Shown one piece after another: positions 1 through 64,000 of a stretch of DNA of 64,000 bases. The notes beneath the pieces are model-generated. The model saw only the letters and a list, made by a program, of their open reading frames with translations. It was not told the origin of the DNA and did not search any database. This stretch comes from Streptomyces sp. NBC_00344 (lineage in GTDB: Bacteria; Actinomycetota; Actinomycetes; Streptomycetales; Streptomycetaceae): NCBI RefSeq assembly GCF_036088315.1, contig NZ_CP107996.1:4981501-5045500 (forward strand). The letters run 5' to 3'. A program made the translations under genes and the position numbers. Numbering within the stretch: the first letter of the stretch is position 1; each line of letters begins with the position of its first letter.

Positions 1-90
1 GGCCGCCAGCGCCGCGTCCAGTGCGCCGTCCGACGGAACCAGATGATCGGTGAAGTAGCGGTCGACCTCGGTCCACTGTTCCTGTGACAT
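1..90 (-). CDS. O-methyltransferase, N-terminal fragment (cut by window edge)
   Basis: Only the first 30 codons are inside the window; the gene continues beyond base 1. The visible residues begin MSQEQWTEVDRYF and continue into a VPSDGALDAAL segment. This matches the N-terminus of small class I SAM-dependent O-methyltransferases common in Streptomyces (catechol/caffeoyl-CoA O-methyltransferase-like). The catalytic domain is not visible, so the substrate cannot be inferred. The promoter region carries a strong inverted repeat at 135-157. Confidence 0.6.
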   Translation of the reverse strand, partial: MSQEQWTEVDRYFTDHLVPSDGALDAALAA

Positions 91-134
91 GCGATTCCTC
101 TCACCGGTACGTGCGGCGCTGTGGGTGGTGCGCG

Positions 135-157
135 GTAAGTTCCTCTTGGGAACTTAC
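135..157. promoter_or_regulatory. Inverted repeat upstream of the O-methyltransferase gene (putative operator)
   Basis: The sequence GTAAGTTCC, a 5-base spacer and GGAACTTAC form a perfect 9+9 bp dyad. It is centred about 56 bp upstream of the ATG of the methyltransferase and lies in an AT-richer patch. The geometry suits a dimeric helix-turn-helix repressor such as HxlR, MarR or PadR. Which regulator binds is not deducible here. Confidence 0.45.
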
Positions 158-185
158 TCGCATCCACGCCGCTGTGAAAGCTGGT

Positions 186-1292
186 TCAGGAGATCGGTGG
201 CGGTGCGTGCACCGGCGGCGGAGGTACCACCGGGCGCCGGCGCCCGGCGCGCACCAGCCGGAGTGCGCCGGCCGCGAGGGTCAGCAGGGCTACGGCCGCC
301 GTCAGCAGCCAGGCCGGTATGCCGCCCGCCGTGAGCAGGCGGTCCCGGTAGACCACCCGTTGGAACGGTGTGTCGGAAGCGGTCCGTGCCATCCGGTGGT
401 CCCCGTCGATCCGCGACGGCACGGGGAAGCTCTGCTCAACGGCGGTCAGATACCGCTGCCCGTCCGCGAAACGCCCCAACTCACCGGTGGCTGCCACCTT
501 TCCGGCGTACGTCACCACGGGCGGCAGGCCACCGATCGCGCCGGTTGGCTCCATCCGGTGGGCTGCCAGTACATAGAGCCCGAGCGACTGCGGGGTCTTC
601 GCCCGCCGCGACAGCCGCATCGGGTACACCAGCCGGTCGCTCGCGAACGTCAGCCGGAGTGGGTCCAGCGTGCCGGCCAGGGGCTTGCCGGTGCTCTCCG
701 GGGCCAGCCGTATCGCGACGTACTCCCACTTCCGGTCGACATACGGCTGCAGGTCGCCCGACAGACCTTCGGGCAGATGGAAGCCGTTACGTCCGAGCCA
801 GCCGCCCAGCGCCTTCGGGTCGGTGGCGGTCAGTTCGGCGACATCGAACGGCCCGAGGCGTTCACGGCCGACGACACCGACCGGACGTGCGCCCGCCGCC
901 GGGGGAGCGGCAGCCGAGTCGCCCGGGTCCGCGTGCCCGCCGAAGGGCCAGTCACCGCTGTGCGGCCAGAAGTGATCGCGGGTCCGGTGCACAGGCGCGG
1001 TGACCGACTCGAGTGCGTCGAAGAGCGTGCTGTCCCCCAGCGCGACCGAAGCCCGGTGCGGCACCGGCATGATCCAGGCCGCCTGTTCTGCGTCCCCGTC
1101 GACGGTCAGGCTCATGACGATCTGTTCACTGCGGCCGTCCCAGCGCACCGCCGAGGTCTCCCGGTCGACATTGAGCCGCGATGACGGGTCGTGCACCAGA
1201 GCGCCGCAGCCGCAGGCGTACGCCGGTGCCATCAGTGAACCCAACTGGACCACCAAGAACGTGAGTACCACCAGCAACGTTCTGTTCCGCAT
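186..1292 (-). CDS. DUF2330 domain membrane protein
   Basis: A 368-residue protein with an N-terminal signal peptide (MRNRTLLVVLTFLVVQL, cleavage near AYA) followed immediately by CGCGALV, the opening of DUF2330 proteins. A long extracytoplasmic domain has repeated WIMPVP- and ATDPKALGGWL-type segments. The C-terminus has one transmembrane helix (AWLLTAAVALLTLAAGALRL) and a basic, proline-rich cytoplasmic tail. The ATG is preceded by GGGAGG. It is divergent from the GT87/PAP2 gene across about 250 bp. Biochemical function of the family is unknown; topology suggests a cell-surface protein anchored by its C-terminus. Confidence 0.85.
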   Translation of the reverse strand: MRNRTLLVVLTFLVVQLGSLMAPAYACGCGALVHDPSSRLNVDRETSAVRWDGRSEQIVMSLTVDGDAEQAAWIMPVPHRASVALGDSTLFDALESVTAPVHRTRDHFWPHSGDWPFGGHADPGDSAAAPPAAGARPVGVVGRERLGPFDVAELTATDPKALGGWLGRNGFHLPEGLSGDLQPYVDRKWEYVAIRLAPESTGKPLAGTLDPLRLTFASDRLVYPMRLSRRAKTPQSLGLYVLAAHRMEPTGAIGGLPPVVTYAGKVAATGELGRFADGQRYLTAVEQSFPVPSRIDGDHRMARTASDTPFQRVVYRDRLLTAGGIPAWLLTAAVALLTLAAGALRLVRAGRRRPVVPPPPVHAPPPIS

Positions 1293-1540
1293 CCCCCGTA
1301 CCTCCCGCCGTCCGACACGAGCACAGACGGAGTGCGGCCGGGGCCGGTTCCCCCCGCGGCGGGCCGGCGGACGTCAACGGACAGCGGTTGACCGGCCGAT
1401 AGCTGCGGGACAGTGCTTGAATGGCGGGAAACGTACCGGTTGCGTCGGATGAACCGTGGGTTGTGTGCATACGCCCCCGGAACAGTGCGAGGCTCCGGTC
1501 GGAGGGGCCGGTGTGGAAAAGGGTGGAGGTCCGGCAGGGC

Positions 1541-3562
1541 GTGGCGAATGACGGGCACAGCGGAGTGCGTAATGCCGTCGGCGACGGGGCGGGATCCGAG
1601 CGGGCGCGCGCGGTGCTGTGGCTGGTCGTCACCGCACTGGCCGTTCGTCAGGTGGCAGCGGTGCTGCGGTTGCCACCCAGCCGGCGGCTGACCGATCTGG
1701 AGACCTGGACCGGTGCCGACGGGGTTCTGCACCTCGGGGATCCGCTCTACGCCACAGGCATGTTCACCGACACCCCGTTCGCCGGACTCGTGCTGAAACC
1801 GCTCACCCGCTCCGCCGAGGCGAGCCTCGGAGTCGCCTGGACCTTCGGCACCCTGCTGCTCGTCGTCGCTCTCGGGACGGTCGTGGCGCGGGCGCTGCCG
1901 GGGCCGCTGTCCCGGCGTACGCGCCAGCTGGGCGCTCCCTGCGCGATCAGCCTGCTGATGCTGTCGCTGCCGGTCCGCAACACACTTCACCTCGGCCAGA
2001 CGAGCATCATCCCGGTGCTGCTGGTCCTTCTCGGATTCTTCGTCGCCGGCGAAGAGCGCGGTTCGGGTCTGCTCATCGGTTTCGGTGCGGCGCTGCAGCC
2101 GATAGTGCTGCTCTTCGTGCCGCTGCTCTGGCTGACCGGCCGCAGGCGCGCGGCAGTCTCCACGGCGGCGACCTTCGCCGTGTGCACGGCGCTGGCGTGG
2201 GCGGTGATGGCGCGGGACTCCTGGACGTACTGGGCCCACCACGTGGCGGGCACCGGCCTCGGCGCGCACCCCGAGGGACTCGCCGACCAGTCCCTGCACG
2301 GCGCTCTGTTGCGCTTCGGGCTGGCCGGGCCGCTGGAGATCGCGGTCTTCCTCGTGCTCGCCGTCCTGGTCACCGTGCTCGGGCTGCTCCGCGCGGTCCG
2401 CTACGCCAGGGACGGGCAGCTGCTGCTGGCGGTCGCGGTGACCGGCTGCGTCACCGTCGCCGTCTCACCGGCCACCTGGCAGCACCAACTGCTGTGGGTG
2501 CTGCTCGCGGTCGTGGGACGGGTGGGCAGACGCGCGGCCGACCGGATGGTGTGGCCCGCCGTGGTTGTTCTGGTGATGACCCTGCCGGGCACCATGCTGC
2601 TGCCGAACATCGCGGCGGTGTACCCGGTGCGGGACAACGCCGTGCTGCTGACCGCGCTCGCCGCGGCCTGCGCGGTGCCCTTCCTGGAACGCGCATCGCC
2701 GCACTGGGGGGCCGCGGTCCCGACGGTGTACGCCGAGCCGGCCCCGGCTCGCTGGAGGGCGGTCCCGCTGCTGCGGTTCTGGCGCCGGGTGACCACCCGT
2801 CCCAATCTGCTGCTGGAACTCCTGGCGATCCGCGTCGGATACTCCGTGTACTCGCACATCCGGGCCGCGGCCACCGGTGGCCGGGCCACCGCGGAATCAC
2901 ACGGCCGCACGGTCGTCTCCATCGAGCAGACCCTGCACATCGACATCGAGCACTGGGCCAACCACGCGGTGGCGAAGATCCAGTGGCTGGACTCGTTCCT
3001 CAGCTTCTACTACGAGACGTTCCACTTCATCGTGCCGCTGGCGATTCTCGGCGCGCTCTACGTCCGCCGGCCGGCGGACTACCGCTGGGCGCGGACCTCG
3101 CTCTCCTTCGCCACGCTGCTCGGCCTCGTCGGGTTCTTCTTCTTCCCGCTGGCCCCGCCCCGGCTGATGCCGGGCCTGGGATTCATCGACACCGTCCACG
3201 GGGTGCAGGACCTCGCGCACCCCGACTACGGTGCGATGACCGCGATGACCAACCAGTACGCGGCCATGCCCTCACTGCACTTCGGCTGGGCTCTGTGGTG
3301 CGGCGTCGTCGTCGCCCTGCTGGTCCCGAAGCGGACGCTGAAGGTGATCGCGATGCTGCATCCGCTCCTCACGGTCAGCGCGATCGTCGCGACCGCCAAC
3401 CATTGGGTGCTGGATGCGATCGGCGGTGCGACGGTCGTCGTGCTCGGTTTCGGGCTGACCCATCTGCTGGCCGGACGGCGCACCCTGCTGCCTCCCAGGG
3501 TTCTGCCCGGCCCCCGGCCCGCCCCGCCCGCCGTACAGCCGGAGGCGTCCGGGGCGGTCTGA
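1541..3562 (+). CDS. Bifunctional GT87-type glycosyltransferase / PAP2-family phosphatase
   Basis: A 673-residue polytopic membrane protein. The N-terminal half has 8-9 hydrophobic helices typical of GT87 polyprenol-phosphate-dependent mannosyltransferases. The C-terminal third is a PAP2/inositol-phosphorylceramide-synthase-like domain with the PSLH motif near residues 577-580 and the H-x3-D motif at about H621/D625 (NHWVLDAIGG). Both active sites should face the outer side, so it probably acts on lipid-linked sugars or phospholipids of the envelope. GTG at 1541 is chosen because GGTGGAGG lies about 10 bases upstream; GTG 1511 or ATG 1421 are possible. The fusion recurs in Streptomyces; its substrate is not established as far as I know. 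Confidence 0.8.
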   Translation: MANDGHSGVRNAVGDGAGSERARAVLWLVVTALAVRQVAAVLRLPPSRRLTDLETWTGADGVLHLGDPLYATGMFTDTPFAGLVLKPLTRSAEASLGVAWTFGTLLLVVALGTVVARALPGPLSRRTRQLGAPCAISLLMLSLPVRNTLHLGQTSIIPVLLVLLGFFVAGEERGSGLLIGFGAALQPIVLLFVPLLWLTGRRRAAVSTAATFAVCTALAWAVMARDSWTYWAHHVAGTGLGAHPEGLADQSLHGALLRFGLAGPLEIAVFLVLAVLVTVLGLLRAVRYARDGQLLLAVAVTGCVTVAVSPATWQHQLLWVLLAVVGRVGRRAADRMVWPAVVVLVMTLPGTMLLPNIAAVYPVRDNAVLLTALAAACAVPFLERASPHWGAAVPTVYAEPAPARWRAVPLLRFWRRVTTRPNLLLELLAIRVGYSVYSHIRAAATGGRATAESHGRTVVSIEQTLHIDIEHWANHAVAKIQWLDSFLSFYYETFHFIVPLAILGALYVRRPADYRWARTSLSFATLLGLVGFFFFPLAPPRLMPGLGFIDTVHGVQDLAHPDYGAMTAMTNQYAAMPSLHFGWALWCGVVVALLVPKRTLKVIAMLHPLLTVSAIVATANHWVLDAIGGATVVVLGFGLTHLLAGRRTLLPPRVLPGPRPAPPAVQPEASGAV

Positions 3563-3734
3563 CCGCTGCTGCGCTCCTCGTACCGCCGGGGCACCCGCCG
3601 GGTCGGCCAGGGATGCCCCGGTGTCACAGAGCCGGGTGAACCGCGGCGAACCCGGCGGTGGGCGCGCCTTTGTCCGGCGGGAGCGTGCGACGCCCTTGCG
3701 TACCGGGGGTAGCACTCATAAGACTGCAGCGAAC

Positions 3735-3748
3735 TAGAACGCGTATCA
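3735..3748. promoter_or_regulatory. KstR-like box upstream of the thiolase gene
   Basis: TAGAACGCGTATCA fits the mycobacterial KstR consensus TnnAACnnGTTnnA except at one position (GTA for GTT). It lies 56-69 bp upstream of the thiolase ATG. A better copy of the same motif sits next to the KstR-like repressor gene at about 13.8 kb. The functional link is inferred. Confidence 0.4.
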
Positions 3749-3803
3749 GTCTGCCGTGCGGGCGCCGGGGCGTCCGAACGGGCGTGGAGGAGAGGACGAG
3801 TTG

Positions 3804-4973
3804 ATGGCCGCGGAACCCGTCATCGTGGAAGCCGTACGCACCCCTGCCGGCAGGCGCGGAGGTGCGCTCGCCGGTCTTCACCCCGTCCGTCTGCTGGGGG
3901 AGACCTACCGGGAGATACTCGGCCGCACCGGTATCCCTGCCGACTGCGTGGAGCAGGTCGTCGGCGGTACGGTCACCCACGCCGGTGAGCAGTCCATGAA
4001 CCCGGCACGCAACGCCTGGCTGGCCATGGGGCTTCCCCACGAGACCGCGGCGACCACCGTCGACTGCCAGGGCGGCTCCTCGCAGCAGGCCGGTCACATG
4101 GTGGCCAACATGATCTCCGCCGGGGTCGTGGACATCGGCATCAGCTGCGGTGTCGAGGTGATGTCACGGGTACCGCCGGGCAGCGGAACCGGGCGCGGGC
4201 CGGGCAAGCCGTTTCCCGACGACTGGAGCGTCGACCTGCCGGACCGGGTCGAGGCCGCCGAGCGCATCGCCCGCAACCGCGGGCTGACCCGGGAGAACCT
4301 CGATTCACTCGGTCTCATCTCGCAGGAGCGGGCGGCCGCCGCCTGGGCGCAGGAGCGCTTCAAGCGGGAGACCTTCGCCGTGCGGGTACCCACCACCGAG
4401 GACGAACAGGACGCCGGCCAGGGCATGTGGCGGCTCGTCGAGCGTGACGAGGGGCTGCGCGACACCACGATGGAGAGCCTCGCCGGGCTCGGGCCGGTCA
4501 TGCCGCTCGCCATGCACACCGAGGGCAACTCCGCGCAGATGTCCGACGGCGCCTGCGCGATCATGTGGGCGTCCAGGCGGACGGCCCGGGCGCTCGGACT
4601 CACCCCCCGCGCCAGGATCGTCGCGCAGGCGCTCGTCGGCGCGGACCCGCACTTCCACCTGGACGGGCCGATCGACGCGACACGGGCGGTGCTCGGGAAG
4701 GCCGGGATGTCGCTCGACGACATCGACCTGGTCGAGATCGACGAGGCGTTCGCGTCGGTGGTCCTCAGCTGGGCACAGGTCTTCGGGCAGGACCTGGAGA
4801 AGGTCAACGTGAACGGCGGGGCGATCGCGCTGGGCCATCCGGTGGGGGCGGCCGGAGCCCGGCTGATCACCACGGCGCTGCACGAACTGGAGCGGCGGGG
4901 CCAGGAGTTCGCGCTGATCGTGATGTGCGCGGAGGGAGCGCTCGCCACCGGCACGATCATCCAGCGGGTGTAG
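3804..4973 (+). CDS. Steroid 3-ketoacyl-CoA thiolase-like protein (FadA5 family) with altered catalytic residues
   Basis: A 389-residue thiolase-fold protein closely resembling FadA5-type steroid side-chain thiolases (EPVIVEAVRTPAGRRGG, GEQSMNPARNAWL, ARIVAQALVGADPHFHLDGP). The C-terminal active-site His (GGAIALGHPVG) and Cys (VMCAEGALATG) are present. The N-terminal nucleophile motif, DCQCGS in the family, reads DCQGGSSQQ: Gly90 (codon 4071-4073) replaces the catalytic Cys. NEAF is DEAF. Standard thiolysis is therefore doubtful; it may be inactive, use Cys88, or have a non-thiolytic role. ATG 3804 follows GGAGGAGAGG. A KstR-like box lies upstream, and a lipase remnant follows the stop directly. 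Confidence 0.85.
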   Translation: MAAEPVIVEAVRTPAGRRGGALAGLHPVRLLGETYREILGRTGIPADCVEQVVGGTVTHAGEQSMNPARNAWLAMGLPHETAATTVDCQGGSSQQAGHMVANMISAGVVDIGISCGVEVMSRVPPGSGTGRGPGKPFPDDWSVDLPDRVEAAERIARNRGLTRENLDSLGLISQERAAAAWAQERFKRETFAVRVPTTEDEQDAGQGMWRLVERDEGLRDTTMESLAGLGPVMPLAMHTEGNSAQMSDGACAIMWASRRTARALGLTPRARIVAQALVGADPHFHLDGPIDATRAVLGKAGMSLDDIDLVEIDEAFASVVLSWAQVFGQDLEKVNVNGGAIALGHPVGAAGARLITTALHELERRGQEFALIVMCAEGALATGTIIQRV

Positions 4974-5513
4974 GTGCGGGGCGGGGGCCGGGTACCCATC
5001 ACCGCGTACCGCCTCACGTACCGGACCGTCACGCCGCAGGGCGGGCCGACCGTGGCCACCGGTCTCTTCGTACTGCCCAAGGGCGGTGCGCACCGGCTGC
5101 CGCTGGTCTCCGACACCCACGGCACGATGGCCAACCGGGTGTACGCACCCTCGGCGAGCGAGGATCCGGGGCGGCTTTCGCCGTATCTCCAGGCATCCGG
5201 CGGCCGGGCGGTCGCGGCCCCCGACTGCCTGGGGCTCGGCGAGGGGCCCGGCCGCCATCCACATGTCGTACTTTCTCACCGCGCAGAACAGGCTCCACCC
5301 GCTGTACAAGGACCCTGCGGAGGTCTTCCGTGCGCCGTACGCGGGAACGGTCGAAGGCCTCTTCGACGGCGACTGGCGGCGCACGGCACCAGGGCCGTAC
5401 TGACCGACCAGGGGAACGAGGACCACAACGGCACCTACCTGAAGTCGGGGCCGCAGGTCGTCAGCTGGTTCGACCGGGTGGCGGCTCACCGGGCACCGGC
5501 GCGGCAAAAGTGA
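4974..5513 (+). pseudogene. Degraded secretory lipase / alpha-beta hydrolase gene (internal deletions, frameshifts)
   Basis: Three collinear pieces of a lipase-family alpha/beta hydrolase are recognisable in two reading frames. Frame A from 4974 encodes YRLTYRTVTPQG...LVSDTHGTMANR...AAPDCLGLGEGPGRHP. From about 5262, frame B encodes MSYFLTAQNRLHPLYKDPAEVFRAPY and ends at a stop at 5401. Back in frame A, DQGNEDHNGTYLKSGPQVVSWF is the usual C-terminus. The signal peptide, the nucleophile elbow (GxSxG) and most of the middle are missing; intact relatives are about 400 residues. Frame A is open to 5513 but could not give a working enzyme. Its 3' end overlaps the converging S-component gene by 53 bp. 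Confidence 0.7.
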
Positions 5514-6291
5514 CCGGCGCGTCGAAGGCCGCCCGGCGGGTGGCCCGGCGGAGCGCCTTGAGGACCGTCGAGCCGATGGCCAGCGTCAGTACCACCGTGA
5601 CGACGGCCCGTCCCAGGTCCCAGCCGAGCGAGGTGGCCGCGCAGTACGCGAGGAAGCGGGCCAGGTTCGCGCCGACCGGGTCCCCCGGGTGGAAGGAGAC
5701 GCCGGTGGCGAGACCGCCGATGTAGGTCCAGCCCTGCAGGTTCATCACCGTGCCGTACGCGAAGGCCGCCACGCATCCGTACCCGGCGAGCATCAGCAGT
5801 TCGGCCCGGCCGCGCAGCCACCCGGCACCCGGCAGCAGTCCGGCGCCCATGGTGAACCAGCCCATGGCCAGCATCTGGAACGGCATCCAGGGCCCGACCC
5901 CGCCGGTCAGCAGCGCGGAGGCGAACATCGTCACCGAGCCGAGCACAAAGCCGAAGCCAGGTCCGAGCACCCGGCCGCTCAGCACCATGAGGAAGAACAT
6001 CGGCTCGAGCCCCGCGGTGCCCGCACCGAGCGGGCGCAGCGCGGCGCCGACCGCGGCCAGCACACCGAGCATCGCCACCGCCTTGGCGTCCAGCCCGGTG
6101 TCCGCGATCGTCGCCACCACCACCGCGACCAGCAGCGGGAGCAGCGCGGCGAAGAGCCAGGGGGCGTCCCGGGAGTGGGCAAGACCGGAGGCGGAGTCCG
6201 CGAGCAGCGGCCAGCCGAAGGCGAACACGCCGATCACGGTGATCAGGACCAGCGCGACGACCGAACGCGGGCCGAGCCCGACGGCTCTCAC
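5461..6291 (-). CDS. ECF transporter S component (substrate-binding membrane subunit)
   Basis: A roughly 276-residue integral membrane protein with about six hydrophobic helices (VVALVLITVIGVFAFGW near the start, LGSVTMFASALLTGG, FLAYCAATSLGWDLG). It matches actinomycete ECF S components encoded beside a fused EcfA ATPase and EcfT. The start is set at GTG 6291, whose GTGA overlaps the ATPase stop; an in-frame ATG at 6324 lies deeper in the ATPase gene. Specificity is not readable directly. The transcobalamin-like exoprotein and B12-riboswitch-like leader of the same operon point towards a corrinoid. Confidence 0.8.
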   Translation of the reverse strand: MRAVGLGPRSVVALVLITVIGVFAFGWPLLADSASGLAHSRDAPWLFAALLPLLVAVVVATIADTGLDAKAVAMLGVLAAVGAALRPLGAGTAGLEPMFFLMVLSGRVLGPGFGFVLGSVTMFASALLTGGVGPWMPFQMLAMGWFTMGAGLLPGAGWLRGRAELLMLAGYGCVAAFAYGTVMNLQGWTYIGGLATGVSFHPGDPVGANLARFLAYCAATSLGWDLGRAVVTVVLTLAIGSTVLKALRRATRRAAFDAPVTFAAPVPGEPPPGRTS

Positions 6292-7889
6292 AGCGCCTCC
6301 CGTACCTGGGTGACCGTCAGCCACTGCTGGGGCGCGAGGATCTTGGACACCTGGGGGGCGAAGGAGGGCGATGAGACGACGACATCGGCTGTCGGACCGT
6401 CGGCGACGATCTCCCCGTCGGCGAGAACGACCACGCGGTGAGCGAGGTCGGCGGCGAGTTCGACGTCATGGGTGGCGAGGACGATGGCGTGCCCGTCCGC
6501 CGCGAGCTCCCGCAGGATCCGGACGAGCCGGCCCTTCGCCGCGTAGTCGAGGCCGCGCGTCGGCTCGTCGAGCAGCAGCAGCGGAGGCCGTCCGGTCAGT
6601 ATGATCGCCAGTGCCAGCGCGAGCCGCTGCCCCTCGGAGAGGTCGCGCGGATGCGTGGTGCCCGCGACACCTGGCAGCAGCTCGCCGACCAGCGCGCCGC
6701 AGGCACCCGGCTCGGCGCCGGCGTCCGCGTCGGCCGCCGCGCACTCGGCGGCCACCGTGTCCGCGTAGAGGAGGTCGCGCGGCTCCTGCGGCACCAGCCC
6801 GACCCGGCGGATCATCTCGCGCGGATGGGTCCGGTGCGGGGTCTTCCCGGCCACCTCGACCGAACCCGATGTGGGCTGGTGAACCCCGACCAGGCAGCCC
6901 AGCAGGCTGGACTTGCCGGCGCCGTTGCGCCCCATCAGCGCCACCGTCTCGCCGGGGCGCACCGACAGCGATACGTCCCGCAGCGCCTCCACCCGGCCGC
7001 GCCGCAGTCCGAGCTTCACGGTGACGGCGACAGGTCCGGCGGGCGGGGGAGCGGCCGCCGCGCGGGGCTCTGCGAGCGCCAGCTGTCCGCGCAGCCCCCC
7101 GGCCCTGCGGCGGGCGTCGCGCACGGACAGCGGCAGCGGGTCCCAGCCGGCCAGCCGTCCCAGAGCCACCACCGGCGGGAACACCGGGGAGAGCGCCATC
7201 ACGTCCGCCGGCGGTCCCATCACCGGTTCCCGTCCGGCACCCGGAAGCAGGATGACCTGGTCGGCGTACTGAACGACCCGTTCCAGCCGGTGCTCCGCCA
7301 TCAGCACCGTCGTGCCGAGGTCATGGACGAGCCGCTGGAGTACCGCGAGCACCTCCTCGGCCGCCGCCGGATCCAGTGCGGACGTCGGCTCGTCCAGAAC
7401 CAGCACCCGGGGATGCGGCGTCAGAACCGAACCGATGGCGACGCGCTGCTGCTGGCCGCCGGAGAGGGAGGCGATCGGCCGATCGCGCAGCTCGCTCAGG
7501 CCCAGCAGGTCGAGGGTCTCCTCGACCCGGCGGCGCATCACGTCGGGTGCGATGCCGAGCGATTCCATGCCGTAGGCCAGCTCGTCCTCGACGGTGTCCG
7601 TCACGAAATGAGCGAGCGGATCCTGGCCCACCGTGCCGACCAGATCGGCGAGTTCACGGGGTTTGTGGGTACGGGTGTCGCGGCCGTCCACCGTGACACG
7701 GCCGCGCAGTACGCCCCCGGAGAAGTGCGGCACCAGTCCGGACACCGCGCCGAGCAGCGTCGACTTCCCCGCACCCGAAGGGCCGACGAGCAGCACCAGC
7801 TCGCCCTCGGGCACTGTCAGGTCGACGCCCTGGACGGCGGGCCCCGGCGCGTCGGCGTAGGTGACCGTCACCTGCTCGAAGCGGATCAC
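6288..7889 (-). CDS. ECF transporter ATPase, two ABC domains fused (EcfA1-EcfA2)
   Basis: A 533-residue protein with two complete nucleotide-binding domains. Domain 1 has Walker A GPSGAGKST (residues 36-44), signature LSGGQQQR and Walker B VLVLDEPTSALDP. Domain 2, from about residue 285, has GRNGAGKSS, a diverged signature LSEGQ and LLLLDEPTRGLD. It powers the ECF module with the T and S components encoded on either side. The GTG start follows directly on the TAA stop of ecfT, so translation is coupled. Confidence 0.9.
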   Translation of the reverse strand: MIRFEQVTVTYADAPGPAVQGVDLTVPEGELVLLVGPSGAGKSTLLGAVSGLVPHFSGGVLRGRVTVDGRDTRTHKPRELADLVGTVGQDPLAHFVTDTVEDELAYGMESLGIAPDVMRRRVEETLDLLGLSELRDRPIASLSGGQQQRVAIGSVLTPHPRVLVLDEPTSALDPAAAEEVLAVLQRLVHDLGTTVLMAEHRLERVVQYADQVILLPGAGREPVMGPPADVMALSPVFPPVVALGRLAGWDPLPLSVRDARRRAGGLRGQLALAEPRAAAAPPPAGPVAVTVKLGLRRGRVEALRDVSLSVRPGETVALMGRNGAGKSSLLGCLVGVHQPTSGSVEVAGKTPHRTHPREMIRRVGLVPQEPRDLLYADTVAAECAAADADAGAEPGACGALVGELLPGVAGTTHPRDLSEGQRLALALAIILTGRPPLLLLDEPTRGLDYAAKGRLVRILRELAADGHAIVLATHDVELAADLAHRVVVLADGEIVADGPTADVVVSSPSFAPQVSKILAPQQWLTVTQVREAL

Positions 7890-8990
7890 TTACCTCGTCT
7901 CCTTCGGTAGGGGGGCCACAAAGGCGGGCAGCAGGCCGGTCAGCACGGCGGCCGCGGGCCACAGCGGCAGATCCGGCGCGACCAGTGGAACGACGCCCGG
8001 CTGCAGCGCTGCCGGGTCGTAGTGGCCCGCCAGGATCAGCAGCACGGCAACGGTGACCCCCGAACCGGAGACCAGCCAGGCACGGGCGCCCCACCGGTCC
8101 GGGCGGTAGCGGGTGCGCACCGAGCGGCGGCCGCCGAGGCGCAGCCCCGCGAGGGCCGCCAGCAGTCCGACGGCCAGCACCGGAAGACCGTAGGAGGCGC
8201 CCTCGGCCGCCAGCAGTGCGTAGGTACCGGCGCAGACGCCGAGCAGCCCGCCGAGGGCGAGCGCGGTCGTGGTGTGCCGAACGGCCGGCGAGACCCGGGC
8301 CGTACGGCCGTAACCCCGCGAGTCCATCGAAGCGGCCACGGCGACCGAGCGCTCCAGGGCCCCTTCCAGGACCGGAAGCCCGATCTGGAGCACGGCACCG
8401 ATACCGCCGGTGGGTCTCCCGCGAAGCCGGCGCGCGGTGCGCAGCCGTGCCACATCGGCCACCATGTTCGGTGCGAAGGTCATCGCGACGACAACGGCCA
8501 CGCCCACCTCGTAGAGCGCGCCGGGCAGCGACTTGAGCAGCCGGGCAGGATTGGCCAGAGAGTTCGCCGCGCCCACACAGATCAGCAGGGTGGCGAGCCT
8601 GGCCCCGTCGTACAGCGCGAACACCAGCTGTTCGGCGGTGACACGGCCACCGATCCGGATGCCCTGCGCCCAGTGCGGCAGCGGCACTTCGGGCAGCGTG
8701 ACCAGCAGATGCGAGCCGGGGACCGGTGAACCGAGCGCGACCGAGAAGACCAGCCGGATACCGATGACGAGCAGCCCCAGCCTGACGAAGGTGAGGTACG
8801 AGCGGGCCCACGGCGCATCGGTCCGCCGGGCCGCCACCACATAGCCGGCGACCCCGACCAGCAGTCCGAGCAGCAGCGGGTTCGTCGTGCGGGACGCGGC
8901 GGTGGCCAGCCCGAGCGCCCACAGCCACCATGCACCGGCGTGCAGGGCGTTGCTTCGGCCGACCGCGGGGGCGCGGAGCGACATGGTCAT
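7890..8990 (-). CDS. ECF transporter T component (energy-coupling transmembrane protein)
   Basis: A 366-residue CbiQ/EcfT-family protein. It has hydrophobic helices at both ends and a central cytoplasmic coupling region with the conserved MDSRGYGR motif, an EcfT ARG-type signature. The start ATG at 8990 overlaps the stop of the upstream exoprotein gene (ATGA); a second ATG lies two codons further. It couples the ATPases to the S component. Two further hydrophobic helices after the coupling region make it longer than minimal EcfT proteins of about 260 residues. Confidence 0.85.
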   Translation of the reverse strand: MTMSLRAPAVGRSNALHAGAWWLWALGLATAASRTTNPLLLGLLVGVAGYVVAARRTDAPWARSYLTFVRLGLLVIGIRLVFSVALGSPVPGSHLLVTLPEVPLPHWAQGIRIGGRVTAEQLVFALYDGARLATLLICVGAANSLANPARLLKSLPGALYEVGVAVVVAMTFAPNMVADVARLRTARRLRGRPTGGIGAVLQIGLPVLEGALERSVAVAASMDSRGYGRTARVSPAVRHTTTALALGGLLGVCAGTYALLAAEGASYGLPVLAVGLLAALAGLRLGGRRSVRTRYRPDRWGARAWLVSGSGVTVAVLLILAGHYDPAALQPGVVPLVAPDLPLWPAAAVLTGLLPAFVAPLPKETR

Positions 8991-9646
8991 CCCTGGTCGC
9001 GCCGCCGCCGTGCCTGCCACACTCCGGCGGCGCCGAGCACCAGTACCGCGGCGATCCCGCCGAGGAGGCCCGTCGAAGGACCGCCGTCGTCGCTCCCCGT
9101 GCTCTCCGCGTCCTTGCCGGCGTTCTTGCCGGGGCGGGATGCCGACACCTGCTCACCGCAGCCGGTCCTCGGGTATCCGGCGATCGAGCAGAGCAGCGCA
9201 TCGCTGTTGTAGCGCAGCGGTTTCGCCACCGCGGCCAGTGCCTCCGCGCTCGTCGCGTCCTCGCCGACCCGGGCGCACGCGGTGCGCCCGGCGGGCGGGT
9301 TCTCACCGCCGGGGGCGTCGCCTGCCGTACCGAAGTCGATCACCAGCGCGATCCGCTTGGTGCCGTCGACGGCGGGTGTCCTCCCGCAGATGGCACCGAA
9401 ACCGGCGGCGCCGCGCGGTTTGTTCGCGTCCTGCGAGTCCGCGCTCACGGCGAAGCGGAAACCCTGCACATCGCCGTCGGCGGGCCGGGCGGACGAGGGG
9501 CCCTGGGTGGCGTACTTCCAGGTGTCGCCGCCGCGGTCCCAGAACGACCAGTAGCGGTAGCCGGCGGCCTGCGCGGTCCCCGTTCCGCCGAGCACCGCGA
9601 GTGCGACGGCCGGTGCGAGGGCCAGGGCCGGCAGGCGGGTGCGCAT
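8987..9646 (-). CDS. Membrane-anchored extracytoplasmic protein of the ECF operon (SCO2322-like family)
   Basis: A 219-residue protein with a signal peptide (MRTRLPALALAPAVALAVLG, cleavage near AQAAG). The secreted domain begins YRYWSFWDRGGDTW and contains four cysteines (CGRTP, TACARVG, LLCSIAGYPRTGCG). A C-terminal transmembrane helix (LLGGIAAVLVLGAAGVW) is followed by RRRRDQG. The ATG overlaps the preceding stop by one base (TGATG). It is conserved next to ECF genes in Streptomyces; no enzymatic motif is seen. It may be a surface accessory or ligand-handling protein. Confidence 0.7.
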   Translation of the reverse strand: MRTRLPALALAPAVALAVLGGTGTAQAAGYRYWSFWDRGGDTWKYATQGPSSARPADGDVQGFRFAVSADSQDANKPRGAAGFGAICGRTPAVDGTKRIALVIDFGTAGDAPGGENPPAGRTACARVGEDATSAEALAAVAKPLRYNSDALLCSIAGYPRTGCGEQVSASRPGKNAGKDAESTGSDDGGPSTGLLGGIAAVLVLGAAGVWQARRRRDQG

Positions 9647-10860
9647 CAGCGCTGCCGCTTCCTGCCGCGCACGCTCATCAGGAACCCGATGCCGACACCG
9701 GCGACCAGACCGATACCGACGATCCACCAGACGTTGATGCCGCTGCTGTCGCTCTGCTTCTTCTGCATGCCGCCGGTCGCCCGCTCGGACGTGGGGGCAG
9801 GACCGGTCGCGTCGAGCTTCGCGACGAGGTCGGCGCCGCCGAAGGCGCGCGGATCGGCCTTGTTGGCGTGCGCGGCGAAGATCAGCTGGGCGTAGGCGGC
9901 CGGCCCGGCGCCCTTGGCCCAGGCCGCGGAGTTCTGCTCGAGCCAGGCGAGCGGCTGCCTGGCCTGGGCGCTGAGACCGTCGGCGCCGAGCGCGGTGACC
10001 GCGTCCGCGGTGTTGCCGAAGTCGGGCTGATCCTCCGCGCCGGGCATCGCGGACTTCAGATACGACTTCCCGGCGGTCGCCCCTGCCAGATACGTCGCGC
10101 CGTTGTGCGCGGCCTGCGCGGGGGTCGACGCGTTGAGGCAGCCGGTGCCTCCGGCGTCCTTGTTCCCGGCGTCCGGAGCCAGCCCCGCGCCCAGAGTGCC
10201 CAGGACCGCGGCGCCGGTCGCGTCGGCGTTGGCGTACAGCTTTCCGGACTTCTTCTCCGGCTGGTACGCGAAGGCCCCGGCGCCCGTCCCGGCATCACAC
10301 GGGATGGACAGCGCGACCAGCACCTTCCTGGCATCTCCGGTCGGCTCACCCGCCGCGGCGAGCGCACCGATCACCACGGAAGTGGAGTTGGCGTCCGACG
10401 CACCGCCCGGGTTGTAGCTCCAGCCGCCGTCCTTGTTGGCCACCGACTTCAACCAGCCGGCGCCCTTGCGGACGGCGTCGTCGTGACCGCCGAGCGCGTC
10501 GAGCGCCTGTACGGCGGCAGCCGTGGCGTTGGTGTCCAGCAGCGTCTTGTCGTCGCAGGGCTTGGCGGGGTCGGCACGGAAGGAAGCGAAGCCGCCGTCG
10601 GCACACTGCTGTCCGGTGAGCCAGCTGATGGCCTCGGCCGCCGGCTTCACCCCGACCGTGTCCTGGGCGAGCAACGCGAGCGACTGCCGCCACACACCGT
10701 CGTACTTCGGATCCGTCCTGCCGTAGAGCCCCGAGGGGATCACCACGGACGGTGAAGCGGAAGCCGAGGGCGAGGCGTCGGCGTGTGCCATCGGAGCAGC
10801 GGCCCCGCAGAGAACGGCAGAAGCGGCGAGCGCGGTTGCTGCGCTGCGGCGAAGGGTCAT
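9646..10860 (-). CDS. Secreted, membrane-anchored alpha/alpha-toroid protein (prenyltransferase/transcobalamin-like repeats)
   Basis: A 404-residue protein with an Ala-rich signal peptide ending near AHADA. It carries successive repeats of the terpenoid-cyclase/protein-prenyltransferase toroid fold, recognisable by G-G-(F/W)-(A/S)-x-Y/F segments (CADGGFASFRADP, NKDGGWSYNPGG) and alternating TAAAVQAL helices. A C-terminal helix (VWWIVGIGLVAGVGIGFLM) is followed by RGRKRQR. The same fold builds eukaryotic intrinsic factor and transcobalamin, which bind cobalamin. As first gene of the ECF operon behind a B12-riboswitch-like leader, it is a plausible corrinoid-capturing surface protein; that role is inferred. 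Confidence 0.7.
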   Translation of the reverse strand: MTLRRSAATALAASAVLCGAAAPMAHADASPSASASPSVVIPSGLYGRTDPKYDGVWRQSLALLAQDTVGVKPAAEAISWLTGQQCADGGFASFRADPAKPCDDKTLLDTNATAAAVQALDALGGHDDAVRKGAGWLKSVANKDGGWSYNPGGASDANSTSVVIGALAAAGEPTGDARKVLVALSIPCDAGTGAGAFAYQPEKKSGKLYANADATGAAVLGTLGAGLAPDAGNKDAGGTGCLNASTPAQAAHNGATYLAGATAGKSYLKSAMPGAEDQPDFGNTADAVTALGADGLSAQARQPLAWLEQNSAAWAKGAGPAAYAQLIFAAHANKADPRAFGGADLVAKLDATGPAPTSERATGGMQKKQSDSSGINVWWIVGIGLVAGVGIGFLMSVRGRKRQR

Positions 10861-10997
10861 GGCGGGCGGGGCCTCTCCTGCGGGGAGCCGGGCACGGCGC
10901 ACCGGGGCACCTGGGCTCCGGCTCCGCTTACCTCGGCGGTGCCGGTCACCGGAGGTTTCCGGTGACACGAGCCGGTCACGTCCGCGGGTCAGGGCAT

Positions 10998-11107
10998 TCC
11001 GGCGGGCCACCGCTGGGCGGTGGCACTCACGGAATACGGTCTCCCCTGCTCGGACATGGCCGAGAGCCGGGGAAGGGCCGGCGCCGTAATGGCACCGGCT
11101 TCCCCCT
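10998..11107 (-). promoter_or_regulatory. Cobalamin-riboswitch-like leader, apparently with an internal deletion
   Basis: Read on the minus strand, the leader of the ECF operon contains GGGAAGCCGGTGCCATTACGG followed by CGCCGGCCC. This resembles the conserved core of cobalamin riboswitches (GGGAA..CGGTG..A.T.CGG..C.G.CCC). A downstream CTCTCGGCC and a GGGGAGACC resembling the B12 box follow. The ACTGT/ACYGT element expected right after CCCGC is missing; the arm jumps directly to TTCCCCGGCTC. A stable hairpin GCCACCGC...GCGGTGGC lies between this core and the gene. I read it as a shortened or decayed cobalamin riboswitch; covariance-model scoring would decide. Confidence 0.45.
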
Positions 11108-11201
11108 GTGCGGGTGTGATGACGACGGATTCACTCTACCGGCCCACAACCGGCCCCCCCGAGGGCGGTCGCCTGTGGGTGTCTTCCCCGCTCCACGCTG
11201 G

Positions 11202-12380
11202 TTACTTGATGTCGATGGGCCCGTTGTCGCTGTCGTCGCCGGGCTTGGACGGCCTCAGGTAGCGCTGGATCTCGGCCCCGCGGTCACCCTGGTGCTCCTC
11301 GGAGCCGCCGAGGTTCTTGCGGACCGAGTCGAGGATGGTCAGGCCCTGCCCCACCAGACCGGCGGCGATCTCGCCGAGGCCGTCCGCGCCGTTGAGAACG
11401 TTGACATTGGCGCCCGCGAGACCGCTTGCGGCCTCCTTCACGATCTGCGGCAGCTGGTCGATCAGCATCCGGTCGAGAGCCACCCGGTCGTACGAGGCGG
11501 CCGCTGCCGCCTGGATCTTCATCCGCTCGGCCTCCGCCACCGCCAGCACCCTGATGCGCTCGGCATCGGCCTCCGCCGGCTTCACGATCTCGGCGACCAG
11601 CTGCTGCTGGCGCAGCTGGGCGGCGCGCTCCGCGAGCTCGGTCTGCGCCTTGAGCACTTCCTGCTGCGCGTGTGCCTGCGCGAGCGGGCCCGCCTGAGCG
11701 GCCTCCGCCTGCGCGCGGTCCACCTCGGCCGAGTACTGCGCCTGAACGACGGCGGTCTGCCTCTGGTACTCGGCCTGGTTACGGGTGGCTTCCTGCTGCG
11801 CCTCGACGGATGCCTGGTTCGCCTGAGCCTGGGCGATCTGGGCCTGTCGCTGGATGGCCGCCGTGTGCGGGGCCGACATCGCGGCGATGTAACCCGTCGC
11901 GCCGTCGTCGATCGACTGGATCTGGAGCGAGTCCACGATCAGGCCGATCTTCGCCATCTCGGTCTTCGAGGTCTCCAGCACCTCGGTGGCCAGTTTCTGG
12001 CGCTCGGTGACGATCTCCTCGACGGTCATCGAGCCGATGATCGAGCGCAGATGACCGGCGAAGATCCGCCCGGTCAGCACCGACATCTGGTCCTGGTCGG
12101 AGAGGAACCGCTGGCCCGCGTTGACGATGCTCTCGGTGTCGTTGCCGACCTTGAACGCGATCACGGCCTTGACGGTCAGCACAATGCCCTGCCGGGTCAC
12201 ACACGTCTCGGCAACCTCCGCCTCGCACATCGCGAGCGTCAGGAAGCGGGTCTTGCGGAAGACCGGGAGTACGAACTTGCCGTGGCCGGTCACCACCCTG
12301 AACGGTGCGCCCCCCAGCCCACGCCTGCCGCCCGAGATCAGCATCGCCTCGTCTGGCGCGGGCACGCGGTAACCGAACAT
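11202..12380 (-). CDS. SPFH/Band-7 (flotillin-like) protein
   Basis: A 392-residue protein. The N-terminal SPFH domain (about residues 10-190) shows FRVVTGHGKFVLPVF and SIDDGATGYIAAMSAP. A long Ala/Gln/Glu-rich coiled coil follows (AQIAQAQANQASVEAQQEATRNQAEYQRQ and similar, residues 195-300). A short helical tail resembles flotillins. Flotillins scaffold ordered membrane domains, usually with an NfeD partner, and a small NfeD-like gene lies just upstream in the same direction (11 bp gap). The ATG is preceded by AAGGAG. There is no N-terminal membrane hairpin, so membrane association probably needs the partner or acylation. Confidence 0.85.
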   Translation of the reverse strand: MFGYRVPAPDEAMLISGGRRGLGGAPFRVVTGHGKFVLPVFRKTRFLTLAMCEAEVAETCVTRQGIVLTVKAVIAFKVGNDTESIVNAGQRFLSDQDQMSVLTGRIFAGHLRSIIGSMTVEEIVTERQKLATEVLETSKTEMAKIGLIVDSLQIQSIDDGATGYIAAMSAPHTAAIQRQAQIAQAQANQASVEAQQEATRNQAEYQRQTAVVQAQYSAEVDRAQAEAAQAGPLAQAHAQQEVLKAQTELAERAAQLRQQQLVAEIVKPAEADAERIRVLAVAEAERMKIQAAAAASYDRVALDRMLIDQLPQIVKEAASGLAGANVNVLNGADGLGEIAAGLVGQGLTILDSVRKNLGGSEEHQGDRGAEIQRYLRPSKPGDDSDNGPIDIK

Positions 12381-12391
12381 TTTTGGTCTCC

Positions 12392-12652
12392 TTAGTCAGC
12401 GTCGCCGGGGTCAAGGGTCAGCGCATCGAGCGGATCCACTGGATCGGTCCAATCGATGACGTCGACCTGGCGAGTACCGCGCGAATGGATCACGAGCACG
12501 GTCACCCCGTACGCAAGGGGTTCTTCGGACCAGGCGAGAAAGGCTTCCCAGCCACCTCTCACCTGCACCAGAACCTCACCGGGGCCGGCGGATCCGCGCG
12601 TGGCCAGAACCAGCTTCCCCGTGCAGCCGATCACAGCCTCGTCCGGCGCCAT
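12392..12652 (-). CDS. Small NfeD-like OB-fold protein, partner of the SPFH protein
   Basis: An 86-residue protein rich in beta-strand patterns (AVIGCTGKLVLATRGSAGPGEVLVQVRGGWEAFLAW, then GVTVLVIHSRGTRQVDVIDW). This matches the soluble OB-fold C-terminal domain of NfeD proteins: a Gly-rich G-x-A-G-P-GEV-x-V turn, then a VTVLVIxxRGxRxVDV strand. The transmembrane and protease domains of full NfeD are absent. It starts at ATG with GAGGGGAG nine bases upstream and is translated ahead of the SPFH gene. It probably binds the flotillin-like protein. Confidence 0.65.
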   Translation of the reverse strand: MAPDEAVIGCTGKLVLATRGSAGPGEVLVQVRGGWEAFLAWSEEPLAYGVTVLVIHSRGTRQVDVIDWTDPVDPLDALTLDPGDAD

Positions 12653-13055
12653 CGGCGGCCGCTCCCCTCGTGATTGCGGTACTGGATCCAGACCTTAACG
12701 CTACTCCGACCTGCGGACTATCCTCAGCCTGTGATGAGTTGCCGGCCGTAGCCGGACCGGGACATACGTCACGGGACCGGTGCCCCGGGAGGGGTTTGCG
12801 CGCCGCCCGGCCCCGGCAGCCGGCACCGGTGTGCGCCGTCCTCCGGCACCGGTGTGCGCCGTCCTCCGGCACCGGTGTGCGCCGTCCTCCGGTACCGCGC
12901 CGTCCTCCGGACGCCGGGTGGCCGGGCCCGGTGAATCGGAGCGGCGCCGGCCGGCCTCCAGGGGAGCGCCCGGCCCGAGTGCAACCGGTAACAGTTCTGA
13001 TGGGGCGTCAGGAAGTCTTCGCCTGGCGGCAGTCGGCCACGACCGGGTGCCGGGG
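12653..13055. other. Intergenic region without a convincing gene
   Basis: About 400 bp separate the NfeD-like gene from the 3' end of the TetR gene. Open frames here lack ribosome sites and family features. The region holds the 23-bp tandem repeats at 12820-12906 and, near its left end, the presumptive promoter of the NfeD/SPFH pair. I see no RNA gene. Confidence 0.6.
12820..12906. repeat. Tandem repeat, 23-bp unit, three exact copies plus a shortened fourth
   Basis: Units start at 12820, 12843 and 12866; each begins CCGGCACCGG and ends GCCGTCCT. A fourth unit at 12889-12906 lacks five bases. The unit length is not a multiple of three and no gene spans it, so it is non-coding. Each unit contains the palindrome CCGGCACCGG/CCGGTGCCGG-like core. 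Copy number is likely to vary between strains. Confidence 0.85.
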
Positions 13056-13679
13056 TCAGGTCCGTGTCCGCAGGTGCCCGGCCGGATCGGCCGGATCGAT
13101 CAGCCGGCAGACAGTCTCGATGTCGATCTTCACCTGGGCGATTGAGGCCCGCCCCGACAGCCAGGTGATCAGAGCCGAGTGCCAGGTGTGCTCGATGACC
13201 CGGACCGCCGAGAGCTGCTCGGGTGTCGGATCCTCCAGCTCCATCGCATCCAGGATGATCGCCGTGGTGAGCCGCGAGACGGCGTCCACCTCGGGACTGA
13301 CGCTGCGGTCGGCGAAGGTCAGTGCCCGCACCATCGCGTCCGCCAGCTGCGGCTCGCGCTGCAGCGACCGGAAGGCGCCCATCAGGGTCGATGCCACGCG
13401 CTCGGCGGGCGTGTCACCTGCGGGAGGGTGCTTGCGAAGGGTTGTGTGCAGGTGCTGCAGCTGGTCCTGCATCGTCGCGACCAGCAGATGGATCTTGGAG
13501 GGAAAGTAGCGATAGAGGGTACCCAGTGCCACGGACGAGGACTCGGCGACCTCCCGCATCTGCACCGCTTCGAAGCCGCCCCGGCCGGCCAGCTGGGCGC
13601 TGGCGTGGAGGATGCGGCGGCGCCGGGCCTGCTGGCGTTCCGTCAGGGGCGGCGACGTCGTCCCGGCTTCCACTGTCAT
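13056..13679 (-). CDS. TetR-family regulator of KstR type
   Basis: A 207-residue TetR regulator. The DNA-binding domain (about residues 15-65) contains GGFEAVQMREVAESSSVALGTLYRYFPSK, almost the same as mycobacterial KstR in the recognition helix region. The ligand domain (FADRSVSPEVD, HTWHSALITWLSGRAS) also follows KstR. KstR represses sterol-catabolism genes and is released by a steroid-CoA ligand. The gene is divergent from a glycosyltransferase operon, and a KstR-type operator lies between them. ATG 13679 was preferred; ATG 13688 is in frame. Confidence 0.8.
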   Translation of the reverse strand: MTVEAGTTSPPLTERQQARRRRILHASAQLAGRGGFEAVQMREVAESSSVALGTLYRYFPSKIHLLVATMQDQLQHLHTTLRKHPPAGDTPAERVASTLMGAFRSLQREPQLADAMVRALTFADRSVSPEVDAVSRLTTAIILDAMELEDPTPEQLSAVRVIEHTWHSALITWLSGRASIAQVKIDIETVCRLIDPADPAGHLRTRT

Positions 13680-13820
13680 GTGTCCCATCCACTCCCGCCG
13701 TGGCGCGAATCACCCGATCCGGCTGGGACGACGGTGCTACCTGCCGGTAGATTCGAGGCTCATTGAACGATCAAGTCTGGCTGTGTTCTCCAGGGGTGCG
13801 CCCTCGGACCCCAGGCCTGC

Positions 13821-13834
13821 AAGAACTTGTTCTA
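13821..13834. promoter_or_regulatory. KstR-type operator between the TetR gene and the glycosyltransferase operon
   Basis: AAGAACTTGTTCTA contains the perfect dyad AGAAC-TT-GTTCT and fits the KstR consensus TnnAACnnGTTnnA at all positions except the first. It lies 55-68 bp upstream of the glycosyltransferase start and about 140 bp upstream of the regulator. It could therefore control both divergent units. Confidence 0.6.
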
Positions 13835-13888
13835 GATTAGCGTGAGCGGCTACGCTCCGCCGGGACTGCAGTGAGAAGGGGGCCGAGC

Positions 13889-15193
13889 GTGACCGCTGAG
13901 GCCATAGAAGCGGGCCCCCTTGCCGGTGGCCCCGGCACCGGAGCGGACGGCCCGCTGCGCATCGCGTTCCTTACCTACAAGGGCAACCCCTTCTGCGGGG
14001 GGCAGGGCGTCTACGCCAGGCATCTCTCGCGGGAGCTCGCCAGGCTCGGACACAGCGTCGAAGTGATCGGTGCCCAGCCCTTCCCGGTGCTGGACGAGGG
14101 GGTACCGCTCACCGAGCTGCCCAGCCTCGACCTCTACCGCAGCCCCGATCCCTTCCGCACCCCGGGACGCGACGAGTACCGCGACTGGATCGACGCCGTC
14201 GAGGTGGCCACCATGTGGACCGGCGGCTTCCCGGAACCGCTGACCTTCTCGCTTCGGGCCAGGCGCCACCTCATCGCCAGACGCGGCGAGTTCGATGTGA
14301 TCCACGACAACCAGACGCTGGGCTACGGACTGCTCGGCGACCTCGGCGCCCCCCTGGTGACCACCATCCACCACCCGATCACCGTCGATCGCAGACTCGA
14401 TCTGGAGGCCGCGGGCGGCTGGCGGCGGAGAGCCTCCGTGCGGCGCTGGTACGGCTTCACCCGGATGCAGAAGCGGGTCGCCCGCCGGCTCCCCTCGGTG
14501 CTCACCGTCTCCGGCTCGTCCGAACAGGAGATCATCGAGGATCTCAAGGTGCGCAAGGACCGCATCCATGTGGTGCACATCGGCGCCGACACCGATCTGT
14601 GGTCACCTGATCCGTCCGTCGCCGAGATCCCCGGCCGGATCGTCACGACGTCCAGCGCCGACGTCCCGCTGAAGGGACTCATCCACCTGGTCGAGGCGCT
14701 GGCCAAGCTGCGCACCGAGAACCCGGCCGCGCATCTGGTCGTCGTCGGCAGGCGCGCCGAGGACGGGCCGGTCGCGCAGGCCATCGAGCGGTACGGCCTC
14801 GACGACGCCGTCCAGTTCGTCAAGGGCATCACCGACGAGGAACTCGTGGACCTGGTGCGCGGAGCCCAGATCGCCTGTGTGCCCTCGCTGTACGAGGGGT
14901 TCTCGCTCCCGGCGGCGGAGGCCATGGCCACCGGCACGCCGCTGGTCGCGACCACCGGCGGGGCGATCCCCGAGGTCAGCGGCCCCGACGGCGAGAGCTG
15001 TCTGGCGGTGCCCCCGGGCGATGCCGGCGCGCTGGCCGCGGCCCTGTCGCGGCTGCTGGCCGACCCAGGGCTCCGTACCCGGCTGGGTGCGGCAGGCCGA
15101 AATCGCGTGCTGGCCCGCTTCACCTGGAAGCAGGCCGCGATCGGCACAGCGGAGCGCTACCGCGAGGCGATCGCCGCCCGCCGGAGCGCCTAG
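13889..15193 (+). CDS. Glycosyltransferase family 4 (GT-B fold)
   Basis: A roughly 434-residue GT-B enzyme. The N-terminal acceptor domain shows AFLTYKGNPFCGGQGVYARHLSREL, the Gly-rich loop of GT4 enzymes. The C-terminal nucleotide-sugar domain has the E-x7-E region as SLYEGFSLPAAEAMATGTPLVAT. GTG 13889 is chosen because GAAGGGGG lies just upstream; GTG 13871 is in frame. It is the first gene of a three-gene operon with a methyltransferase and an alpha-toroid protein. The acceptor is unknown. Confidence 0.85.
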   Translation: MTAEAIEAGPLAGGPGTGADGPLRIAFLTYKGNPFCGGQGVYARHLSRELARLGHSVEVIGAQPFPVLDEGVPLTELPSLDLYRSPDPFRTPGRDEYRDWIDAVEVATMWTGGFPEPLTFSLRARRHLIARRGEFDVIHDNQTLGYGLLGDLGAPLVTTIHHPITVDRRLDLEAAGGWRRRASVRRWYGFTRMQKRVARRLPSVLTVSGSSEQEIIEDLKVRKDRIHVVHIGADTDLWSPDPSVAEIPGRIVTTSSADVPLKGLIHLVEALAKLRTENPAAHLVVVGRRAEDGPVAQAIERYGLDDAVQFVKGITDEELVDLVRGAQIACVPSLYEGFSLPAAEAMATGTPLVATTGGAIPEVSGPDGESCLAVPPGDAGALAAALSRLLADPGLRTRLGAAGRNRVLARFTWKQAAIGTAERYREAIAARRSA

Positions 15194-15256
15194 TCCGTTT
15201 TCACGTCCCCAGCGCAACCTCCCAGCGAAAACCTCCCAGCGAAGAAGGCAGACCCC

Positions 15257-15988
15257 GTGCTCACCGTGGACTTCTCCCGCTTCCCGCTCGCCCCGGGCGA
15301 CCGTGTGCTCGACCTCGGCTGCGGCGCAGGCCGGCACGCCTTCGAGTGTTACCGGCGCGGCGCGCAGGTCGTGGCCCTCGATCAGAACGGCGAGGAGATC
15401 CGCGAGGTCGCCAAGTGGTTCGCCGCCATGAAGGAGGAGGGCGAGGCGCCGGCCGGTGCCACGGCCACCGCCATGGAGGGCGACGCGCTCAACCTGCCGT
15501 TCCCCGACGCCTCGTTCGACGTCGTGATCATCTCCGAGGTGATGGAACACATCCCGGACGACAAGGGCGTGCTCGCCGAGATGGTGCGGGTGCTGAAGCC
15601 GGGCGGGCGCATCGCGATCACCGTGCCCCGGTACGGGCCGGAGAAGATCTGCTGGGCGCTGTCGGACGCGTACCACGAGGTCGAGGGCGGCCACATCAGG
15701 ATCTACAAGGCCGACGAACTGCTCGGCAAGATCCGCGAAGCGGGCCTGAAGCCGTACGGCAGCCACCACGCGCACGCACTGCACTCCCCGTACTGGTGGC
15801 TCAAGTGCGCCTTCGGAGTGGACAACGACAAGGCGCTGCCGGTGCGCGCCTACCACAAGCTGCTGGTCTGGGACATCATGAAGAAGCCGCTGGCCACCCG
15901 GGTCGCCGAGCGCGCGCTGAACCCGGTCGTCGGCAAGAGCTTCGTGGCGTACGCGACCAAGCCGCACACCCCCGGGGTGGGCGCGTGA
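15257..15988 (+). CDS. Class I SAM-dependent methyltransferase
   Basis: A 243-residue methyltransferase with motif I VLDLGCGAGRHAFE near residue 20, an acidic residue after beta-2 (VVALDQNGEE), and FDVVIISEVMEHIPD and LKPGGRIAITVPRYGPE in the expected order. The C-terminal part (HHAHALHSPYWWLKCAFG) resembles UbiE/COQ5-like lipid or glycan methyltransferases. It lies 63 bp after the glycosyltransferase and its stop overlaps the next gene (GTGA). The substrate is probably the product of the neighbouring glycosyltransferase; that is inferred. Confidence 0.8.
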   Translation: MLTVDFSRFPLAPGDRVLDLGCGAGRHAFECYRRGAQVVALDQNGEEIREVAKWFAAMKEEGEAPAGATATAMEGDALNLPFPDASFDVVIISEVMEHIPDDKGVLAEMVRVLKPGGRIAITVPRYGPEKICWALSDAYHEVEGGHIRIYKADELLGKIREAGLKPYGSHHAHALHSPYWWLKCAFGVDNDKALPVRAYHKLLVWDIMKKPLATRVAERALNPVVGKSFVAYATKPHTPGVGA

Positions 15989-17064
15989 CCTCACCGGGGC
16001 GGACCGAGCACCTGGTGCTGCCCGGAGTCCTCACCGCCGAGCAGGCCGATCTGACGGTCGCCGGGATCCTCGCCATGCAGCGTCCGGACGGCGCCATCCC
16101 CTGGTTCCGCGGGCATCACCTGGATCCGTGGGACCACACCGAGGCGGCCATGGCGCTGGACGCGGCGGGTCAGCACGGTGACGCCGAGCGGGCCTACGAC
16201 TGGCTCGCCGGACACCAGAACGACGACGGCTCCTGGTACGCGGCCTACCAGGACGGAGACGCCGCGCAGGTCACCGACCGGAGCCGGGAGACCAACTTCT
16301 GTGCCTATGTCGCCGTCGGCGTCTGGCACCACTACCTGGCAACCGGTGACGAGGCGTTCGCCGACCGGATGTGGCCCGTCGTGCAGCGCGCGATCGAGTT
16401 CGTCCTCGAACTGCAGCAGCCGGGCGGCGAGATCGGGTGGAAGCGGGAACCCGCGGAGGAGGGAGGCGCGGCCGTCACCGACGCGCTGCTGACCGGGTCC
16501 TCATCCGTGCACCAGGCCCTGCGGTGCGCCCTGGCGCTCGCCGAGGCCCGCGAGGAACCTCAGCCGGACTGGGAGCTGGCGACCGGCGCACTGGGCCACG
16601 CGATCCGCAGCCACCCCGAGCGCTTTCTGGACAAGAGCCGCTACTCGATGGACTGGTACTACCCGGTTCTCGGCGGTGCGGTGACCGGGCCGGCCGCCAA
16701 GGAACGGATCGAGGAGTACTGGGACCGTTTCGTCGTGCCGGACCTCGGGGTGCGCTGTGTCCTGCCCAACAACTGGGTCACCGGCGGCGAGAGCTGTGAA
16801 CTCGCCCTGGCGCTCTGGGTGATGGGGGAGTCGGACCGTGCCCTGGAGATCCTGCAGTCGATCGGACACCTGCGCGCCGGCGACGGCATGTACTGGACGG
16901 GCTACGTCTTCGACGACCGGGCCTTCTGGCCTGAGGAGCGCACCAGCTGGACGGCAGGCTCACTGCTGCTCGCGGTGGCCGCCCTCGGCGGGGACGAGGC
17001 GACCACCGCTGTCTTCAGCGGAGAACGGCTGCCGGCCGGACTGGAGCCGGACTGCTGCCGCTGA
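15985..17064 (+). CDS. Prenyltransferase/glucoamylase-like alpha-toroid protein
   Basis: A 359-residue cytoplasmic protein with repeated toroid motifs (GILAMQRPDGAIPWFRG, WLAGHQNDDGSWYAAYQDGD, FVLELQQPGGEIGWKRE). This is the pattern of (alpha/alpha)6 barrels such as glycoside hydrolases or prenyltransferase repeats. There is no signal peptide. A Trp/Asp-rich lining (DPWDHTEAAMAL, SMDWYYPVLGG) favours a sugar-binding barrel. GTG start overlaps the methyltransferase stop, so it is translationally coupled. The trio recurs in Streptomyces; I know of no assigned role. Confidence 0.65.
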   Translation: MTSPGRTEHLVLPGVLTAEQADLTVAGILAMQRPDGAIPWFRGHHLDPWDHTEAAMALDAAGQHGDAERAYDWLAGHQNDDGSWYAAYQDGDAAQVTDRSRETNFCAYVAVGVWHHYLATGDEAFADRMWPVVQRAIEFVLELQQPGGEIGWKREPAEEGGAAVTDALLTGSSSVHQALRCALALAEAREEPQPDWELATGALGHAIRSHPERFLDKSRYSMDWYYPVLGGAVTGPAAKERIEEYWDRFVVPDLGVRCVLPNNWVTGGESCELALALWVMGESDRALEILQSIGHLRAGDGMYWTGYVFDDRAFWPEERTSWTAGSLLLAVAALGGDEATTAVFSGERLPAGLEPDCCR

Positions 17065-17091
17065 TCGCGGCCCGGCCGTGGTGCGCCCTGA

Positions 17092-17382
17092 TCAGAAGCG
17101 GCGCACCCGGCCGGCGAGTACATGCCCGATGAAGAGGTACACGACTGCCGCCAGGCCGTAGCCGGCGACGACGCGTGCCCAGGCGTCGTCGAAGGTGAAG
17201 AGGTCGCGCGACCAGCCGGCCAGCCAGTCGGCCGCGTGGTGGATGAAGGTCACCAGGTCATTGGCCCGGTTCGCGTCCAGGAGGTACATCAGAATCCACA
17301 GGCCCAGGATGAAGGCCATGACATCGGCGATCACGATGATGACGTTCGCCGCCGGGTTGCTTGTGTTCGAATACCGAGACAT
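17092..17382 (-). CDS. Small conserved membrane protein
   Basis: A 96-residue protein with two or three hydrophobic helices: VIIVIADVMAFILGLWILMYLLD near the N-terminus and VVAGYGLAAVVYLFIGHVLA near the C-terminus, ending GRVRRF. An amphipathic HHAADWLAGWSRDLF segment lies between them. It starts at ATG 17382, divergent from the frameshifted mycothiol-enzyme gene. No enzymatic motif is visible. Confidence 0.65.
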   Translation of the reverse strand: MSRYSNTSNPAANVIIVIADVMAFILGLWILMYLLDANRANDLVTFIHHAADWLAGWSRDLFTFDDAWARVVAGYGLAAVVYLFIGHVLAGRVRRF

Positions 17383-17457
17383 GTTCGAGCGTGTTGCCGC
17401 TTGTGACTGCGTGAAACCCCTTGGGCCCAAGCCGTGTGCGCTGTCTATCGTGTGGCC

Positions 17458-18235
17458 ATGACGCCAACGGCATATGACCGCTTCTGCGGCGAACTTGTTC
17501 AGCAGACCGATCTCCTGAGGGCGACGCTGGTCGACGCCGATCTGGCGGTGACGGTACCGACCTGCCCGGACTGGAGTCTGGGAGACCTGGCCCGCCATGT
17601 GGGCGGGGCGCACCGCTGGGCCGAGGCGATCGTACGGACCCAGGCATCGGAGGGGATACCCGACGACGAGGTACCCGGCACGCCCGGTCCCGCCGACAGC
17701 GAACCGGCCGCCCTGGACTCGTGGTTGGCCGAGGGCGCGTCCATGCTGGCGGAGACGCTGCGGGCGGCGGGACCCGATGCCGAGGTGTGGACCTGGGGAT
17801 GGGACCGGAGCGCGGCTTTCTGGGCCAGACGGATGGTCCACGAGACGGTGGTCCACCGCGCGGACGCGGCGCTGGCCGCAGGGGTGCCGTTCGATGTGGA
17901 AGGAGAGGTCGCCGCCGACACCATCGACGAGTGGCTGGAGATCGTGGCCTTCGCCGCCGCCTCGGGTGACCCGGAGGCGGCGGAACTTCGGGGACCGGGA
18001 CGGTCGATCCTGCTGAGCGCGAACGACGTGGCCGCGGCGCGGTGGCTGATCGAGCTGGGGCCGGACGGCTTCGGATGGCGACGGGCGGACGGCGGGCACG
18101 GTGGAGGTCCGGGGGGCGCTGGCCGACGTGCTTCTGCTGTTCTACCGGCGGCTGCCGGCGAGCAGCGAGCGGGTCGAGGTGAAGGGGGAGCCGGAGCTGC
18201 TGGACTTCTGGCTGGAGCGCGCGGCCTTCGGGTGA
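17458..18235 (+). pseudogene. Maleylpyruvate isomerase-family (mycothiol-dependent-type) gene with a frameshift near the 3' end
   Basis: The first 210 or so codons encode a DinB/MDMPI-fold protein (RFCGELVQQTDLL, VPTCPDWSLGDLARHVGGAHRWAE, WARRMVHETVVHRADAAL). This pattern holds the metal-binding His residues of mycothiol-dependent enzymes. At about 18080-18098 the family C-terminal domain continues only in the next frame: TVEVRGALADVLLLFYRRLP to LDFWLERAAFG, stopping at 18235. The original frame runs on as Gly/Ala-rich nonsense to 18333. A single-base insertion or sequencing error in a G-rich stretch explains this. The N-terminal domain alone could still fold. Confidence 0.7.
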
Positions 18236-18360
18236 GCACGCGTCGTTCGGTCGAGTGCGTGGCCGTGACTCCCGCCGGAGGGAAGCCCGGACCGGGGTGG
18301 CCCGTCGACTGCGGTGACACCGAGCAATTCTGACGACCCGTCAGTAGCGGCAGCGACAAC

Positions 18361-18387
18361 GGCCCCCGCCCGGAGGGGCGGGGGCCG
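18361..18387. terminator. Hairpin terminator between converging genes
   Basis: GGCCCCCGCCC and GGGGCGGGGGCC form a nearly perfect GC stem with a 4-base loop. It lies between the mycothiol-enzyme gene and the 3' end of the DUF5336 gene and can serve both strands. There is no T-tract, as is common in Streptomyces. Confidence 0.7.
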
Positions 18388-18435
18388 TCGAGCGCGTTGC
18401 GCGAGGGGCCGGGGCTACCGGCCGTTCGTCACCGG

Positions 18436-19281
18436 TCAGCCGCGCTGGATGCCCGTGGTGTCCTGCAGCACACCGCGCCGGCCGTCCTGCGTCTGCGCGA
18501 TGAGGCCGGGACCGCGCTGCTCGACCGCGAGGTACCAGGTGCCGGGCGCCAGTTCGGCGATGGGAGCCGGTGACCCGTCCTCCCCGTACAGCGGACGGGC
18601 GACCGGAACCGCGAACCAGAACGGTGCGAAGTCTCCCGCCGGCGCGCCGGCGGCGTCGGGCTGTGCCTGACCCTGCTGGGCGGCGGGCTGGGCCTGCTGC
18701 TGGCCCGGCTGACCGCCGAACGACTGCGCCTGCTGCGGCTGAGTGCCGTAGGGCTGCTGCCCCTGGGCGCCGCCCGGGTAGCCGTAGGCCGGATTCGGCT
18801 GGCCGGGCTGGGCGCCGTACGGCGCACCGGCGACGGCGGGCTTCGGCGCGCTCATCAGCGGTGCCTTGAGTGCGGGCAGCAGCGCTCCGGCCACCGCGCC
18901 CCCGGCCAGCACCAGCGCGGCGATGAAGCCGAGGATGAGCCCCGGGCCACGGCTTCCGGCGTCGATCAGAGTCCAGAAACCGGTCCACGCGGCGAAGATC
19001 GTGAACGCGACGCCGAACTGTTCCATGTCCAGACCGGCGACCTTGCGCGGCTGGGCCAGCGTGCGGGTCACGACGATCAGGACTGCCCCGATGACACCGG
19101 CCAGGAACATGCTCATCAGCGTGCCGAGCGCATCCCAGGCGGATGCGTCGTCGAGGCTGGAGCAGTAACCGCCGCTGCACTGGCGGCCGTATGAGGTGAG
19201 ATCGAAGAACGAGGCGATGAACAGCACCACCGCTGCTCCGATCACCACGCCGTCGCCTCGAGTGAGGGAGCGGATGTTCAC
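18436..19281 (-). CDS. DUF5336 domain membrane protein with Gln/Pro/Gly-rich linker
   Basis: A 281-residue protein with four predicted transmembrane helices in the first 140 residues (GVVIGAAVVLFIASFFDL, LMSMFLAGVIGAVLIVV, FTIFAAWTGFWTLI, LILGFIAALVLAGGAVAG). A low-complexity cytoplasmic region of PYGAQPGQPNPAYGYPGG-type repeats (about 150-210) follows. A compact C-terminal domain (FAVPVARPLYGEDGSPAPIAELAPGTWYLAVEQRG) ends in GVLQDTTGIQRG. This resembles actinomycete DUF5336 proteins. The C-terminal module may bind a ligand or partner; function is unknown. Confidence 0.75.
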   Translation of the reverse strand: MNIRSLTRGDGVVIGAAVVLFIASFFDLTSYGRQCSGGYCSSLDDASAWDALGTLMSMFLAGVIGAVLIVVTRTLAQPRKVAGLDMEQFGVAFTIFAAWTGFWTLIDAGSRGPGLILGFIAALVLAGGAVAGALLPALKAPLMSAPKPAVAGAPYGAQPGQPNPAYGYPGGAQGQQPYGTQPQQAQSFGGQPGQQQAQPAAQQGQAQPDAAGAPAGDFAPFWFAVPVARPLYGEDGSPAPIAELAPGTWYLAVEQRGPGLIAQTQDGRRGVLQDTTGIQRG

Positions 19282-19392
19282 GTAAGAATCCTTCGTAGGT
19301 CGGCTCGTCGGGGCGGCGTGGAGCTCGGGGGCGGCTCCCCATCGCAGGGATGAATCTATCGCCTGCCCCAGCGGGTCATGTGTCGGGTCTCG

Positions 19393-20370
19393 TCACGCCC
19401 CGTGGAGAAAGCTGCTGATGCCGTCCGCGATCCCCCGCGCGGCCTTCTGGCGCCAGCTGCCGCTCGTCAGCAGAGCGGCATCATCAGGATCGCGCATATT
19501 GCCGCATTCGATGAACACTTTCGGCACGGTCGAGAGATTAAGTCCACCGAGATCGCCTCGGGTGTCCAACCCGGTACCGCCGCCGATGTAGTTGGAAGGG
19601 GCACTTCCGGTGTCCCGGACGAAGGTGCCGGCGATACGGGTCCCCAGGTCACGCGAGGGGCCGACGATTTTCGATGTGTCCGCGGAACCGGATTTCACCA
19701 GGGCGGGAAGGATCACATGGAACCCGCGATGGCCGGCTGCCGAGCCGTCGGCGTGCACCGAGATCGCGGCATCGGCCGCAGCCTTGTTGCCGATATCGGC
19801 GCGTTCCGTCACGCACGGGCCGAACGGACGGTTGTTGTCCTGGGTCAACGTGACGGTGGCGCCCTCCTTTTCGAGGAGGGCGCGAAGCCGGTGCGAGACA
19901 TCGAGGGTGAACCGGGCCTCGGCGTAACCGCTGTTGGTCGATGTACCCGTGGTGTCGCATTCCTTGGATTTGCTGCCGATATTCACCATGCGATTGATTT
20001 CGCGAGGATGGCGGTAATTCGTCGGGTTATGGCCGGGGTCGATCACTACCACCTTGCCGGCCAGCGGTCCGGTGTTCGCGGGTTTGCCGTCCCCGGCTGT
20101 GGAATGCGGGGGCTTCGAAGCCCCGGAGGCCCCGCCGCCCTTGCCGCTTCCCGGGGTGTCCGGTGCGGCGGATGACGTGGGCCCGGTCCGCGAGGGCGAC
20201 GCGCCGGCGGTGCTCCGCGCGGTCGCCGTGTCGTGGGACCCGCCCGTCATCTGCCGGACGGCCCAGCCGGCAAGACAGAGCGTCACCAGCGCGGCGACCG
20301 TGATCATCAGGGTCGAGCGGCGGAGGAGGCGCGGGGCGGAGGGCTGGTGATCGTCATCGTCGTACGGCAC
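19393..20370 (-). CDS. N-acetylmuramoyl-L-alanine amidase (Amidase_3), membrane-anchored
   Basis: A 325-residue protein. A cytoplasmic start (MPYDDDDHQPSAPRLLRR) is followed by one transmembrane helix (LMITVAALVTLCLAGWAV), a Ser/Thr/Gly-rich linker and an Amidase_3 catalytic domain. Zinc-ligand motifs are VVIDPGHNPTN, SVHADGSAAGHRGFHV and VFIECGNM. It should cleave the MurNAc-L-Ala bond of peptidoglycan outside the membrane. The next gene downstream, 22 bases before its ATG reads out, is a methyltransferase on the same strand but with its own ribosome site. Confidence 0.88.
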   Translation of the reverse strand: MPYDDDDHQPSAPRLLRRSTLMITVAALVTLCLAGWAVRQMTGGSHDTATARSTAGASPSRTGPTSSAAPDTPGSGKGGGASGASKPPHSTAGDGKPANTGPLAGKVVVIDPGHNPTNYRHPREINRMVNIGSKSKECDTTGTSTNSGYAEARFTLDVSHRLRALLEKEGATVTLTQDNNRPFGPCVTERADIGNKAAADAAISVHADGSAAGHRGFHVILPALVKSGSADTSKIVGPSRDLGTRIAGTFVRDTGSAPSNYIGGGTGLDTRGDLGGLNLSTVPKVFIECGNMRDPDDAALLTSGSWRQKAARGIADGISSFLHGA

Positions 20371-20392
20371 GGGGCGAGCCTATCCGGGGCGT

Positions 20393-21034
20393 TCAGATCC
20401 CAGTTCCGGTGCGCCGCAGAACCCGGAGCGAGTCGGTCACCGAGATCTCGGTGAAGGCGCCCGATGCGATGGCCCTGAGATAGACACGGTAGGGGGCCTG
20501 ACCGCCGTCGGCGGGGTCGGGGAACACGTCATGGACCACCAGCAGCCCGGCTTCGGCGACGTGCGGGGCCCAGCCCTCGTAGTCGCCGCTCGCGTGCTCG
20601 TCGGTGTGGCCGCCGTCGATGAAGACCAGGCCGAGCGGCCCGCCCCAGGCACGTGCGACCTGCGGGGAGCGGCCGACGACGGCGATCACATGGTCCTCGA
20701 GCCCGGCCTTGTGCAGGGTGCGCCGGAAGGTGGGGAGCGTGTCCATCCTGCCGACCTCGGGGTCCACCACCGTCGGGTCGTGGTACTCCCAGCCCGGCTG
20801 CTGTTCCTCGCTGCCCCGGTGGTGGTCGACGGTGATCGCGGTGACCCCCGCTTCGCGGGCGGCGTCCGCGATGAGAAGTGTGGAGCGTCCGCAGTAGGTG
20901 CCGACCTCGAGCAGCGGAAGACCGAGGGCGGCGGCCTCGGCCGCCGCCTCGTACAGGGCGAGACCCTCGTGTACGGGCATGAACCCCTTGGCGGCCTCGA
21001 ATGCGGCCAGTGTCTCCGGCTTGGGGGCGGCCAT
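20393..21034 (-). CDS. Class I SAM-dependent methyltransferase (Methyltransf_24 type)
   Basis: A 213-residue enzyme with LLEVGTYCGRSTLLIADAA as motif I, an acidic TVDHHRGSEEQ and LVFIDGGHTDEHASGDYEGW. This is the pattern of Methyltransf_24/cephalosporin-hydroxylase-like methyltransferases. ATG 21034 is preceded by a strong AGGAGG. It sits upstream of the amidase on the same strand. The substrate is not predictable. Confidence 0.8.
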   Translation of the reverse strand: MAAPKPETLAAFEAAKGFMPVHEGLALYEAAAEAAALGLPLLEVGTYCGRSTLLIADAAREAGVTAITVDHHRGSEEQQPGWEYHDPTVVDPEVGRMDTLPTFRRTLHKAGLEDHVIAVVGRSPQVARAWGGPLGLVFIDGGHTDEHASGDYEGWAPHVAEAGLLVVHDVFPDPADGGQAPYRVYLRAIASGAFTEISVTDSLRVLRRTGTGI

Positions 21035-21244
21035 CGGGTCCTCCTGAGGGTGGCGGGTGCGGCGGCCCATGCTAGGCCGTGTCCGAGAGGTCCCGCCTGC
21101 CCAGCCCCCGGGTGGACGGGGCTGCTTCCCCCGCACGACCTGGGTCCCTGCACCCCTCCCCGGGCCCGGCCCCTCCCGCTGTGTCACATGTACGGCGGTC
21201 CGGCGGCCGCCGGGCGGGCAGGGCGCCCGGCCCGGCGGTGTGCG

Positions 21245-23020
21245 TCACCGCTGGGAGGCGCCCTCCGCGACGGGTGTCAGCCGCAGGTCGACCGCCACCA
21301 GTTCGTCCAGGCTCGTGTACGAGACCGGCGTCGCCACCGGCTGCCGTCCGGCTGCCGTGACGGCCAGGATGTAGGGACCCGCCACCCGTACGCCGAGGGC
21401 GTAGCCGCCGTCGTCGGCGGCCACCGTGATGCCGGCCTGCCGGCCGCGGCGGTCGATCAGGGTGACCGTGGCGCGCGGCACCGGGAGGCCGTCGGCGTCG
21501 AGGACCTTGCCGCGGAAACCGGTGAAGGGGCCGGTGGTCCCGCCGGGGTCCGTGCCGGTGGCGACCGGCTTGGACAGCACGGCCGCACCGGCGGCGGTCC
21601 GCTTGCGCGACGGCAGGAAGACCGCGAAGACCAGACCGACGAGCACCGCTCCTGTGGCGATCATGAACGACGTACGGAAGCCGCTCATGCTCGGCACGGA
21701 CACCGGGCCGAGCGCCGTGGAGGAGTGCGCGAGAACCATGCCGATCACCGCACTCGACACCGAGGTGCCGATGGAACGCATCAGGGTGTTCAGGCCGTTG
21801 GCGGCGCCGGTCTCCGACGGGTCGACCGCGCCGATGATCAGCGCGGGGAGGGAGGAGTAGGCGAGGCCGATCCCGGCGCCGACCACGACCGAGATGATGA
21901 TGGTCTGCCAGGGGGCGCTCATCAGGCCGAGCCCGGCACCGTATCCGATCGCGATGATCAGCATGCCGATCATCAGAGAGACCTTGGGGCCGTACTTCGC
22001 GGCGATCCTGGCGTAGACCGGCGCGGTGAACATCATGGTGAGGCCGAGCGGCGCCACGCAGAGGCCCGCCACCACCATCGACTGGCCGAGACCGTAGCCG
22101 GTCGCCTCGGGCAGCTGGAGCAGTTGCGGGAGGACCAGGGAGATGGCGTAGAAGGCGACGCCGACCATGATCGACGCCAGGTTGGTGAGCAGCACCTCAC
22201 GGCGGGCGGTGGTGCGCAGGTCCACCAGCGGGGCGGCTGTCCGCAGTTCCATCACACCCCACAGCAGCAGGATGGCGAGCGCGCCGGCGAACAGCCCGAG
22301 CGTGGTGCCGGAGCCCCATCCCCAGTCGGATCCCTTGGTGATGGGGAGCAGCAGGCAGACGAGGCCGGCCGAGAGGCCGATCGCGCCGAGGGTGTCGAAG
22401 CTGCCGCGGGCCCGGGCCGAGGACTCCGGGACGAAGATCACCGTGAGAACCATCGAGACGACGCCGAGCCCGGCGGCGCCGAAGAACAGCGTGTGCCAGT
22501 CGGCGTGCTGGGCCACCAGGGCCGCGGCCGGCAGGGCGAGCCCGCCGCCCACCCCGATCGAGGAGCTCATCAGCGCCATGGCCGAGCCGAGCTTCTCCCG
22601 GGGCAGCTCGTCACGCATGATGCCGATACCCAGCGGAATGGCGCCCATGGCGACACCCTGCAGTGCACGACCGACGATCATGATCAGCAGGTTGTCGGTG
22701 AACCCGCAGATCAGCGAGCCGACAACCATGACGGCGAGACTGGCGAGCAGCATCCGCCGCTTGCCGTTGAGGTCACCGAGCCGCCCCATGATGGGGGTGG
22801 AGACCGCGCCCGCCAGCAGTGTGGCCGTCATGACCCAGGTGGCGTTGGAGGGGGCCGTGCCGAGCAGGGTCGGCAGGTCCTTGATGACCGGGACGAGCAG
22901 CGTTTGCATGACAGCGACGACGATGCCTGCGAAGGCGAGCACCGGCACGATGCCGGCTCCGCCGCGGGTGCGCTTTTCCTCTGCAGTGATCTCGGGCAGA
23001 CGTGGAGCGGCCAGTGCCAT
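21245..23020 (-). CDS. MFS drug-type exporter fused to a C-terminal carboxypeptidase-regulatory-like domain
   Basis: A 591-residue protein. Residues about 20-480 form a 14-helix DHA2-type MFS transporter (motif A GRLGDLNGKRRMLL, motif C-like region GVGGGLALPAAALV). From about residue 505 a beta-sandwich module (FRGKVLDADGLPVPRATVTLIDRRGRQAG...GGYALGVRVAGPYILAVTAAGRQP) matches CarboxypepD_reg/SpaA-like folds. This tail is unusual on a transporter. ATG 23020 is used; it diverges from another DHA2 exporter. Substrate unknown. Confidence 0.85.
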   Translation of the reverse strand: MALAAPRLPEITAEEKRTRGGAGIVPVLAFAGIVVAVMQTLLVPVIKDLPTLLGTAPSNATWVMTATLLAGAVSTPIMGRLGDLNGKRRMLLASLAVMVVGSLICGFTDNLLIMIVGRALQGVAMGAIPLGIGIMRDELPREKLGSAMALMSSSIGVGGGLALPAAALVAQHADWHTLFFGAAGLGVVSMVLTVIFVPESSARARGSFDTLGAIGLSAGLVCLLLPITKGSDWGWGSGTTLGLFAGALAILLLWGVMELRTAAPLVDLRTTARREVLLTNLASIMVGVAFYAISLVLPQLLQLPEATGYGLGQSMVVAGLCVAPLGLTMMFTAPVYARIAAKYGPKVSLMIGMLIIAIGYGAGLGLMSAPWQTIIISVVVGAGIGLAYSSLPALIIGAVDPSETGAANGLNTLMRSIGTSVSSAVIGMVLAHSSTALGPVSVPSMSGFRTSFMIATGAVLVGLVFAVFLPSRKRTAAGAAVLSKPVATGTDPGGTTGPFTGFRGKVLDADGLPVPRATVTLIDRRGRQAGITVAADDGGYALGVRVAGPYILAVTAAGRQPVATPVSYTSLDELVAVDLRLTPVAEGASQR

Positions 23021-23266
23021 GCGTGAAGCCTCCGGGGGTAAGTGGATGCAGGGTGAAACCTTCCCGGGCCCTGTGGTATTCCGGTAAACGCCGGATAAGT
23101 GGTACGTGATATGCGTCACCCGCCCGTGCGTGCCGTCGTGTGACGGGGCGTCAGATCATGCCCGCGTCCGTCAGGGGAGTGGCCGGGGGAGGCGAGGTCC
23201 TGGTCCGCAGGGCGGAGCGCCGTTGGGCCGATATGCGGATGCACCGGCCGCCGGCCGCCTGACAGC

Positions 23267-24721
23267 ATGACGGCCATGCTGCACACCTCATCGGACACCC
23301 GCACAGCAGATCCGTCCGCCGTCCGTGCCGGTACCTGGCTGGTCGTCCTCGCGGCCTGCGCGGGCCAGTTCCTCGTCGTTCTCGATGTTTCCGTCGTGAA
23401 CGTCGCGCTGCCCTCCATGCGCAGCAGCCTGGGCCTCAGCGCCACCGGACTCCAGTGGGTGGTCAACGCGTACGCCATCGCGTTTGCCGGATTCATGCTG
23501 CTGGGGGGCCGGGCCGGGGACCTCTTCGGGCGCAAGCGGATGTTCCTGGTGGGCCTCGGGGTCTTCACGTTCGCCTCGCTCGGCGGCGGACTCGCCCAGG
23601 AGGGCTGGCAGTTGCTCGCGGCGCGCGCCGTGCAGGGGCTCGGGGCAGCGGTGCTCGCCCCTTCCACACTCACCATTCTGACCTCGGCCGTGCCGGAAGG
23701 GGCGGCGCGCGCACGGGCCATCGCCACCTGGACCGCGGTCGGCGCGGGCGGCGGCGCGGCGGGCGGACTCGTCGGCGGGGCGCTGACCGACGGCCTGTCC
23801 TGGCGATGGGTCCTGCTGATCAATGTGCCGGTCGGGGCTCTCGTGCTGGCGGGCGCGGCCCGCTGGGTCCCGGAGAGCAGAGCGGGCGGTTCACGCCGGC
23901 TGGACCTGCCGGGCGCGGTGCTGGTGACCGTGGGCACGGCTGTCCTCGCCTACGGAATCGTGCAGACCGAGGCGGAGGGCTGGACGGCGGCCGCCACCCT
24001 GGTGCCGCTGCTCGCCGGTCTGGCGGTGCTGACCGTGTTCCTGGCCGTCGAGGCACGCACCAGGGTGCCCCTGATGCCGCTGAAGCTGTTCCGGGTGCGG
24101 TCGGTCGCGGCTGCCAACGCGGCGATGTTCGTCTGCGGCGCGGGCAGCTTCGGCATGTGGTTCTTCATGACCCTGTACGCGCAGAACGTGCTGGGATACA
24201 CCCCCCTCGGCGCCGGCCTGGCGCTCATCCCCAGCTCGCTCAGCGTGGTCATCGGTTCCAAACTCGCGCCGCGGGTGATGCGGGTCATCGGCGCCAGGAA
24301 CGTGGCCGTCATCGGCATCCTGATCACGGCGGCCGGATTCGGCTGGCAGTCGACGATGACTGCGCACGGCGCCTATGTCACCTCGATCATGCTGCCGGGG
24401 ATGGCGATGATGGCCGGTGCCGGGCTCGCGATGACGCCGCTCGCCTCGCTCGCCACATCGGGTGCGGAACCCGGTGAAGCGGGCCTGGTCTCCGGCCTGG
24501 TCAACACCTCGCGCACGCTGGGCGGTGCGCTGGGGCTCGCGGTGCTCTCGACGGTCGCGGCGTCCCGTACCGGGGGTGGCGCCGGGGTGGAGGCGCTGAC
24601 CGCCGGATACGCGCTGGCGTTCCGGTGGGGCGGGTTCATCCTGCTGGGCGGGGTGGCGCTGATGCTGCTGTGGATGCCACGCGCCGGCGCCGGGGCCGGC
24701 CGGGTCCGACCCGGTGGGTGA
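23267..24721 (+). CDS. MFS transporter, DHA2 (EmrB/QacA) family
   Basis: A 484-residue, 14-helix exporter. Motif D1 is LDVSVVNVALPSM, motif A is GGRAGDLFGRKRMFLVG and motif C is WTAVGAGGGAAGGLVGG. It is likely a proton-driven multidrug or metabolite exporter. The ATG lies just after CAGC; a second Met is three codons in. It shares a 246-bp divergent promoter region with the MFS/regulatory-domain fusion gene. Confidence 0.88.
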   Translation: MTAMLHTSSDTRTADPSAVRAGTWLVVLAACAGQFLVVLDVSVVNVALPSMRSSLGLSATGLQWVVNAYAIAFAGFMLLGGRAGDLFGRKRMFLVGLGVFTFASLGGGLAQEGWQLLAARAVQGLGAAVLAPSTLTILTSAVPEGAARARAIATWTAVGAGGGAAGGLVGGALTDGLSWRWVLLINVPVGALVLAGAARWVPESRAGGSRRLDLPGAVLVTVGTAVLAYGIVQTEAEGWTAAATLVPLLAGLAVLTVFLAVEARTRVPLMPLKLFRVRSVAAANAAMFVCGAGSFGMWFFMTLYAQNVLGYTPLGAGLALIPSSLSVVIGSKLAPRVMRVIGARNVAVIGILITAAGFGWQSTMTAHGAYVTSIMLPGMAMMAGAGLAMTPLASLATSGAEPGEAGLVSGLVNTSRTLGGALGLAVLSTVAASRTGGGAGVEALTAGYALAFRWGGFILLGGVALMLLWMPRAGAGAGRVRPGG

Positions 24722-24780
24722 GGCCGGGCCGGCAGCCGCGGACCGCTCTGCCGGGGGACCGGCCCGCCGGCCGGGCTCCT

Positions 24781-25386
24781 CTACAACCACCCCTGGCGCC
24801 TGGCGGATCGCACTGCCTCCATGCGGTTACGGGTCCCCGTCTTCCCGATCGCGGATGACAGGTAGTTGCGGACCGTGGACTCCGACAGGTGCAGCTTCGC
24901 CGCTATGTCGGCGACGGTGGCCCCGTCCACCGACGCGTTCAGCACGTCGCACTCGCGCCCGGTCAGCGGGCTCGGGCCCGCGCTCAGTGCGGCCGCGGCC
25001 AGGGCGGGGTCGATGACCGTCTCACCGGCCAGCACCCGGCGGATGGCCGCCGCCAGTTCCTCCACCGGGCCGTCCTTGACCAGGAAGCCCGCGGCCCCCG
25101 CCTCCATCGCCCGGCGCAGATAGCCGGGCCTGCCGAAGGTGGTGAGGATCAGCACCCGGCAGCCGGGTGCCCGGGTGCGGAGGTCGGCGGCGGCGTCCAG
25201 CCCGCTGCGGCCCGGCAGTTCGATGTCCAGGAGCGCCACGTCGGGCGAAGCGTCGAGAACCGCGTCCACGATCCGGTCGCCGGTGGCCACCTGGGCGACC
25301 ACTTCGATGTCCTCCTCGAGTCCGAGCAGCATGGCGAGCGCGCCGCGCATCATTCCCTGGTCTTCGGCGAGGAGGACTCGGATCAT
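24781..25386 (-). CDS. NarL/LuxR-family response regulator
   Basis: A 201-residue regulator. The receiver domain has DQ in LAEDQGMMRG, phospho-acceptor Asp54 (VALLDIELPGRSG), TT in LILTTFGRPGY and K in LVKDGP. The C-terminal LuxR helix-turn-helix (LTGRECDVLNASVDGATVADIAAKLHLSESTVRNYLSSAI) is DesR-like. Its start overlaps the histidine kinase stop by 4 bp. It probably regulates the ABC transporter genes immediately upstream. Confidence 0.92.
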   Translation of the reverse strand: MIRVLLAEDQGMMRGALAMLLGLEEDIEVVAQVATGDRIVDAVLDASPDVALLDIELPGRSGLDAAADLRTRAPGCRVLILTTFGRPGYLRRAMEAGAAGFLVKDGPVEELAAAIRRVLAGETVIDPALAAAALSAGPSPLTGRECDVLNASVDGATVADIAAKLHLSESTVRNYLSSAIGKTGTRNRMEAVRSARRQGWL

Positions 25387-26582
25387 TCTCTGGGCTCCAA
25401 CTCTGCTGTTGTGCAGGGGTCCTGGGCTGTCTCCACCGGCAGTTCGGCCACCAGCCGGAAACCGCTCCGCTGGCCGGGCCCGGCGTCCAGCGAGCCCCCC
25501 GCCGCCGCCAGGCGTTCGGTCAGGCCCTTCAGTCCGCTGCCGGGTGACGTCGAGCCTACGCCGCGGCCGTTGTCCTTGATCACCAGACGCACTCGCTCGC
25601 AGTGGGTGCCGTCCACGGTGATCTCGCAGCGGCTCGCCTTGCTGTGCCGGACGGCGTTGGTGACGGCCTCCCGGACGACCCAGCCGAGCAGCGCGGCGCT
25701 CTGGGGCTCCAGCGGCGGACCCGACTGCCGTACGACGGGCTCGATCCCCGCCGCGGTCAGCGCCGAGCGGGCGCGGTCGAGTTCGTCGGCGAGGCTGGCG
25801 TCACGGTAGCCGGTGACCGCCTCGCGGATCTCCGTGAGTGCCTGCCGGCCGACCGTTTCGATGTCGGCGATCTGGCCCAGCGCCGCGTCCATGTCGCGAG
25901 GGGCGATCCTGCGGGCCGCCTCGGACTTCACGACGATCACCGAGAGCGTGTGGCCGAGCAGATCGTGCAGATCGCGGGAGAACCGCAGCCGCTCCTTCTC
26001 GACCGCGGTGCGGGCCAGCTCCTGACGGGTGGAGCGCAGCTCCATGACGGTCTCGGACAGCGTCAGGATCGCGGCGGTCACGGCTCCGGAGATGAAGGTG
26101 CCGTAGCCCAGGGTCCATGGGTCCCAGGGGTTCTTCCCCTCGTGCCCCGAGATGAAGCCGGCCGACCCACCGATGACGAGCAGGACGAGGGCGAGCTGCC
26201 TGTTGCGCAGCGTGGTACCGACGGCCAGTGCGAGCAGCGGGAAGAACAGCAGCCAGTTGCCGGCGTAGCCGATGGCGAGCGCGTAGGTGATGACGATCAG
26301 GACGCCGAGGAGGCAGAGGGTCGTCCGGCTCTGCCGCTTCTCCTTGTCGAAGGCGCGGAACGTCACGGAGATGTAGATCGAGTTGAAGGCGAGCAGCCCC
26401 AGACCGCCGATCCATGGATTCGCGGCCTCGCCCTTGATCAGATTCGAGAAGCTGCCGAGACCGAGCAGCAGCCACGGCAGGAGGGTGAAGGCGTTCGGCG
26501 GCCCCGGGCGTCTGTGCTCCCGGATCTCCTGCACCCGCTTGCGGCGCCGCCGCCTCAGCTCGGCGAGCTTTCCGAACATCAT
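25383..26582 (-). CDS. DesK-type sensor histidine kinase
   Basis: A 399-residue membrane kinase with five or six helices in residues 30-175, a HisKA_3 domain with phospho-acceptor His206 (FSRDLHDLLGHTLSVI), and a HATPase domain (REAVTNAVRHSKA, KDNGRGVGSTSPGSGLKGLTERL). The order ATPase-permease-kinase-regulator is that of antibiotic- or membrane-stress-responsive modules. Two adjacent ATGs (26582 and 26579) follow AGGAG; the second has the better spacing. Confidence 0.9.
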   Translation of the reverse strand: MMFGKLAELRRRRRKRVQEIREHRRPGPPNAFTLLPWLLLGLGSFSNLIKGEAANPWIGGLGLLAFNSIYISVTFRAFDKEKRQSRTTLCLLGVLIVITYALAIGYAGNWLLFFPLLALAVGTTLRNRQLALVLLVIGGSAGFISGHEGKNPWDPWTLGYGTFISGAVTAAILTLSETVMELRSTRQELARTAVEKERLRFSRDLHDLLGHTLSVIVVKSEAARRIAPRDMDAALGQIADIETVGRQALTEIREAVTGYRDASLADELDRARSALTAAGIEPVVRQSGPPLEPQSAALLGWVVREAVTNAVRHSKASRCEITVDGTHCERVRLVIKDNGRGVGSTSPGSGLKGLTERLAAAGGSLDAGPGQRSGFRLVAELPVETAQDPCTTAELEPRE

Positions 26583-26590
26583 CACTCCTG

Positions 26591-27319
26591 TCACACGGTC
26601 CTTGCGGACCGACGGTACGAGATGACCGCGTAGGAACCGAACGCCAGCAGCCAGACGGCCAGTACGGTCACGGTGGTGAGACCCGGCGCGTTGCCCTTGG
26701 CCGTGGCCCAGCCCAGTTCGGCGAACCGGTTGGCCGGGGTGTAACGGGCGACGGACTGCAGCCAGCCGGGGAAGGCGGCGAGCGGGAACCACAGGCCGCC
26801 CACGATGGCCAGCCCCATCAGGCCGGCCACGTTCACCACACCGGTGGTCTGGGCGGTCAGCCGGTAACCGTTGCCGATGCCGAGCAGGGTGAAGGGCAGC
26901 GCACCGGTCCACAGCAGCAGTGTGAGCACCACCCACTGCCACACGTCCAGCCGTACTCCGTTGATCAGTGCACCGGCGGCCAGTACCGCCAGGATGCCGG
27001 GAAGCACCGTCACGGAACCGGAGATGGCCCGCCCCAGCACCACTCTGGAGGGAGCCAGCGGATTCACCCGCAGCTGGCGCAGCCAGCCGATCGCCTTGTC
27101 CGACGCGACCCCGGTGCCGACACCCAGCGCGGCGCCCAGCGCACCGTACGCGGCCATGCCGACCATCGAGGTGATCTTCCAGGCGTCCGAGTCGGCGTCG
27201 CTGGTGGAGCCGATATTGGTGAACAGCAGGTACATCATCACCGGCATACCGATGCCGAAGATGACGAACCCGGTGTCGCGCAGTGTCCGCCGTACTTCGA
27301 GCGTGATGTATTCCAGCAT
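26591..27319 (-). CDS. ABC-2 type transporter permease
   Basis: A 242-residue protein with six hydrophobic helices and ABC2_membrane features (EYITLEVRRTLRDTGFVIFGIGMPVMMYL, then GWLRQLRVNPLAPS as the coupling helix region). Its ATG overlaps the stop of the ATPase gene by one base (TGATG). With the ATPase it forms an exporter of about the size of LinearmycinR/DrrAB-type systems. Confidence 0.9.
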   Translation of the reverse strand: MLEYITLEVRRTLRDTGFVIFGIGMPVMMYLLFTNIGSTSDADSDAWKITSMVGMAAYGALGAALGVGTGVASDKAIGWLRQLRVNPLAPSRVVLGRAISGSVTVLPGILAVLAAGALINGVRLDVWQWVVLTLLLWTGALPFTLLGIGNGYRLTAQTTGVVNVAGLMGLAIVGGLWFPLAAFPGWLQSVARYTPANRFAELGWATAKGNAPGLTTVTVLAVWLLAFGSYAVISYRRSARTV

Positions 27320-28242
27320 CAGACTGCCGCCTTCTCGGGAACGGGTTCGTGCGAGGTGAGGGTCAGGAAGGCGTCCTCGAGGGTCGCCGGTGCGACCGAG
27401 AGGCCGCGGATCGCGTTGAGCTCCGCAAGGGCGACGACCGTCGCATCCGGGTCGTCGGTGCGAAGGAAGGCCCGGTCGCCGCGGATCTCGGTCGAGGTGA
27501 CACCCGGCAGCAGTGAGAGACCCTCGCTGCTGCGGCCCGCCAGATCGAAGGAGACCAGGCTGCCGCCGCCCGAGCGCTTGATCAGTTCGGAACTGCCGTC
27601 GGCGACGATCCGGCCCTTGTCGATCACCACGATGCGGTCGGCGTTGTCGTCGGCCTCCTCCAGATAGTGGGTGGAGAAGAGCACGGTGTTCCCGCGGCGC
27701 GCATAGGCCCGCATCGAGTCCCAGAACGCCCGCCTGGCCTCCACATCGAGCGCCGCTGTCGGTTCGTCCAGCACGATCAGCTCCGGATTCCCGGCCAGCG
27801 CGACAGCGAAGCGGACCCGCTGCGCCTGGCCGCCGGAGAGCTTGTCGACCCGGCGCTCGCCGAGCTCGCCGAGCCCCGCCATGTCCAGCGCCTCGTCCAC
27901 CGGCAGCGGATCGGGGTAGGTGCTCGCGACGAAGGCGATCAGTTCCCGGACCGTCACCCGGGGGATGGGCTGCCCCTCCTGGAGCATCGCGCCCACCAGC
28001 CCGGCCCGTACCGCCTCTTCGGGGGAACGGCCGAAGAGCCGTACCCGTCCGGAGTCGGGCTCGTCCAGACCGAGCAGCAGGCTGATGGTGGTGGACTTGC
28101 CGGCCCCGTTGCGCCCCAGGAGCGCGACCGTCTCGCCGCGGCGGATCTCCAGATCGGCGCCGTCCACGGCCCTGATCGCGCCGAAGGCCTTGACCGCCCC
28201 GGCGAAGCTCACCGCGGAGCCGGTGTCTGATGTCTGTGTCAT
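27319..28242 (-). CDS. ABC transporter ATP-binding protein (drug/lipid exporter type)
   Basis: A 307-residue ATPase with Walker A GRNGAGKST near residue 45, Q-loop AMLQEGQ, signature LSGGQAQRV, Walker B LIVLDEPTAALD and switch HYLEEAD. A DUF4162-like C-terminal region follows (LLPGVTSTEIRGDRAFLRTDDPDATV). It is the first gene of a four-gene ABC-two-component operon. A GACA-AA-TGTC dyad lies 62 bp upstream. Confidence 0.92.
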   Translation of the reverse strand: MTQTSDTGSAVSFAGAVKAFGAIRAVDGADLEIRRGETVALLGRNGAGKSTTISLLLGLDEPDSGRVRLFGRSPEEAVRAGLVGAMLQEGQPIPRVTVRELIAFVASTYPDPLPVDEALDMAGLGELGERRVDKLSGGQAQRVRFAVALAGNPELIVLDEPTAALDVEARRAFWDSMRAYARRGNTVLFSTHYLEEADDNADRIVVIDKGRIVADGSSELIKRSGGGSLVSFDLAGRSSEGLSLLPGVTSTEIRGDRAFLRTDDPDATVVALAELNAIRGLSVAPATLEDAFLTLTSHEPVPEKAAV

Positions 28243-28303
28243 GGCTCCCACGCTAGGGAGCGCCAGGTGACAGCGGCAGATGCGCATGTACGGACTCGGC
28301 AAG

Positions 28304-28313
28304 GACAAATGTC
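28304..28313. promoter_or_regulatory. Small dyad upstream of the ABC-two-component operon
   Basis: GACAAATGTC is a short dyad (GACA-AA-TGTC); a related TGACAG lies about 35 bp away at 28268. In DesK/DesR-type modules the regulator often binds such sites upstream of the ABC genes. This is only a positional guess. Confidence 0.25.
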
Positions 28314-28507
28314 ACGGGTGTGTGGCCCGCGACCCCATCTGATGACTCGTCAGGGAACCTTCACGCGTGCGATGCTGGTGCGCCCCACCTGGGGCGGCCG
28401 TCTGCCGGTCGTTCCGTCCGGCGCGGGAGCCCGGTGCCGTACGGCCGCGGCCCCGGGATGATCCGGCAGACCCCCAGGTCCCTCCGCCGTCGAGGAGCGC
28501 CTGCACC

Positions 28508-29362
28508 ATGCCCATTGATGCCGAAAGGGCCGTCGCGGCCGAGCCCCGTTCCGGCGAGATCTCCTGGGACCACAAGGACATCCAGCTCTACCACCTCGGT
28601 GTCGGCGCAGGCCTGCCCGCCACCGACCCCCACGAGCTTCGCTACACCTTCGAATCCGGACTGCAGGTGCTGCCGAGCTTCGCGACCGTCGCCGGCGGAG
28701 TGATGGCGCTCGACGCCGGGCTCTCCGCGCCCGGCGTCGATGTGGACCTCGCCGCCGTTCTGCACGGGGGGCAGACCGTGGTGACGCACCGGCCCATCCC
28801 CGTCAGAGGCAGCGCGGTCGCCACCACCAGGGTTCTCGCGGTGTACGACAAGGGGAAAGCCGCGGTCATCGTGCAGCGCACCGAGGTCGCAGATGGCCGG
28901 GGGCCGCTGTGGACGAGCGACTCCCAGATCTTCGTGCGCGGTGAGGGCGGCTTCGGCGGGGAACGCGGCCCCTCGATGCGGCCCGCTGCCCCCGGCGGTG
29001 CGCCCGACCGGACCGAGGAGCGCCGGATCCGCCAGGACCAGGCATTGCTCTACCGCCTCTCCGGCGACTGGAACCCGCTGCACGCCGACCCGGAGTTCGC
29101 CCGGCGCGCCGGCTTCGACCGGCCGATCCTGCACGGCCTCTGCTCGTACGGCATCACGCTCAAGGCCGTTGTGGACACGGTCCTCGGTGGTGATGCCGCC
29201 CGGGTCGACTCGTTCCGCACCCGTTTCGCCGGGGTGGTCTTTCCCGGTGAGACGCTCAGAATGCGGATGTGGCAGTCGCCCGGCCGGGTCCGTCTCGCGG
29301 TCTCGGCCGTCGAGCGGGACGACGCGCCGGTCCTCACCGACACCATCGTCGAACACCACTGA
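28508..29362 (+). CDS. MaoC-like (R)-specific enoyl-CoA hydratase, double hot-dog
   Basis: A 284-residue double hot-dog protein of the 17-beta-HSD4/peroxisomal hydratase 2 type. The N-terminal non-catalytic domain has the FESGLQVLPSFATVAGGV opening. The C-terminal MaoC domain has the hydratase-2 motif YRLSGDWNPLHADPEFARRAGFDRPILHGLC with catalytic Asp and His. It hydrates trans-2-enoyl-CoA, in fatty acid or sterol side-chain beta-oxidation. ATG 28508 is used. It is monocistronic, with a hairpin terminator behind. The window also holds a KstR-like regulator, but I see no KstR box here. Confidence 0.88.
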   Translation: MPIDAERAVAAEPRSGEISWDHKDIQLYHLGVGAGLPATDPHELRYTFESGLQVLPSFATVAGGVMALDAGLSAPGVDVDLAAVLHGGQTVVTHRPIPVRGSAVATTRVLAVYDKGKAAVIVQRTEVADGRGPLWTSDSQIFVRGEGGFGGERGPSMRPAAPGGAPDRTEERRIRQDQALLYRLSGDWNPLHADPEFARRAGFDRPILHGLCSYGITLKAVVDTVLGGDAARVDSFRTRFAGVVFPGETLRMRMWQSPGRVRLAVSAVERDDAPVLTDTIVEHH

Positions 29363-29393
29363 CCGCCCTCTCGCGCGCAGGTCAGGGCAAGAG

Positions 29394-29427
29394 CGAGGGC
29401 CGGCCCCCGTCGGGTGGCCGGCCCTCG
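29394..29427. terminator. Hairpin terminator between converging genes
   Basis: CGAGGGCCGGCC and GGCCGGCCCTCG form a 12-bp perfect stem with a 10-base loop. It is downstream of the MaoC gene and of the 58-residue ORF on the other strand, so it can act bidirectionally. Confidence 0.7.
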
Positions 29428-29448
29428 CCGAGTCGAACGCGCGGTCAG

Positions 29449-29625
29449 TCAGGCCGCGTTGAAGTGCAGCTCCGCCGAGCGGCGGTGGCGGCCGAACGTC
29501 TCCGCCGCGGATGCGTCTGTGGAAGCCGCACCCCCTCGATGCTTTCCGGAGCCTCCGGCTTCGCCCCGGTCGGCGTCCGCAGGCTGCGGACGCGTCTGGG
29601 CCGTGTCGGTTCGGGCTTCAGACAT
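29449..29625 (-). CDS. Small 58-residue protein, unknown function
   Basis: An ATG with GGGGTGA about nine bases upstream opens a 58-codon frame: MSEARTDTAQTRPQPADADR, a Gly/Ser/Ala-rich centre with GKHRGG, and the C-terminus AETFGRHRRSAELHFNAA. It lies 52 bp after the putative propeller gene on the same strand and just before a terminator. An AT-rich patch (TATAAAT on the minus strand near 29652) could be its own promoter. There is no signal peptide, transmembrane segment or Cys. It could be a small regulatory or precursor peptide; no family is recognised. Confidence 0.5.
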   Translation of the reverse strand: MSEARTDTAQTRPQPADADRGEAGGSGKHRGGAASTDASAAETFGRHRRSAELHFNAA

Positions 29626-29677
29626 GATGGGAAATCACCCCGTAGTGATCGTTATTTATATGTGCAGGTCCGAGATT

Positions 29678-30868
29678 CTAACCAGCCGCCGGACGGCTCG
29701 TCAGAGGGGCTTGCTGCAAAGGCACGGGCCTGCACACACCAGGAGTGTCCAGGAGCCCGAAAGGTTCCTGACCTGCGGGATCCGCTTGTGCAGGTTGTGT
29801 GATCGCGTCCATCGGATGGTCATAGGAGGCGTCGTGCGCCCGGTAGAACGGGGTGTCCACCGGGACGCCGGCGAACGGCTCGATATTCATCACTCCGCAC
29901 GGCACCGAGCCTGTCGTGTACGGCAGTCGGAGGACGCCGTCGCTGCTCCACAGCCCGGACCCGGCCAACCACCCCTCGGGTCCTGCCAGTTGGAGCATCC
30001 GGCGCTCCGCGGGCCGCCACACCCCCAGCCAGCTCCCCGCCACCGAGTCGATCCGCATTGCGACGCCACAGCTCTCCGGCATCAGTACCTGCCCCGGCTG
30101 CACGGCGAAAGGTGAGAGTACGGCGTCGTCCGGATGCAGGCATTCCGGAAACCGTATCGGCCGGCGGCTGCCCAGCACCCCCCAGCCGAGCCGGTCGCAG
30201 CCCGGCGCATCCGACCGTACGAGCAGCAGACCGCTGTCCGGATCGGCCAGCAGCAGCCGGTCGTTGCTCGACCCGGTGATCTGGAGCAGCGGAGTCGTCT
30301 CCCCGCCCCGTTCGAGATCGACCGCCACCGCCTTGATGACCCCGCCCGACTCACGGTCCAGTGCCAGCATCCGGCCCGAGCGGTCCAGCCACACCCCGCC
30401 GGTGCAGCGCCCCGGCACCTCGCCGACGTACTCGGGCCCGAAGGCCCCGCCCGCGACGAGCCACACCGCTGTCGTGTGCTCACCCGCGGTGATGGCGTAG
30501 GCGCGGGTCCCGCCGGGCGCGGGCGGCAGCAGGGTCAGCTGTTCGCACTCGACGGCGCCCAAAGGCAGTTCGCCGGTGCCCGGCCCGGTCGGGTACAGCA
30601 GCGAGAAGGCGTGCCGGCCCGCCGTGAAGCGCCGGATGAGCACCCGCCCATCGGCCATCGGCAGTACGTCGGAGTCCGGCTCCTCGGGCTGGTTGCCCGG
30701 CAGCTCCACGGCATAGGGCTCCGGTCCGTCCAGTGTCCAGCGCTCGGGGAACCAGGCATCCGCGTCGCGGCGGGCCAGCCGGGCGGCGTAGGACCCGTCG
30801 TTGGCAATGGTGAAGTCCATCTGCCGTGCACCGTTCTCTACGGCGGTCTTCGTAGCCGGGGCCGTCAT
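29678..30868 (-). CDS. Conserved hypothetical protein, probable beta-propeller
   Basis: A 396-residue protein without signal peptide or membrane helix. Regularly spaced strand-turn segments (GRVLIRRFTAGRHAFSLLYP, GGVWLDRSGRMLALDRESGG, NDRLLLADPDSGLLLVRSD, GLWSSDGVLRLPYTTG) suggest a beta-propeller of six or seven blades. The C-terminal tail (PVDTPFYRAHDASYDHP, then Pro/Gln-rich) looks disordered. ATG 30868 is chosen; Met at 30820 (MDFTIAND) is possible. It is followed by a 58-residue ORF. No known enzyme motif. Confidence 0.65.
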   Translation of the reverse strand: MTAPATKTAVENGARQMDFTIANDGSYAARLARRDADAWFPERWTLDGPEPYAVELPGNQPEEPDSDVLPMADGRVLIRRFTAGRHAFSLLYPTGPGTGELPLGAVECEQLTLLPPAPGGTRAYAITAGEHTTAVWLVAGGAFGPEYVGEVPGRCTGGVWLDRSGRMLALDRESGGVIKAVAVDLERGGETTPLLQITGSSNDRLLLADPDSGLLLVRSDAPGCDRLGWGVLGSRRPIRFPECLHPDDAVLSPFAVQPGQVLMPESCGVAMRIDSVAGSWLGVWRPAERRMLQLAGPEGWLAGSGLWSSDGVLRLPYTTGSVPCGVMNIEPFAGVPVDTPFYRAHDASYDHPMDAITQPAQADPAGQEPFGLLDTPGVCRPVPLQQAPLTSRPAAG

Positions 30869-31176
30869 CGTTCGGTCACCTCCGGACACCGAAGCTAGTT
30901 TTCGTACGTCCTGCCGAACCAGTCGCCACGTGCCACTTCACACATACGGGTGGCCGTCGATGGATTCGCCTGAGAAGCGGCGGGCGGGTGTGCTCGCCGC
31001 ACCGTGCGAGGTGCCCGCGAGGCCGCCCGCACGACGGCAGGTGCGGCGGACGCGGACCGGGCGGCGGCGCGGGGCGCTCGGCCCCCGGACCGCCGCCGGG
31101 CCGGGCGGCGCTTCGCCTGCCGGTCCTGCCAGGGCCGACCGGCAGCGGGGGTGCACGGCGCGGGTAACCTGTAGGT
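30869..31176. other. Intergenic region, divergent promoters
   Basis: About 308 bp between the propeller-like gene (leftward) and the Nif3 gene (rightward). It is GC-rich, with a repetitive GCC/GGC stretch around 31010-31120. No ORF with a ribosome site and no RNA gene is evident. Confidence 0.5.
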
Positions 31177-32031
31177 GTGCCCCGTCTGTCTGAAGTCATC
31201 GCCGCACTCGACGCCCTCTGGCCCCCCGAGCGGGCCGAATCCTGGGACGCCGTGGGCACGGTCTGCGGTGATCCGGACGCGGACATCACCAGGGTGCTCT
31301 TCGCCGTCGACCCCGTGCAGGAGATCGCCGACGAGGCGGTGAAGCTGGGTGCCCAGCTGATCGTCACCCACCACCCGCTCTATCTGCGCGGTACGACGAC
31401 GGTCGCGGCGTCCACCTTCAGGGGCCGGGTCGTGCACACACTGATCAAGCAGGACATCGCCCTGCATGTCGCTCACACCAACGCGGACACCGCGGACCCC
31501 GGTGTCTCAGACGCGCTCGCCGGAGCACTTGACCTCCGGATCGTGGGGCCGCTCGTCCCCGACCCGGCCGACCCGCACGGGCGCCGCGGTCTCGGCCGGG
31601 TGTGTGAGCTCGACCACCCCGTACCGCTGCGTGAATTCGCCGCACGGGCGGCGGCGCGGCTGCCGGCGACCGCGCAGGGCATCCGGGTCGCCGGCGACCC
31701 GGATGCCCTGGTCCGCCGGATCGCGGTCAGCGGAGGATCGGGCGACAGCCTCTTCGACCAGGTACGCGCGTCCGGGGTCGATGTCTTCCTCACCGCCGAC
31801 CTGCGCCACCACCCGGTGTCCGACGCGGTGCACCACTCGGCTCTCGGCCTGGTCGACGCGGCGCACTGGGCCACCGAGTGGCCCTGGTGCACCCAGGCCG
31901 CCGCTCAGCTCGACGAGATTTCCGAACGGAACGGATGGGGTCTGCGCACCCACGTTTCCCGTACGGTCACAGACCCCTGGACCGCCCACGCGGCGTCCAC
32001 CCGAACCGATCATTCTGGAGCCCCCAACTGA
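31177..32031 (+). CDS. Nif3-like dinuclear metal-centre protein
   Basis: A 284-residue member of the Nif3/YbgI family. Metal-binding segments are present: VTHHPLYLRG, LHVAHTNADTADPGVS, and near the C-terminus the paired H-E sites (DLRHHPVSDAVHHSALGLVDAAHWATEW). Some members are annotated as type 2 GTP cyclohydrolase I; the true activity is unsettled. GTG start. It is first in a tightly packed trio: its stop overlaps the CTG start of the zinc-ribbon gene. Confidence 0.9.
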   Translation: MPRLSEVIAALDALWPPERAESWDAVGTVCGDPDADITRVLFAVDPVQEIADEAVKLGAQLIVTHHPLYLRGTTTVAASTFRGRVVHTLIKQDIALHVAHTNADTADPGVSDALAGALDLRIVGPLVPDPADPHGRRGLGRVCELDHPVPLREFAARAAARLPATAQGIRVAGDPDALVRRIAVSGGSGDSLFDQVRASGVDVFLTADLRHHPVSDAVHHSALGLVDAAHWATEWPWCTQAAAQLDEISERNGWGLRTHVSRTVTDPWTAHAASTRTDHSGAPN

Positions 32032-32771
32032 ACGCCGCGCACGCCGACCAGATCCGACTTCTCGACGTCCAGTCCCTCGACGTACGGCTGTCGCAGCTCG
32101 CCCACAAGCGCAAGTCGCTTCCCGAGCACGCCGAGATCGACTCCCTGACCAAGGACCTCACCCAGCTGCGGGACCTGCGCGTGGCCGTGCAGACGGAGGA
32201 GAGCGACACCGCCCGCGAGCAGACCAAGGCCGAGCAGGACGTCGACCAGGTCCGCCAGCGCTCCGTCCGGGACCAGCAGCGGCTGGACTCCGGTGCGGTC
32301 AGCTCGCCCAAGGATCTGGAGAACCTGCAGCGCGAGATCGCCTCGCTCGCCAAGCGCCAGGGTGACCTGGAGGACGTCGTCCTCGAAGTCATGGAGCGCC
32401 GCGAGTCCGCGCAGGAGCGGGCCGCCGAACTCACCGAGCGGGTCGCGTCGGTGGAGGGCAAGGCCGAGGACGCGACCGCCCGTCGTGACACCGCGGCCGG
32501 GGAGATCGACCGGGAGACCGCCACCCTCACCAAGGAGCGAGAGGTCGTGGCCGGATCCGTCCCCGCCGACCTGCTGAAGCTCTACGAGAAGCTGCGCGAG
32601 CAGCAGGGCGGCGTGGGCGCTGCCCGGCTCTACCAGCGGCGCTGCGAGGGATGCCGTCTCGAGCTCAACATCACCGAGGTCAACGAGGTCAAGGCCGCCT
32701 CCCCGGACACGGTGCTGCGGTGCGAGAACTGCCGCCGCATTCTGGTGCGTACGGCCGACTCGGGCATCTGA
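32028..32771 (+). CDS. C4-type zinc-ribbon protein with long coiled coil (CdsZ-like); CTG start
   Basis: A 247-residue protein. Residues about 1-195 form a long antiparallel coiled coil (LAHKRKSLPEHAEIDSL..., RRESAQERAAELTERVASVEG), followed by a zinc ribbon with CEGCRLEL and CENCRRIL. The family start, M-N-A-A-x-A-D-Q-I-R-L-L-D, aligns with CTG AAC GCC at 32028; GGAG lies seven bases upstream. No ATG, GTG or TTG exists nearby in frame. The CTG overlaps the Nif3 stop (CTGA). Related proteins are thought to act in ribosome-linked or RNA processes. Confidence 0.85.
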   Translation: MNAAHADQIRLLDVQSLDVRLSQLAHKRKSLPEHAEIDSLTKDLTQLRDLRVAVQTEESDTAREQTKAEQDVDQVRQRSVRDQQRLDSGAVSSPKDLENLQREIASLAKRQGDLEDVVLEVMERRESAQERAAELTERVASVEGKAEDATARRDTAAGEIDRETATLTKEREVVAGSVPADLLKLYEKLREQQGGVGAARLYQRRCEGCRLELNITEVNEVKAASPDTVLRCENCRRILVRTADSGI

Positions 32772-33910
32772 TGCGCAGGTTCGTCGTCGAGGCCGACGGC
32801 GGATCCCGGGGCAACCCGGGGCCTGCCGGCTACGGCGCGGTCGTGCTCGACCCGGTCACCGGGGAGACGCTGGCCGAGGCCGCTGAGTATCTCGGTGTCG
32901 CCACGAACAACGTTGCCGAGTACCGGGGGCTGATCGCGGGGCTGCGTGCCGCCCGGGCGCTGGACCCCTCGGCCGCCGTCCGGGTCCGGATGGACTCCAA
33001 GCTCGTTGTCGAGCAGATGTCCGGGCGCTGGCAGATCAAGCACCCGGACATGAAGCCGCTCGCGGCGGAGGCGGCCTCGGTGCTGCCGCGGGACCGGGTC
33101 AGCTATGAGTGGATACCGCGTGCGCAGAACAAGCACGCGGACCGGCTCGCGAACGAGGCGATGGACGCGGGCAAGCAGGGCAGGCAGTGGGCGCCTCCGG
33201 GCTCCGTGCCGGAGCCCGCGGCGCCGGTTGCCGCCCGGCCCGACGCTGCCTCACCGACCGTGGGGTGGTCAGCCCCCGCCGACCTCGGCAACCCTGCGAC
33301 ATTCGTCCTGCTGCGCCACGGCGAGACCGCCCTCACTCCGGAGAAACGCTTCTCAGGAAGCGGTGGCACGGACCCCGAACTCTCGGCCACGGGCCTGGAG
33401 CAGGCCGAGCGGGCCGCCGCGGCTTTCGCCGAACGCGGCACCATCCAGGCGGTGGTCTCGTCGCCGCTGCGCCGCTGCCGTGAGACGGCCGGCGCGGTAG
33501 CCGCCCGCCTGGGTCTGGACGTCCGGATCGAGGACGGGCTCCGCGAGACGGATTTCGGCGCCTGGGAGGGGCTGACGTTCGGTGAGGTCCGCGAGCGGTA
33601 CACCGACGACCTGAACGCCTGGCTGGCCTCCCCGCGGACCGCGCCGACGGGTGGCGGCGAGAGCTTCACCACGGTCGCCCGCCGGGTCGCCGGCGCCCGC
33701 GACCGGCTGACCGCCAGGTACGCGGGGCGGACGGTTCTGCTGGTCACCCATGTCACGCCGATCAAGACGCTGGTCCGGCTGGCGCTCGGGGCGCCGCCCG
33801 AATCGCTCTTCCGGATGGAGCTGTCGGCCGCGTCCGTCTCGACGGTTGCCTACTTCGCGGACGGCAACGCGTCGGTACGGCTGCTGAACGACACATCGCA
33901 TCTGCGCTGA
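32771..33910 (+). CDS. Bifunctional RNase H / acid phosphatase (CobC-like)
   Basis: A 379-residue two-domain protein. The N-terminal RNase HI domain carries DGGSRGNPGPAGYG, E in NNVAEYRGLIAGL, D in RMDSKLVV and D in NKHADRLAN. A Pro/Ala linker (about 140-172) leads to a histidine-phosphatase domain with RHGET, the second catalytic His in LVTHVTP and E in RETDFGAWEG. S. coelicolor SCO2299 has this architecture and hydrolyses RNA/DNA hybrids and alpha-ribazole phosphate-like substrates. ATG overlaps the preceding stop by one base. Confidence 0.93.
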   Translation: MRRFVVEADGGSRGNPGPAGYGAVVLDPVTGETLAEAAEYLGVATNNVAEYRGLIAGLRAARALDPSAAVRVRMDSKLVVEQMSGRWQIKHPDMKPLAAEAASVLPRDRVSYEWIPRAQNKHADRLANEAMDAGKQGRQWAPPGSVPEPAAPVAARPDAASPTVGWSAPADLGNPATFVLLRHGETALTPEKRFSGSGGTDPELSATGLEQAERAAAAFAERGTIQAVVSSPLRRCRETAGAVAARLGLDVRIEDGLRETDFGAWEGLTFGEVRERYTDDLNAWLASPRTAPTGGGESFTTVARRVAGARDRLTARYAGRTVLLVTHVTPIKTLVRLALGAPPESLFRMELSAASVSTVAYFADGNASVRLLNDTSHLR

Positions 33911-33917
33911 GGGTGCC

Positions 33918-34538
33918 TCACACGGCCCGGAGCCCGGCGGCGACCCGTGCGAGCTCCTCGACCCGGTCCCAGTCGCGGGCGGCGATGGCGTCGGGCGGCA
34001 GCATCCAGCTACCGCCGACGCACCCGACGTTCGGCAGCGCGAGATACGACGGCGCCGATGCCGCGGAGATTCCGCCCGTGGGGCAGAACCGGGCCTGCGG
34101 CAGCGGTCCGCCGAGGGACTTCAGATAGGCCGTGCCGCCCGCCGCCTCGGCGGGGAAGAACTTCAGCTCGGTGATCCCGCGCTCCAGGAGCGTCACGACC
34201 TCCGATGTGGTGGAGACGCCCGGCAGGAACGGCACTCCGGAGTCCCGCATCGAGCCGATCAGTCGCTCCGACCATCCGGGGCTGACCAGGAACCGTGACC
34301 CCGCGGCGACGGAGCCGGTCACCGCGTCGGGCGTGAGTACCGTGCCCGCGCCGACCACCGCGTCCGGCACCTCGGCCGAGATCGCCCGGATCGCGTCGAG
34401 CGCCGCGGGGGTCCGCAGCGTCACCTCGATCGCCGGCAGCCCGCCCGAGACCAGCGCCCGCGCCAGCGGTACGGCATCGGCGGCATCGTCGATGACGACA
34501 ACAGGAACGACGGGGGCGAGGTCAAGCACGGAAGTCAT
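33918..34538 (-). CDS. eda: 2-dehydro-3-deoxy-phosphogluconate (KDPG) aldolase
   Basis: A 206-residue class I aldolase. It has E in GGLPAIEVTLRTP, VGAGTVLTPD, the Schiff-base Lys in ELKFFPAEAAGG and FCPTGGIS. It cleaves KDPG to pyruvate and glyceraldehyde 3-phosphate, in Entner-Doudoroff or uronate metabolism. A 26-bp perfect palindrome lies 27-52 bp upstream of the ATG. It converges on the RNase H/phosphatase gene with a gap of only seven bases. Confidence 0.9.
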   Translation of the reverse strand: MTSVLDLAPVVPVVVIDDAADAVPLARALVSGGLPAIEVTLRTPAALDAIRAISAEVPDAVVGAGTVLTPDAVTGSVAAGSRFLVSPGWSERLIGSMRDSGVPFLPGVSTTSEVVTLLERGITELKFFPAEAAGGTAYLKSLGGPLPQARFCPTGGISAASAPSYLALPNVGCVGGSWMLPPDAIAARDWDRVEELARVAAGLRAV

Positions 34539-34564
34539 GGCGTCATCCTGCCCTGGTGCACACG

Positions 34565-34590
34565 CCCTGCGCAACGCGCGTTGCGCAGGG
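34565..34590. promoter_or_regulatory. eda: 26-bp perfect palindrome upstream of the KDPG aldolase gene
   Basis: Each half-site is CCCTGCGCAACGC, followed directly by its reverse complement; a further TGCAACGCG follows. It lies 27-52 bp upstream of the aldolase ATG and 19 bp after the stop of the YaaA gene. It could be an operator (LacI- or GntR-like GCGCAACGCGCG core) or a terminator of yaaA. No T-tract follows. Confidence 0.5.
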
Positions 34591-34608
34591 TGCAACGCGG
34601 GGTGGTGG

Positions 34609-35391
34609 TCAGTGGATCTCCGTCACCAGCACATCCAGCTCCCACGGTTTCCCGGCCTTGCCCGGGGCGGATGCCTCCACCTGGTAGCCGAGGTCCCGCA
34701 ACGCCACGACGAGCTCGGCCGGACCGGCCGGAGCGGCGCCCGCCAGCAGCAGGTCCCGGACCATCCGTCCCTTGGTCGCCTTGTTGAAGTGGCTGACCAC
34801 CTTCCGGGTCGGCGCATGCAGAACCCGCACCGACGCCGTACGGTCCGCTACTTCACCCCGGGGCTTCCAGGCCGCCGCATACGCCGACGACCGCAGATCG
34901 AGGACCAGGCCGGAGCCCGCCGCCTCCGGGAGCACGGTGGCCATCGGGCCGCGCCAGTGTGCCCCCAGCGCACCGAGACCCGGCAGCTTGACCCCCATCG
35001 AGCAGCGGTAGGAGGGGATACGGTCACCGATCCGCACCGCGCCCCACAGCCCGGAGAAGACCAGCAGCGCCTTCCCTGCCCTGCGCCGCGCGGCCGGGTC
35101 CAGCGAGGGGAGATCCAGCGCGTCGTACAGCACACCGGTGTAGATCTGCCCGGCAGGACGGGCGCCGGCCGTGCGCAGCCCGGTGTTCTTGGCGACCTCG
35201 CCGCGCAGGCCCTCGCTCAGTCCCAGGACGATCCGGGCCTTCTCCCCGTCCGCCGCGCACAGTTCGATCAGCTCGTCGAGCACCGCGGCCCGTGCGGCGG
35301 CCAGCCCCGGCAGGGACAGCGACTCCGGCTTCAGCGGGGCACCTGAGCCGCTCGCGGCCTTTCCCTCGGACGGCGGCAAGAGCACGAGCAC
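34609..35391 (-). CDS. yaaA: YaaA-family peroxide stress protein
   Basis: A 260-residue YaaA/DUF328 protein. It has VLVLLPPSEGKA, IYTGVLYDALD, VFSGLWGAVRIGDRIPSYRCSMGVKLPG, the FNKATKGR helix-hairpin region and a C-terminal VVALRDLGYQVEAS. In E. coli YaaA limits free iron under peroxide stress and binds DNA with a helix-hairpin-helix. GTG 35391 follows AAGGAG at good spacing. Confidence 0.9.
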   Translation of the reverse strand: MLVLLPPSEGKAASGSGAPLKPESLSLPGLAAARAAVLDELIELCAADGEKARIVLGLSEGLRGEVAKNTGLRTAGARPAGQIYTGVLYDALDLPSLDPAARRRAGKALLVFSGLWGAVRIGDRIPSYRCSMGVKLPGLGALGAHWRGPMATVLPEAAGSGLVLDLRSSAYAAAWKPRGEVADRTASVRVLHAPTRKVVSHFNKATKGRMVRDLLLAGAAPAGPAELVVALRDLGYQVEASAPGKAGKPWELDVLVTEIH

Positions 35392-35611
35392 GGCGGGTCT
35401 CCTTCGTACGTACAACAGCAACCGCCAGCGTATGGCCGGTCCCCCCGGCGGTGCTGCCCCGCCCCACCCGCCGACGGCGCGGCCCGTGCCACGCCGGCTT
35501 CCGCACCGGGACCGGCGGCCGCGAAGGCGCGGTTCGCCCCCTGCGCAGCCTCTGGGGCGCCCGGCGGCCGTCGTCCGGGCGTCCTGTCGCGCCGGGTACC
35601 ATGGGCGGCAC

Positions 35612-36023
35612 GGCGGACGAGTCGGCCGGACGGCCGCGTGGAGATCCTCCGGGATCTCCCCGAGGAACGTCCGGGCTCCACAGGGCAAGGTGGTGGCTAA
35701 CGGCCACCCGGGGTGACCCGCGGGACAGTGCCACAGAAAACAGACCGCCGGGGGCTTCGGCTCCCGGTAAGGGTGAAACGGTGGTGTAAGAGACCACCAG
35801 CGCCTGAGGTGACTCAGGCGGCTAGGTAAACCCCACCTGGAGCAAGGTCAGGATGGGCCGTCGCGAGACGGCCCTGCGCGGACGTTCGAGGGCTGCCCGC
35901 CCGAGTTCGCGGGTAGACCGCAGGAGGCCGGCAGCAATGCCGGTCGTAGATGGATGGCCGTCTCCCCGGCCGCCGCGAGGCGACCGGGCGACAGAACCCG
36001 GCGTACAGGCCGGCTCGTCCGCC
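35612..36023 (+). ncRNA. rnpB: RNase P RNA (type A)
   Basis: P1 is formed by GGCGGACGAG at 35612-35621 and CTCGTCCGCC at 36014-36023. Between them lie the universally conserved segments GAGGAACGTCCGGGCTCC (P4 5' strand region), CAGGGCAAGGTGGTGGCTAA, CCACAGAAAACAGACCGCC, GGTAAGGGTGAAACGGTG, GTAAGAGACCACC, and at the 3' end GACAGAACCCGGCGTACAGG. It is the catalytic RNA that matures tRNA 5' ends. Ends are set by P1 and are accurate to a few bases. A terminator follows. Confidence 0.97.
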
Positions 36024-36029
36024 CGTAAG

Positions 36030-36056
36030 CCCCTGACCTGCAAAGGGTCGGGGGTT
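36030..36056 (+). terminator. Intrinsic terminator of rnpB
   Basis: CCCCTGACC, a short TGCAAA loop and GGGTCGGGG form a bulged stem followed by GTTTTCG, a short T-tract. It lies 6 bp after the 3' end of RNase P RNA. Confidence 0.75.
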
Positions 36057-36156
36057 TTCGCGTTCGAACCGGATACGGGGAAAATCCGGGGAGATCCATG
36101 GCCCGGTGAGTCCTCGGGGCCCTCACCCGCCTCGAAGCGGGGCGGCCGTCGTACGG

Positions 36157-36675
36157 TCAGCGTGGCTCGGGGGACCGGAGTTCGTCGCGCAGCAGGTCCA
36201 TCAGCAGCCCGTCGTGGAAGCTGCCGTCCCGGCGCCGCTCGTACTGGCGCATGACGCCGACCGGACGGAAACCGAGACTCCGGTAGAGGCTGATCGCGGC
36301 CTCGTTGTCGGTCGCCGGGTCGATGGTGAGGCGGTGGTGGCCCCGCACGTCCAGCAGATGGCGGGCCAGGGTGTGAACGGCGTCGGCGCCGATGCCCTGC
36401 CGCTGCCGGCCTGGGTGGACGGCGATGTCGATCCCGGCGTGCCGGTATCCGGGTGTGTTCTCCTCGCAGGACTGGATGATGCCGACGCAGACCCCCGCGT
36501 ACTCGATGGCGTAGCTGCGGATGTCGTCGGGCGGCGCGCAGGCCTCCTCGGCCTGCTCGTCCGGGTCGCCCCACCAGCGGGCGACCTCGGGAGCCGCCAG
36601 GATCTCCCGGAAGCGCCGGAGGTCCGCCCGCACGGCGGGACGCAGACGGATGAGCCGTCCTGTAATGATCTCCAC
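36157..36675 (-). CDS. GNAT-family N-acetyltransferase, AAC(6')-like
   Basis: A 172-residue acetyltransferase. It starts EIITGRLIRLRPAVRADL, has the acetyl-CoA loop RQRQGIGADAVHTLARHLLD and the AAISLYRSLGFRPVGVMRQYERRRDG segment. The WWGDPDEQ region and overall length resemble AAC(6')-Ib-type aminoglycoside acetyltransferases and rimI/J-like homologues. Resistance is not implied. GTG 36675 follows GGAGG at five bases; an in-frame GTG at 36687 is possible. Confidence 0.8.
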   Translation of the reverse strand: MEIITGRLIRLRPAVRADLRRFREILAAPEVARWWGDPDEQAEEACAPPDDIRSYAIEYAGVCVGIIQSCEENTPGYRHAGIDIAVHPGRQRQGIGADAVHTLARHLLDVRGHHRLTIDPATDNEAAISLYRSLGFRPVGVMRQYERRRDGSFHDGLLMDLLRDELRSPEPR

Positions 36676-36861
36676 CGCAGCCTCCACCCGGTGTCGGCAC
36701 ACCCCGGAATGCGACGCTAGCCCACCGGGAGCCGTGGCACCGCGCACCGGGCCGCCGGGACGGTGGGTGTCCGGCTCTCCGGACACCCGGGAGATCAACC
36801 GACCACGGCCTGCCGCCGGTTGGCCCGCCCCGGAGCGCCGGTCCCCGCGCCTTGACCGGTC

Positions 36862-37881
36862 TCAGCCGGTGGCCGGCGGTCCGCGCAGGGCGCTGCCGTT
36901 CGTCCGCCAGGCGGGCAGCAACTTCCCGGCGAGCCGGTCCTCCAGCAGTCCGGTGGCTTCGACACCGAACGCGACGTCGGGTTCCAGGTGCGGCTCGCAG
37001 CTGAGCAGGCCGCCGATGACGTCGCGGCGGACCACCTGCTCGTGCACCGCGTCGGCTTCGACGTGTTCGTCGTAGAACCTCGCGGCGGCAGGCCCCGCGC
37101 CGGTACGGCGAAGAGCGGAGGCAAGCCGGCGGGAGCCCGGTGACGAGGTCACCTCGACGGCCGCGAAGTGACCGACGAGCGCCCCCCGGAGCGCCCGGTG
37201 CAGACCGAACAGCGACATCAGATTGACCGTGGCGAGCAGTTCGGCGGGCGAGGCGTCGAGATAGTGCCCGTAGGACGTGTCCAGTTCCAGGTCGTCCATG
37301 AGCTCGCCGAAGAGCCGGGCGTGGACCGATTCCGCCCTTCCGGCACCGAATTCATCGAACTCGACAGCCACCATGGCGGCCTTCGCCCGGCCGTGCAGAC
37401 GGGGAATGACCCAGGCGTGCGGGTCGGCCTCCTTGAGGTGGTAGAGGGAGCGCAGCGCCGCGTACTCCCTCAGCTGCCGGAGGGTCCCCTCGCTCGCCAG
37501 GTAGTGGCTGACACTCGTTCCGTCGTCCCCGGCGGGCTCGACCAGCAGGCCCGACATGGCTTCGTCCACGGTGGGCGCGCCGGGGACCCCGGTGCGCAGA
37601 GCACTCAGGAACCGTTCCTCCAGAACGCCTCGCAGTCCCAGCAGTCCGGGGTCCCACTCGCATTCGCCGTCCACACCTTCGAAGCCCTGATAGTGCAGCT
37701 CGTACAGGACATACAGGGCGAGCTGGAGGTCGTCGCCGAAGGGGTCCTCGGGAGCGGTTGCCGGATCCGGCAACCGGTGCGGGCCCCCGGAGCGCAGCGC
37801 CGAGACGACGGCGGCCGACAGCTCGCCCCGCGGGTCCGGAAGCCGCGCCGCGGTGCACCGTGAATCGTGGCAGGGGGCCAT
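36862..37881 (-). CDS. Iron-containing redox enzyme, haem-oxygenase-like diiron oxidase (HDO) family
   Basis: A 339-residue all-helical protein. Metal-ligand motifs of haem-oxygenase-like diiron oxidases are visible: YVLYELHYQGF (E61, H63) in the first core helix and FYDEHVEADAVHEQ near residue 270 in the last. Characterised HDOs (UndA, BesC, SznF) perform oxidative C-C or C-N chemistry. The ATG shares one base with the stop of the CDGSH gene, making this the last gene of a three-gene operon with an Fe-S protein and a HemK-like methyltransferase. The substrate is unknown. Confidence 0.8.
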   Translation of the reverse strand: MAPCHDSRCTAARLPDPRGELSAAVVSALRSGGPHRLPDPATAPEDPFGDDLQLALYVLYELHYQGFEGVDGECEWDPGLLGLRGVLEERFLSALRTGVPGAPTVDEAMSGLLVEPAGDDGTSVSHYLASEGTLRQLREYAALRSLYHLKEADPHAWVIPRLHGRAKAAMVAVEFDEFGAGRAESVHARLFGELMDDLELDTSYGHYLDASPAELLATVNLMSLFGLHRALRGALVGHFAAVEVTSSPGSRRLASALRRTGAGPAAARFYDEHVEADAVHEQVVRRDVIGGLLSCEPHLEPDVAFGVEATGLLEDRLAGKLLPAWRTNGSALRGPPATG

Positions 37882-38156
37882 CAGCCGGTCCCCTTCTCCT
37901 CGTTCGTCGTCTCCTCGTTCCTTCCGCGGGGAGCGATGTCCGGCGCTTTCTGCGATCCGCGTGGTACGCGCCGGCGGTGGCTGGTGTCGCACCACGGGTA
38001 GGTACGGCTCCTGCGGCAGACGCAGATGGCGACGACGAAGCGGGTCGAGACGGAGACGGACCCGTCATCGCCGACCACCTCCACCGGGCCCTCCACCAGA
38101 AGCGGGCCGCTGCCGTCGATCGTGACGCGGCGGGCGCGGTCAGGGCTGTTCGGCAC
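37881..38156 (-). CDS. CDGSH-type iron-sulfur protein (CDTSH variant)
   Basis: A 91-residue protein with the CDGSH cluster motif C-x-C-x2-S-x3-P-x-C-D-x-S-H at residues 45-60 (C45, C47, C56, H60). The usual Gly is Thr, giving CDTSH. These proteins hold a labile 2Fe-2S cluster with one His ligand and act in electron or cluster transfer. A charged tail (NEETTNEEKGTG) follows. It overlaps the methyltransferase gene by 17 bp and the HDO gene by one base. It is the natural electron donor candidate for the HDO enzyme. Confidence 0.88.
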   Translation of the reverse strand: MPNSPDRARRVTIDGSGPLLVEGPVEVVGDDGSVSVSTRFVVAICVCRRSRTYPWCDTSHRRRVPRGSQKAPDIAPRGRNEETTNEEKGTG

Positions 38157-38823
38157 GGATGACCACCAACTCCTCCTTGTCGGCGCCGTCCTCCAGAAGT
38201 GACTGCCGGCGCAGCCACGGCAGCCGTGAGAGCAGCACCGGTCCGAAGGGAACGAGTGCCCGGTCGCTCACGTTCGCCCGCAGGCCGGCCTCTTCCAGGC
38301 GGCGCACCGTCGCTCCTGCGCCGCACAGACCGGAATGAACCATGAGCAGCACACCGCCGGACCGCAGCAGCGCGGGCGCCGCGTCGCAGATGCGGTCCAC
38401 AACCGCCCGGCCGTCGGGCCCGGCGTCCCAGGCGCGTGCCGCGCCCTGTCCGTGCGGCCGGGTGTGGGGTGCGGGTACGTACGGCGGGTTGCTGACCACC
38501 ACGTCGTAGGACCGGTCCGGGGCCGAAGCAGTCAGATCGCTCCGGTGGACGGCTATGCGCTGCCGGGCGAGCGCGGCGTTGAGGCGGGTGGTCAGCACGG
38601 CCCGCAGGGCCACGTCCACGGCCGTCACACGGGCCCCCATGCGCGCCGCCTGCACCGCCAGCACGCCGCTGCCCGTGCCGATGTCGAGCAGATCGGTACC
38701 GAAGACGCTCTCCTCCCGGCGGAGAGCGCCGAGCAGCAGATGTGTGTCGTGCTGCGGGATGTAGACGCCGGGCAGGGTTCTGATGCGCGGGGGACCGGTC
38801 AGCATCGGCACGGTCGTTGACAT
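38140..38823 (-). CDS. HemK2/MTQ2-like class I methyltransferase
   Basis: A 227-residue SAM-dependent methyltransferase with DLLDIGTGSGVLAVQAARMGA as motif I, VTAVDVALRA and the catalytic NPPY motif (VVVSNPPYVPAP) of HemK-type N5-glutamine or small-molecule amine methyltransferases. It starts at ATG 38823 (MSTTVPMLTG) and is the first gene of the operon with the CDGSH and HDO proteins. In this context it may methylate a small metabolite rather than a release factor; that is inferred. Confidence 0.82.
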   Translation of the reverse strand: MSTTVPMLTGPPRIRTLPGVYIPQHDTHLLLGALRREESVFGTDLLDIGTGSGVLAVQAARMGARVTAVDVALRAVLTTRLNAALARQRIAVHRSDLTASAPDRSYDVVVSNPPYVPAPHTRPHGQGAARAWDAGPDGRAVVDRICDAAPALLRSGGVLLMVHSGLCGAGATVRRLEEAGLRANVSDRALVPFGPVLLSRLPWLRRQSLLEDGADKEELVVIRAEQP

Positions 38824-39194
38824 GAGGCACCTCCAGAACGCCCGCACCGTCTGAATCGCGGGTCATGTCTTCACGGTCAAGGCTCCGCTCGTTGGGGTCC
38901 GTGCGCCAGTCGGCCCCGACACAACGTGACGTCCGCTCACTGAGGGCACCCGGCCTGTTCGGTCCCTGGCACAGGTGCGGCGGAAGGACAGCGCCCCTTT
39001 CCGGGACATCCGGCGAACAGTGATCCGCGCCGTCCGGGACCTGTGGTGGATGTGATCACGGTGTGACCTGCACAAAGGCAGCGGATGTGAACGAGATGCA
39101 TAGGTTCGAATCCCAAGGGCACGCGTTTCACAGCCGCAAGAGCGGCACGTCGGCCTCTTCACAGAGGCACGAAGTCTTAAAGGCGCGAGGCGGG
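38824..39194. other. Divergent intergenic region upstream of the gas-vesicle operon
   Basis: 371 bp without a convincing gene. It must hold the promoters of the methyltransferase-CDGSH-HDO operon and of gvpO. It is less GC-rich to the right. Around 39099-39121 is TAGGTTCGAATCCC, resembling a tRNA T-arm but without the rest of a tRNA. I could not identify a clear sigma-factor consensus. Confidence 0.5.
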
Positions 39195-39494
39195 ATGATG
39201 GCAACGACCGACAGTAAAGACGGCAAGAGCAGCCGCGAGCGCCTTGATGTTCCCACGGCCATGCGGCGCGCTGCCGGCCAGCTTGCGCAAATGCTGCAAT
39301 GTGAGCCCAGTTCCGTCTCTGCGCTGAAAGCGACGGACGACGGCTGGTCGGCCGACGTCGAAGTCGTGGAGCTCGAGAAGGTCCCCGACACCGCAAGCGT
39401 AATGGCCACCTATCGGGTTTCCCTCGATCTGGAAGGCCAACTCGTGGGATACGAGCGAATTCGCCGTTACGCGAAGGGGCAGATCGACCGCTGA
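39195..39494 (+). CDS. gvpO: Gas vesicle protein GvpO
   Basis: A 99-residue protein of the GvpO family: RRAAGQLAQMLQCEPSSVSALKATDDGWSADVEVVELEKVPDTASVMATYRVSLDLEGQLVGYERIRRYAKGQ. The N-terminus is charged and likely disordered. It is the first gene of a ten-gene gvp operon in the order O-A-F-G-Y-Z-J-L-S-K. Two adjacent ATGs (39195, 39198) are possible starts. In haloarchaea GvpO is needed for vesicle formation and may be regulatory. Confidence 0.9.
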   Translation: MMATTDSKDGKSSRERLDVPTAMRRAAGQLAQMLQCEPSSVSALKATDDGWSADVEVVELEKVPDTASVMATYRVSLDLEGQLVGYERIRRYAKGQIDR

Positions 39495-39566
39495 GGTCGG
39501 ATCGGGAACCGGCTGTTATCGCGCCGGAACCAGCGCTTCCCCGTTAAGCAGGAAGGGAGTTGAACC

Positions 39567-40007
39567 ATGAGTATTGTCCAGCAGTCGAACTCGTCGAACA
39601 ACACAGGTGGGGGCTCGGGAAATCTCTACGATGTCCTGGAGCTCATTCTCGACCGAGGTCTCGTCATCGATGCCTTCGTCCGGGTCTCTCTCGTCGGTAT
39701 CGAGATACTCAAGATCGACGTCCGTGTGGTGGTCGCCAGTGTCGACACCTACCTGCGGTTCGCCGAGGCGTGCAACCGGCTCGACCTGGAGTCCGGGCGC
39801 AAGGCGCCGAGCCAGCTCACCGATCTCGTCGGCGACATGACCGAGAACGGCGCGAAGGGCAAGTCCAAGGGCGCGCTGACCGGCGCTGTCGAGGCGTTCA
39901 GCGAGTCCCTGCAGAAGGGCCGGGACGACTCCGAGGAGAAGGAGGAGCGCCCCGCGCGCAAGACCACTTCGAGCAGCCGCCGCAGCTCGAGCCGCCGAGA
40001 GGAGTAG
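39567..40007 (+). CDS. gvpA: Gas vesicle structural protein GvpA with basic C-terminal extension
   Basis: A 146-residue protein. Residues about 18-75 are the GvpA core ([53 protein letters not shown]), the amphipathic rib-forming unit. Typical GvpA is about 70 residues; here a Lys/Ser/Arg/Glu-rich tail of about 65 residues follows ([10 protein letters not shown]..., [15 protein letters not shown]). A good ribosome site (AGGAAGGGAG) precedes the ATG, as expected for the most abundant product. Confidence 0.92.
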
Positions 40008-40011
40008 TTCT

Positions 40012-40725
40012 GTGTCCACCTACATATACGCCGTCACCACGGCCGATCACCCGTTGCGTCTCAGTGACATCGCAGGCATCGGAGAACCGCCGTCGGCGCT
40101 GCGCGTCGTGCGGACGAAGGATCTCAGCGCGGTCGTGAGCGACGCACCCCCGGATCTGCGCGCCAAGCGGCGTGATCTCGTGGCGCACCAGACCGTGCTG
40201 GACGGGTTGCTGACCGACGGCCCCGCGCTGCCGATGCGCTTCGGTCTGGTGGGACCCGACGACGATCAGGTGATCGCCGTCCTGGAGCAGCAGCGTGACG
40301 CCTACCTGGGCCGGCTGAAGGAGGTCGACGGGTGCCTCGAGTACAACCTGAAGGTCGCCCGCGACGAGCAGGACCTGCTGCTGGAGATCGCCAACGAGCG
40401 TGACGAGGTGCGTGAGCTGAGCGAGCGCACCCGCAACAACCCGGGGGCCCGCGACGAGATGGTGGCCCTGGGCGAGTTGATCTCGCACGAAGTCCAGGTC
40501 CGTCAGGAACGGGCCTCCGAGGAGATCGTGGCGCGGCTGACGCCCGCTTCGGTGAGTGTCGCGGTCGGTGAGCCGACCAGGACGCACTTCCTGAACGTGT
40601 CCTTCCTCATCAAGCGTGACGAGGGGGCCGCTTTCTCCCAGGCCGTCCACGAAGAGGCGGAGTCGCGGGGCGACGCGTGGACGCTCTCACTGAACGGACC
40701 ACTGCCGCCCTACAGCTTCGTCTGA
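40012..40725 (+). CDS. gvpF: Gas vesicle protein GvpF (GvpF/GvpL family)
   Basis: A 237-residue GvpF/L protein: TYIYAVTTADHPL opening, LRAKRRDLVAHQTVLDGLLTDGPALPMRFG in the centre, VRELSERTRNNPG coiled region, and C-terminal SFLIKRDEGAAF to LNGPLPPYSFV. The GPxPPYSF ending is the family signature. It is a minor vesicle component involved in assembly initiation. GTG start four bases after the gvpA stop, so co-translated. Confidence 0.92.
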   Translation: MSTYIYAVTTADHPLRLSDIAGIGEPPSALRVVRTKDLSAVVSDAPPDLRAKRRDLVAHQTVLDGLLTDGPALPMRFGLVGPDDDQVIAVLEQQRDAYLGRLKEVDGCLEYNLKVARDEQDLLLEIANERDEVRELSERTRNNPGARDEMVALGELISHEVQVRQERASEEIVARLTPASVSVAVGEPTRTHFLNVSFLIKRDEGAAFSQAVHEEAESRGDAWTLSLNGPLPPYSFV

Positions 40726-40843
40726 GCCGGCGAGCGGAGCGCGGCGAACCGAGCAGGCGAACCAGCCCCACGAACCGGCCGGTCCCGAACCGAATTCCCG
40801 ACCGATCCCGTGAACGACCGCAACCGCTGAGCGGAGGACCGCG

Positions 40844-41101
40844 ATGGGACTCATCACGAACATCCTGACCTTGCCGCTGGCTCCGTTGCGCGGCACCGCC
40901 TGGGTCATCGACCAGGTGCTGGTGACCGCGGAGCGGGAGTACTACGACCCGGAACCCGTACGCGGTGAACTGGCGGCGCTCGAGAAGGACCTGCTGAGCG
41001 GCCGCATCGGAGAGGACGAGTTCGACCGCCGTGAGGACGAGTTGCTGGACAGGCTGGAATGGCTCGAAGCCAACCAGCGGCGCCTGCGGACCAATTCCTG
41101 A
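40844..41101 (+). CDS. gvpG: Gas vesicle protein GvpG
   Basis: An 85-residue protein beginning MGLITNILTLPLAPLRGTAWVIDQVLVTAEREYYDPEPVRGEL, the GvpG signature, followed by a charged helix (EKDLLSGRIGEDEFDRREDELLDRLEWLEANQRRL). It is required for vesicle formation in other systems. Good GGAGG ribosome site before the ATG. Confidence 0.92.
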   Translation: MGLITNILTLPLAPLRGTAWVIDQVLVTAEREYYDPEPVRGELAALEKDLLSGRIGEDEFDRREDELLDRLEWLEANQRRLRTNS

Positions 41102-41128
41102 CAACGGGGAGAACGAGGTGTACGAGAG

Positions 41129-41698
41129 ATGACAGGCAACGTCAAGATAGGCGTGGCCCTGGTGGGTGGCTATCTGCTGGGACGCACCAAGAAGGCCAAG
41201 ATGGCCATCGGCCTGGGCATGTTCCTGGCCGGCAAGAAACTCAGTCTCGACCCGGCCCAGCTGGGCAAGCTCGTGGCCAACTCGCCGGTACTCGGCAGCC
41301 TCAACAACCAGGTCCGCACGGAACTGGTCGAGGCCACCAAGTCGGCGGCGACATCGGCCCTCACCAAGCGGGCGAGCGGTCTGGCCGACTCGCTCCACGA
41401 ACGGACCCTGGGTCTTGGCGGAGCCGCCGGCCAGGAGGACCGCGAAGAGGAGCCCGAGGACGACCGGGACACGGAACACGCCGCCGAGGACGACCAGGAG
41501 CCGGAGAAGAAGCCGGCGCCCCGTAAGCGGGCTGCCGGTTCGGCTGCCAAGTCGGCTTCGGGCAAGGCGTCGTCCGGGGCGCGCCGCGCCGCATCGGGCG
41601 GTAGCCGTAAGGCGGCCTCGAGCGCACGTCAGAGCGCGTCGGGCGCCGGCAAGTCCGCCTCGCGGACGCGCACCGCCAAGAGCGGTGGTGCGAAGTGA
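41129..41698 (+). CDS. gvpY: Gas-vesicle cluster protein GvpY
   Basis: A 189-residue protein. The N-terminal part (VKIGVALVGGYLLGRTKKAKMAIGLGMFLAGKKL) is hydrophobic and could embed in or wrap the shell. A helical segment follows, then an acidic stretch (EDREEEPEDDRDTEHAAEDDQEPE), and a long Ala/Ser/Lys/Arg low-complexity tail. Its place between gvpG and gvpZ is the Streptomyces gvpY position. The tail resembles histone-like sequences. Its stop overlaps the gvpZ start (GTGA). Confidence 0.78.
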   Translation: MTGNVKIGVALVGGYLLGRTKKAKMAIGLGMFLAGKKLSLDPAQLGKLVANSPVLGSLNNQVRTELVEATKSAATSALTKRASGLADSLHERTLGLGGAAGQEDREEEPEDDRDTEHAAEDDQEPEKKPAPRKRAAGSAAKSASGKASSGARRAASGGSRKAASSARQSASGAGKSASRTRTAKSGGAK

Positions 41699-42936
41699 GT
41701 GACTCCGCTTTCAGCAGGCTGAAGAGCGAGGTGGCGCAGAACCCCGCCACCGACCGGCTCAAGGACGAACTGCAGAACTATGCGCGGGCCCGGGCCGAGC
41801 ACGCCGTCACCACGCTCGGACACAAGCTCGGCGAGAGCGTCAGCAAGCTTGCCGACCCGGGAGCGGGTGTGGGCGGACTCGCGGGCAGCCTGGCCAAGGG
41901 CGGCAAGGCGCTCAGTGAGGGCAAGTCCCCGGCGCAGGCCGCCCTGTCCGCAGGCGGCGCCCACCTCAAGGACACCCTCAAGGAAAAGGTCAAGGGCATG
42001 TTCGGCAAGGGCCGAAAGGGCGGCGGGGGCAAGTCCAAGAGCGTGACGATCGTCGAGGACATCGATGTGGGTGTCCCCGTGCGTGAGGCGTACGACCAGT
42101 GGACGCAGTTCCAGGAGTTCAGCACCTTCGCCAAGGGCGTCGTGAGTGTCGACAAGGCGGACGACACCAGCACCAACTGGAAGGTGAAGGTCGCCAAGTC
42201 CACCCGCAGCTGGAAGGCGAACGTCACCGAGCAGGTGCCGGACGAGCGGATCACCTGGACCACCGAAGGCGCGAAGGGCACCGTCAAGGGTGTGGTGACC
42301 TTCCACCGCATCACCGACAACCTGACGCGGGTCCTGCTCGTTCTCGAGTACTTCCCCAAGGGCCTTTTCGAGAAGACCGGCAACATCTGGCGGGCCCAGG
42401 GCCGCCGCGCCCGGCTGGACCTCAAGCTCTACCGGAAGTTCATCATGATGCGCGGCGAGGCCACCGACGGCTGGCGCGGCGAGATCCGGGACGGCGAGGT
42501 CGTCGTGGAGCACGACGAAGCCGTGGAAGAAGAAGAGGCCCGCGCCGAGGAGGAGGAGCGGGAAGGCGCCGACGCCTCCGGGGAGGCCGAGGACGCAGGG
42601 GACGAAGAGGAGCCTGACGAGGGGTTCTCCGATGCGGACGGCGAACTCGACGAGGAGTACGAGGACGAGGAGCAGATCCCCGAGGAGGACGAGCCCGAGG
42701 ACGAGCCCGAAGAGGACGAGCCGGAGGACGACGAACTCAGCGACGAGCAGGACGCCGAGTACCGCGACGAGGAGGACATCCCCGCTGAGGACGAGGCCGA
42801 GGGCGACCCGCAGGACGAGGACGCCGAGGCCGGGGACGAGCCCCGGGGCACCGAAGAGGACGAGGGTGAAGAGGAAGAGGAAGAAGACCAGCCGGTTCGC
42901 CGTTCCCGGCGCCGTACCGCCTCGGCCCGTCGCTGA
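41695..42936 (+). CDS. gvpZ: Gas-vesicle cluster SRPBCC-domain protein GvpZ, acidic tail
   Basis: A 413-residue protein. Residues about 1-110 are helical (FSRLKSEVAQNPATDRLKDELQNYARARAEHA). Residues 115-265 form an SRPBCC/START-like lipid-binding domain (SVTIVEDIDVGVPVREAYDQWTQFQEFSTFAKGV, RITWTTEGAKGTVKGVVTFHRI, WRGEIRDGEV). The last 140 or so residues are mainly Glu and Asp, with a final basic RRSRRRTASARR. GTG start overlaps the gvpY stop. The SRPBCC fold could carry a lipid or hydrophobic peptide to the vesicle. Confidence 0.85.
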   Translation: MSDSAFSRLKSEVAQNPATDRLKDELQNYARARAEHAVTTLGHKLGESVSKLADPGAGVGGLAGSLAKGGKALSEGKSPAQAALSAGGAHLKDTLKEKVKGMFGKGRKGGGGKSKSVTIVEDIDVGVPVREAYDQWTQFQEFSTFAKGVVSVDKADDTSTNWKVKVAKSTRSWKANVTEQVPDERITWTTEGAKGTVKGVVTFHRITDNLTRVLLVLEYFPKGLFEKTGNIWRAQGRRARLDLKLYRKFIMMRGEATDGWRGEIRDGEVVVEHDEAVEEEEARAEEEEREGADASGEAEDAGDEEEPDEGFSDADGELDEEYEDEEQIPEEDEPEDEPEEDEPEDDELSDEQDAEYRDEEDIPAEDEAEGDPQDEDAEAGDEPRGTEEDEGEEEEEEDQPVRRSRRRTASARR

Positions 42937-42968
42937 CGTGAGCCGACAGCACAGACAAGGCTGAAGAC

Positions 42969-43406
42969 GTGTCCGATTCACTGGCCGGCCGTATGGGGAC
43001 CTCCTCCGGGGCGTCCCCGTACGGCCAGCAAGGGTCCTCCGCCAACCTCGCCGACATCCTTGAGCGGGTCCTGGACAAGGGCATCGTCATAGCGGGTGAC
43101 ATCCAGATCAACCTGCTGGACATCGAGCTGCTGACGATCAAGCTCAGGCTTCTGGTCGCTTCCGTGGACAAGGCCAAGGAGATGGGCATCGACTGGTGGG
43201 AGCACGACCCCTCCCTCTCCTCCCGCGCCCGTTCACCCCAGCAGGTCACCACCGGCCGGGACACCGCGGACGCTGATCCGCTGGCGCAGGAGAACGCCCG
43301 TCTCAAGGCGGAACTGGCCGAACTGCGCGCGGCGGCGGGCCTTCCCGCCGCCCGGGAGACAGCGGAGACGGCCGACGACACCGGCAGCGGGGAGAAGAAG
43401 CAGTGA
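42969..43406 (+). CDS. gvpJ: Gas vesicle protein GvpJ (GvpA-like minor component)
   Basis: A 145-residue protein with a GvpA-like core (NLADILERVLDKGIVIAGDIQINLLDIELLTIKLRLLVASVDKAKEMGIDWW) and a charged C-terminal region (ENARLKAELAELRAAAG). The family builds the cone tips of the vesicle. GTG start; its stop overlaps the gvpL start. Confidence 0.9.
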   Translation: MSDSLAGRMGTSSGASPYGQQGSSANLADILERVLDKGIVIAGDIQINLLDIELLTIKLRLLVASVDKAKEMGIDWWEHDPSLSSRARSPQQVTTGRDTADADPLAQENARLKAELAELRAAAGLPAARETAETADDTGSGEKKQ

Positions 43407-44233
43407 GCACCGAGGCCCCGGCAGCCGCAGCCGGCATCTCCTACGTCTATGCCGTCGGTCGCGCCGGCACCGGGCTGGACACGATGTCCGGCCCGGTGCC
43501 CGGCCTGGACGGAGGCGTCCTGCGAACGGTGCGTGCCGCCGGCCTCGACGCGCTGGTGTCGTCCGTGTCGGCTCGGACCTTCAGCACCGAGGGCATGAAG
43601 GCGCAGATGGAGGATCTGAAGCGGCTGGAGGAGATCGCCCGTACACATCACCTGGTGGTGGAAGCGGCGTATGCCTGCTCCACCGTCCTCCCCATGCGCC
43701 TGGCGACGGTCTACCTGGACGACACCAGGGTGACGGAGATGCTGCACCAACGCGGGGCGGACTTCTGCGGGTTGCTCGCGCGGCTGGAGGACCATGTCGA
43801 ACTCGGCGTCAAGGTGTACGCGGACCTGCGGCAGCCGGCGGAAGCAGAGACGGCGGACGCGGTGAGCACCCCCGCGCCGGTCAGCCCCGGGCGTGCCTAT
43901 CTGCAGAAGCGCAGGGCGCAGCGGCGCAGCACGCAGGACGTGTACCGGGCCGCGGGCGCCCTGGCGGCCGAGGTGCCGGGCCGGGTGGCCGCACTGGCCC
44001 GTGACAGGGTCGCTCACCGGCCGCAGCAGGGTGAACTGGCCACTGCCGAGGGCGAGAACATCGCCAATGACGCCTATCTGGTCCCGGCGGCCCGAGCCGG
44101 GGAATTCCGTGCCGCGCTGGACGGCCTGGCCGAGGATGTCCCCGGCGTACGGATCGAGATCACCGGTCCCTGGGCGCCGTACTCCTTCGCCACCCCGCCC
44201 GCGGAGGCGGGGGGCGGACGCAGTGAGCGGTGA
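43403..44233 (+). CDS. gvpL: Gas vesicle protein GvpL (GvpF/GvpL family)
   Basis: A 276-residue GvpF/L homologue (SYVYAVGRAGTGLDT, EEIARTHHLVVEAAYACSTVLPMRLATVYLDD, GRAYLQKRRAQRRSTQDVY, and C-terminal ITGPWAPYSFATPP). It differs from gvpF by its longer N-terminal half. GTG start overlaps gvpJ by four bases; its end overlaps gvpS by 11. Confidence 0.9.
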   Translation: MSTEAPAAAAGISYVYAVGRAGTGLDTMSGPVPGLDGGVLRTVRAAGLDALVSSVSARTFSTEGMKAQMEDLKRLEEIARTHHLVVEAAYACSTVLPMRLATVYLDDTRVTEMLHQRGADFCGLLARLEDHVELGVKVYADLRQPAEAETADAVSTPAPVSPGRAYLQKRRAQRRSTQDVYRAAGALAAEVPGRVAALARDRVAHRPQQGELATAEGENIANDAYLVPAARAGEFRAALDGLAEDVPGVRIEITGPWAPYSFATPPAEAGGGRSER

Positions 44234-44432
44234 CGTCACGTCCATCGGGTCCGGAACCGAGTCCCTGGCGGGCCGGCAGGTCGCCCTGATCGACCTGCTG
44301 GACCGGCTGCTCAACGGCGGTGCCGTTCTCACCGGAGATCTGGTGCTTTCCGTCGCCGATGTGGATCTGGTGCACATCAATCTCCGGGCGGTTATCCGCT
44401 CCATCACTTCCGATGAACCGGCTCCTTGGTGA
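44223..44432 (+). CDS. gvpS: Gas vesicle protein GvpS (short GvpA-like)
   Basis: A 69-residue GvpA/J/M-like protein: LAGRQVALIDLLDRLLNGGAVLTGDLVLSVADVDLVHINLRAVIRSI. GTG 44223 is chosen because the family opens a few residues before RQVALIDLLDRL; it overlaps gvpL by 11 bases in another frame. Confidence 0.85.
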   Translation: MSGDVTSIGSGTESLAGRQVALIDLLDRLLNGGAVLTGDLVLSVADVDLVHINLRAVIRSITSDEPAPW

Positions 44433-44442
44433 GGAGGGCACA

Positions 44443-44847
44443 ATGACGGCCGAGAATGACCGGCCGCCCTCGGACGGGGCGGCGTTCGGCGAAGTGGCAC
44501 AGGCCGCGGTACGGGCTTTCGGGGTTCTCCCGGCGGGACCGGAGGAGAGCCGCCCGGCCGGTGACACGGCACAGCGGCTCACAACGGATCCGGAGACGGT
44601 GGAGCGAGATCTCATCAAATTGGTGCTCACCATTGTGGAGCTGCTCCGCCAGCTCATGGAACGCACCGCACTTCACCGCGTGGACCAGGGTGATCTGAGT
44701 GATGATCAGGAAGAGCGGATCGGACTCACTCTGATGATTCTTCAGGACCGTATGACCGAACTGTGCGACAGGTACGGGCTCACCATGGACGATCTCAATC
44801 TGGATCTCGGACCGCTGGGGTCATTGCTTCCGCGCGGCGATTCCTGA
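44443..44847 (+). CDS. gvpK: Gas vesicle protein GvpK
   Basis: A 134-residue GvpK: TDPETVERDLIKLVLTIVELLRQLMERTALHRVDQGDLSDDQEERIGLTLMILQDRMTELCDRYGLTMDDLNLDLGPLG. This is the full helical signature. ATG follows GAGGAGGG. It closes the standard gvp set. Confidence 0.92.
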   Translation: MTAENDRPPSDGAAFGEVAQAAVRAFGVLPAGPEESRPAGDTAQRLTTDPETVERDLIKLVLTIVELLRQLMERTALHRVDQGDLSDDQEERIGLTLMILQDRMTELCDRYGLTMDDLNLDLGPLGSLLPRGDS

Positions 44848-44894
44848 GCCGATCGAAGGCGTTTCAGGACCGGTTGGCAGGTAACACGTACGAC

Positions 44895-45317
44895 ATGACT
44901 CAAGAGAGCGAGAATTCCGCCAACCACACGACCAGCGCGGCCAGGAAGCGGACGCAGGAAGCCGGTAACCGGGCCAAGCAGAGTTCGTCCGCCGCCGCTT
45001 CGAGGACGAAGTCGTCCACACAGGAAGCCGGGAAATCCGCGGAGGCAAGTGTCCGGTCCGCCGGCGAGGCGACCACCCGTGCCGGCAAGGCAGCGGCGCA
45101 GGGACTGGAGACGGGTCAGAAGGCAGTTGTCGCCTCGGCGGCCAAGGCCTCCACCGCGGCCATCGCGACCTGGGGTGTCATCAAGAACCGCAAGGCCATC
45201 GCCACGGGCGCCGCGGCGGGCGTCGCCGGTGTTTTCGGCGCGGCGTTCGCCCTGGGCCGCCATACGGCGAAGCCACAGGCCGGGCCGCTGTCCCGGCTCA
45301 CGCACGGCCGCCTCTGA
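44895..45317 (+). CDS. Gas-vesicle-adjacent Ala/Ser/Lys-rich protein
   Basis: A 140-residue protein 47 bp after gvpK in the same direction and before the cluster terminator. Residues 1-100 are low-complexity helical (SAARKRTQEAGNRAKQSSS, AGKAAAQGLETGQKAVVASAAKAS), resembling phasin- or LEA-like repeats. A hydrophobic glycine-rich segment follows (AIATGAAAGVAGVFGAAFALG), then a basic end. It may coat a vesicle or granule surface or bind the membrane. No strong ribosome site. Confidence 0.6.
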   Translation: MTQESENSANHTTSAARKRTQEAGNRAKQSSSAAASRTKSSTQEAGKSAEASVRSAGEATTRAGKAAAQGLETGQKAVVASAAKASTAAIATWGVIKNRKAIATGAAAGVAGVFGAAFALGRHTAKPQAGPLSRLTHGRL

Positions 45318-45341
45318 GGCAATCGAACCGAAGAATCCCGG

Positions 45342-45397
45342 ACGGTGTACGGGCGGGTGAGCGCAGGACCTCTGCGACGCACCCGCCCGTACACCGT
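45342..45397. terminator. Long hairpin terminator at the end of the gas-vesicle operon
   Basis: Perfect 18-bp arms ACGGTGTACGGGCGGGTG and its complement enclose a 20-base loop that itself contains GCAG/CTGC. TCTTTGCT follows on the plus strand. It lies between converging genes (gvp operon and arabinofuranosidase), so it probably stops transcription from both sides. Confidence 0.85.
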
Positions 45398-45511
45398 TCT
45401 TTGCTGTCCGGTCCGCCCGGTGCGGGTCCGGGCCGGATGAGCCGGCGCGGGGGCCGTCCCCGGCGTCGGCCGGTGACGGCCCCCCCGCGACGGAGTGTGC
45501 CGGGCAGGCAC

Positions 45512-47068
45512 CTACGGTGCCCAGGGAGTGCTCACGGCCCAGCTCACGTCGTCAGCCCACAGGGCGGAGCTGTCCCACGCGTTCGAGCCGCCGTTGCTCG
45601 CTATGTAGACGGTGTTGTTGTAGTGGCGGATGAACCGGTCCGGGTAGTTGTACGAGGCGAACGAGGTGCCCTGGCCGTTCTTGCCGGGCTGCGGACAGAA
45701 CGTCGCGTCGGACCGGAAGGCGGCCGTTCCGTCCATCGGCCGGCGGAGCAACCGGTAGTTGTCGTGCCGGAGAAAGTCGCCGGGGTAGTTCCGCGACTCG
45801 AACGACACGCATGAGGAGTTGGCAAGGCCGCGCCGGACGATCCAGGAGGCGTCGTTCTTGTCCAGGGCCGGACTGCTCCCGGAGACGACCGATGTGACGG
45901 CATTGCCCTGCTGGTGGCGGATGTAGCGGGTGGCGGAGCCTGCGGTCGTCGCCCGCAGTGAGATCGCCGAGCCGTCGCTCAGCGTTCCGCCCGCTGTCCG
46001 GCCGGCCGCACCGTAGCCGACCGAGACGATGTCGGACTGCACCGCGTTGTCCGCAGCGTCGGTCGGAAGGCCACTGGTCATGACACCTTCGAAGAAGGAG
46101 CCGATGGATCCGTTGCTGTTGTCGCCACCGGTTCCCAGGACGATGGACCCTTCCTGCCGCATCGGTGAGTACCCCCCGGCCGTGGGTTCCGGTCCGGCGT
46201 ATCGCGTGGTGAGACTCCCCGACCGGGCGTCGCCGTCCTTCGTCGCGAAGTAGTTCTGGCCGTTGTTCTTCAGCAGGGCCGTCACGAAGGGTGCGGCGCT
46301 GCCCGTGTACGAGGAGCTGGTGCCGGGGCCCGTGCTCGACTGGAACAGGCCCTTCTCCAGGTCTGCCTGCACCCACGGTCCGGATCCGTGACACGGCGCG
46401 AACCAGCACTCCGTGCCGAAGTTGATGGCGTCCATGTGACCGTTGCCGGTGTCGGCGACCCGTACCTCGGCATTGCCGTAGTCGAAGCAGCACCGGTCGT
46501 TCACATGAGTGCCGGACGTCACCATGTACATGCCCTCGGCCTGGCCGTTGACCGCGACTCCGCTTGCCGCCGTGTGCCGGTACCCCATACGGCCCGAGAA
46601 CGAGGCGCCGTAGACCGTGCGGCCCCCGGCGGTCACGGGCAGCGCGTCCGCCGGTACCCCGGAGTTGGCAGGACCCGCCGTGCCGGCCGGCTCGATGGGC
46701 AAGTCGTTGTGGCGGGGCGACTGGTCGTAGATGACGTTGATGGTGCAGGTCGTGCCCGCGCAGAAGGTGTCCTGAGCAGCGGCGTCGGCGTAGCCGCCGG
46801 CAGAGAGCACTCCCACGTCCCTGAGAGCACCGTCCGAGGCGCGCTTCACCTGGTAGAGCGGGCCGTTGTACGACGTGTACAGCGCGCGTGTGGTGCTGTG
46901 GGCGGCGACACAGGGTGTACCGGCGGAAGCATAGATGTCGCAGGGGAGTGTTCCGGCGGCCTGCGACACACTCGGGCTGCCGGCCAGGATGCCGATGACG
47001 AGAGCGACGGTCGCACCCGCGGACAGCAGCGCTCTGCGGATGTGCCGTAACGGTGTTCGGGCGATCAT
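45512..47068 (-). CDS. Secreted alpha-L-arabinofuranosidase B (GH54 with CBM42)
   Basis: A 518-residue exoenzyme. A basic signal peptide with long hydrophobic core (RHIRRALLSAGATVALVIGILAG) ends near SQAAG. The GH54 catalytic domain follows: LPCDIYASAGTPCVAAHSTTRALY, FDYGNAEV and NFGTECWFAPC. The C-terminal CBM42 trefoil repeats are TRYIRHQQG, SRNYPGDFLRHDN and SYNYPDRFIRHYN. It removes arabinose side chains from arabinoxylan or arabinan. ATG 47068 follows GAAAGAGG; ATG 47083 is in frame. A GTTCGA/TCGAAC dyad lies upstream. Confidence 0.92.
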   Translation of the reverse strand: MIARTPLRHIRRALLSAGATVALVIGILAGSPSVSQAAGTLPCDIYASAGTPCVAAHSTTRALYTSYNGPLYQVKRASDGALRDVGVLSAGGYADAAAQDTFCAGTTCTINVIYDQSPRHNDLPIEPAGTAGPANSGVPADALPVTAGGRTVYGASFSGRMGYRHTAASGVAVNGQAEGMYMVTSGTHVNDRCCFDYGNAEVRVADTGNGHMDAINFGTECWFAPCHGSGPWVQADLEKGLFQSSTGPGTSSSYTGSAAPFVTALLKNNGQNYFATKDGDARSGSLTTRYAGPEPTAGGYSPMRQEGSIVLGTGGDNSNGSIGSFFEGVMTSGLPTDAADNAVQSDIVSVGYGAAGRTAGGTLSDGSAISLRATTAGSATRYIRHQQGNAVTSVVSGSSPALDKNDASWIVRRGLANSSCVSFESRNYPGDFLRHDNYRLLRRPMDGTAAFRSDATFCPQPGKNGQGTSFASYNYPDRFIRHYNNTVYIASNGGSNAWDSSALWADDVSWAVSTPWAP

Positions 47069-47485
47069 GGGGCCTCTTTCCATGGTGTTGTGGGGGTTCG
47101 GTGCCAAACACCCGATTGGGGCCCGGGTGTCGGGGACCGGCACTCGGGAGCCGGCCGCGGCTCGGTTCGGCACGGATGCCGTGTCGGGCTTTCGTCGCGT
47201 CGCCCGCTGGAGGGCAGGCGTGCGCAGGGGTCCTGGCGGCGATGTTCCCGCTCGTACGGCAAGGTGCGGACCGCCCTTCAGGTTCGAAGTATCGAACAAG
47301 GTCCGGTGTGTCGCACGTATCAGACCGCTCGGGCGCAGATGCGTCAAGCCCTTCGCCGGGTCCACTGCGCGCACCCCGCCGCCTGGCTCGTCCGAGAGGT
47401 CAACTCCTCTGCCAGTAAAGGGCGTTCACTCGGCAGCGGTCCCCGGCGTTTCCGTACCCGTGCCCGTTTCCGTACGATCGGCCGG
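47069..47485. other. Divergent intergenic region, arabinofuranosidase / carboxypeptidase
   Basis: 417 bp without a convincing gene. It contains the GTTCGA-AGTA-TCGAAC dyad at 47282-47297 and several imperfect repeats near 47100-47160. Both flanking genes are transcribed away from it. Confidence 0.5.
47282..47297. promoter_or_regulatory. Dyad between arabinofuranosidase and carboxypeptidase genes
   Basis: GTTCGA-AGTA-TCGAAC is a perfect 6+6 bp inverted repeat 214 bp upstream of the arabinofuranosidase start. It is of a type bound by LacI or ROK sugar repressors, though no such gene is in the window. Confidence 0.35.
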
Positions 47486-48628
47486 GTGACCAGCGACGCT
47501 TCGCCCTCCCGGCGCGCAGTGCTCGGCCTTGCCGCAGCTGCCGTGCCCGCCGCGCTCCTAGCCTCCGGGGCCGCCCCGGCCTCGGCCGCCACCGCCGTGG
47601 GAGGTGTCCGGCTCGGTCAGGACGGGGTTCAGGTGAGACGCCTGGGCGGTGCGCCGGAGCTGCCGCAGGCCGAGGCGCAGTCCTGGCTCGTCGCGGACCA
47701 CGACACCGGCCAGGTGCTGGCCGCCTACCGTGCGCATCGCAGGCTCGCGCCCGCCTCCACTCTGAAGATGCTGTTCGCCGACACCGTGCTGCCGAAGTTC
47801 GACAGGACCCGGCAGCACCGGGTGACCGTGGCCGACCTGGCCGGGATCCCGGAGGGCAGCAGCCTGGTCGGCGTGGAGGCCGGAACGACGTACACCGTGG
47901 ACCAGTTGTGGCAGGGGGTCTTTCTGCGGTCGGGGAACGACGCGGTACATGTGCTGAGTTCGATGAACGGCGGGGTGCCGCGGACGGTGCGGGAGATGGC
48001 GGCGAAGGCCGTCGACCTCCAGGCCCTGGACACCCATGTCATCAGTCCGGACGGATACGACCACGCCGGACAGACGTCATCGGCGTACGACCTGACGCTG
48101 TTCGCCCGCCACGGGCTGAAGAACCCCGGCTTCCGGGCCTATTGCGGCACCCGGATCGCCGAATTCCCGGCCAGGGGCGGCAAGTCCTTCCAGATCCAGA
48201 ACACGGACCGGCTGCTCGGCACGTACCAGGGCATGATCGGGGTCAAGAACGGCTACACCACGCACGCCGGCAACACCTTCACGGGCGCGGCCACCCGTAA
48301 CGGCCGCACCCTGCTGGTGACGGTGATGCATCCGGCGATCGGCTACGACAAGATCTACACGGAGACCGCCGCGCTCCTCGACTGGGGCTTCGGCGCGGTC
48401 GGCAAGGTCGGGCCCGTCGGCACGCTCGTCGAGCCCCTCAGCGAGGGCGGCGGGCCGAAGGGCTCCGCTGCGGCCAAGCCGGTCAGGGGCGGAACCGCCG
48501 AGTCGGACGGTGCCGCGAGCAGCAGCTCCTGGCCGCTGCTGAGTGCCGGCGGTGGCCTGGCTGCGCTGCTCGCCGGGGGCACGGTGGCCCTGCGCAACCG
48601 CCGTCCGCGCCGCGTCCGTAAGCACTGA
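47486..48628 (+). CDS. D-alanyl-D-alanine carboxypeptidase (serine-type, PBP5/DacC family)
   Basis: A 380-residue secreted, membrane-tethered enzyme. A Tat-like signal (SRRAVLGLAAAAVPAALLASG) ends near ASAAT. The catalytic motifs are S-x-x-K as STLK (about residue 92), SGN as LRSGNDAVHVLSS and K-T/N-G as VKNGYTTHAGNTF. A C-terminal helix (LLSAGGGLAALLAGGTVAL) followed by RNRRPRRVRKH anchors it. It trims peptidoglycan stem peptides. KTG is KNG here, a known variant. GTG 47486 start. Confidence 0.88.
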   Translation: MTSDASPSRRAVLGLAAAAVPAALLASGAAPASAATAVGGVRLGQDGVQVRRLGGAPELPQAEAQSWLVADHDTGQVLAAYRAHRRLAPASTLKMLFADTVLPKFDRTRQHRVTVADLAGIPEGSSLVGVEAGTTYTVDQLWQGVFLRSGNDAVHVLSSMNGGVPRTVREMAAKAVDLQALDTHVISPDGYDHAGQTSSAYDLTLFARHGLKNPGFRAYCGTRIAEFPARGGKSFQIQNTDRLLGTYQGMIGVKNGYTTHAGNTFTGAATRNGRTLLVTVMHPAIGYDKIYTETAALLDWGFGAVGKVGPVGTLVEPLSEGGGPKGSAAAKPVRGGTAESDGAASSSSWPLLSAGGGLAALLAGGTVALRNRRPRRVRKH

Positions 48629-48644
48629 CCGTACGGACCCCCGC

Positions 48645-48680
48645 GCCGGGAGCCCGCGCCGCACGGCGCGGGCTCCCGGC
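48645..48680. terminator. Hairpin terminator between converging genes
   Basis: Perfect 16-bp arms GCCGGGAGCCCGCGCC and complement with a GCAC loop. It lies 17 bp after the carboxypeptidase stop and just past the 3' end of the PhzF gene. Confidence 0.8.
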
Positions 48681-48687
48681 GGCCGGT

Positions 48688-49611
48688 TCACCTGCCTGCC
48701 ACGGTCTGCGCGATACGCGTCCCGGTGCCGCTCACCCGCACCCGGGGGTCGCCCGCGCGCAGTTCGACCGTCAGCTCTCCCGGGCGGCCCATGTCCGCGC
48801 CCTGGTGCAGGGTGAGGACGGCATCCGGTGGAACCAGGCCGAGTTCACGGGTGTACGCACCCAGCGCCGCAGCCGCGGCCCCCGTCGCCGGGTCCTCGAC
48901 GACACCGCCGACCGGGAACGGATCGCGGACATGGAACACCTGCTCCGACTCCCGCCACACCAACTGCAGCGTGGTGAGGTCCAGGTCCCGCATGAAGGCG
49001 GCGAGTGCGTCGAAGTCGTAGCTGAGGTCGGCCAGCCGGGCCCGTGTCGCGGCCGCCAGGATCAGATGGCGGGCACCCGCGTACCCGATGCGGGCGGGGA
49101 ACGCCGGGTCGAGATCGGCGGCGGACCAGCCGAGGATGTCCAGCGCCCGGGTCACATCCCGCTCCGTGACGTCGAGGACAGCGGGCTCGACACTGGTGAG
49201 TGTGGCCCGCAGCACTCCGTTCTCCTCGGCAACGGTCACCGGCACCGTACCGGCCCGCGTGGCGAGCAGCAGTTCACCGGGGCCGTGCCGTTCGGCGAAC
49301 GCGATGGCCGTGGCGACGGTGGCGTGCCCGCAGAACAACACCTCGGCCAGTGGACTGAAGTATCGGACGGTGAACGCCCGTCCCGCGGCCCCGCCGAGGC
49401 CCGCGGGCGGCGCGCTGAGGAACGCGGTCTCGCTGTATCCGAGTTCGGCGGCGATCGCCAGCTGCGCAGGGTCGTCGAGCCCGGCCGCGTCCAGGACGAC
49501 CCCGGCGGGGTTGCCCCCGGCGGGGTCGGTGGTGAAGGCGGTGTAGCGAAGGATCTCGGGGCGGGGTTTCGGCGTCATGACGATCGACAACCGGCGTGCC
49601 CCCGCGGTCAT
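48688..49611 (-). CDS. PhzF-family isomerase-like protein
   Basis: A 307-residue PhzF-fold protein with two similar halves. It has AFTTDPAGGNPAGVVLD, the catalytic Glu in ELGYSETAFLS, FSPLAEVLFCGHATVATA and VVEDPATGAAAAALGAYTREL. Enzymes of this fold isomerise small metabolites; phenazine genes are absent here. ATG 49611 overlaps the stop of the MazG-like gene (ATGA) and has AAGGAA upstream; ATG 49578 would give a more typical length. Confidence 0.85.
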   Translation of the reverse strand: MTAGARRLSIVMTPKPRPEILRYTAFTTDPAGGNPAGVVLDAAGLDDPAQLAIAAELGYSETAFLSAPPAGLGGAAGRAFTVRYFSPLAEVLFCGHATVATAIAFAERHGPGELLLATRAGTVPVTVAEENGVLRATLTSVEPAVLDVTERDVTRALDILGWSAADLDPAFPARIGYAGARHLILAAATRARLADLSYDFDALAAFMRDLDLTTLQLVWRESEQVFHVRDPFPVGGVVEDPATGAAAAALGAYTRELGLVPPDAVLTLHQGADMGRPGELTVELRAGDPRVRVSGTGTRIAQTVAGR

Positions 49612-49991
49612 TCCCGGGGTTCCTTCACCGCTTCGTACGGCTGCCCCGCCGCCTTCGCGGACACCTGGAGGGAGCGCTCCTCGACCCGCCGCAGGTGGGC
49701 GGCGAAGACATCGGACGCGTCCGGGGTGAGCGTGCGCAGCGCGACCATCGCGGACACGATCACGTCGCAGAGTTCCCCCTCTACCTCCTGCCAGGTGTGG
49801 GTGACACCCTTGCGGGGGTTCTGCCCGGTGGCGCCGATGACCGCCTGGGCGACCTCGCCGACCTCCTCGGAGAGTTTGAGGATGCGGAACAGCGTTGCTT
49901 CACCGGGCGGGCATGCGGTGGCTTCGCCGAGCCAGGTGTGCAGCCGGCCGATGGTGGTCCAGGTGGATCGTCCATGGCAGGAGCGTGTCAT
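49608..49991 (-). CDS. MazG-like nucleotide pyrophosphohydrolase
   Basis: A 127-residue all-alpha NTP-pyrophosphatase-like protein. The metal motif is ILKLSEEVGEVAQAVIGATGQNPRKG followed by EGELCDVIVSAMVAL (E-x2-E ... E-x2-D pattern). It probably hydrolyses non-canonical NTPs. It is translationally coupled to the PhzF gene. The N-terminal Met assignment is uncertain. Confidence 0.8.
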   Translation of the reverse strand: MTRSCHGRSTWTTIGRLHTWLGEATACPPGEATLFRILKLSEEVGEVAQAVIGATGQNPRKGVTHTWQEVEGELCDVIVSAMVALRTLTPDASDVFAAHLRRVEERSLQVSAKAAGQPYEAVKEPRE

Positions 49992-50021
49992 GCCGCGACG
50001 AGGCGCACCTGGCCCGCCCGG

Positions 50022-50774
50022 CTACCCGCGTCCCACGTACGGCATCGTGGTCGCCAGTACCGTCGCGAACTGCACGTTCGCCTCCAGGGGCAGTTCCGCC
50101 ATGTGCAGCACCGTCCTCGCCACGTCCGCCGCCGCCATCACCGGCTCCGCCACCAGCTCGCCGTTCGCCTGCGGAACACCGCGCTGCATCCGCTCGGTCA
50201 TCTCGGTCGCCGCGTTGCCGATGTCGATCTGCCCGCAGGCGATCCGGTACGGGCGGCCGTCCAGGGAGAGCGACTTCGTCAGACCCGTCAGCGCGTGTTT
50301 CGTCGCGGTGTAGGCGATCGAGTCCGGGCGCGGTGCGTGCGCGGAGATGGAGCCGTTGTTGATGATCCGGCCGCCCTGCGGATCCTGGCCCTTCATCAGC
50401 CGGAACGCCCCCTGCGCACAGAGGAACGATCCGGTCAGGTTGGTGTCGACGACCTTGCTCCAGGCGGAGTGGGAGAGGTCCTCCACCGGAATCCCGCCGG
50501 GACCCGAGATGCCCGCGTTGTTGAAGAGCAGGTCGAGCCGGCCCCACCGGTCCCGGACCGCCTCGAAGAGCGCCGTCACCTCGTCGGGGGACGTGACATC
50601 GGTCCTGACACAGAAGGTGCGGCCCTGCGCCAGCGACGCCGTCTCCTCCAGTTTCTCCGCCCGCCGGCCGGCCAGCGCCACCGACCAGCCCGCCTCCGCG
50701 AGGGTGAGGGCGACGCTTCGGCCGATCCCCGAACCCGCGCCCGTGACCACCGCTGTCCTGAGATGTGTGTTCAT
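50022..50774 (-). CDS. Short-chain dehydrogenase/reductase
   Basis: A 250-residue classical SDR: cofactor loop [19 protein letters not shown], catalytic Ser region [14 protein letters not shown] and Y-x3-K in [10 protein letters not shown]. The AGRRAEKL motif after beta-2 favours NADP. It follows the oxidoreductase gene on the same strand at 22 bp. Substrate unknown. Confidence 0.9.
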
Positions 50775-50796
50775 GGGCCCGCAGGTTACGGCAGCC

Positions 50797-51801
50797 TCAG
50801 GCCGGCGAGACGTCCACCGGGTAGCGCACGCCGATACGCTCCCGTACCGCGTCGAGCGTCCGCATCACCGCGAGAGTGCCGTCGAGAGGTACCAGCGGGG
50901 ACTCGGTCTCGCCGGCCCGCAGACAGCGCATGACCTCGGCTGCCTCGTACTGCATACCGTGCAGAGCGCCCCCGCCCCGACCGGCCGTGAACTCCTCGGG
51001 GTCCCGGCCCGCCCGGTGCAGCACGAAACTCTCCGGGTGGAAGAAGCCGCGCGGGAATTCGATCCGGCCCGCCGTGCCGGTCACCGCCGCGGTCTGCGGG
51101 GTGTCCGCGGTCACCGAGCAGCTGAGCAGGGCGGTCGCTCCGCTGTCCCAGCCGAGCAGCATCCCGGTGTTCAGATCCACCTTCTCGGGGGAGAGCAGCG
51201 CATCGGCCCGTATCCGGTCGGGTTCGCCCAGCAGCAGCTGCGCGAAGGACACCGGGTACACGCCGAGATCGAGCAGGGCGCCGCCGCCCTGAGCCGGATC
51301 CCGCAGCCGGTGTCCTGAGTCGAAGGGGCCTTCGAGGCCGAAGTCGGCCTGCACGGTACGGATGTCGCCGATCGCACCGTCGCCGATCAGCTCCACCAGA
51401 CGCCGGAGCAGTGGACTGCAGTACATCCACATGCCCTCCATCAGGAAGCTGCCGCGCGAGCGGGCGAGAGCGACCAGTTCGCCGGCCTCCCTCGCGTTCA
51501 GGGTGAACGCCTTCTCGCACAGCACCGCACGCCCGGCCTCCAGACAGAGCCCGGCGGCTGCCCGGTGCGCGGAGTGCGGGGTGGCCACGTAGACCACGTC
51601 GACGTCCTCGTCGGCGGCGAGTTCGTCCCAGCTGCCGTAGGCCCGCGGGATCCCGAAGCGCCCGGCGAATCCCTTCGCGGACGCGGGGGTGCGTGAGGCC
51701 ACGGCGACCACCTCGGCATCGGGCAGCCCCTGCAGGTCAGCGGTGAATGCGGCGGCTATGCCGCCCGTCGCGAGCACGCCCCAGCGCACGGTTGTGTCCA
51801 T
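50797..51801 (-). CDS. Gfo/Idh/MocA-family oxidoreductase
   Basis: A 334-residue NAD(P)-dependent oxidoreductase: Rossmann loop [29 protein letters not shown] (the EKP motif as EKA), [17 protein letters not shown] and [15 protein letters not shown] with the catalytic D-x3-H-like region DLGVYP. It probably acts on a sugar or trans-dihydrodiol-like substrate. ATG 51801; divergent from the Bcr/CflA exporter across 55 bp. Confidence 0.9.
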
Positions 51802-51856
51802 CCCGGCCTCATTGAATTGGTTCGAACACTGCCCGACGGCTGAGAGCATAGAGGTC

Positions 51857-53113
51857 ATGCCGAAGACCTCCGCTCCTGCGCACATACGCACCGGGCAGCA
51901 GCCCGCGCCCGCCGTCCGTTCCGCCGGAATCCTGGTCACCCTGGTCCTCGGCGGACTGACCGCGCTGCCGCCGCTCTCCATGGACATGTACCTCCCCGCG
52001 CTGCCCGAGGTCACCGGCGCGCTGCACGCACCCGCCGCCACCGTGCAGCTCACCCTCACCGCCTGCCTGGTGGGGATGGCGCTCGGCCAGCTCGTCGTCG
52101 GTCCGATGAGCGACAAGTGGGGGCGGCGGCGCCCGCTGCTCATCGGCATGGTGGTGTACGTCGCGGCCACCGCGGTCTGCGCCTTCGCACCGAGCGTCGA
52201 ACTCCTCATCGGCTTCCGTCTGTTGCAGGGGCTCGCGGGCGCCGCCGGCATCGTCATCGCCCGAGCGGTGGTCCGCGACCTCTACGACGGTGTGGAGATG
52301 GCCCGCTTCTTCTCGACCCTGATGCTGATCTCCGGCGTCGCACCGGTGGTCGCCCCGCTCATCGGCGGCCAGATACTGCGGCTGACCGACTGGCGGGGCG
52401 TGTTCGTGCTTCTCACCTTCATCGGCGCGCTGCTGACCCTGGTGGTCTTCAAGTGGCTCGGGGAGACGCTGCCGCCCGGGAAGCGGCACCCGGGAGGGGT
52501 CGGCCATGCGCTCCGTACGATGCGCGCCCTGCTGGCCGACCGGATCTTCACCGGCTACCTGCTCTCCGGCGGCCTGGCCTTCGGCGCTCTCTTCGCCTAC
52601 ATATCGGCGTCACCCTTCGTGGTCCAGGAGATCTACGGCGCCTCGCCGCAGACCTTCAGCCTGCTCTTCGGGATCAACTCGATCGGCCTTGTCACGGTCG
52701 GCCAGATCAACGGCAAGGTGCTGGTCGGCCGGGTCAGCATGGACAAGGCCCTCGGATGCGGGCTGGCCGTGATCACACTCGCGGCCACCGCTCTGCTGCT
52801 GATGACGAGCGGGATCTTCGGTCGGGTGGGCCTCTTCCCGGTCGCCGCCGCGCTCTTCTGCCTGATGTCGGCGATGGGCCTGGCGATGCCCAACACCAAC
52901 GCTCAGGCCCTGATGCGCACCCCGCATGCCGCGGGCTCGGCGTCGGCCCTGCTCGGGACGTCGACCTTCCTGCTCGGCGCGGTGGCGTCCCCGCTGGTCG
53001 GTATCGCGGGTGAGACGACGGCGGCGCCGATGGCGGTCGTGCAGCTGGTGTGCGCGCTGGCCGCCGGCACCTGCTTCCTGGCGCTGTGCCGGCCGTGGCA
53101 GCAGCGCCGCTAA
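51857..53113 (+). CDS. Bcr/CflA-family multidrug MFS exporter
   Basis: A 418-residue, 12-helix transporter: LPPLSMDMYLPALPEV in helix 1, GPMSDKWGRRRPLL as motif A and RLLQGLAGAAGIVIARAVVRDLYDG as the family signature. It likely exports drugs or small metabolites. The ribosome site is weak. Confidence 0.9.
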   Translation: MPKTSAPAHIRTGQQPAPAVRSAGILVTLVLGGLTALPPLSMDMYLPALPEVTGALHAPAATVQLTLTACLVGMALGQLVVGPMSDKWGRRRPLLIGMVVYVAATAVCAFAPSVELLIGFRLLQGLAGAAGIVIARAVVRDLYDGVEMARFFSTLMLISGVAPVVAPLIGGQILRLTDWRGVFVLLTFIGALLTLVVFKWLGETLPPGKRHPGGVGHALRTMRALLADRIFTGYLLSGGLAFGALFAYISASPFVVQEIYGASPQTFSLLFGINSIGLVTVGQINGKVLVGRVSMDKALGCGLAVITLAATALLLMTSGIFGRVGLFPVAAALFCLMSAMGLAMPNTNAQALMRTPHAAGSASALLGTSTFLLGAVASPLVGIAGETTAAPMAVVQLVCALAAGTCFLALCRPWQQRR

Positions 53114-53122
53114 ACTCCTCCG

Positions 53123-54130
53123 GTGAACGACTCCCTTCCCGCCGCAGAAGCTCTGCGCAGCGCCCTCGCCGGTCTTCTCGACGGACTGCCGCCCAAGCAG
53201 GCGTCGCAGGCCGTGGAGCGGCTGATCGCGAACTACCGGGGGACCACGCCGACCGGCACCCCGCTGCTGCGTGACCGCTCGGACGTCCTGGCGTACGCCG
53301 CGTACCGGATGCCCGCGACCTTCGAGGCGGTGCGCTCCGCCCTCGACGCCTTTCGCGTCACGGTGCCCGGCTGGGTGCCGGCCACCCACACGGACATCGG
53401 GGGTGGCACAGGCGCGGCGAGCTGGGCGGTGGCCGGGGCATGGGAGGACACCGAGGGCGGCGGCGCCCATCGCACCACCGTGCTGGACTGGGCGGAACCC
53501 GCGCTGGAACTCGGCCGCGAACTGGCCGCCGAGACGGGGCCGCCCGTGCTGCGTGCCGCGCAGTGGCAGCGCGCCCGGATCGGATCGGCGCTCACCTTGG
53601 AGAGCACTGATCTCGTCACCGTCTCGTACGTTCTGGGCGAACTGACCGAAGCGGACCGCGCCGCCGTGGTGGACACCGCTGCGGCTGCCGCCCAGGCCGT
53701 TCTCGTCGTCGAGCCGGGCACCCCCGACGGCTATCTGCGGATCATGGCGGCACGCGACCGGCTGATCGCCGCGGGCCTGCGGGTCGCGGCGCCCTGCCCG
53801 CACAGCGAGACCTGCCCCATCGAGCGCGGCACCGACTGGTGTCACTTCTCGGCCCGGGTGAACAGGTCATCGCTGCACCGGCAGGTCAAGGGCGGCTCCC
53901 TTCCTTACGAGGACGAGAAGTTCAGTTATGTCGCCGCCGTCCGGGGCGACGCCGCGACGGCAGCGGCACGGGTCGTGCGCAAACCGCAGATCCGCAAGGG
54001 CCTGGTGCTGCTGGAACTCTGCACGGACGCCGGGGAGCTCACCCGGGAGAACGTCTCCAAGCGGCACGGCGACCTCTACCGAGCGGCCCGCGACACCGCG
54101 TGGGGCGACCCCTGGCCGCCCCACGGGTGA
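53123..54130 (+). CDS. Rsm22-type methyltransferase-like protein (small-subunit ribosome associated)
   Basis: A 335-residue protein with a degenerate SAM fold (ATHTDIGGGTGAASWAVAGAW, VTVSYVLGELTEADRA). The conserved Cys cluster PCPHSETCPIERGTDWCHFSARVNRSSLHRQVK (about residues 228-260) is typical of mitochondrial/actinobacterial Rsm22 proteins and binds an Fe-S cluster in the eukaryotic relatives. The C-terminus resembles an OB/KOW module. GTG start ten bases after the exporter stop, so probably co-transcribed. Confidence 0.85.
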   Translation: MNDSLPAAEALRSALAGLLDGLPPKQASQAVERLIANYRGTTPTGTPLLRDRSDVLAYAAYRMPATFEAVRSALDAFRVTVPGWVPATHTDIGGGTGAASWAVAGAWEDTEGGGAHRTTVLDWAEPALELGRELAAETGPPVLRAAQWQRARIGSALTLESTDLVTVSYVLGELTEADRAAVVDTAAAAAQAVLVVEPGTPDGYLRIMAARDRLIAAGLRVAAPCPHSETCPIERGTDWCHFSARVNRSSLHRQVKGGSLPYEDEKFSYVAAVRGDAATAAARVVRKPQIRKGLVLLELCTDAGELTRENVSKRHGDLYRAARDTAWGDPWPPHG

Positions 54131-54183
54131 GCACGCGTGAGTACGCCCACCGGGCGTACTCCTCGCTCGTACCGCCTGCGGCC

Positions 54184-55026
54184 TCAGCCGTACGCGACTG
54201 CCGCCGGCTGCTGCATCCGCAGTTCCTGGGTGCAGCACTTCACACTGCCGCCGCCCTTCAGCAGCTCACCCAGATCGATGCCCATGGGCTCGAACCCCCG
54301 GTCCCGCAGCGGTCCGAAGAGACCGACGGCGGCATGCGGCAGCACCACATGACGGCCGTCGCTCACCGCGTTGAGGCCCAGGGCGGCGGCGTCCTCGGAC
54401 GTCGCGATCAGGGCGTCGGGGAAGAGCCTGGACAGCACGGCGCGGCTCCCGGGGGAGAAGGCGTCCGGGTAGTACATGATCTCGTCGGACGCGTCGTCCA
54501 GGACGCTGAGGGCCGTGTCGAGGTGGTAGTAGCGGGGATCGACCAGATCGAGGCCGATCACCGGCCGGCCGAAGAACTCCTGGGCTTCGTCGTGCGAGAG
54601 CGGGCTGGAGCGGAAGCCCCGTCCGGCCAGCAGATAGGACGCGGTGACCGCGAAGTCGCCCTCGCCCTCGTTGACATGGAATGGCTGCTGGATGTCGGCG
54701 AAGCCGTTCGAGCGGAACCACTCCACATGCGCCTGCGCCTCCTCGGCCCGCTCGGTGAAGGCGAACCGGGCGCCGAGCACCCGTCCGTCCACCACCGTGG
54801 CGCCGTTCGCCGCGAAGACCATGTCGGGCAGATCCGGCCTGGGGTCGAGCAGGTCGACGGTATGGCCGAGCGAGCGGTAGCGGTCGCGCAGATCTTCCCA
54901 CTGGGCGATGGCGAGCGGGATCTCGACCGGTTTCGAAGGGTCCATCCAGGGGTTGATGGAGTACGTCACCCTGAAGTGTGCCGGTGGGCACATCAGATAG
55001 CGCCGGGGTCGGGCGTCACGAGGCAA
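54184..55026 (-). CDS. Dimethylargininase / amidinotransferase-superfamily hydrolase
   Basis: A 280-residue protein of the guanidine-modifying superfamily: MCPPAHFRVTYSINPWM, LPDMVFAANGATVVDG, NEGEGDFAVTASYLLAG, catalytic His in YYHLDTALSVLDD and the nucleophilic Cys in LKGGGSVKCCTQEL. It probably hydrolyses methylated arginine or a related guanidino compound. TTG 55026 is preferred because GAGGAG is six bases upstream; the in-frame ATG (MCPPAHF) lacks one. Divergent from a TetR gene. Confidence 0.8.
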   Translation of the reverse strand: MPRDARPRRYLMCPPAHFRVTYSINPWMDPSKPVEIPLAIAQWEDLRDRYRSLGHTVDLLDPRPDLPDMVFAANGATVVDGRVLGARFAFTERAEEAQAHVEWFRSNGFADIQQPFHVNEGEGDFAVTASYLLAGRGFRSSPLSHDEAQEFFGRPVIGLDLVDPRYYHLDTALSVLDDASDEIMYYPDAFSPGSRAVLSRLFPDALIATSEDAAALGLNAVSDGRHVVLPHAAVGLFGPLRDRGFEPMGIDLGELLKGGGSVKCCTQELRMQQPAAVAYG

Positions 55027-55118
55027 TGAGGGCTCCTCACGGCGGAGATGGGCTGCGGGATGTGCAGCCGTCTGGTGCCCATGGTCCGCCCAGCAGGGCG
55101 TCGGCGCTGTGCACCGAT

Positions 55119-55175
55119 CGGGTGGTTCACCCACCGTGGCCGGATTCGTTCCGGGTGGTTCACCCACCGTGGCCG
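55119..55175. repeat. Two 24-bp direct repeats, 33 bp apart, in a divergent promoter
   Basis: Identical copies at 55119-55142 and 55152-55175 read CGGGTGGTTCACCCACCG and then TGGCCG. Each contains the dyad GGGTG-GTT-CACCC. The start-to-start distance of 33 bp is about three helical turns. They lie between the dimethylargininase and TetR genes and look like paired operators. Confidence 0.75.
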
Positions 55176-55259
55176 TTACCGCGGTGGCCCGCTGCCCGGA
55201 CGGATCCAGCGGCAGGGCCGAGACGAAACGTATCGGTTCACGATGTTAGATTCCCCGCC

Positions 55260-55889
55260 ATGGCCGACGCCCCCTCCTCCAGAGCACCCGACGCCACCCG
55301 CCGCAGCGAGCGCTCGCAGCGGGCGATCCTCGATGCCGCGCTGACGCTCGTCGGCGAGGTCGGGTACAGCAGACTCACCATCGAGGCCATCGCCGCCCGG
55401 GCCGGCGTTGGCAAGCAGACCATCTACCGCTGGTGGCCGTCGAAGGCGGCCGTCCTGCTCGATGCCTCCATCGCCCTCGCAGGGGACGCGCAGGCGGACG
55501 GCGAATGGGGCGGCTTCCCGGACACCGGTGACATCGCCGCCGATCTCAAGCACGTGCTGCGGCTCACCGTCGATCAGTTCAACGACGAGAAGTACGACGC
55601 TCCGGCGCGCGCCCTCACCGCCGCCGGATCGATGGATCCGGAACTCGGCGCGAAATTCACCAGGGAACTGCTCGAACCCTCGCTGGCGCTGTACGAGGAA
55701 CGGCTCCGCTCCGCGGTGTGGGCCGGTCAGATCGGCCAGGACGTGGACATCAGGATCGCCGTCGAGATGCTGGTGGGCCCGCTCACCCACCGCTGGCTCC
55801 AGCGCACCGAACCGCTCACCCACGCTTTCACCGATGTCTGTGTCGACCAGGTACTGCGCGGAATCGCTCCCCGTGGTGGGGCCGGCTGA
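55260..55889 (+). CDS. TetR-family transcriptional regulator
   Basis: A 209-residue regulator: DNA-binding domain ILDAALTLVGEVGYSRLTIEAIAARAGVGKQTIYRWWPSKAAVLLDA, then a TetR_C ligand domain (TRELLEPSLALYEERLRSAVWAGQIGQDVDIRIAVEMLVGPL). It is divergent from the dimethylargininase gene. Candidate operators are the 24-bp repeats and an ATCG-GTTCA-CGAT dyad at about 55229. Confidence 0.9.
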   Translation: MADAPSSRAPDATRRSERSQRAILDAALTLVGEVGYSRLTIEAIAARAGVGKQTIYRWWPSKAAVLLDASIALAGDAQADGEWGGFPDTGDIAADLKHVLRLTVDQFNDEKYDAPARALTAAGSMDPELGAKFTRELLEPSLALYEERLRSAVWAGQIGQDVDIRIAVEMLVGPLTHRWLQRTEPLTHAFTDVCVDQVLRGIAPRGGAG

Positions 55890-55976
55890 CCCACCCCGGG
55901 TGGGAAGTGTGGTCACCCGGGGCGCAGGATGGTGGCAGCATGGAGTCAGCAGGGCAGTGGTGAGGTGAGGGGATAG

Positions 55977-56708
55977 ATGGGAACAGAGTCCGGCCGAGAC
56001 CGCGTCACGGCGAGCAGAATGCCCCAGTGGCTGCGGCGCCGCCCCAAGGAGTCACCGGACGGGGACCATCTGCGGGAGACCCTGCTGGTCGCCGCCGCGA
56101 CAGCCGGTCTGCCACTGTCACCGGCCGCCCACCCCATCGGCTACCGGTGTTCCTGCGACCGGGTGGGGTGTCCCACCCCGGCCCGGCATCCGCTCTCCTT
56201 CGCCTGGCAGACCCAGTCGACGACCGACCGCGCGCAGGTCGAGCGCTGGGTCCGCAACCAGCCCGACGCCAACTTCATCACCGCGACCGGCATGGTCCTC
56301 GACGTACTGGACGTACCGCTCGACGCGGGACGCAGCGCACTGGAGAGGCTGCTCGCCCGGGAGATCCATGTCGGCCCCGTCGCCCGGTCGGGCGACGACC
56401 GGATGCTCTTCTTCACCGCCACCCGCGGCACGCCCGAGGACGAGGACGAATGGTGGCCGTGCGAGCTCGACTGCCATCCCGAGACGATGGACGAGCACCC
56501 CGGGCTGCGCTGGCACTGCCGTGGCAGCTATGTGCTCGTACCTCCCGCGCGGCTTCCCGGCGGGGCGAGCGTGGAATGGGTCCGCGGTCTCGAGCATCAG
56601 CTTCCCGACCCGCTGACTCTGCTGGAGACGCTCACCGACGCCTGCGCACGCTATGCGGGCGAGAACGACCAGGACGACCACGCTGTCGCCTGGCCGCTCG
56701 GCCGCTGA
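55977..56708 (+). CDS. Bifunctional DNA primase/polymerase (prim-pol) domain protein
   Basis: A 243-residue prim-pol-like protein: RETLLVAAATAGLPLSPAAHPIGYRCSCDRVGCPTPARHPLSFAW (with a Cys pair), VRNQPDANFITATG and GRSALERLLAREIHVGP. The usual catalytic Asp motif (h-D-h-D) reads VLDVLDVPLDAG. Such single-domain chromosomal proteins are common in Streptomyces; the role is unclear. ATG follows GAGGGGAT. Confidence 0.78.
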   Translation: MGTESGRDRVTASRMPQWLRRRPKESPDGDHLRETLLVAAATAGLPLSPAAHPIGYRCSCDRVGCPTPARHPLSFAWQTQSTTDRAQVERWVRNQPDANFITATGMVLDVLDVPLDAGRSALERLLAREIHVGPVARSGDDRMLFFTATRGTPEDEDEWWPCELDCHPETMDEHPGLRWHCRGSYVLVPPARLPGGASVEWVRGLEHQLPDPLTLLETLTDACARYAGENDQDDHAVAWPLGR

Positions 56709-56798
56709 GCCGGCGGCCGAGCCGTCCGGCAGCCGGGGTGACCGCAGGTGCCGCTCCGTGCCGCCGGGAGCGGTCCGGCAGCGGCCTGTGCTCCGGGC

Positions 56799-57776
56799 TC
56801 ACGCCCCCTTGGCTGCGACCAGGCCCTGTTCCCGGTCGAGAATGGTCACCTGGCCCTGCGCCGGTACCCGGGCGGCCTCGTTGGACACCCGTTCCTTGGT
56901 GATGGTGGTCTTCGCGTCGCCGCTCAGCAGCGCCTTCACATCGGGCGACACCGTCAGGTGCAGGCCCTTCGCCGCGGTCTGCTGCTCGAAGTGCCGGGTG
57001 GCGAAGAAGACCAGCGCTCCGCCGCCCCTGGTGGCGAGTCCCAGCGGCCGGTAGTCGCCGGAGGCCAGCGGCTGGTCGACGTACTGCGTGCTGAGCCCCG
57101 GCAGATCCGCGTTCCTCGCCCGTGACCGGCGCCAGACACTGGTGTGGGTGCCCGCGGCGAAGTGCGCCGGAGCGCCGCTCCTGAGATACGACGCGTACTG
57201 CGCACTCAGGTTCCTGGGCGCCACCGCCAGCGAGGCGGCGGCCGGTTTCACGGGCTCGGCCCAGCCGTCCTTGTCCCTGGCGAACACCGGGACTTCCGCA
57301 GGGGTGAGCACCGACAGGTAGGCGGCCTTCCACTGCTGGTCCACGGCGTTGCGCACGAACACCACCAGCCAGCGGGTGTCCTGCTGCCCGCCGTCCCGGT
57401 CGCGGTTGGAGTCGGTGTCGGCGACGAACCAGCGGGGCCAGCCCGCCTTCTTGGGTATGGCGAATTTCGCGTCCGACAGCTGCAGATCCGTGTGCCGGGT
57501 GTTGCCGTCGGGACTGAGGGCGTGCCGGGCCTTCAGCCCCGCCTGGTTGATCGCCCCGAGAGCACCGGTGACCCGGCCCTCGTCGAGAGCCGGGTCGTAC
57601 GCCTTGTCCGCCTTGTTGTAAGCGACCGTGAAGGCGCTGAGTGCCTGTGCGGCCTCAGCCTTCGTCGCCGACGGTACGGCTTCCAGCTCGCCGTGCACCG
57701 TCATGCACCCGCTCGCCGTCAGCGATATCGCCGCCAGCGTCGCGAGACCCGCCGTCAGCCGCCCCAGCCTGCTCAT
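56799..57776 (-). CDS. Lipoprotein, unknown function (DUF8094-like)
   Basis: A 325-residue lipoprotein. The signal peptide MSRLGRLTAGLATLAAISLTASGC has a lipobox (LTASGC, Cys24). The rest is a two-domain extracytoplasmic protein (ALSAFTVAYNKADKAYDPAL, WPRWFVADTDSN, WLVVFVRNAVDQQWKAAYLSVLT). Its first 122 bases overlap the 3' end of the efeU gene in another frame. It is on the same strand as the efe operon and may belong to it. Confidence 0.8.
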   Translation of the reverse strand: MSRLGRLTAGLATLAAISLTASGCMTVHGELEAVPSATKAEAAQALSAFTVAYNKADKAYDPALDEGRVTGALGAINQAGLKARHALSPDGNTRHTDLQLSDAKFAIPKKAGWPRWFVADTDSNRDRDGGQQDTRWLVVFVRNAVDQQWKAAYLSVLTPAEVPVFARDKDGWAEPVKPAAASLAVAPRNLSAQYASYLRSGAPAHFAAGTHTSVWRRSRARNADLPGLSTQYVDQPLASGDYRPLGLATRGGGALVFFATRHFEQQTAAKGLHLTVSPDVKALLSGDAKTTITKERVSNEAARVPAQGQVTILDREQGLVAAKGA

Positions 57777-58623
57777 CAGTTGCCTTCTGCTCCCGCGATC
57801 CCGCTGCCTTCAAGGACGCTGCGAACCCTACCGGGGCGAGGAACAGCGCGAGCGCCGGGACCAGATAGAGCACCCAGACCGTTGCCTGCAGCACGGTCGG
57901 ATCGGGCTGGAAGTTGAGCACGCCCTTCAGCAGCGTGCCGTACCAGCTGTCCGGCGGGATGGCCGAGCTGATGTCGAACGCCAGGCTCGGCAGACCGGGG
58001 ATGAAGTCGGCCTCCTGAAGGTCGTGAACGCCGTAGGCGAGCACGCCCGCCGCCACGATCACCAGCATCCCGCCGGTCCAGGTGAAGAACCTGGACAGAT
58101 TGATCCGCACCGCACCCCGGTAGAACAGCCACCCGAGCAGCACGGCGGTGGCGATACCGAGCAGTGCGCCGATCATCGGCGCCTGGGTGCCGTTGGTCGA
58201 TGTGTGCACCGAGGACCAGATGAACAGCGCGGTCTCCAGGCCTTCACGGCCCACCGCCAGGAAAGCGGTCGCGACGAGGGCGCCCGTACCCATCTGCAGG
58301 GCGGCGTCCAGCTTGCCGTGCAATTCGGTCTTCAGATGCCGCGCGGTGCGCCGCATCCAGAAGACCATCCAGGTCACCAGGCCCACCGCGATGATGGACA
58401 GGGAGCCGCCCAGCGCCTCCTGGGCCTTGAACGTCAGCTCCTGCGAACCGAATTCGAGTGCGAAGCCGAAGGCCAGGGCGACGAGCACGGCGGTGGAGAT
58501 ACCGATCCAGATCGGCCGCAGTGCGTCACGCCGCTCCGTCTTGACCAGATAGGCGATGAGGATGCACACGACCAGGCTCGCTTCGAGCCCTTCGCGCAGG
58601 CCGATCAGATAGTTGCCGAACAC
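57655..58623 (-). CDS. efeU: FTR1-type ferric iron permease (EfeU)
   Basis: A 322-residue, seven-helix permease with the two REGLE motifs of FTR1 proteins: GLREGLEASLVVCIL and VGREGLETALFIW. It imports iron oxidised or released by EfeO/EfeB. The last 40 or so residues (after FAASLKAAG) are a disordered tail read out of frame across the start of the lipoprotein gene. It is the third gene of efeO-efeB-efeU. Confidence 0.92.
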   Translation of the reverse strand: MFGNYLIGLREGLEASLVVCILIAYLVKTERRDALRPIWIGISTAVLVALAFGFALEFGSQELTFKAQEALGGSLSIIAVGLVTWMVFWMRRTARHLKTELHGKLDAALQMGTGALVATAFLAVGREGLETALFIWSSVHTSTNGTQAPMIGALLGIATAVLLGWLFYRGAVRINLSRFFTWTGGMLVIVAAGVLAYGVHDLQEADFIPGLPSLAFDISSAIPPDSWYGTLLKGVLNFQPDPTVLQATVWVLYLVPALALFLAPVGFAASLKAAGSREQKATDEQAGAADGGSRDAGGDIADGERVHDGARRAGSRTVGDEG

Positions 58624-58677
58624 GTCGGATCCTTTCTGGTTGCAGGAACCGGGCTTGCAGAAACCAGGACAGCGGAG

Positions 58678-59928
58678 TCACGCGAACAGTGCACGGCCCC
58701 ACCAGTCGCTCTTGTCGCGAACGCCCGGCGGCACCGCGAAGTGCGCCGAACCCACGTGCTGGATGTACTCGTTGAGCGCATCGTGCCGCGAGAGACTGCG
58801 CTGCAGCGGGATGAACCCGTTGCGGACGTCCTTCTGATAGGCGAGGAAGAACAGGCCGGCGTCCAGCCGGCCGAGGCCGTCCGTGCCGTCGGTGAAGGAG
58901 TAGCCGCGGCGCAGGATCCGGATGCCGTGGTTGGAGTCCGGGTGGGCGAGCCGCACATGCGAGGTGGGCAGCATGGCCTTGAGGAAGGGTTCGTCGCGCT
59001 CCTTCGCCTTGCCGACCGGTGCGCCCTCGCCCTTGCTCCGGCCGAAGGTGTCCTCCTGCTCCTGGAGCGAGGAGCGGTCCCAGGTCTCGATGTGCATCCG
59101 GATCCGGCGGGCCACGAGATAGGAGCCGCCGGTCATCCAGTCGGGGCCCTCCTTCCCGGAGACCCAGACATGTTTGTCGAGCGCGGCGGTGTCGGTGCCC
59201 GGGATGTTCCGGGTGCCGTCCTTGAAACCCATCATGTTGCGCGGGGTCTGGGCATCCGGCGTGGTCGACGAGGTCTTGCCGAAGCCCAGCTGAGACCAGC
59301 GGATCGCGATCTTCCCGAAGCCGATCCTGGCCAGATTGCGGATCGCGTGCACGGCGACCTGCGGGTCGTCCGCGCAGGCCTGGACGCACAGATCGCCCCC
59401 GCTGCGGGTCGCCTCGAGGTTGTCGCCGGGGAATTTCGGCAGGTCGACGAGCGCGTCAGGCCGCCTGTCCTCCAGGCCGAACCGGCCCTTCTCGAACAGG
59501 CCGGGGCCGAAGCCGACCGTCAGTGTCAGCCGGGAAGGCCTGAGCCCCAGCGCCTCGCCGGTGTCGTCCGGCGGGGCCTCAGGCAGCCCGCCGAAGGCGC
59601 CGTCGCCCACCGGGTGCCCCTGGGTCATCAGCGCGGCGGCCTTCGTCCAGTCCTTGAGCAGCTGGACCAGTTCGGCGCGGTCGTCGGTGGTGACATCGAA
59701 GGACGCGAAGTGCAGCCGGTCCTGAACAGCGGTGGCGATACCGGCCTGATGCCTGCCGTGGAACGCCACCGCGCTCCCGGTGTCCGCCGCGGGCACGACT
59801 TCGTCGCCGGTACTCAGCGCGGCGGCCGTGCCCCCTGCGGCGACTGCCCCGAGGGCGAGCCCCGCCCCGCCCCAGCCGATCAGCGAACGCCGGGACGGGG
59901 ACGCGGGGGCGGTGTCTTGCTCAGTCAT
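58678..59928 (-). CDS. efeB: DyP-type peroxidase / deferrochelatase (EfeB)
   Basis: A 416-residue exported enzyme. A Tat signal (SRRSLIGWGGAGLALG) is followed by a two-domain DyP fold with G-x-x-D-G as MGFKDGTRN and the proximal His region HVRLAHPDSN. It takes part in iron uptake, releasing iron or haem extracellularly. It starts seven bases after efeO, in the same operon. Confidence 0.94.
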   Translation of the reverse strand: MTEQDTAPASPSRRSLIGWGGAGLALGAVAAGGTAAALSTGDEVVPAADTGSAVAFHGRHQAGIATAVQDRLHFASFDVTTDDRAELVQLLKDWTKAAALMTQGHPVGDGAFGGLPEAPPDDTGEALGLRPSRLTLTVGFGPGLFEKGRFGLEDRRPDALVDLPKFPGDNLEATRSGGDLCVQACADDPQVAVHAIRNLARIGFGKIAIRWSQLGFGKTSSTTPDAQTPRNMMGFKDGTRNIPGTDTAALDKHVWVSGKEGPDWMTGGSYLVARRIRMHIETWDRSSLQEQEDTFGRSKGEGAPVGKAKERDEPFLKAMLPTSHVRLAHPDSNHGIRILRRGYSFTDGTDGLGRLDAGLFFLAYQKDVRNGFIPLQRSLSRHDALNEYIQHVGSAHFAVPPGVRDKSDWWGRALFA

Positions 59929-59935
59929 GGCGGCC

Positions 59936-61081
59936 CTACTTCGATACGACGGCGGCGGCGAGCTTCGACAAGGGCTCGGCGAGCGCGTTGACCGCGTCCG
60001 AGAGACCCTTGCGGTCCTTCTCCGGGACCTTGTCGTACGAGGTGAAGTCGTACGAGGTCTTGTCCTTGCGGTAGTTGTCGAGCAGCTTGTTGAGCGCGGC
60101 GAACTGCTTGTCGAGCTCCTTGGCCAGCGCCGGGTCGTTCCTGGACGCGATCGGCTTCAGCAGCTCGTACGCCTGCTGTGCGCCCTCGACGTTCGCCTTG
60201 AAGTCGACCAGGTCGGTGTGGCTGTAGCGGTCCTCCTCACCGGTGATCTTCCCGGTGGCGACCTCGTCGAGGAGCTCCTTGGCGCCGTTGGCCATGGAGG
60301 TCGGGGTGATCGCGGCCTTGCCGACGCGCTTCTGCCAGTCCGCGAGGTCCTTGTCCAGCTGGGTGGCGAGCGACTTCTCGGTGGCGCCGATCTTCTTGTC
60401 CTGCCAGAGGGACTTCTCCAGCCGGTGCCAGCCGGTCCACTTCTGGCCCTTCTCCAGGCCGTCGGCGCGGGTGTCGGTCTTCGGGTCGATGTCACCGAAG
60501 GACTCCGCGACCGGCTCGGTGCGCTCCCAGCCGATGCGCGAAGGGGCGTACGCCTTCCTGGCCGCATCGAGGTCGCCCTTGCGGATGGCGTCGGTGAAGA
60601 CCTTCACCTTGGGCAGCGTCGCGTCGGCCTGGTCCTGCGCGTAGGTGCGGTAGTCGGCGACCGCGGCATCCAGCTTCGGGTCGCGCTTGACGGCCTTGCC
60701 GCCGGTGACGGTGACCTTCTGGCGGATACCGTTGCCCTTCATGCCGGGCTTGCAGGCGATTTCGTAGGAACCGGCCTTCACCTCGGCCGTCAGGGTCTGC
60801 TTCAGGCCGGGGCCGATGTTCTCGCGCTCGGCGACGATGCGGTCGTCCGGGAAGAGCAGATAGACCTCGGTGACCTTGGAGCCCTTGTTCTCCAGGGCGA
60901 GCTGCACGTGCCCGGCGGGGAACTCGGTCTTGGACACCTTGCAGGACGAGTCGGAGGCGGTGACCTGAATGGCATCGCTGCCACCGGCCTTGGCGTCGCT
61001 CTTTTCGGCACAGCCCGTTACAGCGGTCAGAGCTGCTACGGCTGTGGCAGCGGTGACGACGGAGAGGCGGACGGGTCGCAT
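59936..61081 (-). CDS. efeO: Iron uptake system lipoprotein EfeO (cupredoxin + M75)
   Basis: A 381-residue lipoprotein with lipobox VTGC (Cys24). The N-terminal cupredoxin-like domain (residues 35-130; DSSCKVSKTEFPAGHVQL, YEIACKPGM) precedes an M75/EfeO helical domain with the GWHRLEK motif and H-x-x-E metal sites. It binds Fe extracellularly and is the first gene of the efe operon. Two overlapping iron boxes lie 30-65 bp upstream. Confidence 0.93.
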   Translation of the reverse strand: MRPVRLSVVTAATAVAALTAVTGCAEKSDAKAGGSDAIQVTASDSSCKVSKTEFPAGHVQLALENKGSKVTEVYLLFPDDRIVAERENIGPGLKQTLTAEVKAGSYEIACKPGMKGNGIRQKVTVTGGKAVKRDPKLDAAVADYRTYAQDQADATLPKVKVFTDAIRKGDLDAARKAYAPSRIGWERTEPVAESFGDIDPKTDTRADGLEKGQKWTGWHRLEKSLWQDKKIGATEKSLATQLDKDLADWQKRVGKAAITPTSMANGAKELLDEVATGKITGEEDRYSHTDLVDFKANVEGAQQAYELLKPIASRNDPALAKELDKQFAALNKLLDNYRKDKTSYDFTSYDKVPEKDRKGLSDAVNALAEPLSKLAAAVVSK

Positions 61082-61111
61082 ACGGGCTCCACGCTGGGGT
61101 GAAAGGGCGAG

Positions 61112-61145
61112 TGAGGCAGACCTAACTTAACCGAGGCTTACCTGG
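61112..61145 (-). promoter_or_regulatory. DmdR/IdeR-type iron box(es) upstream of efeO
   Basis: On the minus strand TTAAGTTAGGTCTGCCTCA (61112-61130) matches 13 of 19 positions of the iron-box consensus TTAGGTTAGGCTCACCTAA. Overlapping it, TTAACCGAGGCTTACCTGG (plus strand, 61127-61145) matches 12. Tandem boxes suit iron-dependent repression of the efe operon by DmdR1. Confidence 0.6.
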
Positions 61146-61333
61146 CTGATACCCACCCGTGCCGTGATTCAGGTCTCACTCCGGGCCGCGCATCACAGCC
61201 GCATCACACCTGACCCATGTCAGGGTCAAGCACCGGTCAAGGTCTCCGGCGCCCCGGGACGGCCCGGTGTCCCGCCGGGCGTGGCCCGCCGAAGGGAGCC
61301 CGGCCGCCGCGCCTGCGGTGTTTGAATATCCGG

Positions 61334-61981
61334 ATGAACGAGATCGACGTACTCAGTGTCTTCTGCGGGCCGGACGGCCGGCACGGCAACAAACTGGGCG
61401 TCGTACGGGAGGGGGGCGACTATCCCGATACGGCGTCCCGGCAGGCCCTGGCGGCTGAACTCGGCTTCAGTGAGACGGTGTTCGTGGACGACCCCGAGCG
61501 CGGCCGGGTCGACATCCACACCCCGGGTCTGCGCCTCCCGTTCGCCGGACACCCGCTGGTCGGCGCCGCGTGGCTGCTGGACATCGACGTACTGGAACTC
61601 GCGGTGGGCGAGATCTTCGCTCGGCAGGACGGCGAGTTCACCTGGATCGCCGCCCGCCCGGAGTGGGCGCCCCCGCGGGAGATCCGGCGGTACCCGTCGG
61701 CGGCGGACGTCGACGCACTGCCGAGCCCTCCGCCGGGCGACGGCTGGCTGTACGCCTGGGCCTGGGAGGACGAGGCCGCGGGGCGGGTGCGGGCCCGGGC
61801 CTTCCCGCGGCGCGACGACAACATCGTGGAGGACGAGGCCACCGGAGCCGCGGCCATGCTGCTCACCGCCGAGCTGGGCCGCGCCCTCAACATCAGCCAG
61901 GGCCGGGGATCCCAGCTGCTGACCGCGCCCGCCCCGGACGGCACCGTCGAACTGGGCGGCCGGGTGCGTTTCGCCGGCTGA
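61334..61981 (+). CDS. Short PhzF-family protein
   Basis: A 215-residue PhzF-like protein: GNKLGVV, catalytic Glu in ELGFSETVFVDDP, LPFAGHPLVGAAWLL and IVEDEATGAAAMLLTAEL. It is about 80 residues shorter than the other PhzF protein of the window; the first half's end is missing or condensed. It may still be active, as the Glu and the second-half DEATGAAA loop are retained. No phenazine genes are nearby. Confidence 0.78.
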   Translation: MNEIDVLSVFCGPDGRHGNKLGVVREGGDYPDTASRQALAAELGFSETVFVDDPERGRVDIHTPGLRLPFAGHPLVGAAWLLDIDVLELAVGEIFARQDGEFTWIAARPEWAPPREIRRYPSAADVDALPSPPPGDGWLYAWAWEDEAAGRVRARAFPRRDDNIVEDEATGAAAMLLTAELGRALNISQGRGSQLLTAPAPDGTVELGGRVRFAG

Positions 61982-62047
61982 ACCGGCGTCCGTCAGCGGG
62001 CCGCGGACCCCGCCCTCCGTGCGGGCGGGCTGTGTCCCGGGCGCGGC

Positions 62048-62695
62048 CTACGCGCTGAGCGGGAACTCCTCACCCAGTTCCCTGAACACGGCCGTGTTCA
62101 GGGCGAACGCCCGTCTGCACTCGTCCACGATCCGCTGCTTCTCCAGATCGTCCGCGTCCACCGCGTTCAGTATGTCCCGGTATCCGCGCTTGAACGCGGC
62201 CGGATTGGCGATCTTCTCGAAGACGTAGAACCGGACGCCGTCGCCCTTGCGTGCGAAGCCCCACGCCCGCTCCGCCCTGTCCCGGATGATCTGCCCGCCG
62301 GAGAGATCCCCGAGATAGCGGGTGTAGTGATGGGCGACGTATCCGGCCGGCCAGCTGTTGGCGCACTCCACCACCCGCCGGGCGTACGCCGCTGTCGCGG
62401 GGAGCGCCGTCAGGCCCTCGCGCCAGCCCGCGCCCCGCAGATGCGCCAGATCCCGCTCCAGCTCGGCCGTACGCATCAGTTCGGGCCGGATGAACGGGCC
62501 GGCGAGGGGATCATCGGCCAGCGGGCCGGCGCCCTCCTCCAGTGCCCGGTACACGAACCACAGCTGTTCGGTGTAGCGGGCGTACGCTTCCACGCCAAGC
62601 CGGCCGCCCAGCAGATCGCCCATGAACGTCGTGGACTCGGCCTCGGTGTGCTGCTGATGTGACGCGGTGCGGATGAGCGTGGAGAAGTCGTCCAT
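62048..62695 (-). CDS. Haem oxygenase (biliverdin-producing)
   Basis: A 215-residue HmuO/HO family enzyme: proximal His in IRTASHQQHTEAES (about H16), YTEQLWFVYRALEE, VAHHYTRYLGDLSGGQIIRDRAERAWGF with the distal GDLSGGQ helix. It opens haem to biliverdin, CO and iron. It lies near the efe iron-uptake operon but on its own unit. ATG 62695. Confidence 0.92.
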   Translation of the reverse strand: MDDFSTLIRTASHQQHTEAESTTFMGDLLGGRLGVEAYARYTEQLWFVYRALEEGAGPLADDPLAGPFIRPELMRTAELERDLAHLRGAGWREGLTALPATAAYARRVVECANSWPAGYVAHHYTRYLGDLSGGQIIRDRAERAWGFARKGDGVRFYVFEKIANPAAFKRGYRDILNAVDADDLEKQRIVDECRRAFALNTAVFRELGEEFPLSA

Positions 62696-62762
62696 GGCGG
62701 GCCTCCGGGGGCCGGGGGAACAGGGGTGTCCCGTTCCCGACATTCCGTCGGTAAACGGCCTA

Positions 62763-62808
62763 CCCCGCGGGAGCCCCCGGCCAACCCGCCGATCGGGGGA
62801 GCGCGGGG
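62763..62808 (-). terminator. Possible terminator downstream of map
   Basis: CCCCGCGGGAGCCCCCG and CGGGGGAGCGCGGGG form an imperfect long stem around a 14-base loop, just past the map stop codon. No T-tract. Confidence 0.4.
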
Positions 62809-63666
62809 TCAGGGCAGCGTCAGAACGTCCGCCCCGGTCTCCGTCACCACCAGCGTGTGCTCGAACTGCGCCGTCCGCTTCCGGTCCTTGGTCACCACGG
62901 TCCAGCCGTCCTCCCACATGTCGTACTCATGCGTCCCGAGGGTCAGCATCGGCTCGATCGTGAAGGTCATCCCGGTTTTGATCACCTCGGTCGCATACGG
63001 GCTGTCGTAGTGCGGAACGATCAGACCGGAGTGGAACGAGGTGCTGATGCCGTGACCGGTGAAGTCACGGACGACCCCGTAGCCGAATCGCTTCGCGTAC
63101 GACTCGATGACCCGGCCGATGATGTTGATCTGACGGCCAGGCCTGACCGCCTTGATGGCCCGGTTCAGTGCCTCCCTGGTCCGCTCGACCAGCAGCGTCG
63201 ACTCCTCGTCGACGTCGCCGCAGAGGTAGGTGGCGTTGTTGTCGCCGTGCACGCCGTTGAGGTACGCGGTGACGTCCAGATTCACGATGTCGCCGTCCTG
63301 CAGCACCGTGGAGTCCGGAATTCCGTGACAGATCACCTCGTTGACCGAGGTGCACAGTGACTTCTTGAACCCGCGGTAACCGAGCGTCGACGGATAAGCC
63401 CCGTGGTCGCACATGAACTCATGGGCGACCCGGTCGAGTTCGTCCGTCGTCACACCGGGCACGATGTACTTGGCGGCCTCGCCCATCGCCTGCGCGGCGA
63501 TACGGCCCGCGACACGCATCCGTTCGACGGTGTCGGCGTTCTGGACTTCCGGCCCGGTGTACGGCGTCGGCGCGGGCTTGCCCACGTACTCGGGGCGCCG
63601 GATGTTTCCGGGTACGGAACGGGTGGGAGAGAGCTCCCCTGGTACAAGCAGTGACTGGCCAGACAT
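62809..63666 (-). CDS. map: Type I methionine aminopeptidase
   Basis: A 285-residue enzyme with an N-terminal extension ([22 protein letters not shown]) typical of actinobacterial MetAP 1c-like forms. The five metal ligands are visible: Asp in VNLDVTAYL, Asp in [12 protein letters not shown], His in [11 protein letters not shown], Glu in TIEPML and Glu in QFEHTLVV. It removes initiator methionine. It diverges from the small gene at 63699. Confidence 0.94.
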
Positions 63667-63698
63667 GTCAGCGAGTGTAAGAGAGAGGGACGGGACCC

Positions 63699-63920
63699 AT
63701 GGCTCTGTTCAAGAAGCGTGCGGCCGCAAAACCGGGCGAATGGTACTACTGCCTGCAGCACAAGAAGGCCGAGGAGGGGCCGGAATGTCCGTCCAAGAAC
63801 CGCTTCGGCCCGTACTCCACCCGTGAGGAGGCGACCCATGCGATGGAGAAGGCGGCCGAACGCAACGAGGACTGGGACAACGACCCCAAATGGAACGACA
63901 GAAGCGGTGAGGCCGGCTGA
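63699..63920 (+). CDS. Small conserved actinobacterial protein, unknown function
   Basis: A 73-residue soluble protein: [55 protein letters not shown]. Two Cys and a YSTREEA segment suggest a compact SPOR-like or zinc-binding fold. ATG follows GGGACGGGACC. It is conserved in Streptomyces genomes beside map. Confidence 0.7.
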
Positions 63921-64000
63921 CGGACCGACCTGAGTCGCTGCCGGAGCCTCCGAGGAGTTACCGAGCGGGGTGACCGGCCCCGGGCTCCGAGCGCACCGGC

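What the first reader, a model, noticed from the sequence alone, without database searches (positions are those of the whole stretch)
36862..38823. Coupled operon: haem-oxygenase-like diiron oxidase, CDGSH protein and HemK-like methyltransferase
The three genes overlap (17 bp and 1 bp), indicating coordinated synthesis. An HDO oxygenase, a likely Fe-S electron donor (CDTSH variant) and an NPPY methyltransferase form a credible small pathway for oxidising and methylating a metabolite. I know of no described pathway with this set, and it sits immediately beside the gas-vesicle operon on the opposite strand.
Basis: partly seen in the sequence, partly recalled or inferred. Interest (0 to 1): 0.7.

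Follow-up and report, generated by a model that had tools for sequence, protein, structure and literature searches.

The report
Conserved oxygenase, iron-sulfur, methyltransferase trio
Three adjacent genes, for an oxygen-using iron enzyme, a small iron-sulfur protein and a methyl-transferring enzyme, form a widely conserved but uncharacterised set in Streptomyces-type bacteria and may be a stress-linked oxidation system with its own electron supply.

Summary
Window 36862-38823 (- strand) holds a HemK2-like methyltransferase (MT), a CDGSH protein resembling type 4 and a PF14518 haem-oxygenase-like oxygenase (HDO), overlapping by 17 and 1 bp. All seven SznF-type metal ligands are present, as in 160 of 160 homologue rows (152 distinct). 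The HDO is in 160 of 199 sampled genomes of the window's genus at E<1e-40 (165 at E<=1e-3) and in 39 of 236 actinobacterial genera. The trio is kept in five gene orders, and trio-type MT occurs with HDO in 31 of 32 genomes, five times unlinked, so the association is functional. No other gene family travels with it. Best reading: CDGSH supplies electrons to a SznF-like oxygenase, MT methylates the same target, and the product serves stress physiology. Donor role, reaction, substrate and stress role are inferred. A SigB-like promoter motif is enriched upstream of relatives but absent upstream of this copy; stress-gene neighbourhood enrichments are not individually significant. Sixteen of 64 HDO genomes have no CDGSH hit. 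Precedents: MboA/MboB (HDO with dedicated redox partner) and DtpC (HDO protecting dried Acinetobacter). New variant of a known kind. Structure prediction never ran.

The parts
38140..38823 (-). HemK2/MTQ2-like SAM methyltransferase (MT), 227 aa; NPPYVP at residues 112-117
   Evidence: TIGR00537 111.9 bits against cut-off 87; profile of 38 relatives to human HemK2/N6AMT1 2.3e-23; NPPYVP and V20-Y21-x-P23 invariant in 38 rows
37881..38156 (-). CDGSH [2Fe-2S]-type protein (CDTSH variant), 91 aa, GTG start; overlaps MT by 17 bp
   Evidence: PF09360 8.1e-16; C45, C47, C56, D57, T58, S59, H60, R61 invariant in 24 rows
36862..37881 (-). Haem-oxygenase-like dimetal oxygenase (HDO, PF14518), 339 aa, ATG overlapping the CDGSH stop by 1 bp; inferred ligands E151, E177, H187, E243, H273, D277, H280
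   Evidence: PF14518 4.7e-55; alignment with SznF 6m9r; all seven residues in 160 of 160 homologue rows (152 distinct)

Best explanation
The three genes encode one oxidation-methylation system of general (probably stress) physiology. HDO binds a non-haem diiron or Fe/Mn centre with a SznF-like 3His/4carboxylate ligand set and activates O2 (inferred from invariant ligands). The CDGSH protein, a type-4-like [2Fe-2S] protein, is its dedicated electron donor (inferred). The most likely chemistry is oxygenation of a nitrogen, because the closest solved relatives by sequence are N-oxygenases (inferred, weak). In the lineages that have it, the HemK2-like methyltransferase methylates a nitrogen of the same substrate before or after oxidation (inferred from near-strict co-occurrence). 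The product protects cells under stress, as the HDO DtpC does in dried Acinetobacter (inferred, weakest step). Shown: the genes, the ligands, the conserved linkage and the co-occurrence. Not shown: any activity, electron transfer, substrate or phenotype.
For: Linkage: trio in 122 of 138 loci within 4 kb; five orders among 107 full-trio rows, at least 8 changes of order on a FastTree tree (101 distinct). Co-occurrence in 396 phylum genomes: HDO in 64; trio-type MT in 32, of which 31 have HDO (Fisher 4e-27) and 31 have CDGSH; CDGSH in 48 of 64 HDO genomes against 64 of 332 others (1e-17). In five genomes MT and HDO are unlinked: 172, 195 and 224 kb apart, and twice on other contigs. Outside the window's genus CDGSH is within 2.5 kb of HDO in 24 of 40 loci and MT in 11 of 40. 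Ligands: all seven SznF-type residues in 160 of 160 rows; SznF residues E215, H225, E281, H311, D315, H318 from passages of PMC11705231, E189 recalled. Closest PDB sequences PbrRohS 1.4e-9, HrmI 5.7e-9, SznF 8e-9. Characterised HDOs other than FlcD need auxiliary reductants (PMC11363339 passages). MboA/MboB is a published HDO-redox partner pair (PMC13185094 passages). HDO is acidic (median pI 5.24, 135 rows), CDGSH basic (9.03, 120 rows). Stress link: motif GTGT/GTTT/GGGT-N15-GGG(C/A/T)A(C/T) in 14 of 64 MT/CDGSH-first and 12 of 47 HDO-first upstreams, against 3 of 2000 random 200-mers and 6 of 653 upstreams of other genes, close to the SigB-type consensus in PMC8346170 passages; DtpC (PMC13232832).
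Against: 16 of 64 HDO genomes have no CDGSH hit at 1e-5, so the HDO can live without this donor. 64 genomes have CDGSH hits and no HDO, many of them weak and perhaps other families. The SigB-like motif is absent from the window's own 300 bp upstream, and most relatives lack the strict form (50 of 64 and 35 of 47). Neighbourhood enrichments over a 40-region control were not individually significant: GvpA 5 of 80 against 0 of 40, p 0.13; SigB-like 7 of 80 against 0 of 40, p 0.053; RsbW-like 11 of 80 against 2 of 40, p 0.12; YbdK 6 of 80 against 1 of 40, p 0.26; CsbD 1 of 80 against 0 of 40; Mn-catalase and GT20 0 of 80. Sequence similarity to N-oxygenases is remote, and HDOs with the same ligands can catalyse different reactions (PMC13108848 section 11). 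No structure model could be made.
Confidence: 0.42

Rival explanations
1. Redox protection without a product: HDO fed by CDGSH reduces O2 or peroxide, or sequesters iron, and MT is a peripheral partner.
For: DtpC limits H2O2 in dried cells, and its authors name scavenging and iron sequestration as options (PMC13232832). YaaA (PF03883 peroxide stress protein) lies at 34609-35391 of the window; Mn-catalase within the fetched 16 kb of 3 of 44 non-genus and plasmid loci.
Against: A scavenger needs no methyltransferase, yet MT co-occurs with HDO in 31 of 32 genomes. No Mn-catalase in the 80 flanked loci.
Confidence: 0.18
2. The CDGSH protein is not an electron donor but supplies iron or a cluster to the labile metal site of the HDO, or senses redox state.
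For: The diiron cluster of many HDOs is labile (PMC13108848 section 4). Cluster transfer by CDGSH proteins of the mitoNEET type is recalled. 16 of 64 HDO genomes lack a CDGSH hit.
Against: Characterised HDOs other than FlcD need a reductant and the three genes offer no other candidate donor.
Confidence: 0.15
3. A specialised-metabolite tailoring pathway.
For: Most characterised HDOs act in natural-product biosynthesis (PMC13108848 section 4).
Against: Present in 160 of 199 sampled genomes of the genus at E<1e-40; no other gene family in more than 30 of 125 gene sets. No scan for polyketide or peptide synthase genes was made.
Confidence: 0.15
4. The target is a protein: HDO oxidises and MT N-methylates a side chain, possibly of one of the partners (compare self-sacrificing CADD).
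For: HemK2 and PrmC methylate glutamine in proteins (family knowledge; closest solved MT relatives are HemK2 and PrmC/HemK). HDO self-modification is known for CADD (PMC13108848).
Against: No fourth conserved gene that could be a target was found; conserved unlinked targets cannot be seen this way.
Confidence: 0.1

Closest known systems
SznF HDO domain (streptozotocin), HrmI, RohS: HDO N-oxygenases
   Same: PF14518-type sequence similarity and, for SznF, all seven ligand positions
   Different: Those act in antibiotic pathways; SznF has a cupin domain that is absent here; similarity is remote (E about 1e-8 to 1e-9 with a profile)
MboA/MboB (mangotoxin), described by its authors as possibly the first dedicated HDO-redox partner pair (PMC13185094 passages)
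   Same: An HDO gene beside a [2Fe-2S] protein gene; acidic HDO and basic partner (for the trio)
   Different: MboB is an NAD(P)H-flavin-Fe2S2 reductase; here the partner is a small CDGSH protein without flavin domain, conserved over many genera and joined by a methyltransferase
DtpC of Acinetobacter baumannii, HDO of desiccation tolerance (PMC13232832; abstract, passages and Discussion seen)
   Same: An HDO outside a known biosynthetic cluster; six metal ligands
   Different: DtpC is co-transcribed with a catalase; no CDGSH or methyltransferase is mentioned in the main text (word search); no direct sequence comparison was made here
Type 4 CISD, e.g. RsCISD (PMC3174974; abstract and passages seen)
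   Same: Single CDGSH motif, 3Cys-1His ligands, proline motif before it, Arg/Lys after the His ligand
   Different: CDTSH in place of CDGSH; the passages seen report no partner
HemK2/N6AMT1 and PrmC
   Same: NPPY motif; TIGR00537 over its cut-off
   Different: The release-factor role is unlikely: the genome has a second, weaker match to the MT profile, listed at genome level only (G000, 2 matches), which may be PrmC (inferred)

Membership tests
HDO superfamily (PF14518) | Profile match over curated cut-off | tested here: met
   186.6 bits, cut-off 28.9
HDO superfamily (PF14518) | Three His and three carboxylate metal ligands | tested here: met
   E177, H187, E243, H273, D277, H280 align with SznF E215, H225, E281, H311, D315, H318; 160 of 160 rows
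HDO superfamily (PF14518), SznF-like 3H/4C subset | Additional glutamate ligand | tested here: met
   E151 aligns with the residue numbered 189 in the 6m9r chain; that E189 is the seventh ligand is recalled; 160 of 160 rows
HDO superfamily (PF14518) | Haem-oxygenase-like fold | not tested
HDO superfamily (PF14518) | Dimetal cofactor and O2 activation | not testable with these tools
   Needs purified protein
Type 4 CISD | Single CxC-x8-C-x3-H motif | tested here: met
   C45, C47, C56, H60 invariant in 24 rows
Type 4 CISD | Lys or Arg after the His ligand | tested here: met
   R61 invariant in 24 rows; criterion from PMC3174974 passages
Type 4 CISD | [2Fe-2S] cluster and dimer | not testable with these tools
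   Needs purified protein
HemK2/MTQ2 methyltransferases (TIGR00537) | Profile match over cut-off and NPPY motif | tested here: met
   111.9 bits, cut-off 87; NPPYVP invariant in 38 rows
HemK2/MTQ2 methyltransferases (TIGR00537) | Methylates Gln of release factors or another protein | not testable with these tools
   No substrate known
SigB-type stress regulon | SigB-like promoter upstream of the operon | tested here: not met
   No match in 300 bp upstream of the window's MT, even with the loosest pattern, though enriched in relatives; the window's operon is not filed as a regulon member
DtpC family | Operon with catalase katE | tested here: not met
   No catalase among the three genes; HDO sequence not compared with DtpC

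The most novel reading that the evidence does not exclude
CDGSH proteins of this kind are dedicated electron donors of haem-oxygenase-like oxygenases, and the trio makes an unknown oxygenated, methylated protective compound (or protein mark) that most Streptomyces-type bacteria use under stress: a core stress product missed because it is not made by a classical biosynthetic cluster.
Probability: 0.25. Interest if true: 0.8.

Novelty: new variant of a known kind. Interest (0 to 1): 0.55.

Why it matters
About a dozen HDOs had been validated by the 2026 review, mostly in natural-product pathways (PMC13108848 section 4), and their physiological electron donors are largely open; MboA/MboB is described as possibly the first dedicated pair. 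This trio offers a second candidate pair that is present in many genera, a candidate role for a CDGSH protein in Actinobacteria, and a genetically tractable HDO that does not appear to belong to a fixed larger gene cluster. It makes two open questions directly testable: which protein reduces HDOs in cells, and whether HDOs other than DtpC serve stress protection.

Tried and rejected
Chance adjacency: rejected. Gas vesicles as part of the system: rejected as a constant trait; GvpA within up to 10 kb in 5 of 80 loci, in varied orientations, above a rough chance figure of 0.3 that assumes 1.6 gvp clusters per 8.5 Mb genome, but 0 of 40 in control regions gives only p 0.13. Defence: PADLOC gave nothing for HDO and CDGSH; for MT a mad2 methyltransferase stretch (3.2e-20) and a weak MTase_II hit, read as the common methyltransferase fold. 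Dimethylargininase beside the HDO of a Kitasatospora plasmid as a substrate clue: found in 0 of 80 and 1 of 44 loci, dropped. HDO-CDGSH fusion: looked at by frame in the table only, none seen. Papers: searches returned 0; (CDGSH and Streptomyces) listed 10, of which PMC3174974 was opened. The library lacks most subscription journals.

Structure prediction was asked for many times and always answered busy, so no fold search was made. An N-oxygenase assignment by phylogeny was not possible because full reference sequences were not at hand.

Limits of the counts: the set of loci L059-L138 is the best 80 of a capped scan, mostly Streptomyces by title; some loci come from the same or nearly the same genome (135 HDO rows, 127 distinct). 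Genomes of the genome search are unnamed. Trio-type MT was set by me at the gap in scores (167 bits and up, next genome 111). Gene calls are from a home-made GC-frame caller.

Full report
The observation. HDO matches PF14518 (4.7e-55), the small protein matches the CDGSH family PF09360 (8.1e-16), and the third is a methyltransferase that passes the NCBI cut-off for HemK2/MTQ2. The ATG at 37881 is the better start of HDO; an upstream GTG at 37995 is open too. The window's genome has one PF14518 match at E<=0.001.

Distribution. The HDO protein has a match in 165 of 199 genomes of the window's genus at E<=0.001, of which 160 are stronger than 1e-40. In 396 genomes of the phylum 64 match at 1e-10, in 39 of 236 genera. 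The genus is Streptomyces by inference: the best 80 loci of the named genome scan are mostly titled Streptomyces, with a few Actinacidiphila and one Actinobacteria bacterium. Copies also lie on plasmids and large second replicons: 16 plasmid records match, 11 of them over at least 80% of the query.

Linkage. In L002-L031 all three genes are found in 29 of 30 loci; L020 lacks MT within its short flank. Over 138 loci, 122 hold the three within 4 kb. The orders differ: MT-CDGSH-HDO, HDO-MT-CDGSH, HDO facing a CDGSH-MT pair, and two rare ones. Among 160 labelled rows, 107 carry a full trio in five orders, with at least 8 changes of order on a FastTree tree; 101 of these are distinct. Labels undercount, since pieces with internal stops or at locus ends were dropped. 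In 40 loci outside the genus, CDGSH is within 2.5 kb of HDO in 24, MT in 11, both in 10. Apart from the trio, the commonest gene family around the loci is in 30 of 125 gene sets (80 named loci, 44 others and the window).

Co-occurrence. In the 396 phylum genomes, trio-type MT is in 32, and 31 of these have HDO; HDO overall is in 64 (Fisher 4e-27). CDGSH hits at 1e-5 are in 112: 48 of the 64 HDO genomes and 64 of the 332 others (1e-17). All three are in 30 genomes, HDO and CDGSH without MT in 18, HDO alone in 15. In five genomes MT and HDO are unlinked (172, 195 and 224 kb apart, twice on other contigs); in four of them CDGSH lies beside HDO and in one beside MT (coordinates). This nested pattern says that MT depends on HDO, and that HDO can exist without CDGSH (16 of 64), which counts against an exclusive donor.

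The oxidase. A profile of 41 sequences finds PbrRohS (1.4e-9), HrmI (5.7e-9) and SznF (8e-9) as the closest solved sequences. The printed SznF alignment places E151, E177, H187, E243, H273, D277 and H280 on residues 189, 215, 225, 281, 311, 315 and 318 of the 6m9r chain. Six of these are named as essential SznF residues in PMC11705231 (passages); the seventh, E189, is recalled, and PMC13108848 (section 4) says that SznF has an extra glutamate ligand and that about 25% of HDOs are of that kind. All seven are kept in 160 of 160 homologue rows, 152 of them distinct.

The CDGSH protein and the methyltransferase. The four cluster ligands and the CDTSHR stretch are invariant in 24 sequences. A single motif, a proline motif before it and an Arg after the His fit type 4 CDGSH proteins as described in PMC3174974 (abstract and passages). 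HDO is acidic (median pI 5.24, 135 rows) and CDGSH basic (9.03, 120 rows), which permits docking but proves nothing. MT is nearest to human HemK2/N6AMT1 among solved sequences (2.3e-23). The genome has a second, weaker match to the MT profile, perhaps PrmC.

Regulation and surroundings. In HDO-first loci with a further trio gene downstream on the strand, GGGTACCC lies upstream in 38 of 51, mostly exactly 15 bp before the ATG, against 58 of 2760 random 300-mers, 1 of 653 upstreams of other genes and 0 of 653 at that position. Anchored on it, a GNNT-like box appears 15 bp upstream (44 distinct sequences). An MT-first group shows GTGT-N15-GGGCAC. With one strict pattern for both, 14 of 64 and 12 of 47 upstreams match, against 3 of 2000 and 6 of 653. 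SigB-type promoters of S. coelicolor have a GTTT or GNNT -35 and a GGG..A -10 (PMC8346170 passages). The position suggests leaderless transcripts in the HDO-first group. The pattern was found in the same sequences on which it was counted, related sequences are not independent, and the window's own upstream has no match. Plasmid copies lie beside a gas-vesicle operon, SigB-type sigma genes and SpoIIE/STAS/CsbD genes, but a 40-region control gave no single significant enrichment for the 80 loci.

Mechanism. My commitment is an O2-activating HDO fed by its CDGSH partner, most likely oxygenating a nitrogen, with MT methylating the same target in part of the lineages, for a product used under stress. 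I put functional association of the three at about 0.95, a dimetal oxygenase at about 0.9, CDGSH as donor at about 0.6, N-oxygenation at about 0.4 and a stress role at about 0.5. Support from elsewhere: characterised HDOs other than FlcD need auxiliary reductants (PMC11363339 passages); MboA needs MboB, and its authors call the pair possibly the first dedicated one (PMC13185094 passages); DtpC protects dried Acinetobacter baumannii, limits H2O2 and loses its effect when metal ligands are changed, and its authors knew of no other HDO with such a role (PMC13232832 abstract, passages and Discussion).

Novelty. The parts belong to known families. The set of HDO, CDGSH protein and HemK2-like methyltransferase was not found in print by the searches, in an open-access library that lacks most subscription journals. 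Because a dedicated HDO redox partner and a stress HDO are each known, I rate it a new variant of a known kind.

Noticed in passing
window 39063-44847 (+): Gas-vesicle operon: GvpO, GvpA, two GvpF/GvpL, GvpK, with an SRPBCC/polyketide-cyclase-like protein (41695-42936) inside it (GvpA and sequence).
   Followed up: partly
window 34609-35391 (-): YaaA peroxide stress protein (PF03883 8.1e-37) about 1.5 kb downstream of the HDO, on the same strand.
   Followed up: no
window 36157-36786 (-): GNAT acetyltransferase (PF00583 7.9e-15) directly downstream of the HDO on the same strand; not seen as a recurring partner.
   Followed up: partly
L143, L157, L158, L160, L162, L168, L174, L175, L177: In 9 of 40 loci outside the genus a gene of about 340 aa, weakly like glycosyltransferase family 2 (PF13641 0.0002, below cut-off), follows the HDO directly on the same strand.
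   Followed up: partly
L139 (Curtobacterium plasmid pW21): A 62 kb plasmid carries the HDO-CDGSH pair without the methyltransferase.
   Followed up: no
L156, L161: HDO without CDGSH beside Ku and LigD-type primase genes.
   Followed up: no
L177 (G427): Two divergent HDO genes about 0.7 kb apart, with no CDGSH hit in that genome at 1e-5.
   Followed up: no
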